In this document: positions 1 through 64,000 of the stretch, one piece after another
Layout: the number at the start of each line of letters is the position of its first letter
Position numbering within the stretch: the first letter of the stretch is position 1
Source: Marchantia polymorpha subsp. ruderalis
Lineage: Eukaryota; Streptophyta; Marchantiopsida; Marchantiales; Marchantiaceae
Reading direction: 5' to 3'
NCBI GenBank assembly: GCA_037833965.1
Contig: AP031353.1
Location: forward strand, 1,118,501 to 1,182,500
DNA: 64,000 nucleotides
The notes under the pieces: model-generated
What the model was told of the DNA's origin: nothing
Seen by the model: the letters and a program-made list of their open reading frames with translations, nothing else
Databases searched by the model: none
Made by a program: the position numbers and the translations under genes

Positions 1-869
1 CAAAAAATGTGAGGGAATCTATTTTTGATGATAAACCACGCTCCACGCATATTGGCTGCATTGTCGGTGACAACACTGGCAACTTTGGAGATCTTGATCT
101 TCTTGAGCACGACAGTAATCTCGTCAGCAATATTTTTGGCAGATTGCTACGTTTCCCCTGTAGGCTTGACTGCCCAAGCTGTTGGCTGTAGGCGACGATT
201 GTTGAAATAGATCACGAAATTCACAAAATAGTTGCGGTTGATGTTTGAAAATCCATCCGAAACGATGCTCACTAACTCATTAGACTTTAAAAGCTGATCT
301 GTGTTTGACTTGTACTCAACTTTGGCATTGGTAAATAGTGTACCTGAAATTTGCTTGCTGGAAGGTGGCTTGTATGCTAGCCACAGGAGCTTGTTATACT
401 CTTTCCACGCAGATGAATCAGCGATTCAATATGGGATACTAGTGTCATAAAAGATTATGGCTGCAGCTTTATGGAGTGAAGCTACAGTCTCATCATTGAT
501 AGAATCCAAGTAACTTGTAATCTTTTGTTGGGGCATGATGCTTTTCGTCATTGGAGATCCAGATCTGTTAGTCCTAGCTTGCGATGCTGATTGGTTTGGA
601 GCAACACTTCCACTGTGATATTGAGACGAGGAACCTGCAACATCCACGTAAACAGTATGTCATTGTCTAGAACCTACAGATCCAAGTTGCGATGGAGGCG
701 GAAAGTACCTCTTGATGGCTTGCGAAGCGTGCTCACATTGTTGCAAATGAGATCGCCAACGGTCTTTGTTTGCTGAAGCCACCTCATGATTGCAGTATAT
801 GCAATTAACTTTTCTCATTTGCGTTGAACCGATATTCAAAAAGTGTTTTTTGATGTCTTTTATGTCCAT
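1..869 (-). pseudogene. hAT-family transposase pseudogene (BED zinc finger plus DUF659-like region), 5' part
   Basis: One minus-strand frame runs from an ATG at 869 to the window edge and carries the order expected of a hAT transposase. A BED-type zinc finger comes first (CIYCNHE, then HLQQC, about residues 23-45). A Ser/Gln-rich linker with QQKITSYLD follows, then a DUF659-like segment (AYKPPSSKQISGTLF, VSIVSDGFSN, VASVVTDNAANMRGAW). The frame is kept throughout but has three in-frame stops, at 660-662 (TGA), 426-428 (TGA) and 147-149 (TAG), so it cannot encode intact transposase. The dimerisation domain would lie left of base 1. hAT transposases cut and paste DNA with 8-bp target duplications; the ends of this copy are not visible. 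The family call is firm, and whether the copy was ever active here is inference. Confidence 0.8.
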
Positions 870-1278
870 TCTATTTGTTCCTTTGAAAAAACTGGTGTTT
901 CTGCATGGAACTTACACTTACAATTTTTACAAATTGTAAAACACGACAATGAACTACTTCTATGTATTCTTCCTTATGATTTAGGCATTTAATCTCTCTG
1001 GATCTTCCTGCTGCCTACATAATTCTCCTCTCTCCGTTCTTGAGAGTCATGCAAATGCAATCACTTAGATGCAATTGCTTATGTAGCCTGTGTGACTAAC
1101 GTGCCTAGTTAACTGACTGCATGATGCGGTCAGTCAGCCAAATGCCTAGAGCATGAGTCCTGCTCCAGGAATATGGCTGTTTGGCTAGAAAAACCAACCT
1201 TCCATGTTCAGAAGTATACATGTATAATACATTTTATTATACAAATTATACATGTCTAAAGTGTATAATTTATTATAT
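870..1278. other. Intergenic, AT-rich
   Basis: No gene is recognised. The stretch separates the hAT relic from the start of the retroelement and ends in an AT-rich run with repeated ATTATA/TATACA words near 1215-1280. The retroelement begins abruptly after it, so a truncation junction probably lies near 1275. Confidence 0.5.
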
Positions 1279-1565
1279 ATATGGGCAGATCCAAGCACCA
1301 GCTACATTCATGGGATTGATGAACAATATCTTTCGCCCTTATCTAGATAAATCATCGTTTTTTTAGATAATATATTGGTGTATAACAAAACTTTGAGTGA
1401 TCATAAAAGTCATTTACGAGAGTTACTTTAAGTTTTGAGAGACAATTAATTATATGTCAAAGCTTCAAAAAGTGAATTTGGCAAGTCAGAAGTAGATTAC
1501 TTGGATCATAGAGTTACAGCTTCAGGAATCCAAGTGATGATTGAGAGCTCATTAGATTCTATTGT
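1279..1565 (+). pseudogene. Ty3/gypsy reverse transcriptase fragment
   Basis: Translation gives APATFMGLMNNIFRPYLDK, the conserved thumb-side part of Ty3/gypsy reverse transcriptase. After a frameshift and stops come degraded equivalents of the next blocks: a catalytic-aspartate strand read as IIYWCITK, then ESYF, INYMSKLQKVNLASQK and LQESK. Gag, protease and the N-terminal half of reverse transcriptase are absent upstream, so the element is truncated on the left. Multiple stops and shifts make it non-functional. Confidence 0.8.
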
Positions 1566-2119
1566 AGATTTGTGAAAGGTTTTGCTTGCATAGCTCAAGC
1601 TTTGACTTCCATGTTAGGGGAAGCTCAAAAATGGAGATGGGAAACAACTCAAGAGTTAGCTTTTCAAGCATTAAAAGATGCTTTGTTACATGCACTTATC
1701 CTCAAGTGGTATGATCATAACTGTCCCATCAAGTTGGCTACTGATGCATTAGGTACAACAGTAGGTGACATACTTCAACAAGAATGGGAGGATAGATGAC
1801 ATCCAGTTGCTTTCTATTTTTGAAAGTTGGTGGCGGCATAACAAAATTATCACACAATAGAACAACCATTTTATTGGCAACTAAACATTGGAAGCATTAT
1901 TTGGATGATAAGGATTTTCTGGTGGAGACGGATCATAAATTTTTGGTTTATTTAAAAACTCAGAAACATTTGTCTAAACGACAAATTCAATGGGCAGAGT
2001 TACGTCAACGCTTCGACATGAAGATTGTGTACGTGGATGGAAAGAAGCAACTTACAGATGCTCTTACACACATGCCTTGTTTGAATCATGTTTTAGAAGT
2101 GAAAATTCAAGCTGATTGA
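1566..2119 (+). pseudogene. Ty3/gypsy RNase H fragment
   Basis: Two overlapping frames (1572-1799 and 1796-2119) together cover the RNase H region. The first has FQALKDALLHALIL and the DALGTTVGDILQQ strand (usually DASDxAxGAVLxQ). The second, about one base out of frame, has TKHWKHYLDDKDFLVETDH, LKTQKHLSKRQIQWAELRQR and DGKKQLTDALTHM (normally GK.N..ADALSR). The break at about 1796-1800 is a frameshift. The fragment follows the RT piece directly, as in an intact pol gene. Confidence 0.85.
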
Positions 2120-2616
2120 TGGAGCAAGATAACACAAGCCACAAAGAAGTACGAAGAGATCATTCGGGCACTACAAACTAAAAAGGCAGAGAAATCTTGA
2201 GGTTTGGCGTTCTACAAATAGCATATGGATTCCACAAGATCAAGATTTGCGCACAATGATTTTGGCCAAAAGTCATGACACAGCCATTGTAGGTCATGTA
2301 GGAGTGAAGAAAAGCATGGAGATTATACAACAAATGTACTATTGACCCAAAATACGTGAAGATATGGAGTCTTATGTTTGAAGTTGTATTGATTGTCAAC
2401 AAAACAAGGCAAGTAATAAAAAACCAACGGGTTTATAATAGCATCTTCTTATTCCCGAAAAACGATGGGATCATGTCACCATGGATCTTATATGTGAGTT
2501 ACCAAAGACTTTGTTATGACATGATTCAATGGTGGTTTTTGTGTACAAGTTGAGCAAGATGATTAACATCAAGCCAATCACAAAAACTGTAAGAGCCCCA
2601 CAACTAGCTCAATTGT
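2120..2616 (+). pseudogene. Ty3/gypsy integrase, N-terminal half, interrupted at 2616
   Basis: Shifted frames read WIPQDQDLRTMILAKSHD and GHVGVKKSMEIIQQMYYW (zinc-binding HHCC region, His pair visible), then DCQQNKASNKKPTG and the first strand of the DDE core (WDHVTMDLICELPK). The sequence breaks off after VRAPQLAQL. The rest of the same coding line resumes at 4488 (caattgt shared by both junctions). The stops and shifts show a dead copy. Confidence 0.8.
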
Positions 2617-2828
2617 TATGAGCACAAAAATGCGCTCACGTGTCTTTTTAACCTTATGACAGTTAAAATTTTGGATTTAAGCTCTTGCAAAATTATGCTT
2701 GGGGTTTTCTGAAAGTTTTGGCAAGATTAGGAGTTGGTGTGATGGCTAGTAGGCAAAGATGCGGAAAGGGGCCTTCGGCGATAGCAGGACTTCGGGGCAA
2801 GGCCTTCGGCGGTAGCAGGCCTTTGGCG

Positions 2829-3245
2829 GAAGAGTAAAACCCTCATAACGTTTTCAATTTGTAACTTTTTGACTCAGTTAGGGTTTTGTTGGAAAGAGCT
2901 CAAGACTTTCGTTTCAAGGAGACCAAGAACTCTTGAAACGAATAATACATCATTGAGTTATGAGCGTCTAAAGTGGCTGATATGGTTAGGTGAAGGGCCT
3001 TCGGCAAAGTGCCTTCGGGGCAAGTCCTTTGGCGGAAGGGTAAAACCGTCATAACTTTTTCAATTCTTAACGCCTTGACTCAATTAGGATCTTGTTGGAA
3101 AGAGCTCAAGACGCTCGTTTCAACAAGCTTAAGAAATCTTGAAACGGATCAGGGATCAGTGAGTTATGAGTGTCGGAAGTGACTGTTATAGATAGGCAAA
3201 GGTGCGGAAGAGGGCCTTCAGCAGAAGTATGCCTTCGGCGGTGCG
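2829..3245 (+). repeat. 206-bp tandem duplication inside the insertion
   Basis: Two diverged copies start at 2835 and 3041 (taaaaccctcataac and taaaaccgtcataac). Both continue through a shared gttggaaagagctcaagac and gagttatgag. The copies are bordered by variations on gccttcggcgg. The pattern of 'stretches ending in gagttatgag' is common in plant gypsy LTRs, which is the basis for the LTR suggestion. Confidence 0.7.
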
Positions 3246-3655
3246 CGGAATAGGATTTCCTCCAACGGAAGTCGACGTGGTCATGAATGTCGAATGTACA
3301 AGTGTGGCAACGGCGGCGGCGTGATGTCAAGCGTGGGAAGCATGACGGCGGGGCATGAAGTCGCGCATGGGAAGCAAGCCGTTTCTCATCATTGCGGGAA
3401 CGGCAATTCAAGCGGCTTGTGGGTGTCTCGGCCCTTGGATTTTGGAGAGGAATTTTGGCCTGGCGAGTGAGATCTTGAGGTGTGCTTGGGTGTGTGGTCG
3501 TAGGTGGGATCAGTCGTAGGGAGGGAGTGTGGATGTGAGTGATTTTTCACAGGGAAGTGAGAATTAGTAGGGGAGTGTAGAGAATTCGAAGGAGGAGGTA
3601 GCGAATTCTCGAGGGTGGAGAATCAAATCTGAGTGAAATTTAATCGGGGTCTGAG

Positions 3656-3919
3656 ATCGAAGTGTCGAATCTGTGAGCGGGAGCTGAAATCAAAGTGAAG
3701 GATCTGAGAGTGGGAGCTGATATCGAAGTGTCAAATCTGTGAGTGGGAGCTGAAATCAAAGTGAAGGATCTGAGAGTGGGAGCTGATATCGAAGTGTCAA
3801 ATCTGTGAGTGGGAGCTGAAATCAAAGTGAAAGATCTGAGAGTGGGAGCTGATATCGAAGTGTCAAATCTGTGAGTGGGAGCTGAAATCAAAGTGAAATC
3901 TGAGACTGAAATCCGACAG
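3656..3919 (+). repeat. 66-bp tandem repeat, four copies
   Basis: The word atcgaagtgtc recurs at 3656, 3722, 3788 and 3854, exactly 66 bases apart. Each unit is two related 33-base halves sharing gtgggagctga. Because 66 is a multiple of three, the minus strand reads as a 22-residue repeat (ISAPTHRFDTS / ISAPTLRSFTL). I take that as a by-product, since nothing else supports a gene here. Confidence 0.9.
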
Positions 3920-4487
3920 TTGTGAACTGAATTTGAAACTGAAATGTGAGAGTTAAATCTGAGAGAGAAATCTGGTGGGATCTGGGGCTGTCGAAGGAAG
4001 GTGGCAGTGAGTGTACCTGCTGTGAGGGTGTGGAAGAGGGCAGAGGGGATCGCCGGGCTGAGAGTGAGTTGATCACTAAGAGGAAGAATCGAGCGAAGTG
4101 TTGATAATAGAATCGTGTTCCCTGGCTGTGAAGATTGCTGTTAGGAAGAGTATCACATTGTACTGTCGATGTGTCATCTGACTTGTCCGAGGCAGTGTGT
4201 CCGAGATGTGACACTCATTCTATGATAAGCTCATAACGACTGTAGTATTGAGAAAGTTGGGTTAGATCTTCATGTTACGATTAGCTTGTCTGCTGCTCTT
4301 GTGAAAATAGCAGACAGCAAGTTGTTAGTTTCAGTTCTGGACAACTTGTATGTGGAAGAGCAAGTGTTTATGATCTTGTTGTCTTGAATACACTTAGAAC
4401 ACATGGCTTGAGATCAGAGAAGTTAGATTATGGGAGCTCGACCCCTACCTGGATTACAAACGCTGAAGGGTGGGAAGTTTTGGCTCA

Positions 4488-4760
4488 CAATTGTATCTAG
4501 ATGTAGTTTTTGTGAATCATGGCTTACGCAAAGTGTTAATCACAGATAGAGTTACTCCATTCACTAATTTATTTTGGAAAAATTTGTTTAGTTTTTTCAA
4601 AACAAAACTAGCAATGTCAACGGCCTATCATACTCAAATTGATGTACAAACGGAGAGGGCAAATAGAACCATAGAGTATATGCTACAAGCATTTACATTA
4701 GAAGAGCAAGAAGAGTGGGACAAACTTTTGACACTTCTGGAATTTGCATATAACAATTTT
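4488..4760 (+). pseudogene. Ty3/gypsy integrase, C-terminal half of the DDE core
   Basis: The frame at 4470-4775 reads LYLDVVFVNHGLRKVLITDR, then TNLFWKNLF, STAYHTQIDVQTERANR and LLEFAYNNF. These are the second Asp strand (usually SDRD), the HPQTDGQTER block and the EFAYN helix of Ty3/gypsy integrase. It continues the segment cut at 2616. Variation in normally fixed residues (TDRV for SDRD, HTQID for HPQTD) fits decay. The frame ends in the small insertion at 4761. Confidence 0.85.
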
Positions 4761-4874
4761 TGTTATAATCATTAACAGTCCACTTCATTAACAGAAGTGG
4801 ACTATTAATGGAGTCCACTTTTGTTAATGTGGACTTCATTAACAGAAGTCCACTTTTGTGGACTTTTGTTAATG
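4761..4874. repeat. Small hairpin-rich insertion in the integrase frame
   Basis: About 110 bases built from repeated direct and inverted copies of agtccac and ttgttaatg interrupt the EFAYNN...SPFFLMYG continuity. A perfect 10-bp stem (agtccacttc / gaagtggact, loop attaaca) lies at 4778-4804. The last word ttgttaatg matches the flanking coding sequence, suggesting growth from a local duplication. Confidence 0.7.
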
Positions 4875-5520
4875 AATCCAAAAAAGTCTCCATTTTTTCT
4901 TATGTATGGAGTTCATACTATAACTCCTTCGAGTTTGATAAGACTTTTGAAAGGGGAGAAGTTTTTGATCAAATTTGCAACAGTCAACAAATTTGTGGAG
5001 CATATTCACCGAGGACTACATCAGGCCAAGGAAAAGTTGGTGATAGCTCAAAATCGGCAAAAACATCATGCTGATGCGCATCGTAAAGAAGTGGTTTTTG
5101 AGATCAAAGATTATGTTTGGTTATCTATAACAAATTTGTCTCTTGTAGGATCATCAAAGTTGAACCCTATGTTCATTTGTTCATTTTTGGTTTTGAAATG
5201 TGTTGGTGAAATGTCGTACAACTTGGAACTTCAGTTACATATGAAAATATATCCAGTATTTCATGTGTCACGATTGCAAAAACATATATAACGACCAAAA
5301 CAACTCATCAACCAACCAGCAACACCAACTCTTTCAACCTTCATAACAGATCAGGAGGAGTTTGAGATAGAAAAGATAGTCAAGAAACGTATTCGAAGTC
5401 ATAAGTATCCCAAAGTATAGGATTTGACACAATGGAAATACTACCATCATATGAACAACTTGGGAACCAGCTAAAAATTTAGCAAATGCACTTTTGATAG
5501 TTCAGGAGTTTGAACGTATG
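4875..5520 (+). pseudogene. Ty3/gypsy integrase tail and chromodomain
   Basis: The frame at 4821-5291 reads SPFFLMYGVHTITPSSL, HRGLHQAKEKLVIAQNRQK, DYVWLSITNLSL and KIYPVFHVSRLQ, the GPY/F-type integrase tail. After a stop, frames give EEFEIEKIVKKRI, then TWEPAKNLANA in another frame, matching a chromodomain (EEYEVEKIL...TWEPxxNL). This places the element among the chromoviruses, whose chromodomain biases integration toward heterochromatin. It contains stops and shifts and ends just before the polypurine tract. Confidence 0.85.
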
Positions 5521-5543
5521 TGCAAAGAGTACGTTGCATCTTA

Positions 5544-6120
5544 AAAGTAAGGAGGTTTGTAACGATCTTTAGTTAGTTACAACTAAAGTAGAGGTTACTC
5601 CAAATGTTGATATGGATGTATTAGAGTACATTAGTTGTATCTGCCATGTCAGTGATCTGCGAGCTTTGTAGGTAGAAAGTAGATGTGTTAGTTGACAGTG
5701 CCACGTTAGCTATAAGTGTGCTTGTTAGGTAAATATTGAGTGTGTTAGTTAGTGTGATAATTGGGAGCGTCACGTGTACTTGTTAGGGTTATCTGCCACA
5801 TCATCCATCCACTAGGAGTGGGATGGTTGGCGGAGATAAGATCTTATCTCTTTAAACTTGTTGGTGAGAGCTATATAAAGGAGAGAAGAACCATTGTTGG
5901 TATCTCTCAACTTCAGAGTTTACGTTTCTATCTTCTAGTGAACTTTTCTCTAAACCCTAGTGTTACGTATTGTCATGATTTGTTGGATGATTGTTTTGAT
6001 GTGTGCAAGAGTTAATTTAAATTGGATTAATTCATACTTTCAACCTCTTAACGAGAGAGTAATCATGCTTTTGTTTATTTTTTGGACGGAAAACAATGGA
6101 ATTTCATCTCGTTGGTAGTG
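5544..6120 (+). mobile_element. Polypurine tract and 3' LTR of the chromovirus relic
   Basis: A purine run (aaagtaaggagg, 5545-5556) sits just after the chromodomain and is followed by TGTAACG at 5558, the expected order of polypurine tract then LTR start. About 315 bp in, ctatataaag (5871-5880) is a good TATA box followed by aggagagaagaacc, so U3 is about 330 bp. The right end is not resolved; a CA near 6121 is one candidate. No matching 5' LTR lies in the window. Confidence 0.55.
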
Positions 6121-6213
6121 CGACATTTTCTATTATGAGAGATGGCAAACATGAGTTAGTAAAATGTGTTTAGTGAATAATGTTATGATGACATAGATTG
6201 TAAAATTGCATAT

Positions 6214-6330
6214 CACATGAAATTTGATGATTCAAATTTGAAGTAATATCTTCAATCAAGTGAAATTGAAGTTACATACCACATGAAATTTGCTGATCCA
6301 AATTTGAAGGAGGTTCTTGAATCAAATGAT
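6214..6330 (+). repeat. 66-bp diverged direct repeat in AT-rich DNA
   Basis: The word cacatgaaatttg recurs at 6214 and 6280 with similar following bases (atgattcaaatttgaag / ctgatccaaatttgaag). The surrounding stretch 6120-8030 is AT-rich and I recognise no gene in it. Confidence 0.6.
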
Positions 6331-8159
6331 ACTGCCATAGTAGTATCGAAAAGCGTATAGTTCAAAATTATTGCAAGTCCTAAAGGCTTTGATAGTATTT
6401 TGAAAATTCAAGATTGCATTTGGTATTTGTGCAATGATATTTTTTGTGTTATACTTCATATGAAAAGACATATATTAAAAATAAATCCTTTGCATGCTAA
6501 AACTACAAGGTACATTACATATCTCACGATAAAGATTGGAGCAAAAGAATTTTAATAATTGCAGCATCATGTGCCAATCAAACTCACAAATGCTTCAACA
6601 ATTTTTTTAAAGAAATCTTAATGTACCCATAATCATATCGGTGGATGAAGAGTCAAAAATTTTTTTAAGCATGGATGATAGTATTGAATCATTTATCAAA
6701 TCGCAAGATCTGAATTGTGGGCATTGCACATGAGAGCAAGCTAAGTCAAGACTTTTAAATGTTAAAATTTCTAAAATATTTAAAAAATAATTGATAGAGA
6801 TGGCATGTGAAGGTGCAAGATGACGGTTTTATGCAACTCGTATTGAAAATTATGAGGGAACAAAAGGTTGATTAAATCCTCTTGCTAAACAACAATATTG
6901 ATTTTTACAATATTGGTTTAAACGATGTAAATAGAATGCACACTAGTTGAAAGAACCAAATAATTTAAACTAACATTGATATCATCATAACAAGTTGACG
7001 GTGAATGAAAATTATGAAGACAGAACGATAATTGTTGTAAGTTTTCTTCTATACTTTATTTAAGAGTGTAGATTGTTGAGATTGATGCTTGTCATATGGC
7101 CATTGAATGAATAGCAATAAAAATAATTTTGAATTCTTATACACAATTGTATATACTAGAAATAAGATTTGTGATTCAATGTAATGAATTCAATCCACAT
7201 CGGAACCAATCAAATTCCATTTAGTGTTGAAGGATTTTGTGTTTGTAAACATTGATAGATTCCAAAATGGGTAGCGATCTATTAATAATTTATATCATCA
7301 TGTTAGATTTGTGATTGTTGCATACTTGAATTGTTTGAGAGATGAAATATATCAAAACATGTGATATTTTCCATGTTTTGTAATCTCCTTTCAATATCAA
7401 TGAATGCCATATCATGAAGGGGTTACAAAGTCGTGAGAATGTATTGTTGAGAGCGTATACGTTTCCATCACTTGTTAGGCTCAATTTATTTAGACAAAAA
7501 TGTGGAAGTGGAACTACTTATATACTTGATACTTGTGGAATGAAGTACTATTGTGCTTTCTTGATCAAGAAAGTGTTGACAATGTTCTTTACATTTTGTT
7601 AATGTTTACTTTATATTAACTTTGTGTCATTATATGCTTTATGATGAAGTTCATATAGATATTTGAAGTTCTTTTAATGCAAGAGAACTTAGTAGTAAAT
7701 GGTATAAATATAAGGAGTAAAATAGATATCCTGAACATGAAAAAAGGAGTTAATACAACAAAATGATGGGTTAGTTTAGTGGTGTATTGCAATTATAATT
7801 CCATTCTCACTAAGCATGGGTGAGTGAAAATGCAGCAGTGTGGCAACGAAAAACTTTTTTGTTTTATGGTGATCATAGAGCGAGGCAGCATCGTCTACGA
7901 TATCCTAGGTTTACTGTGCGTGGAAGGTCTCTCTTCTTTCAGTGGTTCCACTTTTGAATCCGCACATAGGACACGGGGAAGATACAGTTCAATATTGGAG
8001 CGGTCAACGAGGGTGAAATAATAAACAGTGCAGCTTGGAAACATATCATCGGAAGGAAATGATATGCAAAAATATACATTTCCTCTACTCCGAAGTATAT
8101 CTTTCCACGCTCCAAAGTACACGAATGCCGAGAAAACTACGGTAGACCCCGAGTCTCAG

Positions 8160-8951
8160 TTGGCTCTGAGTTCACGGAGAGGTGACAAGTGGCGTCTCCG
8201 TCAACAACAACGTGCTCCTCAGTGGACAATGGACGGATCGCGTATCACGATGTTCAGAACAGAGAGCATGAGAGATGGAAAACTGGCAGCGTGACGTACA
8301 AGGAGCAAGGAGCTCGGAGCTCCTTCCCTCGCGCGAATCCCCAAAATACACGAAGCATGCGGAAGAACATGGCATGACTAGTCCCTAGGGTTCCGTCCGA
8401 CCGACCGGCGGGCACAGGGCAGCATAAGGCGGGCGACCGGCGCGCCCGGTGGCCGGAAGAGGAGACCCGAGCCAGAAGGAGCGCTTTGGTCGCAGAGATG
8501 GACCTCGGACGAGAAAAGCTGAAGAATCTGATGGACGAGGTGGCAATCCAGCATTTCCGATCGGAGAGTGTCGTGGAATACGGCATATGACAGAAAGGGA
8601 TGTGATGTTGATACACATGTGAAAGGGCCGGAAGTAGATCGAGTGGTTGGACTCTTGCTGTCTGCCCCCGAGTGTGATTGCGCGTCCGAGTATATGCGGG
8701 CCTCGTCGCGGAGAAGAAGATTAGGAGGACGAACACCGAAGAAGAAGTTGGACGAGTAGCAGTAGAGGGACGAGCAGGAGGAGGAGTTGCGAGTTGCGGT
8801 CACTGAAGAGGGACTGGAGTGGACGGGCGAATGGGTTTTGAAGGACTGTAGACCTCTGGCTAGCTTTTCTGCCAATGTGCGTCGATTCGGTTGAGTGAGG
8901 TGTCCAGTAATTGAAAAGGAAGCATTGAGGGTGAGAAATTAGTCCGAGAGG
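8160..8951 (+). promoter_or_regulatory. GC-rich promoter / 5' UTR region of the coiled-coil gene
   Basis: Base composition changes sharply from AT-rich DNA to GC-rich, CpG-containing sequence about 790 bases before the ATG at 8952. This is the usual look of a plant promoter and 5' leader. No clear TATA box fixes the start of transcription. Long minus-strand open frames here are low-complexity and judged incidental. Confidence 0.4.
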
Positions 8952-11900
8952 ATGTCGTGGATCAGATCTGCGTTCAACAAAGCTGCAGAAGTTGGAGGCA
9001 AAAATTTAGGGCCAAATCTGACCAAAACTGTGAAGACCTATGCTGGATCCGTGTATCAGCAAGCAGGTCATGCCGTGGCAGGTGGAGCCAAGATTGTCCA
9101 GGACCGTCTGGTACAGAGTCCTCCTTCACCTCACTAGAGCTGAGTTTTACTGTCATTTTCATTTTATCGACTATACAATATAGGAATTTCAAAAGATGAA
9201 ATGGTTTCCGGATCTTTGCATCAATGCTCTTAATGCTCACGTTCTTTTTCCTCTTTTTCTTCAGTTCCAGTTAATTGACCAATCTTTTTGGTTGTTCAGA
9301 GTTTGTCGAACTCTGTATATTTCAGTAGTTTAGAATGATTTGCTTTACCTGGAAGGAACTTGGGCATGTCGACATGAACGTGTTGAATCCTTTGAAGAAT
9401 TATACAGAATCTACAGACCTTGAGTCCAATGAGCACATTAGAAGGAGCGAAACCCGCCTTCATCAGAGCTATGAGTTTCCTGATAACAGTTTGCATTTTT
9501 TTTGGCAGTCCGGACGGAATCTGAATAATTTCAAACATGCTGTGAGGAGACTCGATGAAGTGGCTCTGAGCTCACGCGGTGAAGAGAGGAAGCAAGCTCT
9601 TTTAAGATGGCTTGGAGCACTGAAGGATATTGACAAAGAGACCAAGTACCCCTCAAGACCTGGCAGTTTTGGTGGCTCTCACGATGGATCGTTTTCTCCA
9701 GGAAATTCCATGGACGGTAGTGAGCCAGGGCTTTCACCAAGGAGGGCATCCATGGTAAGGGCACACATCATCAAAGATTGCTTGCACCCTGTTCCTCAAT
9801 TCTCACTCGTGCGTTCATGCACAAAATCAACGACCTGGATTATACTTGTACTTGGCACTGGACTCGTGTTTTTTCCAGTCTTTTTAGGCCACCATTCCAC
9901 GCCTCCCTACTCATCTGCATAATCGCAATTAATCTAATCTTCTCTTAGTTCGCTCCTTGCACTTTGCTTTTGCTACTTCATCCGATGAGTAGGCGTTGCT
10001 GATCTGTCATTTGTAGCTAGTATTATGCCTGATGTTCTGGTTTTTATCAGCAGCTTTTTTGCATGTCTGTGATGCCGGCGAATTTTAATACACTAGAATC
10101 CTCAACTATTGAGGTTTTCTTATTTCCTTTCACTGTTGTACTATATGTGATCTCACTTTGATAATCAGTAGTTCAAGTTGAGTATGAAAGCTGCTACGTG
10201 TTTCTCGGCATTTATTTTACTCCGAGTCGAATAGCGCTTCATACTTTCAAATATGGTAATTTGCAGGTTTTGTTTTATGATTCTGAAACGAGTGGAGAGC
10301 CACTCAACTTCAGAGACGTGTTCCTTCGGAGTCACGCCTTGGAAAATATTGTTACCGCCATGGTGAACATCTTGCCCTTGATATTGACTTCGGAGTTAAA
10401 CTCTCTGTTTCTCGCTATTGTTTTCTCGCATGGATGGTAAATAGCCGAGCCTTAGAAATGCCGTCACTGGCACTGTCATATATTTTGATATGATTTAAAA
10501 GTTTATATCTGGCAGCGCAAGCATTTCTTGATTATTTCAGAGTGACCGTTATCGATCATCGTAACGATTCTTGCGAAGTAAACGCTTGTATTCCGCTGAT
10601 AAAACTTCGTTATCAGAGACTGGATGATAATCGATGTAAATTGCATCTATTCTGTTGTATGTAGATTCTCGAGGCGCCTGAAGAAGGGGAGGTTTCGATG
10701 TTGTTAGAAATCTTTGGGTGTGTTTTCTGAAACTATACATTTATGATTAGTTCTGGACCTTCGACATTACTTTATCATATGTTACGTAAATATTTCGCAC
10801 TTTGTAAAACCAGTGAATCTCGTTGTAAGTTGGGTCGTGTTTGAATTTCATTCTCGTCGTTATGTTCATGCAGGCTATGTCTCAATGGTGGTCAAGAGCT
10901 TCATAATGCTATTATCAGTAGCATTCAAGACTTGTCCAAGGCCTCATCCACCTACATGGCTGAAGTACTGGTACGTACTCCCTCTAAGCTCAGACGCTCA
11001 TTTTGTCACTAACTCTTGATCCTTTTTCCGAGGTTCTTTTAATACCTCACCCTAGAATCATATTCGCATTGTCAGCACCCATAGATACTCTTGATTACTA
11101 TTGTTTATGTTTCCGTTTGTATTCACTTCTTTCTTCTGCGCACTAGCCCATTGAACTTCCTGCGTGGCAATTCGCATCTTTAGGTAATGTTGGTCCTGAC
11201 CTCCACGCACTCTCCAAGTTCTGTTAAGAAGGGATTAGCCCTCTGATTTTGTAAACCTTCTCCACCTTCACTAACTGAGATATTGAACATGTGAGCCCGA
11301 GTTCATCACATAAATCTGGCTCCTATGGACTGTTACATAAGTTCATGCCGAGTAGTAATGGCTCTTTCAACCAGTTATATTTTACGTCTCATACATACAA
11401 CAGGATACGCTATCTCTCTTTACTCAACCATATATCAGTTCCTGAGACGTCAAATTTGCATCTTCGTTGCTTCTACTTCTGGTTTTACTTACCTTGTCTC
11501 GTCCCCCTCTCGAACAGCACTTTCCACCTGCGAAATGGAAATGTCGTGTCATGTCAAGCTTGCGTGAATTATAGATCTTCGTGCTCGGGTCACTGATATG
11601 ATCGCTTATGACCTTTGGGTTTACCTGGGTAAAGGAAAGACCAATGTATCAAAAAATACATTCGTCTTTACTTTGCCCGCGTCCTCTATCCCCATCCGTC
11701 TATCTATATACCACGAATTGAATAGATTTTGAACGTCTACTTCTCTAGATTTGGTTAGTACGTGCCGCACGTGTTTATTACATAATTTGGTCCTCCGTGA
11801 TTCGTTTCCTCCACACTTAACTTTTTCCCGTCCCATTCCCCGCGGATTTGACACGCCTTCACATAGTCTTTTGAGCAACGTTTTGTCACTCGCCAGACGT

Positions 11901-14900
11901 GTTAGGTAGTTTCGTTCCTGTGACTATTGTCTCATTCGCCCAATCCCTCCTCTACTTCAATTGTTATGGTTATGAAAATTTTATCGACTTTGTTACAGTA
12001 ATTATATAATGCGCTGTCAGTTTGCGTGAGTATAGTCACATTTCATACTCTCTGTTTGTCATTCAAGCTGCGTAGTTATCTGAACCATAATGCCGAAACT
12101 TTGTTCATTGAATTGGTATGACATGAAATAATGTTGCGTTCTTGTCGATATCCAGATAAAAAAGGAGGAGTTGCTTCAAATGGTTCGGGATGCTGTTACT
12201 GGTTTGAAGCTCAATCCCGAGGTGGAAAGGTATGTTTTCTATTTCCCTAGACGAAAGCAATAAACAGCACCGGAAAGAAATATCCCCTTTAGCTGAAAGC
12301 GTGTCACAGAACAGTTTGTCATTGTCGTTTGAACTTATTCAAATCTTACTTTTTGCCCATCTCTCGTATTGTTCCTGAGATGATCGGATAAACCAGCTTT
12401 GAGCTTTATCGATCAACTCGTGGCTGTGCAGGTTAGATTCAGAAATTGCGTCTCTGCAAAATCAAATTCTTGAGAAGGGAGGTGCTCTTGGAGTCAATGA
12501 TGAAAGTGGCATCATGCAACCACCTAGACCTGGTCCGGTGCGATTTCTTGTCCTATCTCTGTATACATATCTTGTTGTTCTGATGGACATATTATTTTCA
12601 ACATCAATCGATTCTGAGAACAATTTTTAATGAATAAGGTGGTATGCATATGCTCTTTCAAGTGTCGTTTTTATGTTCTCTTCTCTAGTTCCTGAATTTC
12701 TTGATTCTGAGAGCATCTTTCGTTGCTTTGCCAGGAAACCAACACTACTGCGGATATTATTCAATTGCAAATACGCCTACGGCTTTGCTTGCAAAAGAAG
12801 GCTTCGGCACTGCACCAAGGAGACAGTCCACAAGAACGTTCTCGGAAGGTAAGCAATGTCCTCACAGTACGATTAACAGAACTGGAGTGATTATGCTTTT
12901 CATCGGCATGTGACGATGGAGTGATGCCCATCAGGTAGGTTTTGTTTGATGGTCACTCGTTTCTATTCTCGCATTGAGGACCTACACAGTACTTTGTTCT
13001 GACTGCGTTTGACTGCGTTTGACTGCGATTGACTCCATGTTTTATTCATGTTTCATTTCTGTTTCTTACTTGTGCATTGGCCCCGATGGATTGTGACGGC
13101 CTGCCTGCTTCATTCTTCCGCAATTCGCACACTGTTTTCTGTTTTGTTTACTTTGAATCTGCCGATTCGATGTTTCAGCAGGATGTATGCCATGCATCTG
13201 TTCTGGTCTATATAGCTGTTCAACTACAGTGCTTCTAATATACTCCCTGTGGTTGTAATTCCCGTGTCTTTATTCGTTGGTCGCCTTGCGTGTTAAGCCC
13301 TTGTGTTACTTCAGTTGTTTCCCTCCTTATTAACTTTTTTTTTTGGTTCCAGGTGGAGAAGTTGAGGCAGCTCTCGGTTGCTCTCAACCAAACTTCCGAG
13401 GAGACTGAGAAGCAGATTACCAAGAATCGGTCTGTACTTCCTTTTCGTTCTTTCTGTTATTACTGTCTTGAACTAGTTAGAGCAGATTTGCAAGATAAAA
13501 CACACATTCAAAACAAAGCCTTACATGCAGTGACAAGTTTCCTTGCTTTTCAAAGGATCTCGTTGATGGGAACCTAATTTCCAATTTTTCTATTCGATGG
13601 TACTCTTACACCCATGGTACTCCGTTCTTTCTGTGCAGTCAGCAAAAACTAGATGCCGTAAACTATCGGGCAGCCAAAGCATTGGAAGTGACCGAAGCTG
13701 AGAAGGTATGATATCGGAGGCTCATTACATTTTACTTAGAAACTTGAAGCCTCAAAATACTCTTTGCTATCATCCAGACAAGCGAAGGTATTTCGTCAAC
13801 TTTATCCTGCCTTGGAATGGCAAAAGGACGACTTTGAAGTTTATCTCACTTTTTGATCTTATACCTCCCGTTGACTACATTAGTACATGGAATTTGTTGC
13901 GAATTCAGGTGGTGGCTGGTGAGGTTCGTGAATTGGACAAGCGCAGGCAAGCTCTCGAGGCCGAACTGGCGGAAGTGAGTACGCTTAGGCATAATTTAGT
14001 CACGTTTAGCCACGCTTTAGTCAAGATCACACAGGATCTGAGATCTCTTGTATTGGGTATTACTTGACACTGAATATGTTGCGAGCTCAATCACGAAGGA
14101 CGTGAAATGGATGCAACGATAACGATATTGGCAAAAACTAAATTTAACGAATATCAAACGATAGTTGTACCTATGATGGCAGGTAATGTAGCAATTATCA
14201 TATTTGTGAAGCATACTTTTGTTTCAAAGCTTTTTGGAAAACTTACAAGGCTTTGGGTTTCAGGTGAAGTCAGCCCTAGCAGCGGCTACTGTGCGACACA
14301 TCAATATTCAGGAAGAGAAAGAACAGTTTGATGTAGCCAGCAGCAATATCGTGGCTCATTTGTCGATTCAGGTTTCTATCTTACACCTGTGTTTTCTGTA
14401 TGATGTATGTGTCACCTCATGGTTGCTGTTCTGGACCGTGGGTCATGAGAATCTCCTTGAAGTCTGTTTGAAGTCTGTGCTTTGAAGGTCTGTGATGCAA
14501 TCATATTTCATGTGTGCTCGAGCATTCGATTCACCTTGGCATAATGAAATTGTATTGACGGTTCTTTGAGTGTAAGAAATATGAAGGATCTTAATTTGGA
14601 AAGTTAAGATAAGTCTTGGTTCAATCTTTTCAGTACGCACAGTTCCTGGGATTGCGGTCTATGTGGAAGGTTGCCCTAGTATTAAGTTTTCTTCTGTAAC
14701 CCTTTCTTCTATGAATTTGTGAGGAACTGATTTATGGCAATATATTTTAAGAAGGAAGCTTACGCTATTTTCTTCGGACTCTGTCTAACCAGGAAGAAGA
14801 GCTGTCAAAGTCGATCAGTGCATGTAAAACTGAAGCAAGTGTAGCAAGTACCTGGGTAAACTTTCTGGAGGATACCTGGGTATTGCAGTCAGCCTCTATG

Positions 14901-17410
14901 GAACAGAAGGTCAAGGAGACAGAGTATGTTAAAATAAGTTCTACACTCATCATTCACTTTTTTTTTTGTTGGAGCTCTTTGTGGATGTCATTGTCTTTCT
15001 GAATTTTAGAAGTTGAGATCAGTATCGAAAATTACGGGTTGATGTGGATTATAAGAAACCAAGTTTGTTTTTCTTCAAATACCATACTCTTACAGAATGC
15101 TTGTTTCCTTGTGTCTATTTTCTGAGTACCCTTTAACGTTGCTGTTTTTGAAGAGTTTCATGGGAGGATTCCAAACATCAGTTTCTTCAGATTGCTGCCA
15201 TCAACTTGGCGTATCGTCAGGTACATAGAATCTGGACGTAAACTGTTCTTTTCGTTCAGAGCTAAAACTGAGTAGGCATTGCATGTTGACATTCTCATGT
15301 GCATCCACGTGTAATATCGTGCAGTGCTTTTCACTTTTCTACACAAGAAAACAATTTGAAGCACTGTCATCGAACGAATATTGTAGTGAACTTCAGCGGC
15401 CAAATTTATAGGGTGCCAATAGGGTGCCAATAACAACCAATAATGCAAATGATACACATAATGAAGCAGTAGCTGGTACCTTTTTCGTAGGAAGCTCTTA
15501 CAGAGCCTGCTTAGGGTAGTTCGGTATTTGACAGGAGTCATGAGTTGAAGAAAATTCTTGAAAGGTTCATTCACGTTCGTTGTCAGAGCTGATGAATTTT
15601 TCTTTTGTCCAACAGGAGGAGTTGGTTCTCTTCCTCAAGAGATTGACCTTCTGTGCCGAAGAACTAGAGATTCTGAGACAGAAGAAGTACGTAGCATTAT
15701 CCCATTGCAGTCTGTGTGGAACCATACAGCTCACCTCTATCATGGCAAACTAGTTACAATGATTGTTGGGCTGAAACACTATTGCACTCTTTTTCCTGGT
15801 CTTGAAGTCGCTGTTCACCCTTCACGTTCTCATTGGCTCTTTCTTTGTGCTGAACTGTACTATACTGATCCTGCTTGCGCTGCTTACAGATTTTTGTATT
15901 GTATTAGGGTGCAGTAGATCCTCGTTAGTATGTATCCGTCATGAACCCTTCCGTCCTAATATACTTTTATATGGAATCGTTTAATTCCTTCCTGAAAATG
16001 TACCTCCCTTTAACCCCACTGTTTCAAATATGTCAGGTGTGAAAATTAGTAGTGAGGGAATTGTCAAAGAAAGCTTCATGAGTAACATCTTTGCATGTAT
16101 TTTAGCATACCAAAAGGAGAAACAGAATGGGCACAACAGTTGTTCATGATCAATGTCCACCAACCTGAAAAACGAAAGATGTTGACTTTCCCATTTTTGT
16201 TTGAATGAGAGCAATAGATTCTGATTACTCTTAATACAGCAAAATCTTATTACCAAAGGATTTCACAAATTTCATCAACAACTAGCAGCAGAGTAAATTA
16301 GTTCTTTTCTTGATGAATAAAACTATTTTACTCTGTGTGTGCGACTTACGAGTAAATTTTATCGAGTGGTTTTGATATATATCCATCTCTTTCCAAATTA
16401 TAACACAAACACATTAGGTTCCTTCTTGATGTGCTTATGACTTTCAGTCACGTAATTGTCTGTCACCAGCAATATCACTTTACAAGTTTCACTGAAAGTT
16501 ATCGTTTTCTGAGAGACGCTTTGGTTATACTCATTTCTGTTTTGTGACCTGGAAATCCTTAGATCGAATGTGGCAGACCTTGGGATGGAGGGAGTGATTC
16601 CTGACATCGTAAGAGCAATCCGAAAAACTCAAGACAGCTACTTGGAGACTGAGAATCAGGTACACATTTGTACCTTATCTCGTTTCTTTCTCCATGTCGG
16701 CTATAGTTGTTGTGTTTTCCGTTTTGGAATTATTGTCTTTTCCGTTTAAGTAAGATGTCTGATTTCGTGGGTACTTGCCATGTCGAACCTCTTGTCATAT
16801 TGCACAAAATTGTATCCAGGTGGAAAAAACTCTGAAGCTCATTGGTCAATTGGAAGAAGAAGTACAAGCATATCAAAAGGACGGAGAGAGGTAAGACTTA
16901 TAACGCGACTCAAGAGCCGTTTTATTTTGTAAATATTATTTCTCATGCCGTGTTAGCCTCTTGCCTTAACTTGGATTTTGTCTCTGTCGTGTGCTGTTTT
17001 ACTTCACTAGTGAGAAGAGTGAAGCGGAGGTGAAGCTGAGGAGAGCGTTCGAAGCCGTAGCAAAGTTGGGCCAGGAGTACGAGGCACGACAGAGACCGGA
17101 GATGGAAATTGAAAAGAAAGCTATCCAGCAAGGTCGAGCTATGTTAGAGAAGGCGAGAGCACAGGTCATCGAGACTGGAGCGCATATAAAATCAGTTACT
17201 TCCAAGAGTAGCACACAAAAAGAATCGAGTGCTCAAGCTTCCCCCAAGGATGAAGTGACAAAATCAATCCCGGAGGTAAAGGAGGCAGTTCCGAACGAAA
17301 ACACAGATGAGGTGAAGGACGACAAGGACAACAAAGACTCCCTTGAGGTCGAAACAGAGGGATGGGAGTTTGACGAACTTGAGGAAGACATGAGCCCTAA
17401 GGAGAAATAA
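8952..17410 (+). CDS. Coiled-coil protein of a plant-conserved family (18 exons, 699 aa)
   Basis: Exons: 8952-9110, 9509-9754, 10267-10362, 10665-10717, 10874-10970, 12156-12229, 12432-12537, 12735-12848, 13353-13429, 13639-13705, 13909-13974, 14264-14371, 14793-14923, 15154-15220, 15616-15686, 16563-16659, 16820-16890, 17011-17410. All borders are GT-AG, all phases agree, and the sum is 2100 bases. The N-terminus (MSWIRSAFNKAAEVGGKN) is amphipathic. A short globular part follows with EPLNFRDVFLRSHALE and ILEAPEEGEVSMLLEIFG (about 145-185). Residues about 215-590 are mainly heptad-rich coiled coil (VEKLRQLSVALNQTSEETEK) broken by TWVNFLEDTWVLQ (about 448). The tail is acidic and ends WEFDELEEDMSPKEK. 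I recall flowering-plant homologues labelled 'structural maintenance of chromosomes-like', but there is no Walker ATPase, so it is not a true SMC. Function is unknown; a scaffold role is only inference. Confidence 0.85.
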
Positions 17411-19100
17411 ACGCAAGAAAGGCCTGTGTTAATATAAGGAATTCATTTTGTAGACCAGAACCCTGTAAGATGGATTTGGTGATGGTTCTGGTTGAGACAT
17501 GCTGTTGGTTCAACCAGCTTGTAAAAAGGAGAGAGTGGTGCAGACCTCGTTTTGTTGGAAATATGTGGGCAAATGGAGGTGGGTGTCTAGTGATCCATAC
17601 TATTTCGTCATTCCCACAACGTCGTGGGTGCGGGCAGGCCCTTTCGGGAGTCCTGGAGTTGCTGGTAGATAGCCCATTAGTTACCTGTAATTACTCTTAT
17701 TGATATGTAGGTGTTCATAGCCTTGTTCTTAAGGATCTGCATCAGTAGTTGAAAGTGGCTCAACTGTTCCCTTCCTTACCTGATTAAATTCCGTAGAGTG
17801 TGAGCAGTTGTGCTATTACTTGAAAGTGTTCGTTGTTCTGGGACATCGATAGAACATAATTCAAGGTCGGAGCAGAGCACATTGTTCTCGGTACCATTAT
17901 GCCCCGTTAAATAGAATATAGTACCGTTGAAGGTGTGTATGTTGTTCATCTTGTTTGTGGACCAGAACGAGTGAGACTCAATCTTCAAAGACGAAGGTAC
18001 AGAGAAAGATTCCAACCCATGCCTGAAGGAAGCGTTTCCTCTACTCAGTGGACCAGCTTTTGCGATTTCGACTTATTCCTGGATCGGCCTTTCGTTCTCC
18101 ATAGTCCCTCGTCATGAAGGCATTCTTTTATAAACAAGTTTTACTTATTCCAAGAAGATTGCTATGAAGCCTTGAACGTTTATTCGTTGATTAGATTCGT
18201 TTTGAATAAACGGGCTCTCTGACTTCTTGTTGAAAAGTAGCTGTATTACAACTTGACGTCTCTACTTCAGCCGCGAGGACTGGAGAGAAGATGTCTGCTA
18301 TGAATTGTACACAAAGATGCTTTCTTTCTTTCTTTTCTTTTGTACGGTCGTCCATGAGCATATATTATTTAACTGGGAGTTTTGTGTGGGTAGTTATGAC
18401 AATGTAGAAATATGTTCTTGGTGGGGGTAAGTGCAAACTATATTGGACTATACCTTCTCTAGACTTGGCTTGTGAATCATGAAGAATGATGGATCACTCG
18501 TTACTCCCAAAAGTCAGTTGTGTAACTATAGTTTACTTTGGCAAGCTACTGGCTTGATGTATAAGGAAGCGAAACCTTCAGTGGACCGCCTCCCATCTCA
18601 ATCATTCGAACTTGTTTGTTTTTAACTGTTTCGAAACATTCACTTTTGAAGTTATCTTGCAATCTAAATTGTGCTGTCTGTTTTCGAGGAAATGTGCACT
18701 TATACTTTGGACTTGATCGTGGTAAATGAGCCAAAGTAGTGTGAATCTTGGAGGATTGCGCCTCATAGGAATTAGACATACAAGATAGTCGTCTTACTTT
18801 GTTTGCGTTCCGTCAGACTTGTTCAGATGATGTGGTGTACCCAATATATCACCGTGCCCATCATTTCAATGGGTATGAACGTACATTTGAAGAAACTTGT
18901 ATTTGAGAAGCGATGGATACCGACTTGTTCGGGACCATATTAGTATTTGGTCTCGGAGGAAAAACACGTCAGAAACCGCCTTAATAACGCACATTATGTT
19001 TGCCATGTCACCATTTATGCATGGATTCAAGACTTTCGGACATGTATATACTCTGTCCTGCACAAAAGTTACTATGCCAAAGTTTTCTTAAGATAAAACT
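17411..19100. other. 3' flank of the coiled-coil gene, no gene seen
   Basis: Moderate-GC sequence follows the stop codon and probably includes the 3' UTR. Short open frames (up to about 80 codons) show no family resemblance and no splice-consistent continuation. Confidence 0.4.
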
Positions 19101-21900
19101 TGATCCACAGTGAAACCTTTGAGGATATTTGGCGTCATATATTATTATTCACATTTCATTGATGAATATAGCACATTTTTTTGAAGTGAAGAATTGGATA
19201 TAAAATGTATAGTAGTTAAAATCATCAAGAGTTCATATGACGTTGGATATTTTTACTCATCATAGTATCAATTTTATACTTCATATATTGATTGTGTATA
19301 CTCTAATCATTGAAATGATTTTTTCCACCTATTATTGTCAAGAGGATATATTACAATTCTTAACTAGTAAGATTCATTATTTACTGTATGCAATATTATT
19401 ATAAGAGTTGTTTTACGAATTTAGATACTTGAAATATCTGATATATATATATATATATATATATATCCCTCTCTCGACTAAGGAAAAAATGAGATAAATT
19501 ATATGCTCTTAATCTTTGAATTTGAAACAAATAGGTTCGTACTAGTTTCCATATAGTCATTCCCATATGGATAGGTTCAAATAGAAATTGATCAACTTTT
19601 AGAAATAGAAATAGAAATATATATATACATATACTTCTATTTGGAAAAAATTATTTTTTTATATAGATTCGTTCTACATGTAATGAAATAATTTTTTAAA
19701 AGATATATTGTCATAAAATGACATATATTAAAATGAAAATCGGGTTTATCTAATTTTGAAATCTCAGATTTTACATCTTTTTAGTAATAAAGATCTGATG
19801 ATAAAGAGGATCATGTTTTGTTTAAGATCATTTGCTCAAAATGAAAATTTAATAATTTCTAAATATTATAAAAATATGAAAAATATTGTTGATAATAACT
19901 TTGGCGTAGATTTTATTTTCTTAAATTTTAATGGAATAAAAAACGGATGTCTTAGAAGATATATGTTACCAAAAAATATATAAATCATGAATTGAATAAT
20001 AAAATAAAATCTAAATTTTGTTATTTGCAGTTATAAAATAATTTACATCTAAATATACACACTTTCAAAGATGAAGAAAAATAATTTCGATTCATATATA
20101 ACATTAAATTGAATTTCTTTTCCAACATCATCATGAACTTAATAATGTGGTGAAAAGTTTGTAACTTTGATGAATATATTTTTGTGTAGAATTCATCATG
20201 TTGGTACTTTTTATCAAATCTTTTGTTCAATGAAGTATTAACTTCTGAGACTTATTTTTAATGAAATTCATGTTTGATTCAATCACATTTCAATATAATT
20301 GATTTACAAGCTTACCTATTGAACCCAAAATACGAAATAGACAAGAATCATACCAGCCATAAAAACATATATTCTCATCGAAGAATGAAATACTTTGATA
20401 TAGTTTTCCTCTGTTAAGTTTCAATCACTAAGATTCAATTCAATGCAAGGGTTTCGTAGAAATTGTGAAGTTTTACTTTTAGGAAATTCAAATTGATGTA
20501 ACTTTCTTGCAGTTTAATAATTTTGTACCCACAAGTAGTCACATAGTGACATATTTGACTATGCTCGTTGAATCTTGAATCTAGTTGGATTCAATCTTTC
20601 CCCAATCTTGAACTTCGTGCATCTTCTCCGCTTCAAATTCCTCAAAAGACCGTGAATTCTCAACATTTTCATACTATCTCGCTTCTATCGCCTTCGCTCA
20701 AACATGAGGTTGACCTAAATCTCTGCATATCTTATTCTCTTTGCTCATCACCTTCATAAAGCTTCGAAGCCAAATCGTATCAATGAATTGACAAGCTTGA
20801 AGAACAAGAGGCCAGGACAAAACAATTCAAAGTTCTAATACCAATTAACATGTTATTTTCACCCCGAGGAAATTCAAACAAGTAAGTCAAACACACGTCA
20901 ACATGAGAATGCATACAAACAGGCATAGTAAACCATGAACATACGTGGTTTGTAATTGCAATTTAGGTCTTCAAAACACCTCAGTGCTTATTGAAAAATC
21001 CCTAAAATGTCACGGAAATTTTTTATGAGCTCTCTAATATAGTGACAATTTAACGAGCTTCGCTAATTGGGTTCAAGCTAACAGGAGTTATCACAAGATC
21101 TCTGTTAACTCCTATCAAGAAAAGATCATGCACCACAAGAAAAGTCAAGAAATCACATGCACACACACAAACATACATGGGATATACATGGTCCCCGAAA
21201 CAAAATATCACTTATCTCTTCAAACCCATAGGAAAATTTGAAAATTTATGCACATATAAGTTCTTTGATAGATTATTTCTGAGTCCTAACATTATAGATG
21301 GATTTCAACTTGACTCATTTGGATATGAACACTTGACTGTTTTGACTAACATGTCTAAATATCACAGCTTAGTTAAATCTCATAAAATATACTGTATATG
21401 TTCTAAACCCGTGTGTGTCATTCACCTTGAATGCCTTGGATTCGTTAAAGGAGAAATTCTAACTATTTGTTTTCACTTAGGTTATATGACGCTCCTCATA
21501 TTCTGCACATTTTTTGTGATCTGATTGGCTCTCAATCCATGTCCTTGCTATTTTTAGCTTATAAAAGGTTTGAAATAATGTTTTTTCTAACTCAAGTTAT
21601 GGTTGAGAGAAATCTTCCACAATTCCAATTCAAATTCTAATACTCAGTGCCATCAGTATCAGATAATAGAAGTGGGAATTACACCTGACCAATGCCAGTT
21701 GTTAGACTTTCCAAAGAATTTTGGAATCACGATTTGGAATATTTTAACATGGACAATTCTATAACGCCACCCAAAGAATCTAAACATACTTCCAAAATGT
21801 ATTAGATAATGTAACGACGAAAGGTATGAACATCCATTCGCACTAACTGTCACCGTGGAGGACATAAACTGTCAGTGCAGTTGAGGATCAGTAGAATCTT
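19101..21900. other. AT-rich intergenic stretch with a TA microsatellite
   Basis: This is strongly AT-rich. It holds a pure (TA)n run at about 19440-19467 and a short agaaat tandem near 19600-19620. At 20829-20843 the minus strand reads TGGTATTAGAAC, close to the initiator-Met tRNA primer-binding site used by many plant retrotransposons (TGGTATCAGAGC). That weakly suggests a decayed LTR element reading leftward. No gene is recognised. Confidence 0.5.
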
Positions 21901-22272
21901 TCATCTCGTTCGTCACCATATTTTATCTGTGAATGACTCTCTCTCTCGTCTCTAGTCCATGCCAAGTTAGCTCTTCCTCACCCTCCACTTGGGACCATGC
22001 TTCATTCGTCGTTGGCTCGTCGAGGGCACCTTCACGGCGTCCGCCGGATGCGCTACACTTTAGAACGGTAAACTCGCAACACGCTTGAACATGCAATCGA
22101 GGTCCATCGCCAGGTCCAGCGAGAGACTCTCATCGACATGGACGAACATGTTCTGGGCCGGGCCACGGGCGTAGACACTGCGAGCGTGTGATTTCACGGG
22201 TGTCTTTACGAGTCCGTGCATCCGTGGTTCTGTGGAGAATGCTACCGCGTGCTCTCGAGAACGAACCCACCC

Positions 22273-24095
22273 ATGGCAACTGTGGAGGTTTTAGTCCAAA
22301 ATCTGTCGTCCAGGGGAGCTCAAGCGCGAAATGTATTGCAGAGTGTCCCTCCCCAGCGTCGCGCGCAATTGCTTTTGCAGAATATGGCCGGTCTCTCGAA
22401 TCGACTCCTCGAAGTCGCAGGTCTTGCCCTAACGCTCCAAACTTTACAGACCACTAGAGTTTGAGGTCTTGTAAAGGTTGCATTGTGTTCTAGTTTGTGA
22501 TTCTCTGGTCATCGAGTCCTTCACATTGTGTTCAGCTGAAATGTATGTATCCATATTATTTAGATTCGCAGCCGTGGAGGTAATCGGAGTTGAAGTTTCC
22601 GAGAGCGTTGCCTGTCACATTGTCGTCACGCCTAGAAGTGTTTGCAGTGTTCTTGTTATGCAGGTCGTCTGTTGTTCAAAGACCAACTTATTGAGAACTT
22701 CTTCACATCAATATGTTTTAGGAAAAAAATTCGGACTTTAGACTAATGGCTTTTCACGACGTATAGTTATGTGTTCTGTCAAGTCGTTGCTAAGCGGAAT
22801 GAATGAGCGCAAAGGTGCTGAAAGTATACAATCTGAGGCTGTGTAGATTTATGGCCAGTCAGGTAGAGGGATACTGGACGAGCCATGATCAGGAAAAGAG
22901 CTCTCAAGTAGACTGAATGAGGTCGTCGAAAATTTCACAGCTTTGAAAAGAGCAGCAGAGTAGAAAAGAGCAAATAGATTAAACAGCAACGTGAGTGCAT
23001 ACTGTAAACCCACATATAATTTGTACTCATGTTTATCAGCCATATTTTAATGTGTCCTGGTGAGTTTTGACGATTGTTGCTTCAAATTCTTTTGCAGGCA
23101 ACAAAGATTGGCAGACTGGTCAAAACAAGCTGATGGCGCCTACGTTACTACAAGGTGCAGTACTGCCACCGGAAGGAGCGGCAGCTACAACTATCAAGGA
23201 CGTCCTTGGACTCCTTGATTATCATCAGACACTTTTGTTCGAGGCCATTGCGGAGTTGGCAGAGCTGCAAGAAATGGAAAACGAGAAGCAACGCATTGTG
23301 GATGCCATCGCAACAAAAGACTTGGCCATGCGGGACTTCGCCAAGCGCGTGCGAGATGCTCAACAGGTTCTGGAAGCAACCGTGGAGGAGTTCGATGACT
23401 ACAGACGACCAAAGCGGAAGGGTGTCACGGATGAGTGTAGCGGAATAGGTTTGGGGACGATTAATGTGCAAGAATTGGTGGCCTATGCCCATCGCATCAG
23501 TTATACCACGTTCGCTCCTCCTGAATTCGCCGAAGGTGCGGCTTTGCGTGGCGCACTTCCTCCCGCTCCTCAGGATGAACAGATGCGTGCATCGAAATTG
23601 TACCATGTCAGTGAACTCGATCTGGGACTTCCGAAAGTGTTTGAGCGAGTCGTATCTCCGCTCATGGGTGCTGATGCTGACACCAAGGTCGAAGGTGGGT
23701 TCACTCCACATGCGGGTCCCGGCGGTTTGCCTCCACCGCCTCCTGGATGGAAGCCTGGTATGCCATTAGAGTTACCTCTGGAGTTGCCACCCATGCCTCC
23801 TGGATGGAAACCTGGAGATCCTATACCATTGCCTGCTGATATGCCGCCCCTTCCACCTGCCGGATGGAAGCCCGGAGATGCTGTGGTTTTGCCACCGGCT
23901 TTTGCACCGTTTCCTGGAGTCGAGGGTGCAGCACCTGCTGGACCTATTAAAGCTCCACCGCTACCTGCCCCTCCGATTCCAGCTTCGGGTGTCATTCATG
24001 TGCCTTTTGTGCAGCTTGATTTGAATCCTGAGCTTGAGGATGAATTTGGTAGTGAGTACAGTGACGATGATGGCAGTTCTGACGATGACGACTGA
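22273..24095 (+). CDS. MED4: Mediator complex subunit 4 (MED4), two exons, 381 aa
   Basis: Exons are 22273-22420 and 23098-24095, joined across a 677-bp intron (gtcttg...ttttgcag) with the split glycine codon G|GC. MED4 is part of the Mediator middle module, which carries signals from transcription factors to RNA polymerase II in the nucleus. Exon 1 supplies PPQRRAQLLLQNMAGLSNRL, matching the N-terminal helix of plant MED4. Residues about 80-157 form the coiled coil that pairs with other middle-module subunits. YAHRISYTTFAPPEF (179-193) followed by RGALPPAPQDEQMRAS is diagnostic for plant MED4. The C-terminal third has three PPGWKPG/PAGWKPG repeats and an acidic Asp/Ser tail. An in-frame ATG at 22216 would add 19 residues; I prefer 22273 because the extension does not resemble the family. 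Confidence 0.92.
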
Positions 24096-24574
24096 GGACG
24101 GAGGTGAGTTAGCAATGATCTAAAAGTTTGTCGTGACTTTATTGTTCGTCTAGAACGTTGATACAAAGGTTTAGTCGATTGCAAGTCCACGAAGATTAGG
24201 GCACTTTCATTTATTAGTTGTGTGAGGACACGCAGAATAACTCGATCTTCTGAACTCTTGAAGTCATCAATAAAAGAGGATCCACTCACTGTCACCAGGA
24301 GATGCATTTCAAGTTCGACGTTGATTGCTGAAGGTAGATAAGTCGCTGGACATTTGTTTACACCCTTGTATAGCGAGGAGATGTCAGTCTGTTTTTCAAT
24401 CATACTATTGTTGTTGGGGTGTCAGGCCCAAACTGCTTGTCCTTCAAATTTTTAATGAAGCGTACGTGCCTTCACCATTTTCAGGAGACTTCTCTCTGGT
24501 CTTGTAGCGTCTTGCTTGGGCCAATCTTGAAGGGGTCCAGATCGTTCTCACAGGACTTTCCGAGGGACTTACAG

Positions 24575-24742
24575 TCATCTTCTACTCTCTCGGAATTTTT
24601 TTCTCTTGAACTGCGCTGCAAGCAGTGGGCCCAATATTACTGCCCACAGGACCCCAGGAGGGGTTAACTGGACTTTGAAAGCTATTATCGGTGTTCCCTT
24701 CTTCATGCCTGTCCGGCCACCCCGACCGTCACTGCCGATTGT
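24575..24742 (-). CDS. Possible terminal exon of an unrecognised minus-strand gene
   Basis: A 56-codon stretch on the minus strand follows a textbook acceptor (tatttcccctacag) and ends in a stop. It encodes GRGGRTGMKKGTPIIAF, a hydrophobic segment (PPGVLWAVILGPLLAAQ) and a basic end (FKRKKFRESRR). That could be a short membrane-anchor tail. I could not find convincing upstream exons between 24750 and 26400, so it may be a relic or chance. No function is proposed. Confidence 0.2.
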   Translation of the reverse strand, partial: TIGSDGRGGRTGMKKGTPIIAFKVQLTPPGVLWAVILGPLLAAQFKRKKFRESRR

Positions 24743-26440
24743 CTGTAGGGGAAATATCAGCTCCAAAGCGGCAGCATGCATTTCTCTACTTCTTCCACTG
24801 CTTGAGACCAGCATAGAAAGCAAAAGTGAGTAATCGAGTCGTACTTACTGCAAAGCAGAGTTGTTCCATGACTGGGTGAGAGGGAGATTGTTATTTGGAT
24901 CTCTTTATTGAGCACTTCATAGGATTTCATTTCTAAACAAGTTATCATGCTCACCCTGTAAAGTTGTTTGTTTGTAGATGGTGGGGAAGAGAAGAGATAC
25001 CACTGCTGACGAAGGACGTAATGGGTTTTGCACCGATCTGAAACACTGTGATATCTGTAATAGATACGAGTGTTCCATTCAAAATTTGCCTAAGAGGGTT
25101 CAAGCTTGATCCTGAAGTCGCACAGTGAGAGACACACATTACGGAAGTTGAGTTAATCTCTATGAGTCAGGTAGGTCGTACCCAACACAGTAGCTACTTT
25201 GATGTCCTAAATGTCCTTTTCAGGTGTGTAAAAGGCAGATACTGTCTTGGTTGTACATAGCACCGCTTTGTGTAGGCTCTTAGACAGCGCCTAGTTGAGA
25301 TCTTTTTACCTTGTGAAGACAGTCACAGCGAAGCAGAGCAAAAGCCTGTTTTTGGAATTAAATTCAAATCGCAGGAACCTAGCTCACTCAGTTTTTGTCG
25401 TAGAGAAATATAGGCGACAAGATACAGAAACATGCTTCTTTCGGAAATGGAAGAATTTCTGCCAGATCCATCTCATCCAGTCACGGATGGAGTTTTGTAT
25501 GTTGGACGTGACGCTCTTCATTCGGAACAGTTCATCCAAAATTTTTGCCATTCCTGAGTAAAATCCAAACATGAAAGCAAGAGTTGAATTAAGCTGTACA
25601 AGGTCGATGTAGTTGTAATTTAGTGGATCACCGATATGCTTTGAATTTGACAGACACAGCTTGTATGCTATCTTCTAGTGTTCACTACCTCACGGAATAT
25701 CGATGTTTAGCTTTGTTGTATTTTCTCGTTGCCTGTGTATTTTGCATACTTACTCTTTCGTTATTTTCTCCAATACAGGAGACTATGTTTATGATGTAGC
25801 TTTAGCTTTTTCTTCTATGATAGCCTTCAGTTTCCGTCTGTTATATGTTTCTGGAAGATAGTATAGTCTTTGCAACACTTCTGACTCTGAGTAGAAAGTC
25901 AGCAACAGAAGAGGATTAAGTCGGTATGTGATGTGGCATACATGAAAGGACGATTTAACATTTGTGATTCAATCGTGATAAGGTAGTGTACAATATCCAC
26001 AGTTAGTTTTTCCTAAGTAGTTTTATTTAGGCAAAGAATGTGCACTACATTATGGTTCGGGTTTTGATTGGGCTTTTAAAAAGTTTTTCTCTGTTTGTCA
26101 TTTTCACCCATTTTTTAATGGTTACTTTTCAATTTGTTCACTGTTCACAATTTGTGGATAGTATCTATATCGTTGTAAAAGAGGAAATAGAGAGGAATTT
26201 GCCTACCTTTCTGGTTGACCGTGTCGACGGACACAAAAAGTGTTAAGAAAATGTTGTCTATTGAAGAAAATTTCTTCCATAACCAAAAGAGACAGAATTG
26301 TTGAGCTACAAATGTACAAGTTTTAAACACATTTTTTCAAAGTTGCGTCCACCGTCAAATATTATTTTATATCTATGAAAACTAATCTTGAACTACTCGA
26401 TGAATCTTAGATTTTTAAAGATCTGATAGTTGACAAATTT
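24743..26440. other. Intergenic, no gene seen
   Basis: Several open frames of 60-90 codons exist on both strands, but none has recognisable motifs or codon texture. The stretch probably includes the 3' region of MED4 and its spacer. Confidence 0.3.
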
Positions 26441-26457
26441 TTACCTCAAAGGATCCC

Positions 26458-26592
26458 CATAGTTGTTCTCTCCTTTCTTCACGCCGTTCGTGGAGGAGGT
26501 GGCTTCGATGGTGTAAGTGAAAGGCACCCGTCCATATACACCATCCAGATTGCTGCGTCCTCGATCAGGAACATAACTTACGCGATTTGCTT
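26458..26592. repeat. Diverged single copy of the foldback family found at 47.6-48.5 kb
   Basis: The order ttgttctctcc, acgccgttcgtgg, gatggtgtaagtgaaagg, tacaccatcc, gctgcg, gatcaggaacataactta matches pieces of 47699-47840 and 48421-48482. The words gatggtgtaa and tacaccatc are reverse complements, forming the foldback. Confidence 0.6.
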
Positions 26593-27064
26593 CCGGATAA
26601 AGCGCTTTGAGAAAACATAGTTCTGTACTATCTCTGGAAAGGCAAGACGTAAGTTACATTGATATTTATTGATGTATTATAACCTCTTCTTTCTGGGGCA
26701 ACAATTTTCCTTTCGTTTATAGGGAAAATATTCTGTGTGTGAATTGTACTGTATGGACTTGTCTGGATCCCATAGAGTGATTTCAGACGAAGAGCAGAAT
26801 CGTAAGAAGTCCTCCTGTCACAACATAAGATTCGCTGTATCAAAGTTGGAAAGCACTTTCTTACTTGGCACCCGGGTGCGAGTGCGCGGGTCGCTCTCCG
26901 TTACGTAACTGAGTGGGGATATCTATATGTGAGGTGCCACTTGAAATAAGTTACTAAGTTAAAGGAACTGTTCGGCGTTTAGAGAGAGAGAGAGAGATAT
27001 GATAGAACCCCGCTTGCCTAATTGCTGTATTAGATATAATATATGTCTAAAATAGCAAATATAA

Positions 27065-27279
27065 CAAGTTGGTATATGTTACATTATTATCCTTCACGTA
27101 ACGCTAATTATCCCTCATCCTAGGTTAATCTCACCTTTTTAGCACTACTTCTCCCGCGAAGACTATATTTCCCATTTGGTCTTTCCTTGCATGGTATCGA
27201 CTAATCAAAGATCTCTCTCTTGAGGGTGAGGGATAATTAGCGTTAACTAGCCCTCCCCATGTCACATATACCAACTTGG
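27065..27279. repeat. 215-bp terminal-inverted-repeat element
   Basis: The left arm starts caagttggtatatgttaca and contains acgctaattatccctca. The right arm contains the complements tgagggataattagcgt and ends catataccaacttgg. Arms are about 55-65 bp around an interior of about 90 bp with no coding frame. This fits a non-autonomous MITE; no clear target duplication was found. Confidence 0.65.
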
Positions 27280-28203
27280 AGACAAGGAGGCATAGATAGG
27301 AACACTTGAGACTAACACCCTGGGAACAGAATTCAACCATAAGAGAGAACATTCACATGACTCATGAACTTGGAGACAACATCAAAACACGTGTGACCCA
27401 CGAGTCTTCAATCCTGGAAGTGGAGGGAGATTACACTGGGATCAAAGCCTAGTCGACGAGAACGCCAAAATTTTAATCAACATCTTGTCATGAAACGAAT
27501 GAAAAGAGTGCAGGCTGCGGCACCCGCTTTCTCTAAAGGTTCTCCGATTCTCCCGACAGCGTCATGCTTTCCCGTGCTCCTCTGCGCCAGCAATGTACTT
27601 CACCCCATCTCACTTCGAGCTCTCGTTCCTGTCGGCCGCAAATGGACAATCTGTCACGACTTGCACATGGACTCGCTAGTGGCTTCTGCTAGTCAGTGAA
27701 ATAGCTTCCACCATGAGCACCAAGGATCCATCCCTCTGCTGTCATCGCTTAAACCAGGGACACCTAACGCTAATCACAGAGAAGAAACCGAACATGCGTC
27801 GAACAAATTAGTCCATGTTGAGTTTTTGGATCTAAATTGATGGCCCGGCCACTGCAATTTCTTACAGTGCTCCAATCTCGAGAGCCATGAGTCTTTGCGT
27901 CCTTGATGCCTGGGTCCTGAACGAGGCGAAGGCAACAAAACCTTAGTTCAGGTCTGGTCCGCCGAGGTTTCTTCAGGATCTCCTTCACTCAGCGGACAGA
28001 AGTCAGAAGAAGTCGCGACTCTGGGGGCGTCTCGAGTTGCGGCGTCCTAATATACCTCGGGGATTTAACTGGAGCAGGATAAGCTCTTGCTGATTCGTTC
28101 GAACGAATTCCATATTCTCTGAACCCATTTTCAACTGCGCGTTTCCAAAGGTAGTCGACTTCGCAGTGAGTTCTTTTCCCGCCTCAGGCCTCTCGAGCAC
28201 CTT

Positions 28204-28677
28204 CTAGCGCGCCTCCTTTTCTTGCTTCTCGATCTCCGTCGCTTCGTCGAGAGTTCCTCTGAAGTACCAGCTGACGGCATAAAGAGTGAGCCCCGCTGCG
28301 ATGCCCAGCCCCCACACATTCGCGCCCCTGAGACTGTAAGATTTGGCCGCCGTCTTCAGTCGACCAAGCTCGTCAGGTTGCCCCGGGCTCGAAGCATTCG
28401 ACGACCTCCGAACTCCGGCGACAAAGCAGGCATCGCGCAACGGAGAAGGTAGAGGAAAGATCTGCTTCGCGAATCGTAGGGGAAACACATTGGCCGAAGC
28501 GAATGTTGAAACTGCGGACGATGAGAAGGCCGCACGAGAAAAGCTCGGAGTTATCACCGGCACAAAAGCAGCGGGTACAGACTTGTCGATCGAGCAGCCC
28601 GCGAGCTGAACATCCTGTTGAAGATGGAGACGTGTGGATTGTAGGCCGCTGAAATTTTCTTCGCTCGAATTGCCCAT
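28204..28677 (-). CDS. Small membrane protein, 157 aa, function unknown
   Basis: A single open frame on the minus strand sits in a local GC-rich island. An in-frame TGA lies seven codons before the ATG, so the start is fixed for an unspliced reading. The N-terminal half is rich in Ser, Ala, Phe and Arg with few acids (SRAAFSSSAVSTFASANVF, then RFAKQIFPLP), like an organelle-targeting region. Residues about 103-118 are basic (GRLKTAAKSYSLRG). A single hydrophobic span (VWGLGIAAGLTLYAVSWYF, 121-139) follows, then a charged tail EIEKQEKEAR. Residues 113-157 look the most conserved-like. This layout resembles tail-anchored or inner-membrane accessory proteins of mitochondria or plastids, which is inference. 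I do not recognise the family. Confidence 0.6.
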   Translation of the reverse strand: MGNSSEENFSGLQSTRLHLQQDVQLAGCSIDKSVPAAFVPVITPSFSRAAFSSSAVSTFASANVFPLRFAKQIFPLPSPLRDACFVAGVRRSSNASSPGQPDELGRLKTAAKSYSLRGANVWGLGIAAGLTLYAVSWYFRGTLDEATEIEKQEKEAR

Positions 28678-29337
28678 GTCGATTATCTTCTTCGATCCTC
28701 AGCTGCAGGATAGAAACACTGATCGGCGAATTTGGTTGTCGAATACTTCTCCCGTCGGGGCGGCCATCTCTAGATCTTCTGTAATGCCAGCACACAGCGA
28801 GGAAGAAGTGGCACCTGGCAGCATCCTGTGATGACATGCAAGCAGCACATGTCCAATCCAGAGCTGAGTAGGCGGTGCTACCTTGTCTAGTTGACCTTCT
28901 ATAACAGGGATCCAAGCAAGAGAAGAAATCTGGGCAAGTGGATAAAACAAAATGTGGTAAGATCCTATGAAACGAGGCGCTTCATCAAATAGTATCACAA
29001 TGTAATATCTAACATTTCCTAACTAAAACCAGTCCAATCACATTGAAATCAAAGTGAAATCAAATTAAACATCTAGATTAGAATATGTTACTTAAAAAAA
29101 AGAACGAATGTCATTTGAAAATGAAATAAATATATTTATGATACTAACAAATGTTCTATTTTTTTAAAAGTTTTGATGATGCTAAAGTAAAATTAAGCTA
29201 ATGCTATATCTAAAAGATATATTTAATAAACTATTATACATATAGAGAATATATATAAATTATATTTGTTGATGATAAAGTAATAATGTTACTTACTTGA
29301 CATATATCATATATGTCTTCAATATATAATATATGAA

Positions 29338-29425
29338 ATTATTTACTTGATGAGACTCCGTTGGAAACTAAATTGTTTCATGGGACCATCAAATTTAGCT
29401 TTATCCGATAGAATTTCATCAACAG
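29338..29425 (+). repeat. TTACTTGATG-family element fragment
   Basis: It reads atttacttgatgagactcc, then gttggaaactaaattgttt, and later tttagctttatccgatag. It shares this order with 29951-30040 and its first part with the end of the complete element at 42499-42712. Confidence 0.6.
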
Positions 29426-29950
29426 TACATGGTCTCAGAGTTCTTAAATGTGTTCTTATATTGTGAACTTATGCGACATGTCGAATCTTCAGTGTTGGGC
29501 CAATTTCAACCAATTTCTCCCAATTTCTCCAACATTTGCTCTCGAAAAACATCACAAGTGGCGTGGCCTGGTACCTGGCAAGTTGCGACTTAATGATCTA
29601 GGGCGTCATAATTCTCTATTCCATGGAACTGCTATGGCAAATTCTAAGATTTTGTTTCCGGATAGGTAGTACCTTCAATCTGCTCGTGTGGGTGTTTCAA
29701 ATCACTCCAGTCTATCCACTTTACTTATTTCAATAATATTATCTTGCTGCGTAAAACTAGCCATATTTTCAATATGAATGATGTTGTATATTATGATTGT
29801 GTTATGTGCATGTATCTACTCAATTAAAAATTAAATCTCAAAATAATATCTCAAAATTGAACATTGAGTTGACATACCGAATATTACATAAGTAAACATT
29901 AAACGTAACAGTATGTTACAATATAAATCGCAGACATGACATAGGTTAGA

Positions 29951-30040
29951 GGTATTTACTTGATGGGTGCTCGTCGGAACCTAAATTGTTTACTCTAACA
30001 CTTTATGTTTAGTTTTACCCGAAAGTACCCCACCGGATGT
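29951..30040 (+). repeat. TTACTTGATG-family element fragment
   Basis: It reads tatttacttgatgggtgctc, gtcggaacctaaattgttt, then tttagttttacccgaaag, in the same order and orientation as 29338-29425. Divergence between the two argues for separate insertions or an old duplication. Confidence 0.6.
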
Positions 30041-31662
30041 GGAAGTCCAAGTATTGAACCTTAAATACAAGTTTTAAATTTTGATTTTCAAAAATTAATT
30101 TCACTCGATTACATATCTTAACAATTTATTATTATGTACGTTTTTTATTATGTTTTGCAATAAAACTTTTTATTGTGACTTACTTTTGTATAAAAGAACT
30201 GTATATCATATCATAATGTTTGATGTGACATTCAAGGATGTTGTGATGTATGTTTACACATGTTCACGTTTGTGTAATTTTTCTGTATATATACGATTAG
30301 CATTATTATTCTTTCTCACATGTGAATTAAAAAATTAGTAATATTTAATGAGATGATGATGAACATTTTTAGATTGAATATCATGTGAATGACATGATAA
30401 TATGATAAAGATTAGTTATTACAGTGAGATAATTAAATTTGTGTGAAGAGCAAATTTGTTGTAGATGCCATGATTTTTATAAATTTATGAGTATTGATAG
30501 GAATCTCAATATAATGAGTATGTTATATTTTTGATTTTTTATTCATATACAAATGTATAATTATCTTCATTTTTAATTTTAAAGAAAGAATTTTTAAATA
30601 ATTTAGTCTAAATATTTAGATTCTTTTTGTATGTAATAAAGTTACTATTACTGAAAATGATACATGTTCATGGATCTTGAATTGATACTAGATTAGAATT
30701 TTTTGGACTTGTACTTTTTAGTTTTATAACAATTCAATGATTTTGAATCTCAACATTTATCTTATCTCTATAATAAGATTTTATGCTAATGTAATTCATC
30801 CATTAGATACATGTTATGATCTATATTTCACTATAGAAATAGATATTATATTTAGGTAAATTGAAAATTTTAAACTTTTGCATATTATATTCTTTTCTAT
30901 ATACTTAATATGCACATATGATCATGTGTACTTCTAGGGTGATTATACATTTTTTTACGAAAATTGAATACTATAAATTACACTAGTTAATGCAATCCAT
31001 GCATAATAATAAGATGAAATACAAACATATTGAGAAAATAAATCTAAGTAATTTTAAGACGTACATGCAACTAAATGTATTTCTCAATGAGTGTTGAGCA
31101 TTTCGAGGGGTTATCTCTTATGGCGTCATGTTTCTTTTCTCTTTGCTATGTTATTTGGTTCCTCAAGAAAACAATAAGGTGAGATGCAAGCAGAAATTAG
31201 AACTTGCTACCTTATCTTCTTGTTTGATAGGTGACAGCTTTATGCACATAGATGCGTGTATTAGCCAAGTTACACAACCGTATAAAGCTAAACCACCAGC
31301 ATTCCCTCCATGAAATTTGGCCGATGGGAGCAACGCATCCACCAAGAAAAGAGCAGTTGAAAAAGGGACAAAATTGGTCCTGAATTGTCTTTACCATCCT
31401 TATTGTGTACAATGTGTTTTTGGTATCACCCTAAACTTATGACGCATCACTGGAAAACAGGGTGGCGTAATCATCGTCTCACGAGTCCGCGGAGCTGGGG
31501 CGAAATTCACCTTCGCCACAGGTTCAGCTGTCCGGAAAATGCTGTGAGCAAGCTCGTCAGAAGGATCATATTACACTGCCCGTGAACATCTACATTTCCA
31601 TATGCACAAGTTGGTTGACTCCCAATGTCCTAAATCTCTAGAGCAGAGAAAAACTGAGAAAA

Positions 31663-33734
31663 TCAGAGCTTCCGGAGAGCTGACAGAATGTCCGATAGAG
31701 CCACGAGTCCTCGTAATGAACCGTCCTCGTCTGTGACCCAAAGACGATGAATCCGGTGCTCCACGGCTTTCGTGATGACCTCTCCCAAGGTCGTGGTGAA
31801 TTTACAAGTTACAGGTGGTCGGCAGCTCGCGGACTCAGGACCAGCTGCTGCCCCGGCTCCAAAATTCTGCGAAGTCCAGACCTTGCGGGCCCAATCCATG
31901 ACAGTGATGGATGACCACGTCCCCAAGGCTTCAGCGCTGCATCCTCGCAGGTCACTGGCGGAGAATGTTCCCAAAAGCTTCCTGCCTTGGCCCTGTTTCC
32001 AGTCAAGCTCACAGATCAGTACCCGCATTGTGTCAACAGAACAACATCATCAATCCATCACCCATTCAAAAACCACTCTTCAGACATCTCCTTCGTTCTG
32101 GGTGATCGAGTTTCCTAATTCCTTGCCAAAAAAAAATTAGACGTGGACAGTTATTTATGTCGTTTTCCTTGATTAGAAAAAAAACCCAGACATTAACCGA
32201 CACCGTTTCTCGTGCTCCATACATGCCAATTATATTGTCTATGTGAGACAATTGTGCTCTACTTGAATGAGCAGGAGTTTGCGAGACTCTCACCATGGAC
32301 AGACAATCCATGTAATAACGGACGCCCTACACTTGCATTGAGGATTCCACATAACAGATCAGTATCGTGAACCAACTGCTGAGGATGAAACGAACAAACT
32401 AAACCAAACCAAAAGAAAGTCAGCCTCTATTAAGCCCTACTGCCTTTGAAGATTATGCCTCACGTATAAGCCATGAATGTTAGATCCAAGGTCAGCTGCA
32501 TGACTTACATTGATGAACATCGGCTCCTTGTCAATGTCTGGTACAGCCTCTACAATGGCAACTGCAGGCAGGGCGGTGTTTGCCATGCACTTCAAGGCAG
32601 TCATCACGGCCATCGTATGAGGAACGGCGAACACACTCTGGCGAACGGCCCCAATGTCAGAGACAGTCTGCTTCAGCACGCTGTTCATCGCGTCAGCATG
32701 ATCGTGAATGAATTGGATAACATCGGTCTGTGTCAACATATGGTAACCTGAGGAGGATTCCGTCAACTCCACCCCGTGTGTATCCGACTGGCTTTCGAAA
32801 GGAACCAGAACACGATGAACTCCTTTGCTCATTGGCTCAATCGAATCATAAATTCTGCACTTCCACAAAAGAACAACATTCAGAATAGATCAGTATTGTA
32901 CTTCCGCAACATTGTCATACATGGTGAAATATTTACGTATTTATGAACTCGAGCAGTCAAAGTTCTCGACCAGCTCGTGAGTTGACGTGATCGACGTCCT
33001 CTTTGTCCAGGTCTGATCGGGCATTGTGATACGGTCTTCCTCACAGGACATGTATTCCAAGACCAATGGGAAGCCCCAGCTTTCCTTCCGGAGAAATGCT
33101 TCACGAGAGATCTTCAACAGATGCTGATTAAGTTTTTACTTGCAAGCAATGCCACTCTATAGATCCCTCAATGTCAATCGAAAAATGCAAATTCAATGGA
33201 CCAACTGTTCGGGACGTGGTATAGAGTCCTTCTTGGGCTACGATGACATGGAAGCGGAAAACATAGCAATGTGGCTGGAAGAACAAGAGAATTACAGGCG
33301 CTCTTGGTGAGAAAAATGGAGTCCGAGGTTGACAAGGATACTTACGAGGTGGTGGGGCTGATCGTCCACAAGTTGAGGCCCTCCAGGGAGTGGCCTATGA
33401 TGCTCGAGACGGGGGCATTCAGCTGAGCGTCGTCTTCAACGACGTGAACGAGTATGTCCAAAACGCTAACGAGACCAATGTAGTGCTTGCGCACTGTCCC
33501 CGTTGCCTTGTCTGCCTCGAGGATCTGTGATCCTCCCGCCCCAATCCACTGACCAGGAGGTGCAGCCACCGCCACGGCCAAAATGTCATGAGCCTGCATC
33601 GTATTGAGCGTGTCCCTCACGCTGGCGTTGAAAGGAACTTCAATCAAACGCCTCTTGTTCTTCATAATCTGACTTATGGTGGACGATTTCAGCAGGTTCA
33701 CTGCCTGATCCACGCTCCCTACATCTTCCTGCAT
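31663..33734 (-). CDS. CBS-domain protein, SNF4/PV42-like (three exons, 359 aa)
   Basis: Exons in reading order are 33734-33346, 32854-32509 and 32007-31663. Donors are GTAAGT and the split serine TC|A restores frame; the sum is 1080 bases. CBS domains pair to bind adenine nucleotides. In the plant SNF4/PV42 group they resemble the gamma subunit of SnRK1/AMPK kinases, so a nuclear or cytosolic energy-sensing partner role is likely by family. Four CBS-like blocks are seen: residues about 18-100 (MKNKRRLIEVPFNASVRDTL, YIGLVSVLDILVHV), 135-180 (HRVLVPF, YHMLTQTDVIQFIHDH), 190-275 (SVFAVPHTMAVMTALKCM, LLGTFSASDLRGC) and 300-357 (LGEVITKAVEHRIHRLWV, LRGLVALSDILSAL). I start at the ATG at 33734; the upstream codons have no earlier ATG. 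The acceptor at 32008-32009 (ctgtgag) is weak but fits frame and family. Confidence 0.85.
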
Positions 33735-34600
33735 TGTTCTTCTTCTCTTCACAATTCGACGCCGCAGCTCGTTCTCAACAACCGCCTAAAACCCTCCCTG
33801 AACACAGTTCATCACAAACATCAAACTCTGATCGAGCGATGACGAGATGAGCGATCTCGGACTTGCAAACAAGACCAAAATCAAAATCTCAGAATTCTCA
33901 CGCAAAGCTCCGAACTTAGCATCAAATTTATCGTCAACATTAAAGTCAAAGTAGCATTCCTCTCGACACGTTCTCTCGACCCTCATCAGCTCTATGACTC
34001 TGTCATGGGTTGAGGTACCTACAAGCGTCTAGCTCGATCAGAAACAGACAAGAGAAAGCTAAGAGCTCCGACAGTCAAACGGCGAGCTCGAGATCAAATC
34101 AGGGTGTATAAAATTCCTCGACCGCCTCTAGCGATTTATCCGCCGAGACGAGGACACTGTAAATGGAAAGATCGAAGCCCGACCAAAAAGGAGAGAGGAA
34201 GCTTTAAGAAAAGGCAGAGGATCAGAGCGCACGGCACTGCGGAAGCTGAGTACAAATTGTCGGAAATCGAATGCTGATTGCAAGACTCGAGGAGGACAGA
34301 GAGTGGAGATGAAGCGGAGGGGAAGTAGCGCAGCGAAGATCCACGAAGCGCTGGAAGCGGGAGAACTTCGGCTGACGAGGCTGAGCCTACGCGGACTCAG
34401 CACGTCGCACTCAGCTCGCCACCTTGCAACTTGCGGAGTCGCCACGTACTCACGTCGGAAACTCATAACTGATCGAGTTTCGCCGTACCCTGACGATGAG
34501 TGTCGGTTCAAGCTGACGGCGAAACTTAACTTTGCAGCCGGTGATCCAGCAGCCCAAGCCAATGCTCAGATAATACTTTAACGATGGACCTAATTCAGAT
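33735..34600 (-). promoter_or_regulatory. GC-rich 5' region of the CBS gene
   Basis: A GC-enriched stretch lies directly upstream of the CBS start. It probably holds the promoter and leader, as at the other genes here. A 144-codon minus-strand frame inside (34128-34562) is Ser/Arg-rich without family features and is treated as incidental. Confidence 0.35.
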
Positions 34601-36525
34601 TCGCGCCTGCCCCGAGTCATCACCTCGTTCGTCGATTGAGAAGATGACAAATTTGACATCTCCTAGATGATAACAAAACCAGCAACTTGCCGTGAAGAAT
34701 CTTTGACCTTGCTGAGTACTCAGAGTCTTTGTATCGTATCAATCAGTCGTATCTTATCTGTATCTTCAATCATAAAAATTGTGCGATTTCATATCCGAAA
34801 ATATTATGCTCGGGACAAGGTTTATTTCAACAATTGAAAGTTGAGATACACGTTCCTATAAAGTATACATGAGTTTAAAAATCAACAACTTGTGCTAATT
34901 ACTCTACAATATATCAAGAAAAGTTTACAAAGTACAAGAGTATATTGTATTTGAACCGGGATATTCTAACTCACTTGGTAACACAATTGACAGGTTCGAA
35001 CCAGATTCTTCGTTGTGGTCTTGTCTGCGTAAACTGTGAAGGTAAGCTATTGGCAAGGGACCAGGATCACTCCAAGTAAAACACTGTATGTGAATATAGC
35101 TCTTCGAAGGAGCACGAGGAAAACTAAAACCTAAACACGATATCTATACAGGATAAAATTCGCTATGCTATTACTAAGAAGCTATCACTAATTTCATAAG
35201 TGGATTCTTTCTCTGACTTTAGAAAAAATTTTAAATTTCAATTTTCTTTTTTGTACATTGGTGTGATTTCACTGAAAAGTTATGCAATCAAAGCATGTTG
35301 ATGCAATTAGATATTGATATAAACAAATGTGTTCATTGTTGAAAATTTAATCATGAGATGTTAAGTATTATTTTGATAAATTATCTTCAGAAAATGATGA
35401 TATTATTTCTTAACAAGAGATTTTTCCAAGCACAACATTTAAGGTGAATTGAATTTTTATATTTAAGCGAACAAATGATGAAAATAATATCTAATAACAT
35501 GTGCAGTTCAAGTTATACTCAAGATGTGAAAATTGTACTTTATTTGAAGGCTAATTATGGCCAATATTTAGATGAGATAAATAGGTATGATAGAATATGT
35601 GTTCACATTCCAAGGTTAATGCATATGTTGATCATCCATGTTGCAAAAGTGTGTGGTCTAGTTCATCTCGTAATTATCCTGCGTAAAGTAGTGCAGGATG
35701 CAATTTCGTTTAACAGTTTTGTGATAGAAATGAGGTTAGCCCATTGTATTGTGAATTTTCACTGGGACAGTCCCGTAAATACTTTGTACACATGTTTTGT
35801 AGAGATGAATTGATTTTAAGTTTCAACATTGAAGAAACAAATGATATTGTTGATAGCTTTCACGAAATTATTTCTATAGAATTTTTTCAAGACATCAAAT
35901 CACATGTAAATTTACACTGTCCAAATATCTGTCACTCCTTGGAAATACTTCACACTATGAATATTGATATTACACTCTTTATTTAATTGAAAAATTACAA
36001 TATCATTAGATAAGAATAAATAATTTACTTACTCAATAGACTAGTTCTATGATCATGCTTCTAGTTTCAAGCATGATTTGTATTGTTACCCTCATAATTG
36101 AACATGCACAAGAAAAAGAATGAGGATTTTCATAATTGCGTTTCTTGTCAAACAATCTTAAGTACATGTTATCATAAATACTTCTTTTCAATTGTTATTG
36201 CATGGAAATGAAAACAAAATTGACACCTTAAGAAAATGCTAATCGATAATAACAACGGAAATGTCAAAAGGAGTCAGGTTTCAGTGACAGATGAAATTCA
36301 TAAACTATGATTGAGAGAAGTACACAATCGAACCCTGCACAAATAAACATGTGAACATATGCTTATTCAAAACACATGTGGCAGATAATATTGTTTAACC
36401 CCTTGATTTCATTGTTCTTACCGCTTGAGCTTTGTTAAGATGACGATCGTTAAGGATGAAACAATTTCTCGATCATAAGATCCATGTAATGTATGCGAAA
36501 AAGCATGAGAATACAAAGCCATCAA
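34601..36525. other. AT-rich spacer, no gene seen
   Basis: The longest frame is 112 codons (35475-35813) and has no recognisable motif. Composition is AT-rich and typical of the spacers in this window. Confidence 0.4.
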
Positions 36526-38061
36526 TCACATTAGTGCATAAGCAAGGACTTGAAAGATAGCGGACACGTAGGTGGAGATAACGACAAGAGACAGAATGAG
36601 GAAGGAAATAAAAAGCACAAAACTAGAACAATTCCTCTCTCTGATCTCCGCAACCCAACGGTTGGGTCGGGACCTCTCAAGCTCGCTAATCCTCTTCTGG
36701 ATTTTCCTCCAATATTCCGGAGGGTTCGACGGAATGTACAGCCCTTCACACAATTGGTTCCACTGCTTGCATACGGTTTCTGCACTACCCACCTGGTCTA
36801 CGACCACACGCCGGTTGATCAGCAGACGCACGTCTTGGACGCTGTCAAGCAAGCATGTCATCAAGAACAAGTAGGTCCTCATCTCACCTCGGTGACCATT
36901 CGCTCCGCTATCCTGAATTTGTTCGTACAGGGCGAGGTTTTTGAAGACAGAAGCGGTGTGATCATGCATGATGAGTTTGGGCACAAGGAGAACATAACTG
37001 TGGAGATAACGTCGCTCGAATTTTATCTTGTTCATGGTGAGGGAATCCTCGTTCACCGTCACGGTGATTCCCATCCGCCTCAATGTTGTTGCGGATGGTA
37101 TTTTGAACGCATTTTGAGACGGTCCTGCATGTGAATACGGTGCACCGATGCTTGATGGCTTAAAGCATGGGAGATCGACCAAGTCCCCCAAGTACCGATT
37201 TGAGCTCGAAGGTGTGCAGGAAGACAGGGGTCCACAGATTGCGAGATACGCGCAGTCCAGAAGATGGTAACAGTCCACGAAGGAATCAATGCCGTGCTTG
37301 TGATAATTTTTCATATGTTGTCGTAGTTGCGGTTCATGATCCTCGTTGACTTTCGTGCCATGGTGAAAAGGGTACACTTTGATCACGAACCATTCTAGCA
37401 AATGGTACAGATCAGAACGTAGATCCCGGCCTTCAGATCCCTTGCTCAGCTGGTTCAGTACTGCGCTCAACAGACACATGGGCACCTGATTCTCCAACAT
37501 CAGAAGGTCATGTAGTAAGGCGAACCTTTGGGCGTTGAAGCTGCATCGCCTAAACACGCGATCGAAATCGTAGCCCCAGGTATCTTGGAAGCTGTAGCTG
37601 CAGCGCAAAAACGCCACGATGAAGAGAGCATCCAACGCGACCACGCCGTTCTCTCTGTCGATGGAAGTCACATCGGACTCCAACCGATAGTACTGTCGCC
37701 TCGCCTCCTTCAAGGCTTCGTCCAGGCTGGACACGAAGTCCCTCCACACTTCGGGTTTCGGAGTGCGTACGGGTGATGATGTGATGACGGTCGTTGGCGG
37801 AGCGCTAGGGATCGGACCCCGACAGATCTCGCGAGCTATGGCAAGTTTGGAGCAATCCACGTTCATAACATCATTCTCTGTGTCGAGTGCTGTATGCTTG
37901 TAGAAGCCCACGAATAACTCCTGGGGCTCGAAATCCAGCTGGAGGATATGATTTTGCCTCTGCCGTATGTATTTAGGAAGTCGGAAGATGCGAACGCTAG
38001 AGTCATCCTCATCCTCCTGCGACAATTGTGCAATGATCTGTTTGTGTGGATCATTGGACAT
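36526..38061 (-). CDS. DUF247 family protein, intronless, 511 aa
   Basis: One uninterrupted minus-strand frame starts at ATG 38061. The layout is that of plant DUF247 proteins. An early strand (VRIFRLPKYIRQ, about 23-34) is followed by a helical block (EALKEARRQYYRLESD, 115-130) and LLHDLLMLENQVPMCLLSAV (182-201), the 'D..MLENQ.P' signature. Later come FKIPSATTLRRMGI, a region with HSYVLLVPKL, TYLFLMTCLLDSVQDVRLLI (396-415) and a C-terminal membrane span (479-505). DUF247 proteins are plant-specific, mostly of unknown function; some act at grass self-incompatibility loci. Family knowledge predicts a type with a short extracellular tail, cytosolic main body or the reverse, and this is not resolved. 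Lack of introns is normal for the family. Length matches (usually 400-550). Confidence 0.9.
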   Translation of the reverse strand: MSNDPHKQIIAQLSQEDEDDSSVRIFRLPKYIRQRQNHILQLDFEPQELFVGFYKHTALDTENDVMNVDCSKLAIAREICRGPIPSAPPTTVITSSPVRTPKPEVWRDFVSSLDEALKEARRQYYRLESDVTSIDRENGVVALDALFIVAFLRCSYSFQDTWGYDFDRVFRRCSFNAQRFALLHDLLMLENQVPMCLLSAVLNQLSKGSEGRDLRSDLYHLLEWFVIKVYPFHHGTKVNEDHEPQLRQHMKNYHKHGIDSFVDCYHLLDCAYLAICGPLSSCTPSSSNRYLGDLVDLPCFKPSSIGAPYSHAGPSQNAFKIPSATTLRRMGITVTVNEDSLTMNKIKFERRYLHSYVLLVPKLIMHDHTASVFKNLALYEQIQDSGANGHRGEMRTYLFLMTCLLDSVQDVRLLINRRVVVDQVGSAETVCKQWNQLCEGLYIPSNPPEYWRKIQKRISELERSRPNRWVAEIRERNCSSFVLFISFLILSLVVISTYVSAIFQVLAYALM

Positions 38062-39422
38062 GTCAACTCTCGGAACTCTCAGAGCTTCGCTTACTCTTTT
38101 CTTCTCTCCGGTTGCGATGGGACATCGCTACGGAGATGTTATAGACGTTTGTTCGAGCGACTTTCGCGTCCAAGAAAATATTACTTTTTTAATTGGCTTC
38201 TAAAGTCCCGTTCCACGGGATACGTTAAAGTTTTGTGGGAAGACCCCCTGAATTTTTACCACGGTTAAAGTAATTACGTTAGATGGTCTACTTCTTACAT
38301 GAATGTCACAAGTATCATTACCCACTGTTACTCGGCCTTAAGAATGGTGAAAAAGGACTGAGAGATGTCAAAACAGACTATACAATTTAGTAAAGAGAAT
38401 GATATAACCGCTACCAACTTAGATGGTCTACATATTACATGAATATCCCAAGTATCATCAACCAGCAATGTGATTTCTGTCCTATGAATCTAATCAAATA
38501 ATATGTCATCAATAGACTATACGATATATCAAAGAAAATGATATCACTGCCAACTACTGCGGATCTGGATTTCGCTTAACGTAAGTAAAAATTAATAAAT
38601 AAGTATAATCAAAATAAATTTATGTTTTTTTAATATAAGAAAGAACCTGGAACAATTTTCTAACAGTTTCAGTTGTTTATAGATTTGAATTTTCTTTTTT
38701 TAACATCATGTAAAAAAAATCTATTGAAAATTTGATTTCGAAAAGAAGTTAATGTATATGTTTCAGTAAAAAAAATTAAATCATAATAATTTGAAGTTGA
38801 TGGTAAAATATGTATATATTAACAATCTGATCCGTTATATATGTACTTACCTCATATGCCTGTGATAATAATCACTCCATGAAAAGATTCTTAAATTTGG
38901 ATAATGTTCAAGATGAGTATCATGAATGTATACAATGCCATATCTATATACCCATACAAATAACAAAATCTATTTGTACATTATAAGTTTACTTATTACA
39001 AGATTTCTGTAACAACTGTTAGACTATGATTGGAACTAGATTGTATCATTCCATGCTTATATCATTGTGGATTGTGTTCACTTCGTAACAACACCTATTT
39101 GCATTGTGCTCATGACTCAATATGCGAACTCCATGATGTCACAAGTCAACTCATTGTTGACTTTAATGTTCTATTACAATAGATGCAAACATTGTATCTT
39201 TCAAATATGACCTGGTAGGGTGGGTTAGACCAATACTTTTATATGTTGAGAAACAAAGACATGAATATCTTTAGTATAATAGTCATAATAGATATGAAAC
39301 TCCATGGCAATGGAAGTGATGTGTTGTGTCTCATAGAAAGAAAATAAAACTTGGGTCATTCTGGAATTGGTTTGCACGAATTCAGCTTTAGAGCCATACG
39401 ATGTCATAAGATGTATAGTGTA

Positions 39423-39781
39423 TTGGGACCCAATACACTATTTGAGTTATGCAGGTGCATAAAGTTCTCCATTAATTTTCTCACGCGAGATGTTTCGTGG
39501 ATTACAGAAGTAAACTTTTGTTGTTGCAGTAAGAGCTATAATGAAGTCTCTCTTGCGCTTCTATCTCGAACTCGGCTTCACAAGTGTGATCTAACCTTAT
39601 TGTTTATCACTGGTGGCGAGCCGAGGGATACCAAAGGCCCGGGGACGAGTCCAAGGACTGGCTCGGCCACATCATCACACTCATTAGCTACGCCGCCTGA
39701 ATCAATATGCACTTCGCACCCAATGAATGGAGAAAATTACTTGATGAACCTGCACAACAGAAATAGTGTATTGGGACCCAA
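39423..39781. repeat. 359-bp inverted-repeat element with a palindromic left end
   Basis: The left end is ttgggacccaatacactatt and the right end, reversed, is ttgggtcccaatacactatt. The match continues with loss through gttatgcaggt / gttgtgcaggt. At the left border lies a 25-bp palindrome (39416-39440, arms tagtgtattggg / cccaatacacta around one base). The interior encodes nothing recognisable. A MITE-like origin is inferred; no target duplication was seen. Confidence 0.6.
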
Positions 39782-42489
39782 CATCGCATGACCCCACCAA
39801 GGCGTGAACCATTCTTCCTCTCTCGGCCGCGTGTCTCCAAGATAATTCTCCATGTTAGAACTCACCTTCTTCCCGTAAGTTGGTAGATATTAGAATATGA
39901 ATGACATTGTGAATTAAGTGAAAGTTGATGGGACCATCAAGTTTCAATTTAGCCCATGGACCTCAACGACAATCCATCGTCACACGGTTCTAGTATGAAC
40001 AGAAAATGTAATGCGTGCGTGAGTTTAACTTCGTGTTACGTTCGGCAGGTGATATTTGGTTTTGCCCTTGGCTCTGCTGAACCACTTACTTTCATCGTTA
40101 GAGCACATCAACAATCAATTGACCCTAGACCTATAGAGTACATGTGCGCCGATGAGCCTCCTCGACGCAACTCGTCCGCATTGATTTATCTCACATGCAC
40201 CGTTGAGAGGGAGGAAGAATTGCATCCCTTTGACACACAGCTAGCCCCGTCGATAGGTGAATCCGACACAGGTCGTTCCGAACACTGATCCTTCCTCGTA
40301 CGTACGAGGCTCTCCGCTTCTGTTTTGTTAAGGGAAACAGACAGATCAGATTGCACACCTCTCTAAAATCGTAGATTTCTGCATTTCAGCACTTAGGGCA
40401 TGAAGAACTCGAAGACAGCCTTCGATCACCCCGATGAAGCAAGCCAAAAACGGAAACCTCCTCCTCGTGACGCACAATAATATACCTGTGCTAGAACACA
40501 TATTAAAATTCATCGATAGTCTACCATGAGTTAAATTGAAATTTGATGTGTCACATAAAACAAATTAAATTTTGATAAGCAAATATGTCCGAATATAGGA
40601 TCCATCAAGTAAAATCATATTTGTTGGTCCAGTCATCTAGAGAGTCCCATCAATTAATTTTCTACCATGATTGGTACCCTTTCATGAGTTCTTCACCTTT
40701 TGTTAACTCTGAGCATAAAGAGTGCGGTGTTTATTGTACTTGGTGTAAGAATGTAGAAGCTTTGGGTTACATACTTCCACGGTGTGATTGTTTCATGCAT
40801 GAAACCTTTAAGACAGCGGCTTGGTGACCATACAGGAGAATCCAGTTCGTGACGCGGATTAAACCGCAGATTTTCGGGGATAGAACCTTGTGAGAAACTA
40901 ATGGCAAGGCTCCATCACGGCAGCCAGCAAGGAAGAAATATGAACCGGAATCAATGTACTGTAGAATATTGTTTGAAAGTCCAGAGCAGCAGTTTCATGG
41001 AAGAAGGAGCGTCGACGCGTCGAGGTCGACATTTGGCAGACGTATTTTCTGTGCAGATGCTCAGCTCCATGTAAATATAGAGTTAATGATACCATTGTGA
41101 ATGAAGTGATTTACGCAAGTCAGATCCCTGACTTGCAAAATCCCCTAGATAAGTGGCTTTTACTCTATTCCGACATGACTTTTGGTTCATCGGAAGGTGC
41201 GTGGTTATTCGATCCTGCCTAAAGTCGAAACCGATAATCCAAACATGTCGCCACAGTCATTCATCACGTACATATCCGCAATGGGTCTTCCCATTTTTCT
41301 ATGCTATATTCCTTGGTTGTCTCCCTCCACGAAAATCTTGGGAGAAGACTTCTTGACCGTCGAGAGAAGTCAATGTACTGTAGAATCTTATCTTTTGCTC
41401 TTTAACTGCGTCGACCTGTTGCTTCTTGACTGTGTGAAATCGGATGACTCAGACTGGAGGCCGTTATTCCATCTCGGGAACCTCCTGGCCTCCCCGCGAC
41501 GCGTTTATCTTGTTTTGCCGAGAGCAGTTGCACTTTACCCGCATTCAATAGCAACTAGTGGACGATGATGGAATCCTTGACAAATATGAGATCTGACGAT
41601 TAGATCGTTTAGTTCTCTTTGTTACAGTCGTGTAATTTTGGTTGTCCTCTGCTGCTCACACAAAATATTCATACAATAAATCAGATTGACTGGTAAATAT
41701 TTACACATATATAAGAAGACAATGCAATCAGTGTTTGATCTAGATATTGAGATACAATTTCTATTTAGAATGAAAACAAGATTTTACATAAATTCATTGA
41801 AATAGAATTTTTAAATAAAAAATAATTTTGGAAAAACTTAATGAAAGTGATATTCATGATATTATCATTTGTATTGCTAGAATCTTTTTTGAATGTGTCT
41901 CAGTTATATATATGATTAATTGTATTGTTCATCAAATAGAAAATAGTTAAACTACTATAATTTAACCGTATATCAAGATAATTTCAGAACAAAATATTAT
42001 GTTCTTTGACATAATGGATATGATGCATCTCGCGAGTCGTTGATCCGTGTAGATCACTCTAAAAAGATCTGATCGACCTCTAGCTAATATCAATAATCTG
42101 CTTGGTTTCATATCATCAATTTAAAAGGTACTATTCGTTTCCGCGTTGCTTTGCCAAAATTACATTTTGTGTATTGATTTAATTGCACAAAAGTTTGATA
42201 TAGATCTCATAGAACAACTTTTTTTTATAGCTATAAGCATATGTGTGTATCAATATGTAAAAGAATAAAATTTAAATTATATTAAGATATTGCTATTTTT
42301 CAGGAAATATGATATCAAATAAATTTTTATATAATAATTAACAAAATACATTCATATTATTATATCTATCAGTCTTTTAAAATTGTAATATTTATTGTAA
42401 CATAAGATGAAAAATAGCTTATAAATAACAATGCTATTTTTCAATCATGTAACTGAAACACATTCATATCTAATACAAATAGATCATAA

Positions 42490-42721
42490 TGCTATGCAGA
42501 GTTATTTATTTGATGAGATCCCATCGGAACCTAAGTTGCTTGAAGAGATTCTCCTGCAGAGGGTTTCGATATTCACTCGGAGTAGATAAATAGTCACACT
42601 ATAGATGGCATTATATAAGTATAAGAATAGATTTTAGAACTCGGAGACGGAGCACGGTTGATGGGTCTCATCAAGCAACTTCCGTGATGGGGTCCCATCA
42701 AGTAAATAACCCTGCTATGCA
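42490..42721. mobile_element. Complete 214-bp MITE with 9-bp target duplication (Mutator-like)
   Basis: The element spans 42499-42712. Its left end (gagttatttatttgatgaga) and reverse-complemented right end (gggttatttacttgatggga) form inverted repeats of about 45 bp, continuing through ccatc and aagttgcttga. It is flanked by identical 9-mers TGCTATGCA at 42490-42498 and 42713-42721. A 9-bp duplication with long inverted repeats is typical of Mutator-like elements. There is no coding capacity, so it depends on a transposase elsewhere. Confidence 0.8.
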
Positions 42722-45700
42722 AGATGTTGTAAATACTATCTATGCATATCGTGTAAGAGTGTAACATTTTACTTATGTGTACAATGAATAGAATAGCATA
42801 AATTGAGCATTTTAATAATATCCCATGTGTTGAAAATGTCTCCCACTTTTTTTTTCTTTAAGTTTATTTCCAACATTTTTTAATGTGTATCGTTCAATTT
42901 AATTGAATATCATGTAAAGAAACTTTTTGAACAAAAGAAACTTTATTTATGCAAAGATGGATTTACATCCACCAAAAATTCAGTAGAATCTGCAATCCAT
43001 AATCTTTTAAAATCATATTCTAATGTCCGAAACATTTGCTTCTTGGTGCAAAACTTTGATAAGTATTATAATGCACACCAGATTGGCTACAAATTTTTGG
43101 ATCAATTTTATGAATTCCGTTTAAAATTACAAAATTATGCGATTTGCCTCAATGGAGGAAAAAATAGCTTGAGATACGTAATTGATTTGATCAAAGATTC
43201 ATTTTGGTATCAAAATATGTATAGAATAAATTTTTTTTAAAGTTCCAAAGTATGTGTAAAAGCTCTAAGTCTTATGCAAAGCTTGGCATGATACTGGAGC
43301 TTAATTAAAAGGTTACTGTACATGTTTTTTTATTATTTGAGTGTATTCATGCATGAATTGGATTTCTCAAAAAAAATCTAAAAATCTAAAAATATTAGAT
43401 TGAGTGTGATTGATTTTTTAAATTTAAATTTTGATATTGACAATTCTAAGTTTGAAAATCTTTCTGATAAATTTTCAATTGAAGAAATAAATATATACAT
43501 AGAAAGTAGGTTTCAAAATACGAATAAAAAAATTAAATGCTTTTCCATCACTCCAAAATGATGATTCTATTCTTCTAACAACAATTCTGCTAAATTTCAA
43601 ATCTGCATCATATAGTTTTTATGGAAGAAGAAAAACTACTTTTGAATATTGCAAAACACTTTTTTACAACGTTTAGGGTTTTTCATTAAAAAATTTGAAA
43701 AAAAGAAAAATGAAAATAGCTAATTGAGGTTCATGTTTACATATAATGGGAGAAACTAGACGATGTATTCATTTTTTAAGTTTTTATTTCAAAATACATA
43801 TTACTAGAAATTTGTTACATAGTTCTAAATTTTTGGGTTTGAATGGAAAAAATGTATTCAAGCATAGCCAAAAGGACACTTTAGGAATGAATATGATTAT
43901 AAAAATATTTTGATGGGGATTGAAATTCGAGAAGAGATTTAGTTTGTTGAATCAAGCCTCGTGTTCATTCTTAAACTTCATAAAGAAAAGTTAATTCTCT
44001 TTGAGTTGCACTTTGAGTTCAACCCACAGCTAAAGAGATGTTTTGGTACATAATTGTAATGGCATACTTCACACAAGATTTGTCACCTCGGTTCCTAGGT
44101 GAAGTACTTACCTCCAAACACCCTGTTCAACCTCAATGTCAAAAATTCTAAATAAATCTACCACGGTTCATTTTAAACTTAACCAGGTTTGCAGGTTTAA
44201 GCGACCTATCAAACAGCTCAAAAGGTATTCCATAATTGTGATTGATCCAAACTTTTCACAGTTGCAACAAATAATGCTAAAAAATTCTTCACATTTTTTC
44301 AACAATTCAATAGATTAAAATATATGAGAAAATACGGTCAAGTAAAGAACATCCCTTGAATCCACGGAACTTCATATTGATGTAGTCACTGGCTGCAACA
44401 AAACTGTGCTCATGAGCTTTTTTGTGGACTTTAGCTTCAGCTTTGCAATAACCGCCGGTGTGAGACACGAAGTTGACATGAGATTCTCTACCTTTACCAG
44501 GGAAAGAGAAAGGGCTGAAGCTACCACCGGCGCTACACGACAAGGAATCACACACTCTGCCTTACGTTGGGCTAAAATTGTGATGGTATTCGTGCCTAGT
44601 TGCACCCTACCCGGTTGGGTTTCATCATTGTAAGACCTGAACTCCATCCTTTTTTTATTTTACTTGGTTCTACTTCCGACAGGTCTACCATGCCAGTTTA
44701 GTTTAAAGGAGTTGTTCCGAGCCGTTTGTGTGTTTTTTCGAGCTGGATGGTCACTGCCACGTATACCCCGCTGAGAAGCTTATCTGCACATTCAGCTTTG
44801 AAGAAAGAGTTGATGGTATAGCCCCCACCAGCATCTGGTCAAAGCTGCACGACAGCATGATCCACGTTTTCATTTCGTGAATTGGTGATCACCAGGATTT
44901 AACTGGTAGTTTCGTTCAGCATTAATCTCTGCGAGGCGTACATACACGCACGTCAGTCCTAGATTCATCATGTTTCGTAGACTCCAATTTGCAAGAAGAA
45001 TTAATACCTTGAATCTACAAAGAGTATTAGGACCATACCACACAACCGGCACTAACCTCCGGCTATAAGAAAACCAGATTTTCGTAGCTCTCAGTTGAGA
45101 CAATTCCATAACCTTTGGAGTGAAATGGGAAAAATGTCTCTACTAATTGCAACGCAGCAAGAACGCGCGAAGGTACATGTGCTGTTGATATTTCCGGGAA
45201 AACCGGATTTCCAAGCACTTCTGCTGGAAATACGGTAATTTGGAGAAATTGATTTTTTTTACCATCTATAATATATCAAATTGCCGCTCCCTCCCGTGTG
45301 ATAATGGTAGCTGTTGGCACCCCAGCTCCCGTGTGATAAGTGGAACTGGGATGCCAACAACAGGCGAGATTTTACTGACGCTGTCTCACATCTTCAATTA
45401 GATTGGCTATTTGAGACGTAATGGCAAGTTGAGCTTTGATCTCTTCCATAAGAGAGACTGCTATAGAGGTGAAGATTATTATTCTTATTTCGTTTGCAGG
45501 GTTGAGAATCGAGCCTTGAATTAGAAATCTATGCAAATTAACTAGAATTAGGAACAAGTTTTCGATGAATGCAGAGAATCTGTCTCCATGAATTCTAAGA
45601 GGGCAATTTCGTATTGCCTCTAACTAGAAGAAAGTGCTTCAAGATGTCATATAGAGCATGTTCATCGCTTTGAGTTATACCTACTGCTTAAAAAGCCTTA

Positions 45701-47360
45701 TTATTTGCGCCGCAAAACCAAAATGGTCAAGCTAATCAAGCTCTCGAATGTAAATGTACTTAACTATCTTCTCTACTTTTTGCTTCTCTATTTTCTTGTC
45801 ATTAACACCACAGATATTTTTTGTGAGACTGATTCATAAATCATGGACTAATACATGAATATATATTATACATTTGTTGAATGGACATATTTGAGCACAC
45901 AGATTCCAGAGCTGGTCAAGAAGATTTTTGATGTGTTAAAAAATATCCTTTGAGGAAATCATGTACATATACATACATACAAACATGAAGTATGGATTTA
46001 CACCAAAAGTCTTAAAAACAGACATTAAATCTAAACTTTGATTGATATTCTTTTAATAAATAGATCCATGAATGTTATTTGATTTAATATATTATTGAAT
46101 ATTAATGAGTATTTTTATAAGTTATAATTTAATTTTCCATTAGTTAGATGAAATTTTATGTCAACTTTTTATCATTAAATCTTGATCAAAATATAAAAGA
46201 TCAAATTTGATTGCACATATCTTTGATAATATCATTCCTATTATTATTGCATCAAATATCACATTTAACACGTAAAAATATATTAATATATTTTGACGTG
46301 TTATTTTTAAATTTTTTTATGTGTTTGACATACAAAAAAATCTAATTGAAATCATTACAAAATTAGGATGAAAATAGGATAAAAAAATGAAATATAATAT
46401 TTCAAATTGAACGAATGAGAAATAAAAAGTAGATTGCGTATTACCGCAATGGTTATAATCACTTACAAAAGCTAAATTTATGCAAATTATCAAAGTCAAA
46501 TGACATTCACACGGTATGACATATCAATTTATAATTTGATTGACATTCTACGTATAGTAGAATGTCAATCAGTTAGTTCCTATTGTGGAACTAGTATAAC
46601 ATCTATACTACAAAATAAGCGAAAAACTTATACTCATTAATAGCAAATCATACCTAGTGTGATATGCTGCCCATACGAGGAAATGACAAATCACTTCTAT
46701 AAAAGATCTTAAGTTCAAAATAGGTAGTCATCACCTTTACAAAAATATGATGAGGTTCAACCAATTATAGATTTTTCCTAAACCTAGTCGACTGCAAGAC
46801 ATCATGAAAATGATCATAATAAGCAAGAACAATGGATGGGTAGACCATAGCATAGTTTTGATAATCACAAATCCAAAAAATTTTCAAATTGTTTAGATTA
46901 TTTTCATATTTAAATCTTAGAAAATCTGCATATTCTATTAACATCAGATATTAGCATATCATTTACTTCATACAGAGAGCACTTCAGGGTCCACTTCTGC
47001 TGGGAAACAGTTCCCATAATAATTTGGTGAACCATATTGAAAGAAATGTTCAAGTTTTTGAAACTTAAATTTAAAAGTCCTTTAAAATCAAAGAAAATAT
47101 TGAAACCATAATATTTTCTTGTTTTATTTCTATTTATGCTTTTTGTTATTATTAATAATTGAGGGTTGAGCTTAAATCATTATGAAATTTCTTACATAAT
47201 CTCCTAAAAAACTTCCGTTATTGATTGTCTACACTAAATTTTGAACGTAGGATTAGATAATGATTACTTAAATATTGTAGATTAATCTGTGTAGGGAGTT
47301 TATGGCAGGTTGAATGTACATGATAATACATTAAAGTTAAGCTGACTGGACTGCTCAATT

Positions 47361-47500
47361 GAAAGTTCCTTGTAGAAGTATTTATTTGATGTAACTCCAT
47401 CGGAACATAAATTGCTTAATGGATAGCTTTGAAAGTTCCTTGTAGAAGTATTTATTTGATGTAACTCCATCGGAACATAAATTGCTTAATGGATCGCTTT
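47361..47500 (+). repeat. 70-bp tandem duplication carrying a TTACTTGATG-family end
   Basis: Unit 1 (47361-47430) and unit 2 (47431-47500) both start gaaagttccttgtagaagta and run through tttatttgatgtaactccat and cggaacataaattgcttaat. They differ at one base near the end (ggatag / ggatcg). Near identity implies a recent event. A further ttacttgatgggatctca follows at 47511. Confidence 0.9.
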
Positions 47501-47660
47501 AAGTTTCATATTACTTGATGGGATCTCACCCACTCACAATACACGTCAAACATATTCTAATATCAAATTGTGAAATTCTATCAAAAAGCAAATAATACAT
47601 TAGGACGAGAGCTAAAGTTGGCCATCACGACCTCACAGCCGCCTTTGCCTTAAAAAAAAA

Positions 47661-48540
47661 TCAAATTTTGCCATTCTCTCCATGAGGTGCCCTTTCATTT
47701 ACACCATCAAAGATGCTGCGTACTCAATCAGGAACGTAACTTAGACAATTTCCTCTCTTATATCTATTGTTGTTCTCTCCGTTTTTTACGCCGTTTGTAG
47801 AGAAGGCGGCGGCTTTGATGGTGTAAATGAAAGGTCACCTCATGGACAGTATGGCAAAAATTGATACTCTTAAGACAGCAGGGGTAGAGGCAGACATGAA
47901 GGTCTTTGATGGTGTAAATAAAAATACATCTCATGAACAATATTGCAAAAATTGATACTCTTAAGACAGCCGGGGTAGAGGCAGACAAGAAGGTCTTTGA
48001 TGGTGTAAATAAAAATACATCTCATGAACAATATTGCAAAACTTGATCCTCTTAAGACAGCCGGGGTAGAGGCAGACATGAAGATCTTTGATGGTGTAGA
48101 TAGAAATACATCTCATGAACAATATTGCAAAAATTGATCCTCTTGAGGCAACATGGAGGTCGTCAAACACGCCCGTTGATGGAGAGGAGAAGTCGGCGGC
48201 TTTTAAGGCTGCCTTTACCCTGACGGCCTTAAGAGTATCAATTTTTTTCATCCTCTCCATGATGTGCCTTTTCATTTATACCATCCAAGCCGCCTCCAAG
48301 AGCGTACTCGACAATTTTCATTGTCTTTTCTATGGCCGTTACGACCTCCACTTTCGCTTCCGCCTCTACCCGGCTTCCTTAAGAAAATCAAATTTAGCCA
48401 TCCTCTCCATGAGTTAACCTTTCATTTACACCACCAAAAGCGCTGTGTACTTAATTAAGATCATAACTTACAAGATTTCCTCTCTTATGATCATCGTTAT
48501 TCTCTCCGTTATTGACCTTGTTCGTGAAGAAGAAAGATCA
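47661..48540. repeat. Foldback element expanded into a 91-bp tandem array
   Basis: The left part (47661-47712, tctccatgaggtgccctttc, tttacaccatcaaag) is the reverse complement of 47811-47862 (ctttgatggtgtaaatgaaa, cacctcatgga). From 47813 the word ctttgatggtgta recurs every 91 bases (47813, 47904, 47995, 48086), with taagacagccggggtagagg in each unit. The array ends near 48175 and further copies in inverted orientation follow to about 48540 (cttaagagtatcaat, ctctccatgatgtgcc, catttataccatcc). Because 91 is not a multiple of three, the open frames here are not protein repeats. Confidence 0.8.
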
Positions 48541-48545
48541 AATAA

Positions 48546-49243
48546 GTGGCTACACACAATGCTCTACAGAGTGTACTCCACACCGCCAGCATGCGGAAAT
48601 TGACGCTTGCCAGCTTGGGGTCCTATCGAGCTGTTGTGCCTTCTTCAAGATTAAGTGGAAATGGTGATCTTAAAGGGGACAAGTTTGGAAGTCGCGGAGC
48701 ATGCCTTGTGTCGAGTAGTTCCAAGCATTTTCTCGAAAAAAATGAATTGACAATTCTGTTGCAGCGGAGTTGAAGAAATCAGAAATTGAACAAGAGTTTT
48801 TCACAAAGTTGTTCAATTTTTTGTGAGGGCGGAAATGACAAAGACAGATGTGGTAATCATGGTCACAACTGGGATGTTCAAAGTTCGGGCCAAAGACACA
48901 GCTTTTACATTCCTTTGGTCTTCTCAACGTTGTCTTTCACTCACCCTTCTCTCGATGCTGAGAAGACAAAAAAATGGAGATTGGATGACAAAATTACCCA
49001 GCTACAAGGGCTATAGAGGCAGCTGATTTCATTCAAGAATTTGAGAGAATACATTTTGGCCATAGAGACGAGCAGACAAGTGAAAAATGCATTTAATAGT
49101 ATTGAACGATCTGGAATATATGTAAAACTAGATATTGCTTTGGCAAGCAAGATGCTTGACCAAAGAAGTTTGTATGTATTGAAGTGTCTAGTTGTAATTG
49201 ATCAAGATAATTTGTTAGATGTTAAAGATTGGGAGTATGCATG
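48546..49243 (+). other. Unrecognised, possibly decayed coding sequence
   Basis: A frame at 48546-48773 begins MATHNALQSVLHTASMRKL and is rich in Ser, Arg and Gly, like a plastid transit peptide. A later stretch (48961-49243) reads KWRLDDKITQLQGL, a TAG stop, then LREYILAIETSRQVKNAF and LYVLKCLVVIDQDNLLDVKD in helix-like order, with frame kept across the stop. No family is recognised and splice sites are not convincing. It could be a pseudogene, or chance. Confidence 0.25.
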
Positions 49244-49244
49244 A

Positions 49245-51750
49245 TTCTACAAACATCCAGCATATCCAATACAAATGAAGTTCCCGGAAAATAAATAATG
49301 AGTATAAGAAGAAGCTAGTATCGATTTGTGTTAACAAATATCCACTCGCATCATATGTGTACAAGATTTCGTTTTAGAACTTTGCGAAGTACATGATTTC
49401 CCATCTAATCAAAACGAAACTTGATGAGTACCATCAAACAATTTAAGTCTTATTGTAATTAAGAGGCTGAGTGTATTCGTAGTGGTCATCTTTTCTGAGT
49501 GATCCATAGTCAACCAAAATGTCTTGCAATCTTTGACTTACACGTTAAAGTTGCAATGAGGGACTTTCGTCACTATGAATACAACTTGTCTTCGGTACGT
49601 CGAGATGAATGGGCTCTTACATGTACACTACAAACAGTTTTTTCCTCCTTCAGCGTGATTTTCCTTTGCTCGATTTAGGATAGTGCCGGTTACCTTTTGG
49701 ACTATGACCAAAAATAGCAATTACCAGAATACTATTCAAAATGCTTTGTTTATCTGCTTTGTTTTATAAAAATTTTGCAACTTCCTGGTCAAAGATGATC
49801 ACAAACACTTCACAAACTTCTGATGGTTACTACGGACGATGTAAAAACGTTTAGCCAACAATCGTTCTCATCATCAAGACATATTTTAGTAAATAATGTT
49901 ACAAATCAGCTTCATATTTAAGTTGTCAAATCGGCAAGAATACTGTTAGTGAAAGTTAGGATACTATTTTTTAAGTTAATTTTTTATAACATCATATGAT
50001 TTTAATGATATCACAATGAGAACAGTTATTAAGTGTGAAGTATAAACAATATTAGTCAAAGTTGATTCAATGAATGTGGGATGGTTTTAGTAATGTAAAT
50101 AAAATACAGATTACCTTTATTTCTAAATTTCAGCGAATTTTTAAACTGAAGCTAAATTGTTAATCTAATGGTGCATTTCATCAAACTCAAAGAAATAAAA
50201 TTATGCATTCTCTCCAAAAACACTATGATTGACAATCAAGCAAGTATTTTTTCATTTATGTATTTTATTCAATTATCAATAACATACTTATATCCTGCTT
50301 ATGTAAATTTTTTTATCAAAAAAGTTTGATGGTGGTTGTCTTCGTGCACTTAGGCACATCTGTAATTAACTTCTTTACTATCTTATTAGTAAACAAATTC
50401 CGCTGTACAACAAAAGCATATGGGCTTTCTCAATTTGTAATATAGTGGATACCGTTTGGACACGATGATCACAGGGAACTCCCTCTGACCTCCAGTTCTT
50501 CGAATTGTGAACTATTTATAGATCAAGATATCTGAAAGCTGCACTTATACGTAGTTTCAACTGGTGAAAAAGTGGTCATGTAAGGTTCACAGAGGTTAAT
50601 AAGCTTAGGTTGTTTCCCCTCCTGGTGGCCTACTTGTGTTTTATAAGTATCCTAATGTTTACTTTTATTTCTAGACTGGTGACCATTCCTTCTCTACTTA
50701 TCTGATCTTGACAGATAAGAGTGTCATTTATGGATCCAACGTTGATAGTAAACTTTCAAAAGTTTGTAATTTTTACTCAATTCGACTATTCATCTCCATA
50801 TCTCCACGTTACTTCATACATGATTTTAAAGTACTCTTTCGATGACAAACAACCTACGCGAGTTGTAGAAAGCAATATACTTACTCGGGTGACTGATAAC
50901 TTTCACGTCTGCCTTCTGATTCCTCTTCAACGTTCCGACGAATGGGTATGTGCCAGAGAATTTGTCTCACATTCCTGACTTCAACCATTTCCACATTTAG
51001 TTGTAACGTTACTTACGTCGGTAAAAAGTCTTCAGAGGATGGACTGTGAAATGAAATCAAACTTGCAATCAGCGCAAGTATGGATCAAGGAATATTGGAG
51101 AAAATTGGGAGCCGAAATGGGTGTGTGTTGGAAAATTAACACTGGCTTCACGTGTCAACTGATTGCGCTATGCCATCGAAAAGTGCAGTAGATCCCCCAT
51201 CCTAATGGCATGTACCAAGACCAATTGTAGATCAGACTGAGTCATAAATTAATTCAGACGAAAGATTATGACAAAAAATATATAACAGAAACAGCAGTAC
51301 ATCCACCATCATATTTCTACACGACAATCTCTTGGAACAAGGGCCTGTCCTAGCATCCATCAAGGGTTGTGTATATTTCCAACCATTTCGTCAAAAATGA
51401 CACTGACGTCACTCCCATCAAAAAGTAAAAAAGTGATGGTAATGTATGTGCTTCATAACGCCCCTCAAAGACTGAAGAAATATGTACACTTTGAAGGTCT
51501 TTACTCAACCTAGTTTTGAAATCGAGACCGTTTCTACTGACAAAGCCTGATTCTGTCGTCAGACTGAGTATGTCAAAGGATGACCGCATTCCAGCAATCA
51601 AACTAGCCGAATCATCCTCTCATGTCTGCCGTTACAGCAACATATATACATATCACTTGACTGTCAGCCCTACATTGAGCAGTAGATGTGGACGCTATGT
51701 AGAACTAAACTTCCAATTACGTTTCACGTCCTCCTCTGCAATAGTGACAC
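49245..51750. other. AT-rich spacer, no gene seen
   Basis: Only short frames (85 codons or fewer) without motifs. It includes the presumed 3' UTR of the cytochrome b561 gene at its right end. Confidence 0.4.
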
Positions 51751-53794
51751 TTACTCGATTGCTTGATATCCGTCCTCCTCCTTGGGTGCAGGTATGAGAA
51801 TTGCCAAAACAGTAACGAACCCAAAGACAACCACCAACAGTGCCACAGTGTTCACAAACATGGCTTCACTGGCATAGTGACCCAGACTACCACTTTGTAA
51901 GAAGGTTATCTTCTCCAAAAACCCAAGAACTGCAGTTGCAACGGCGAGCACGTATGCGCCTATGCCAAAGAATACATGCCAAGGCAAAACGGCAGCTCTT
52001 GTAGAACCAGCAACGCTCTGAGTCCAGAAGGAGAAAAATCCAGCGATCCACTGCACTCGCCAATCAACGAGCTCTCAAGTCAACCAACGCAAGTGAAATG
52101 AAGAACATACAACCGCATGTTGAGATCGTTGAACGTGACTAAATCTTAGAAGTTAGCCCTCATTAGAGCTGAATCGGTGGTGGTCAAGCATCTTAATTCA
52201 TATTACTCAAGAGTGCTCATAAATGTTAGCAGAATTAAGAATGGTAAGCTTACAACAAAATTTGGTACATGACTTTCAAACTTCAAGACAATAAACATAC
52301 ACTCGTACCTGGATGAAAAACAGCACGACTGTGAATATACCCAACCACGAGTGCAAACTGTAGAAGTTATCGATATTCGAGTCCAGGTGAAACTTCAAAG
52401 CAGCCCAAATACCGACAAGAGCTAGGAGAAAAGCGATAGCTTGCAAGCTCATGTGCACCAACTTCTTCGATCTTTTAGTGCCGGATAGCGTTTTGTACAC
52501 CAAAATAGCTGCACAGAGTCCGGAAGTTAATTTCAAGTGCATCACCACAGTAACTGAAAGCATGAAAACCTACTCACGCTCTTGAACTGTCCGCAAATAC
52601 ATATACTGAACTACGGTAAACAAAAACTCAAGAGATCAAAAAGTGACTTATTATACGTCTTTTGATCCACAAACTCCGTGACGAAAACCATAATGTTCTC
52701 TCCAAGCATACCTTCTGAAAATGTTTAGATCGAAATAGTTCAGCACATGCTAGATTGTCTATCAAAAAGAGGAAAGCCAACTGTGGCGATCGGGCAGAAG
52801 TCCCATACCTTCACTAGATACAAATATGAAACCTCCGAACATGATCACCGGGTGAGCCTGTATCAAAAAGTGGGCGAAACCATTAGGGATTATATGAACA
52901 CTGCGTCCGCAAGTTTGGGCTGTTCTCTCCACCACATGTTATTGGAAAACTTATGAACCGACGTAGGACCAGCCTTGAGAACTAGATAAGAAATTCACGT
53001 CCCGATCTTATAGAAAAAGATAGCCCTGCGCTCTTTTCTGCACTTCAGCTGACACTCGACTTCTTCAGGTGAAGAGTGGATACAAGAGCCCTTGAGTACC
53101 GGACCATCAATCGGAAACTGATTAAGTATACTTGGAATATTCTTGAGGACAGATCATAAGTTCAGCTGTTTTCTAAAAAACAGCACAGCATCAGACTGTC
53201 TGGTAAATTAGAAGATCAGCTGACTTGGCAATCCAGGTCAGACTCTACAGAAGGACTACTTGACCAATCAGCCTGATTACTCTTCATAACACCGATGTCC
53301 ATCTCATCCCATTATGTATAACGTAAACTGCTAATGAAACTCGTGATAGGCCAGCTACCGCAGATCCCACTCCGTTGCCTCTTACGACCAAATCCATGAC
53401 AAATCCCTCCATCTGAAGCTCGGATCCAGCTTTGGAAAGGAAACCAACTACAGTCAACGCATCCAAACCTTCGACCCATACGATAGCCCCGGAGCTTAAC
53501 CAATTCACGAGGTGTCATTATAGAGTGTGCTCATGGCTCAAAAACGAACAATCAATGCCTGTATATACACAAACCAGAAGCATCCAAACCCTGATTTCGA
53601 ATCCAGCCAGGAGAGCAGGAAAAATGGTGCAGAGAGAAGATCCTCACATTGAAGATGAGAGCTGGCGCAGAGCCCCATAGGGTCACACCACCTCTGAAGG
53701 CGATCACCCAGTAGAGAATGAGCGCGAGAACGAGCACTCCCAAGACGTGAACGGCAGTGGCCACGGGAGCGAACGAGACGCCATACGAAGCCAT
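51751..53794 (-). CDS. CYB561: Cytochrome b561, ascorbate-dependent type (four exons, 231 aa)
   Basis: Exons in reading order are 53794-53648, 52857-52809, 52508-52309 and 52050-51751. All borders are GT-AG, phases agree (split codon G|CT), and the sum is 696 bases. The protein has six hydrophobic spans and passes electrons from cytosolic ascorbate across the membrane (tonoplast or plasma membrane) to monodehydroascorbate or ferric chelates. The four heme-ligand histidines are His51 (AHPVIMFGGF), His84 (KKLVHMSLQ), His118 (FYSLHSWLG) and His157 (LPWHVFFG). The ascorbate-side motif AILVYKTLSGTKRSKK is also present. Length and His spacing are those of plant CYB561. Exon 2 is only 49 bases, missed by simple ORF calling. 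The frame is open upstream of 53794, but only this ATG gives the family-like start MASYGVSFAPVATAVH. Confidence 0.93.
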
Positions 53795-54330
53795 GGGCCT
53801 GCGCACTTGGAGCACGGGGGCGGAAGGGCCTAGTCCTGAGCTGGAGCGCCTGACGACAGTGGGCAAATCTGAGTGAGGGTCGGAGACGGCTGGAGATCGA
53901 GAGTGGAGCGCTCGCGGCATGAGAGGGAACGCTCGGGTCACGCGCAAAAGCCTATATAGAGCAGGGGAACGACGACGAGCAGCAGCAGCAGCAGCAGGCT
54001 GGCTGGTCGGGGCCGAGTGCCCGGTTTGGGCTTGGCAGGAGGTGCGTCGCGGATGATGATGATGATGGTGGCGATGGCGATGGCGCCGATGGATCGAATC
54101 GAGCAACGACGCGCGAGCTGGATCAAAAGCCAATTGTGCCCGATGTTGGCATTGTGCTCGCCACACGACCGGTCTGTCCACGTCACCCTGCGCTCGGTCA
54201 GGCAATCAGTGTCTCGGTCAGTCAATCAACCATGACATGGCATCCCATGGCATGCCTGCCAACCTGCCAGCAAGCCTGCCAGCCAGTCAGCCTGCCCGCC
54301 AAATATCCACTCGGAGTCTCTTCATCGCCC
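53795..54330 (-). promoter_or_regulatory. GC-rich 5' region of the cytochrome b561 gene with simple repeats
   Basis: It includes (CAG)n at about 53980-53998, (GAT)n at about 54053-54067, and irregular CTGCCAGCC/GTCAGTC repeats at 54190-54300. These lie where the promoter and leader are expected. No core promoter element is clear. Confidence 0.4.
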
Positions 54331-57300
54331 ACCACTGCGACACAGCCCAATGATTTCTTCTCCTTCAATAAGCTCCCAAATCAGCCAATTCCTCATTCTA
54401 TACACGTCGCCCGGAATATTTAGCTGTTGAACAGCATGTTCTAAGACCTTTTCGGTTTATAAACTCGATAAGCCGCCTCGTTTGCCAATAAATATATTGC
54501 CAAAATAAAGGGCCATGTGTCTTACTCGACGAACAGCCCCATTGTGAAAAGGAGAAACGCCGTGGCTCATGGCCCTGGCGCAGCAACAGAGCTGAAAAAC
54601 CTCAAATACAATGAACGGGGTGAACTCGGCGTGGGGTCTCCACATCTTTTTTGCTTTATTACCGGGTGCGCCTTTTTGGAATTCGTCCGGACTGCAATGT
54701 GCTTCTGTCATGCTTTGACCAGTCATGACCATATAATTTGGAGGATATTTGGCCGAGTAGCTGACAGTTTCTTTTCTTAATGGTTTCCATTTGTAACGGG
54801 AAATCTCGCCAGGCCTAAAACCTCAGCCAGAGGGGAGCGAACGAGATATTTTAGCATAGTAGCGGTAGAGGTTGTAATTCATGGCGACTGCAAAGATCTC
54901 AGATGTCAGTTCTAGTGTAGGCGCTCTGAGCTCACAACTCTCACTCATCGTGCATGCACGACTGTCGTGGTTTGTGACTCTTACTACAGTAGGCGACCCT
55001 GGCGGGAATGTTGGTAGATCGAGCTTTTATCGTACGGCCTTCGTCGTAGTTCGGTTCCATCCTACGGACGCAAAGTGAGTGTGCTTTTCTCAGCCAGCCA
55101 TGGTCAAGGCCTTCGGGGATACTGCGCGGGAAGTTTCCCAACTGTTGTACAGTGTACTCTTTTTCTGCTATCCACTTGGTCCTGCTTTCCTTCGCTAGTT
55201 CCTATTGTACAGTGTCCTATGGACATCTGCAAGGACTCGAAGAGAAAAGCCGTAAAGTCTGATTTTAAGGATTATTGGACGGATAAAGAAATCGTGCAAA
55301 GGTAGGGGACGAGCAGCTGACATTCTTTTCAAAATTGTATATGTATAAACTGGAAAATATAAGGAAACTTGAAGATCACCGAGAAAGAGATAGGGCATGC
55401 GACCAAACCAATAAAAGTGGCATATCCGTATGTAGCTAACGCTAACAGCGACAAAAAGCCTATCACACTTGTCCAGAAGGAAACTCCATCACCTTGTGCA
55501 CCTCCCGGTAAGTACCTCTTACACTGATTATCAATATTGAGCTTATGGAATCGTTCCTTGTGGACCTCATATTGGGCTTCAAGAAGTCATATCTGTTGCA
55601 TTGTGCAAGCCTACTCAAGTCCGAGACTCCGAGAGATGGAGGCCTCACATGGAAGAAGTGAAGCTATATTAAACTGTATTCGGCTTCGTGCGGATCTATA
55701 TCTGGAATGAATAACAGATATTCATTCTATGTACTACTTGAATTTATGAAATGGATTATTATCTGCACTATTTAAGATTTCGTAATATATGGCTGTGGGG
55801 AAATTTTGGAGTTACATGGATAAATATACATACATTTCCACAGGTTTATAAGTAACAGCCTATTAAAATTTGAGTATCAAATATGACTGTTTCTTAGCTT
55901 ATATTATAGCCTGATTATGTAGATTCATGACAAGACAATGGGGTTGGTGAATGATGAAATTATTGATATGTAAATGCTATTTAACATCAAGTGGTGGATC
56001 CATAACAAAGCGTAACATGGCAGCTCTAGTTTGATAAACATTGGGAGCGTAGCTCCATGCAGATTAGTAATGTTATGGATGACAAGCAAAATAATTCAAA
56101 AGTGCAAATCGAGATACAAAACGTTTTGATGCGTTGTCGAATCCATAGCCATAGAAAACCTCCATGCATGGCACACAGGGCGAGCCATGCATTGCAAGTT
56201 GACCGCACATACAAGTCTGATGAAGTTGGAGAGCAAACCCGTAGGAGAGAATTGTGCAAAATATCAATATGTTTGTTGTCAACCGAAATAGAGCTTCTCA
56301 TGCCATGTATCCTACTGCTAACTACATTACACTGGTTTTTTACTTTGGGATAGTGACCAAATAAGCATAACTGACGAATTCCTTGTCATTATCTTGCTAC
56401 TCCACGCGTTGAAATAATGATAGCGCTCCCTCTTTTGCCAATGTTACCTTTTGAGCACATTGACAAATTACAACATTACGCTCAACCTCACTGCCAAATG
56501 CATGCTCCTTCACATCACTATCCGAATCGCTATTGATGATATCTATTGGATCAAAAGTCATGTCGCCAACAATCGCGTACACTATATACTTTTCAATGTT
56601 CAACACAATTTAACACTTAGTGAGAAGAGATGAAGACTAGAAATACGACTCAATAGAATTTTTGAACAACTAGTACATTGATGAAGAAGACATTTTGATC
56701 ATTAGCAGAATCAAGACGGTTGTACACAGTATAATGCATTGGATGCTGATTGCTGACATGAATTTCAATATTGTTGTAACGGAAAGTGCGGAATCATACT
56801 TCTACATAGGTAGAAGACTTGTGCTTTGCACTCACCTTCTCCTAGCGGCCAAACTCAATCAAGAATTGCCATTGTAGATCATTGATCCACTTGTCATTCG
56901 TAGTCCGGGAGCACAATCTGAAGCCAAGCCTCATGTCATTGAACTTGACATAATAATTTGCACTCATAGAAGCAATAGAACAACCCCCACTCCTCTCAGT
57001 ACGTAACTCTCACACATAAAACAAAGGTAGCATAAATATGTGTGTGGAGTAGTCTAGTTTAGATAATTTAGACGGCCGATTGCCTACATTAAACAATCAT
57101 GATGGATACTCAGTAAATTATGTATATTACACAGTGTTCTATCAAGTAATTTGCTCACAACAAAATGAAACTACAACAATCATGTTCTACAATTATATAT
57201 GTATAATTTAAGTTGTTACAAACTTATTTCTAACTTACTTTTATATTTATATATTTATATATATATAGTATTATGAAATGAAGTTACAAAAAATAAATTA

Positions 57301-59136
57301 CTTTTAATTTACGTGTATAAGATATTGTATTTTAGACAATTTATACATAGTCGTGATAATTTGACATATCATATAAGTTTATACTTTTATTATCATTTAA
57401 TTTTAAGAGACATTAATTTGCATGGATTACTTATGACACAATTTATAAATGTCTATATATATATAAAATAAAACAGATGCAAACGTTATAATGGTAATAA
57501 TAACATTATTAATCAACGTTATCAATTGGGATAAATATCAATAACACGGAGTCTTCCATCCTTGTTGCTATATTATTCGCTCGTCCTCCGATTGTGGAGA
57601 AGCTAAGTAGAAGAAACCAAAAGTAGAATAAACCTATTCCTTTTTGTAAAACGACGGAGACGCTCTCCTTCAATTGACGGACGGAAAGCCATGATTCGAT
57701 GGAGAGAAGCCGAACACAAGAGCTCCACCAAACCAAGAAACAAATGACCGACATCAAGCGTGAAACATCAGACCAGATTCAGAGCCCTCACGCGAGCAAT
57801 ACACGAGCGAGTCCTCAGGACTCGACCAATGCTTTCTCTCGAGTCAACATTTTCCAACTTAGTTTTCTTTGGAGTCGAGAGTCTGATGATAACATTATGT
57901 TGGTGGCTGCAAACTGTGTTGACGGACACGGAGGCAGGCTTCGCCGCCGAGACCACTTTGCTGCTTGTGTAGTGATTGAATTGAGCTCTGGATTTTCTCC
58001 CATGATTATTATGCAGGGCGCGAATTTAGAAGACGAGGCATCGCAACTCCGTCTGTCGGTGAGGTTTTAGCGCCGGACAAGACTTTGGTCAGTTCTCGAA
58101 TACACTTGTTGCCGTCACCCACCGAGCGTGCCTGACAGCGTTGGAGATTCTTCCTTCCATTCTCTTGAGGCTTGGGTGCAACGCTGCATTTTTTTCTCGT
58201 GGGTTTGGGCATGAAATCTGCTGCAAGAATGCCACAACCGACCTCACAAGTGAGAAATTGAATGGACCGAGGAAGTGGTAGATCATCGACTGCTATCACT
58301 CGCAAATTAGAATTCAATCGAGGGCCCTTGCGCCTCCGTCAATGTGCCGGAAATTACTTCTAACCTGATAAAGATGAAGATGAAGAAAATGTGGATTTTA
58401 ACAAAATCTCTGATACCTCTCTCCTCCCTGTGAAGGCCACAGAGATGAGAAATCTCGAACAGAATGGTGCTGAAGACAATGGAAAGAGGTATTGACGTCC
58501 CAAATGTTGTAAACGCAATCAAATTGATTGTCCAAGTTGCAACATTTGGAATTGAGCCTGCATATACTACACTGAAACATTGGCAGGACTGTCTTTTGCA
58601 GTTTGTTACGTCATTCCCCATCAGACTGAACAACTTTCTCTCCCAGCAGTATTACCTTTTGAACATGGAACCGTATCAAAGGGAGGGTTCAGTTTATATT
58701 GTGTTCATTTGACATTTATGAAGATCTGTCAATCTGCAATGTACGTCAGTCCACCTGCATGTGAAGAGAAGACTGAGCGAGTGCATACACAAATTGTTAC
58801 TCTGACCTCCAATGTTCAGAAACGTAAATAAGCTCACTGCAATCCAAGTTTGTATGTGTTGAGCACAGCTGCCTTTGCTTTCCGTTTCCGACCTGGAATG
58901 ACCACGGGATATATGGCCTAAGTTAGCGAACTGTAGAGAATATGGTGACAGTACCCGACCCCATCAGTAAGTAGCAACGATTTCAAAACGATTCAAAATA
59001 TGACTCAGCCAGTTCGTTGATAAGCATTCCATGATAGGAAGTTCGTACCTGTGCAGGTTTAGAAAATCCACGACCGTAAGAGTCTCGTAAGAACGAGCGA
59101 AGACTGCAGTTCAAGTGCTTTCTGAAGCCGATCAGC
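54331..59136. other. Spacer between cytochrome b561 and the channel gene
   Basis: No gene is recognised. A GC-richer segment at 57690-58300 could hold the channel promoter or a non-coding first exon, or a separate small gene; frames on both strands there (102-123 codons) lack family features. The stretch 57170-57500 is extremely AT-rich. Confidence 0.35.
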
Positions 59137-62100
59137 ATGTCGGTCACAGATCCCGATTCGTCTTTCGAATCAAGGTTTGTGTCTAATACATGCTCACAGC
59201 AGACAATTAGGGTTTCAACTGAATCTACAACTAAAGCACCATGGTCCAACATTCTCGTTCGCCCCATGCGAGTTAATCACTGCCGCAGTAGAGTTGATGC
59301 CCGCTTACATTTTTTTTATTGTTATCCTCAGTTTCACAGGATGTAAGTGACTATGAAAACCATCTAATGAAGTGAAATAGACGCACATTCAGTCTCAACT
59401 CTGCTGTATTTTTTGTGTTCGTCCTCACAGCAGATTGCAGCCTGTGTCCGAAATTGAGGAAGTTGTTCAAGTGCCCCCCATTGAAGAACTTATAGATGAT
59501 GTGTCCGATTCTTTAGAGGTATCTGTGCCTATATTAGAGAATGTCGGTGCCACTCCTGGTAGTTCCACTTCAATCCGTCGAGGAATCACTAGAAATCGTC
59601 TTTTGACTATATCGACGACGGGAGAATGCACGGTCCAAGATGAACCTGCTCCTTCCAAACCAGACAAGGGTAAGAAGCAACAAGGTTCTGGGCAGAGTCA
59701 CAGAAAAATATCTCTCCAGAACCCGTTCCCTAGTGTGGGAAAGTTCAGAGGAACAGCTGAAGATAAGATTCTTGCCTGTATATTGTGGCTCAAAAGAAGA
59801 AGCAATGAGAAGCAAGTTAAAGCGGGCAAGGTAATTGGTTCTCAAAAGTTGATCAAGAACATTCAGCTATCGAACACTCTGTATTTAACTAAACTGTGAG
59901 TTTCACTTAGCTTCTCAAAAGCACACACAGCCTAGCTTCCAATTTGCATCAACCAATAGCTGTCATTGGCATTTCATTTGAAGTTTCTTTAACCGTCCGT
60001 CCAGTGTCAGCCTTTCAATGCTAGCACTAGTTTGTGTGTCCAGAATTCCGAGATTGGGCCGTAAGCAAGGCAGATGTTTGAATTGCAAGCATCTCGTCTT
60101 GAACTTGTTAATGCGGAAGTGAACCATTTGACATCTGTTTACTTGATCGCAAGTAGAATATGCATGCAATTGATTACCGTAACCAGAACACAAATCATCA
60201 GTTTACGAAACTGTCGTTCGATTTCGTATCACCGTGCTTATGAAGCTCTGATGAAGTTACGGTTCTTTGTTTGTCCAGGATGTTTTAGCCCTGTATCACG
60301 ACTCATTTCTCTACGCGGAAGTACCGTTATCTATCAAGGTTAGAGCTTCCATTCGAGGAGGTTTTTTGCGCCCTATTCTTGTATGGGTAAGGCGCTCTTT
60401 CGGTCTATGACACCAATTGAAAATTCTTTGTGGGCTCACACTTCTCCTTGACCGTCTAGTACTGCATTGTTTCATATGTACAAGGTATATACATGTTATA
60501 TACATGGTTTAGACTGAGTAAAGGCCAGTATAAACAAGTACTATGTTAATAAGGAAGAATATTCTGGACGAGCAGGGCTTTCATCTTCAGTTTGTGAATC
60601 ACTTCAAATAGTTATGTGCTGGCTGATGTTTCTGTGTGCTGGATTGCAGCTGGAATTTATAGCTGCTTTGACTTCGGTGATTGTCTACGTTCGATCGACG
60701 TCAGTTTTTTGAAAACCTGAGCACCTTAATCCAATAGTTTCTGGCTTCCTGCTCCAACTCTTCAGAACGTTGAATATTGGACCTCTTTTTGTGCTCGGAA
60801 AGAGTTGTAGTCGTGTGGAAAAAAATTACTTCGTTATGCAGGTGTATTACTCGGAAAACTTATTTTCTGAAAACCTGCTGTCTGAATCTCATGTTTATGT
60901 ATGTCAGTAGAGAATTACTACATACATCCTCCTTTCAAACTTCTCATCTTTTCCAGAAGACCTCCGAGTATCCAGAGGATGGAAACATCTATGTCCGAAC
61001 CTTACGACACAGATTTCAATGGTCAATCTTGCAGCCAGTGACGCTTTCTGGTTGGAAGCATGCAGGTACAACTACGAAACTCCACCCTATGTTATTATCG
61101 TGGAAACCGTGTGTGGTGTATTTTTCTTAATTGATTACGTTATAAATTTGTTCAGGTATGTTCCTAACCGAACCTCATAAGAAGAGGAGGAGATTCAATT
61201 GTTTTAAGCATATGAGCACCCGGAGCACTAATCTTTCATGAAAAACTGATTATTTGACGGTTGTGAGTTTCAATGCAAAATTTAATTTTTTGGATCATCA
61301 GAGGTAGTGTAATGTATCAGCCCGTCTGACAGTAATAGACATTATTGTCATACAAGCTGATACCTTACTCTACTTAGATAGTACTGCTAGACTAACTTCT
61401 GTCCTTGATGACCAGTCTTTTAAAAATTCATTACATTGACATTTTGTTGAGCTCCAACGCAGTGCTCCAGTACGGTTGTACTACATTATATCAGCAACAG
61501 GACTTGTTGACTTGTTGAGCGTACTGCCCATCGCCTTTCTCTGGAGGTCTGGTATTGATTTGTTATCACTGAGAATTCTTATCTCCATTGGTTGTTTTCC
61601 TAATTTTCTGCAAGCCAATTTATGGACGCAAGTCTATAGTTAAAATTTTTGTCCAAGACGAAAGGCTCTCACTCAAACCATTTCAGCATACTGGTTGAAA
61701 GGACCAAATTGGTTATGTCAAGTTCAATGAGAGGTGACCACTGCCACCTTCTGAACTATCTACGTGTCTGAAGTAACTCTGATTACTGAAAGTGTGCATC
61801 TTCGCAGCAAAAAGAAGAACTTTGGAGTTGAAATTTTGTTATTTCTCCGAGTTCTAAGGTACGCAGCTGTCAGGGCAAACACTATCCAATAAGTCTGAAC
61901 TTAGGAATGGTGTGGGAGGTTTCAAATTTTATTTTTTCTAAATTAAGAATCGTATTTCGGTATTGTATAGATATATTCTTCGGGTGAGCAAAATGCTGCG
62001 CAATAAATTCATAAATTGAAATACAATTTTGTCTTGTGGCTAGAATAATGCCCGTGCTAACATCCATTGGGCTGAGTGGAGCAACAATTACACAGCAGAT

Positions 62101-63936
62101 ATTTCGTCTGGTGGTGTACGCCTTCGGCGTGAGTGAGTTTTCAGAAACTCTGATTTTTCAGAGTTACTTCTGAAGACATTATGTTACTCTGCTTATTAAA
62201 GAATTGTGAATTGTCGAAATATTACATGGGAAGTTTTCATTTGCGTTTCCACGTTGAAATGAGAAGACTGAGAACACCTCCATCGATTACAATTGGTAGT
62301 TGACATCTTTCCATTTGCTGCAGTATTTATCGCTGCGGGACTACTTCAATGGGTTGAATACAGGGCAAGCACAACGCAGTACAGAGAAGACAATAATTGC
62401 AGTCCCAAGGGATGCCTAACGTTCTTCGGGGCTTTCTACTTCATGATTGTGACCGTAAGTTTGAGACCTTCATCTCTATCTTTTGTGCCACTTTGTAATG
62501 ATGTCTGGTCGAAAACGATATAACGGAATTACCATAACCAAAGTCTTTATGATGCTCGAAATTCGTTCTTTCCAATCACAGATTTCCACAGTTGGTTATG
62601 GTGACATAACTCCTAAATCAGACTGGGGACGTGCTGTTGCTATTCTGGCTATTCTGGCAGCTCTCATCATTCTTCCTGCCCAAGTAAATAACATCATGCA
62701 GCTTGCTTCTCGCAGGTAAGTAACAAGGCGGGGAACTTGACTGTTGTCAACAGACCTATGGAAAATGCCCTCGTTTTTTGGAATGTTGTTGTAACTCCAG
62801 CTAAATGTCATCGTTTTTCGCTGACATATATTTGCATATTTACCCTGTCAGGCCTTATGGAGGATATTTTGCAGTGAAGAAGGTTGTTGGCTCTCGCTTT
62901 ATTATTGTAAGCGGAAACTTGACCTTCAGAACTGTACAAGATTTCCTCTCCGAATTCTATCACCCGAATCACGATAAAGGTGCTTACACAAATTGTTCTT
63001 TCTTCTTAGCCATTTATAACCATCCTCAAAATGCCCACATATATGAAAAGCAATAACTTTGAAGAGTACCAATTGATTCAATTGTGGTTGCAGACCTGGC
63101 TGCATTTCCCATACGTGTCGTACTTCTCGCTCCATTTAAACCCTCGTACGTTTCCTCTGAGCACTCGTTTGTAGTTCCACTGATTTGTGTTGAAAGGTCA
63201 CATCGACATACATCCTCAAGGCATCTTACTGAACTTGTTACAGTAAGATTTCCTCAATAATCAATAAAATGTACACGGGAAGAAAAATACGGGAGGTCAG
63301 AAATGTAGCCAATCCAACGGGATCTGACAGCGACACTTCAACTAATACAGATGAATTCTTACAAAGAGTTTAATGGCATTTCAGATTTGAGCTGAAATCG
63401 TTATTAGCACACTACAAAGGACGAGTTGAATTTATTCAAGGCACACCGCTGAAAGATATAGACCTTGACCGAGTTAGCGCTAATGTTGCGTCCGCCATTT
63501 TCTTAATAGCAGATCAGCATGCTCAGGTAAACCACTAGCACGCAGATTGTGGCAAATGCGTATGAAAGTTTCGAAGGACACGCTATCAAGCGGACAGCAG
63601 GCTCTATATCCCTATGCTTACATTCTGCTTTTGAACAGGATCCAGAAGCGGAAGATGCAACACAAATTCTGCGTACACTTGCAGTACATCGACACTGTGG
63701 ATCTGCTTTGCGCGTAATAGTCGAGCTACTGAAACCCGAAAGACGAGCCAACGCCATCTGGGATGATGCTACAAGTGATATTGAGATTATCTGCTTCGAG
63801 TCCATTCGCTTCAAACTTCTCTCTCGCAGGTATATGTCCATTATATGTAAAATGTTACCGGTATACACGTCATTGCAGAATGTGTGAGCTCTTGCTGCAT
63901 AGATTCGCGTCGATGCTAGTGTACACAGGCGAGTAG
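59137..63936 (+). CDS. BK/Slo-like six-transmembrane potassium channel with RCK domain (16 exons visible)
   Basis: Exons: 59137-59174, 59431-59830, 60031-60060, 60279-60338, 60650-60699, 60976-61155, 61463-61546, 61808-61858, 62044-62132, 62300-62454, 62582-62715, 62852-62979, 63094-63145, 63385-63526, 63639-63829, 63879-63936. The sum is 1842 bases (613 aa) to TAG 63934-63936. Residues 1-175 are a cytosolic acidic then basic extension. S1 is about 177-191, S2 231-252, S3 258-280, S4 286-313 (LLFLRVLRIMPV), S5 327-348. The pore has ISTVGYGDITPKSDWGR, filter TVGYG at 382-386, and S6 follows (395-420). RCK starts FIIVSGNLTFRTVQDFL and includes VEFIQGTPL, SAIFLIADQHAQ and DPEAEDATQILRTLAV (532-547), the BK RCK1 signature. 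It should pass K+ under cytosolic ligand control. Exon 5-6 joining is the weakest link (acceptor 60957 plus an extra exon is possible). The gene may continue past the window. Confidence 0.8.
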
Positions 63937-64000
63937 AAACCCTAATGGGAGTGAAATTCATATAGATATAATACTTAAATTAGATTATTATTTATATTTG

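Follow-up and report, generated by a model that had tools for sequence, protein, structure and literature searches.

MpBK1 of Marchantia polymorpha, a streptophyte BK channel gene, and the question of its calcium sensing

Plant BK channels have been named calcium-activated by homology, although they lack most of the residues through which the animal channels bind calcium. Are they calcium sensors? We take up this question for a gene near one end of a window of 64,000 nucleotides (C4:1118501-1182500) of the Marchantia polymorpha subsp. ruderalis genome, which was searched over 241 Mb in 9 contigs. That gene, MpBK1, belongs with the streptophyte (plant) BK channels of the SLO family; it and its family are already known and named. 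A first-pass annotation of the window had treated a BK channel in a land plant as a surprise, one that the literature takes away: according to the available text of a 2012 paper, BK-like channels occur in Physcomitrella and Selaginella and are absent from flowering plants (PMC3410407), and the available text of a 2024 review counts three BK genes in M. polymorpha (its Table 1), one in spruce and none in Amborella, Arabidopsis or rice (PMC11617655). Beyond these two, our literature search listed no other paper about SLO/BK channels of Marchantia, and in the accessible part of PMC4565715 the terms searched for brought up no mention of BK channels. What we add is a fuller MpBK1 model, an apparent split between BK1 and BK2 before the land-plant radiation, and a residue comparison.

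Our gene structure is a homology-based splice model, in which protein frames and splice consensus were weighed together with two paralogues and with homologues. Of its 18 exons, 14 lie inside the window, and the spliced product of 1138 aa is free of internal stops. The same method, applied to the copy at C4:24.07 Mb, reproduced 1311 of 1311 residues of deposited MpBK2B (P0089). The first-pass annotation had given the gene as 59137..63936; its start holds, since the ATG of the model is at 59137, and its end does not, since RCK1 is followed by BK_channel_a and RCK2, to about 66736. The stop codon lies at window-equivalent 66734-66736, 2.7 kb past the window. The features are as follows, by homology-based splice model.

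59137..59174, plus strand: exon 1, start codon and soluble N-terminus
59431..59830, plus strand: exon 2, soluble N-terminal region, without a hydrophobic S0 segment (hydropathy); the acceptor is a CAG/CAG pair, leaving one residue uncertain
60279..60386, plus strand: exon 3, opening of S1, preceded by a conserved block (YHDSFLY...); similar to the gymnosperm homologue P0008
60650..60699, plus strand: exon 4, remainder of S1; absent from the deposited MpBK1 representative P0001
61066..61155, plus strand: exon 5, S2 (hydropathy)
61463..61546, plus strand: exon 6, S3 (hydropathy)
61808..61858, plus strand: exon 7, S4 with RVLR, the second arginine codon being split across exons 7 and 8
62044..62132, plus strand: exon 8, S4-S5 linker and start of S5 (hydropathy)
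62324..62454, plus strand: exon 9, S5, turret with C-x4-C, pore helix
62582..62715, plus strand: exon 10, selectivity filter TVGYGD (62588-62605) and S6
62852..62979, plus strand: exon 11, S6-RCK1 linker and start of RCK1 (YGG...GSRFIIVSG) (Pfam)
63094..63145, plus strand: exon 12, RCK1 (Pfam)
63385..63526, plus strand: exon 13, RCK1, with VEFIQGTPL at 63425-63451 (Pfam)
63639..63829, plus strand: exon 14, RCK1, with DPEAEDATQILR at 63639-63674 (Pfam)
window-equivalent 64138-64312, 64485-65376, 65854-66199 and 66421-66736 (including the stop codon), plus strand: exons 15-18, BK_channel_a, RCK2 and Slowpoke_C

A hydropathy scan of the spliced protein recovers S1 (178-196), S2, S3, S4, S5, the pore region and S6, in keeping with the six hydrophobic segments first claimed. 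Nothing before S1 in the homology-based 5' model rises above threshold (best 19-residue value, 0.79), so an S0 helix was not found; two gating-ring stretches, at about 623-650 and 905-928, are also flagged, and these are taken for RCK core and not for membrane helices. The TVGYGD K+ filter, the TVGYG motif of the annotation, sits within a six-helix voltage-gated channel, the layout of the SLO superfamily, and the two motifs that had been assigned to an RCK domain, in exons 13 and 14, both lie in RCK1. All five Pfam families found pass their cut-offs: Ion_trans, Ion_trans_2, Slo-like_RCK (E = 5.9e-37, in two stretches), BK_channel_a (2.8e-19) and Slowpoke_C (7.9e-6). The combination of two RCK domains with BK_channel_a is thus present (PF22614 in two stretches, PF03493, PF21014), and the fold agrees with it. 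When a 528-aa stretch of an earlier model was compared with solved structures in the PDB by sequence, the best matches were the Slo1 channels of Drosophila (5.1e-54) and human (4.4e-53), followed more weakly by Slo2 (9.9e-28), the Slo3 gating ring (2.1e-22) and Kv channels (from 1.1e-10); a profile search of the PDB again placed Slo1 first. In a structure model of the deposited protein P0001, Slo1 chains are the best structural matches, and its gating-ring part agrees with the gating rings of BK channels.

That deposited protein, 'protein MpBK1 [Marchantia polymorpha subsp. ruderalis]' (P0001, NCBI), is the first match in the protein search; it represents a cluster of three sequences, of which it is the one compared. 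It is identical to our model at 937 residues (200-918 and 921-1138), from S2 to the C-terminus, and the first-pass reading of a BK/Slo-like K+ channel in a land plant is thereby borne out, by name as well as by the BK Pfam domains and the Slo1 structure match. Chance resemblance is ruled out by the E-values of the BK-specific Pfam domains, the Slo1 match at 5.1e-54 and the identity with deposited MpBK1. The differences are two. Residues 919-920, at exon 17, are missing from P0001, consistent with an acceptor 6 bases downstream, and homologues back the version of the model (LQA, two residues, VVIL; P0018). More substantially, P0001, at 972 aa against 1138 in the model, has neither the N-terminal region nor S1; over its first 35 residues it departs from the model, and most of these fall in the model's intron 4. 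An S1 block like that of exons 3 and 4 is present in Cryptomeria P0008, and the exon layout around S1 in deposited MpBK2B is that of the MpBK1 model. P0001 reads part of the model's intron 4 as coding and is without S1, and we therefore regard the 5' end of the MpBK1 model as not settled. Deposited MpBK2A (P0088, 904 aa), which is identical to residues 285-1188 of our model of the copy on contig C8, shares with P0001 an N-terminus shorter than in the models backed by homologues and by full-length MpBK2B. For cloning of MpBK1 that starts from the deposited 972-aa model, which is without S1, the fuller N-terminus is relevant.

Two other explanations of the gene have to be weighed, both of them extremely improbable in our judgement. 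One is that a CASTOR/POLLUX-type channel has been misread as BK. The gating-ring fold is common to both. Against this reading, the filter of MpBK1 is TVGYGD, its best sequence match is Slo1, and its Pfam scan is without PF06241 (Castor_Poll_mid), both genomic matches of which fall at a separate locus, C7:8.616 Mb. The first-pass annotation had excluded this family too, and correctly. The other takes MpBK1 for contamination from an animal or protist, or for a gene that the liverwort acquired by recent transfer. Nothing was found in its favour, and we can hardly credit it of a gene that sits in a 30-Mb contig, shares the window with a plant DUF247 gene, has a protein of the same name deposited from Marchantia, and has Riccia and Calypogeia as its neighbours in the tree described below. 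Contamination of the contig, which the annotation had named as a refuting condition, is accordingly rejected.

The DUF247 frame (36526-38127, minus strand) is uninterrupted over 533 codons (Pfam E = 1.8e-51) and belongs to a plant protein of unknown function; it supports a plant origin of the window. A Mediator subunit 4 (Med4) frame lies at 23064-24095 on the plus strand (Pfam E = 2.5e-9). The next gene downstream of MpBK1, past the window (L005:4800-7300, minus strand), resembles by eye only a chloroplast-targeted membrane protein. Elsewhere in the genome, C7:14390036-14395680 and C3:27865518-27871401 each carry three Ion_trans matches at similar spacing, and are perhaps a pair of two-domain channels, for example of TPC type.

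Marchantia holds at least three BK genes, in agreement with the count of the 2024 review, with PF03493 at three places, and with three matches to PF21014 and four to PF22614, all at the same loci. Beyond Marchantia, protein searches, each scoring about 8000 candidates, returned at least 76 proteins with MpBK1 as query (E up to 1e-3), at least 41 with an alignment of 15 plant proteins (E up to 1e-30) and at least 49 with MpBK2A (E up to 1e-30). The named matches come from liverworts, mosses, lycophytes, the ferns Adiantum and Ceratopteris, the gymnosperms Cryptomeria and Taxus, and the algae Chara and Closterium, and no angiosperm is among the names of the matches listed, many weak matches being nameless. 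From identifiers we presume further sources, with Gb_ standing for Ginkgo, Mesen for Mesotaenium, SM for Spirogloea, Mesvir for Mesostigma and tig for Cyanophora; the row labelled 'Neptune' carries a source name cut at 'Nep'. Six nameless close relatives group in the tree with gymnosperms (three), ferns (two) and Physcomitrium (one). This distribution, the one by which the annotation had proposed to check its reading, also accords with its view of a channel kept in early land plants as far as retention goes; 'early' understates the range, the gene having been kept in gymnosperms as well. Streptophyte relatives with no named angiosperm among them agree with the available text of both papers cited above (PMC3410407, PMC11617655).

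Within this family, we compared a quick tree of 51 rows, many of them on long branches, with an LG+G4 tree of 41 rows and 465 columns, for which 17 of the 51 rows were dropped and seven added, and on which the root was imposed by an outgroup of seven rows (SLO1, SLO2, Dictyostelium, one Mesostigma row and the 'Nep' row). Under that root, the BK proteins of Chara, zygnematophytes and land plants form one side of a branch supported at 100/100, with MpBK1 inside it, adjoining Riccia (99/97) and Calypogeia (100/100). Counter to a single streptophyte origin, both Mesostigma rows fall outside the group in the quick tree; the one kept in the LG+G4 tree was put into the outgroup by choice. Neither tree resolves how SLO1, SLO2 and the plant group branch relative to one another. 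Land-plant sequences separate in the LG+G4 tree into a BK1 clade (100/99, 22 rows: liverworts, mosses, lycophytes, ferns and gymnosperms) and a BK2 clade (100/99, eight rows: liverworts, mosses and a fern). Because both subfamilies hold liverworts, mosses and ferns, the split between them should predate the spread of these three groups. An earlier date, before land plants parted from zygnematophytes, is only moderately supported: the quick tree places Mesotaenium_b with BK2 (98) and Spirogloea and Mesotaenium_a with BK1 (99), and in the LG+G4 tree one Mesotaenium row again joins land-plant BK2 (86/87), but Spirogloea and Mesotaenium_a have no resolved placement there. The names MpBK1, MpBK2A and MpBK2B suggest that the split has already been recognised.

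The residues of the voltage sensor and calcium sites were tabulated over 34 streptophyte rows, 26 from land plants and eight from algae, with positions labelled by human Slo1 residue numbers and roles as we take them to be. In S4, R213 is kept in 24 of the 26 land-plant rows, R210 has become L in 14 and Q in nine, and Q216 has become R in 25. D362 is E in 22 of 26, E374 is R in 23 and E399 is E in 23, while an acidic residue at D367 is found in none of the 26 (two of the eight algal rows have D). E535 is E in 22 land-plant rows, two of the remaining four having gaps, and R514 is kept in none, a loss that says little, since its calcium contact in Slo1 is presumably through the main chain. MpBK1 itself reads R at R213, L at R210, R at Q216, E at D362, N at D367, R at E374, E at E399, G at R514 and E at E535, so that of the RCK1 calcium side chains D367 is replaced and E535 retained. 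The calcium bowl of RCK2 is a run of five acidic residues in human Slo1, within a stretch that is acidic at 8 of 29 positions. Of the 34 streptophyte rows, 32 have letters in this stretch, MpBK1 among them, and their longest acidic run is one; the other two are blank, and Closterium and one Mesostigma row align poorly. Both aligned Chara rows are without the aspartate run, as are two mollusc Slo2 rows. Since most rows that are neither animal nor streptophyte lack the run as well ('Nep' and Prymnesium have acidic runs of four), the bowl may be a gain of animals and not a loss of plants.

What, then, does MpBK1 do? From what is observed directly, namely its identity, domain order, filter, residue differences and family membership, we infer the functional steps, and consider it highly probable that MpBK1 is a K+ channel of the streptophyte BK type, opened by voltage and with a gating ring tuned by a cytosolic signal. 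Four subunits would form the K+-selective pore, and a voltage sensor with two S4 arginines would open it on depolarization; K+ release through the open channel would then repolarize the membrane, as it might once a liverwort action potential has fired. In the cytosol, a gating ring with two RCK domains per subunit would adjust the opening to a cytosolic signal. Of the possible readings, anatomy and the cited work best support a K+ efflux channel that depolarization activates; the review, in its available text, describes BK channels as voltage-regulated K+ channels, one of them localised to the plasma membrane (PMC11617655).

With the animal calcium bowl and D367 both absent, calcium bound at the animal sites is a less likely signal than protons or some other ligand, and calcium gating through those sites is, as far as the sequence goes, doubtful. 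MpBK1 may be gated by pH: the reference list of the review includes a 2021 preprint by Sussmilch whose title describes a depolarization-activated, pH-recognising Marchantia SLO channel (PMC11617655). The annotation had proposed a calcium- or pH-linked role, and of its two halves the pH part agrees with this title while the calcium part is weakened. Might cytosolic calcium gate MpBK1 much as it does animal Slo1, through other residues of the gating ring? We think this unlikely, though not fanciful. The two RCK domains are in place, the conservation of E535 leaves room for some calcium effect, and the review ascribes to the BK gene of Chara the large, calcium-activated K+ conductance of that alga's tonoplast (PMC11617655, available text); set against these are the lack of an acidic residue at D367 in all 26 land-plant rows and an acidic run in the bowl no longer than one residue in any streptophyte row with letters there. 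Returning to the reading of a voltage-opened channel tuned by another signal, we offer tentatively, at slightly less than even chances, a broader proposal: that land-plant BK is a SLO channel uncoupled from calcium at the animal sites (D367, bowl and S0 being absent), whose opening is set by voltage and pH, and whose BK1 and BK2 subfamilies parted before the land-plant radiation, BK1 reaching the gymnosperms and neither having been found in flowering plants.

Set beside known systems, MpBK1 shares its genome and its domain order with MpBK2A and MpBK2B (P0088, P0089), which belong to the sister subfamily BK2. CASTOR/POLLUX channels share its gating-ring fold and differ in Pfam domain and locus, and presumably in the pore. 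Slo2 (KCNT1) and Slo3 share the gating-ring fold too, with a weaker sequence match than Slo1. Relative to animal Slo1 (KCNMA1, slowpoke), MpBK1 is without S0 and the calcium bowl, has D367 replaced by N and E374 by R, and in S4 has R207 replaced by E and R210 by L, with an arginine at Q216; with that same channel it shares S1-S6, TVGYGD, RCK1, BK_channel_a, RCK2 and Slowpoke_C.
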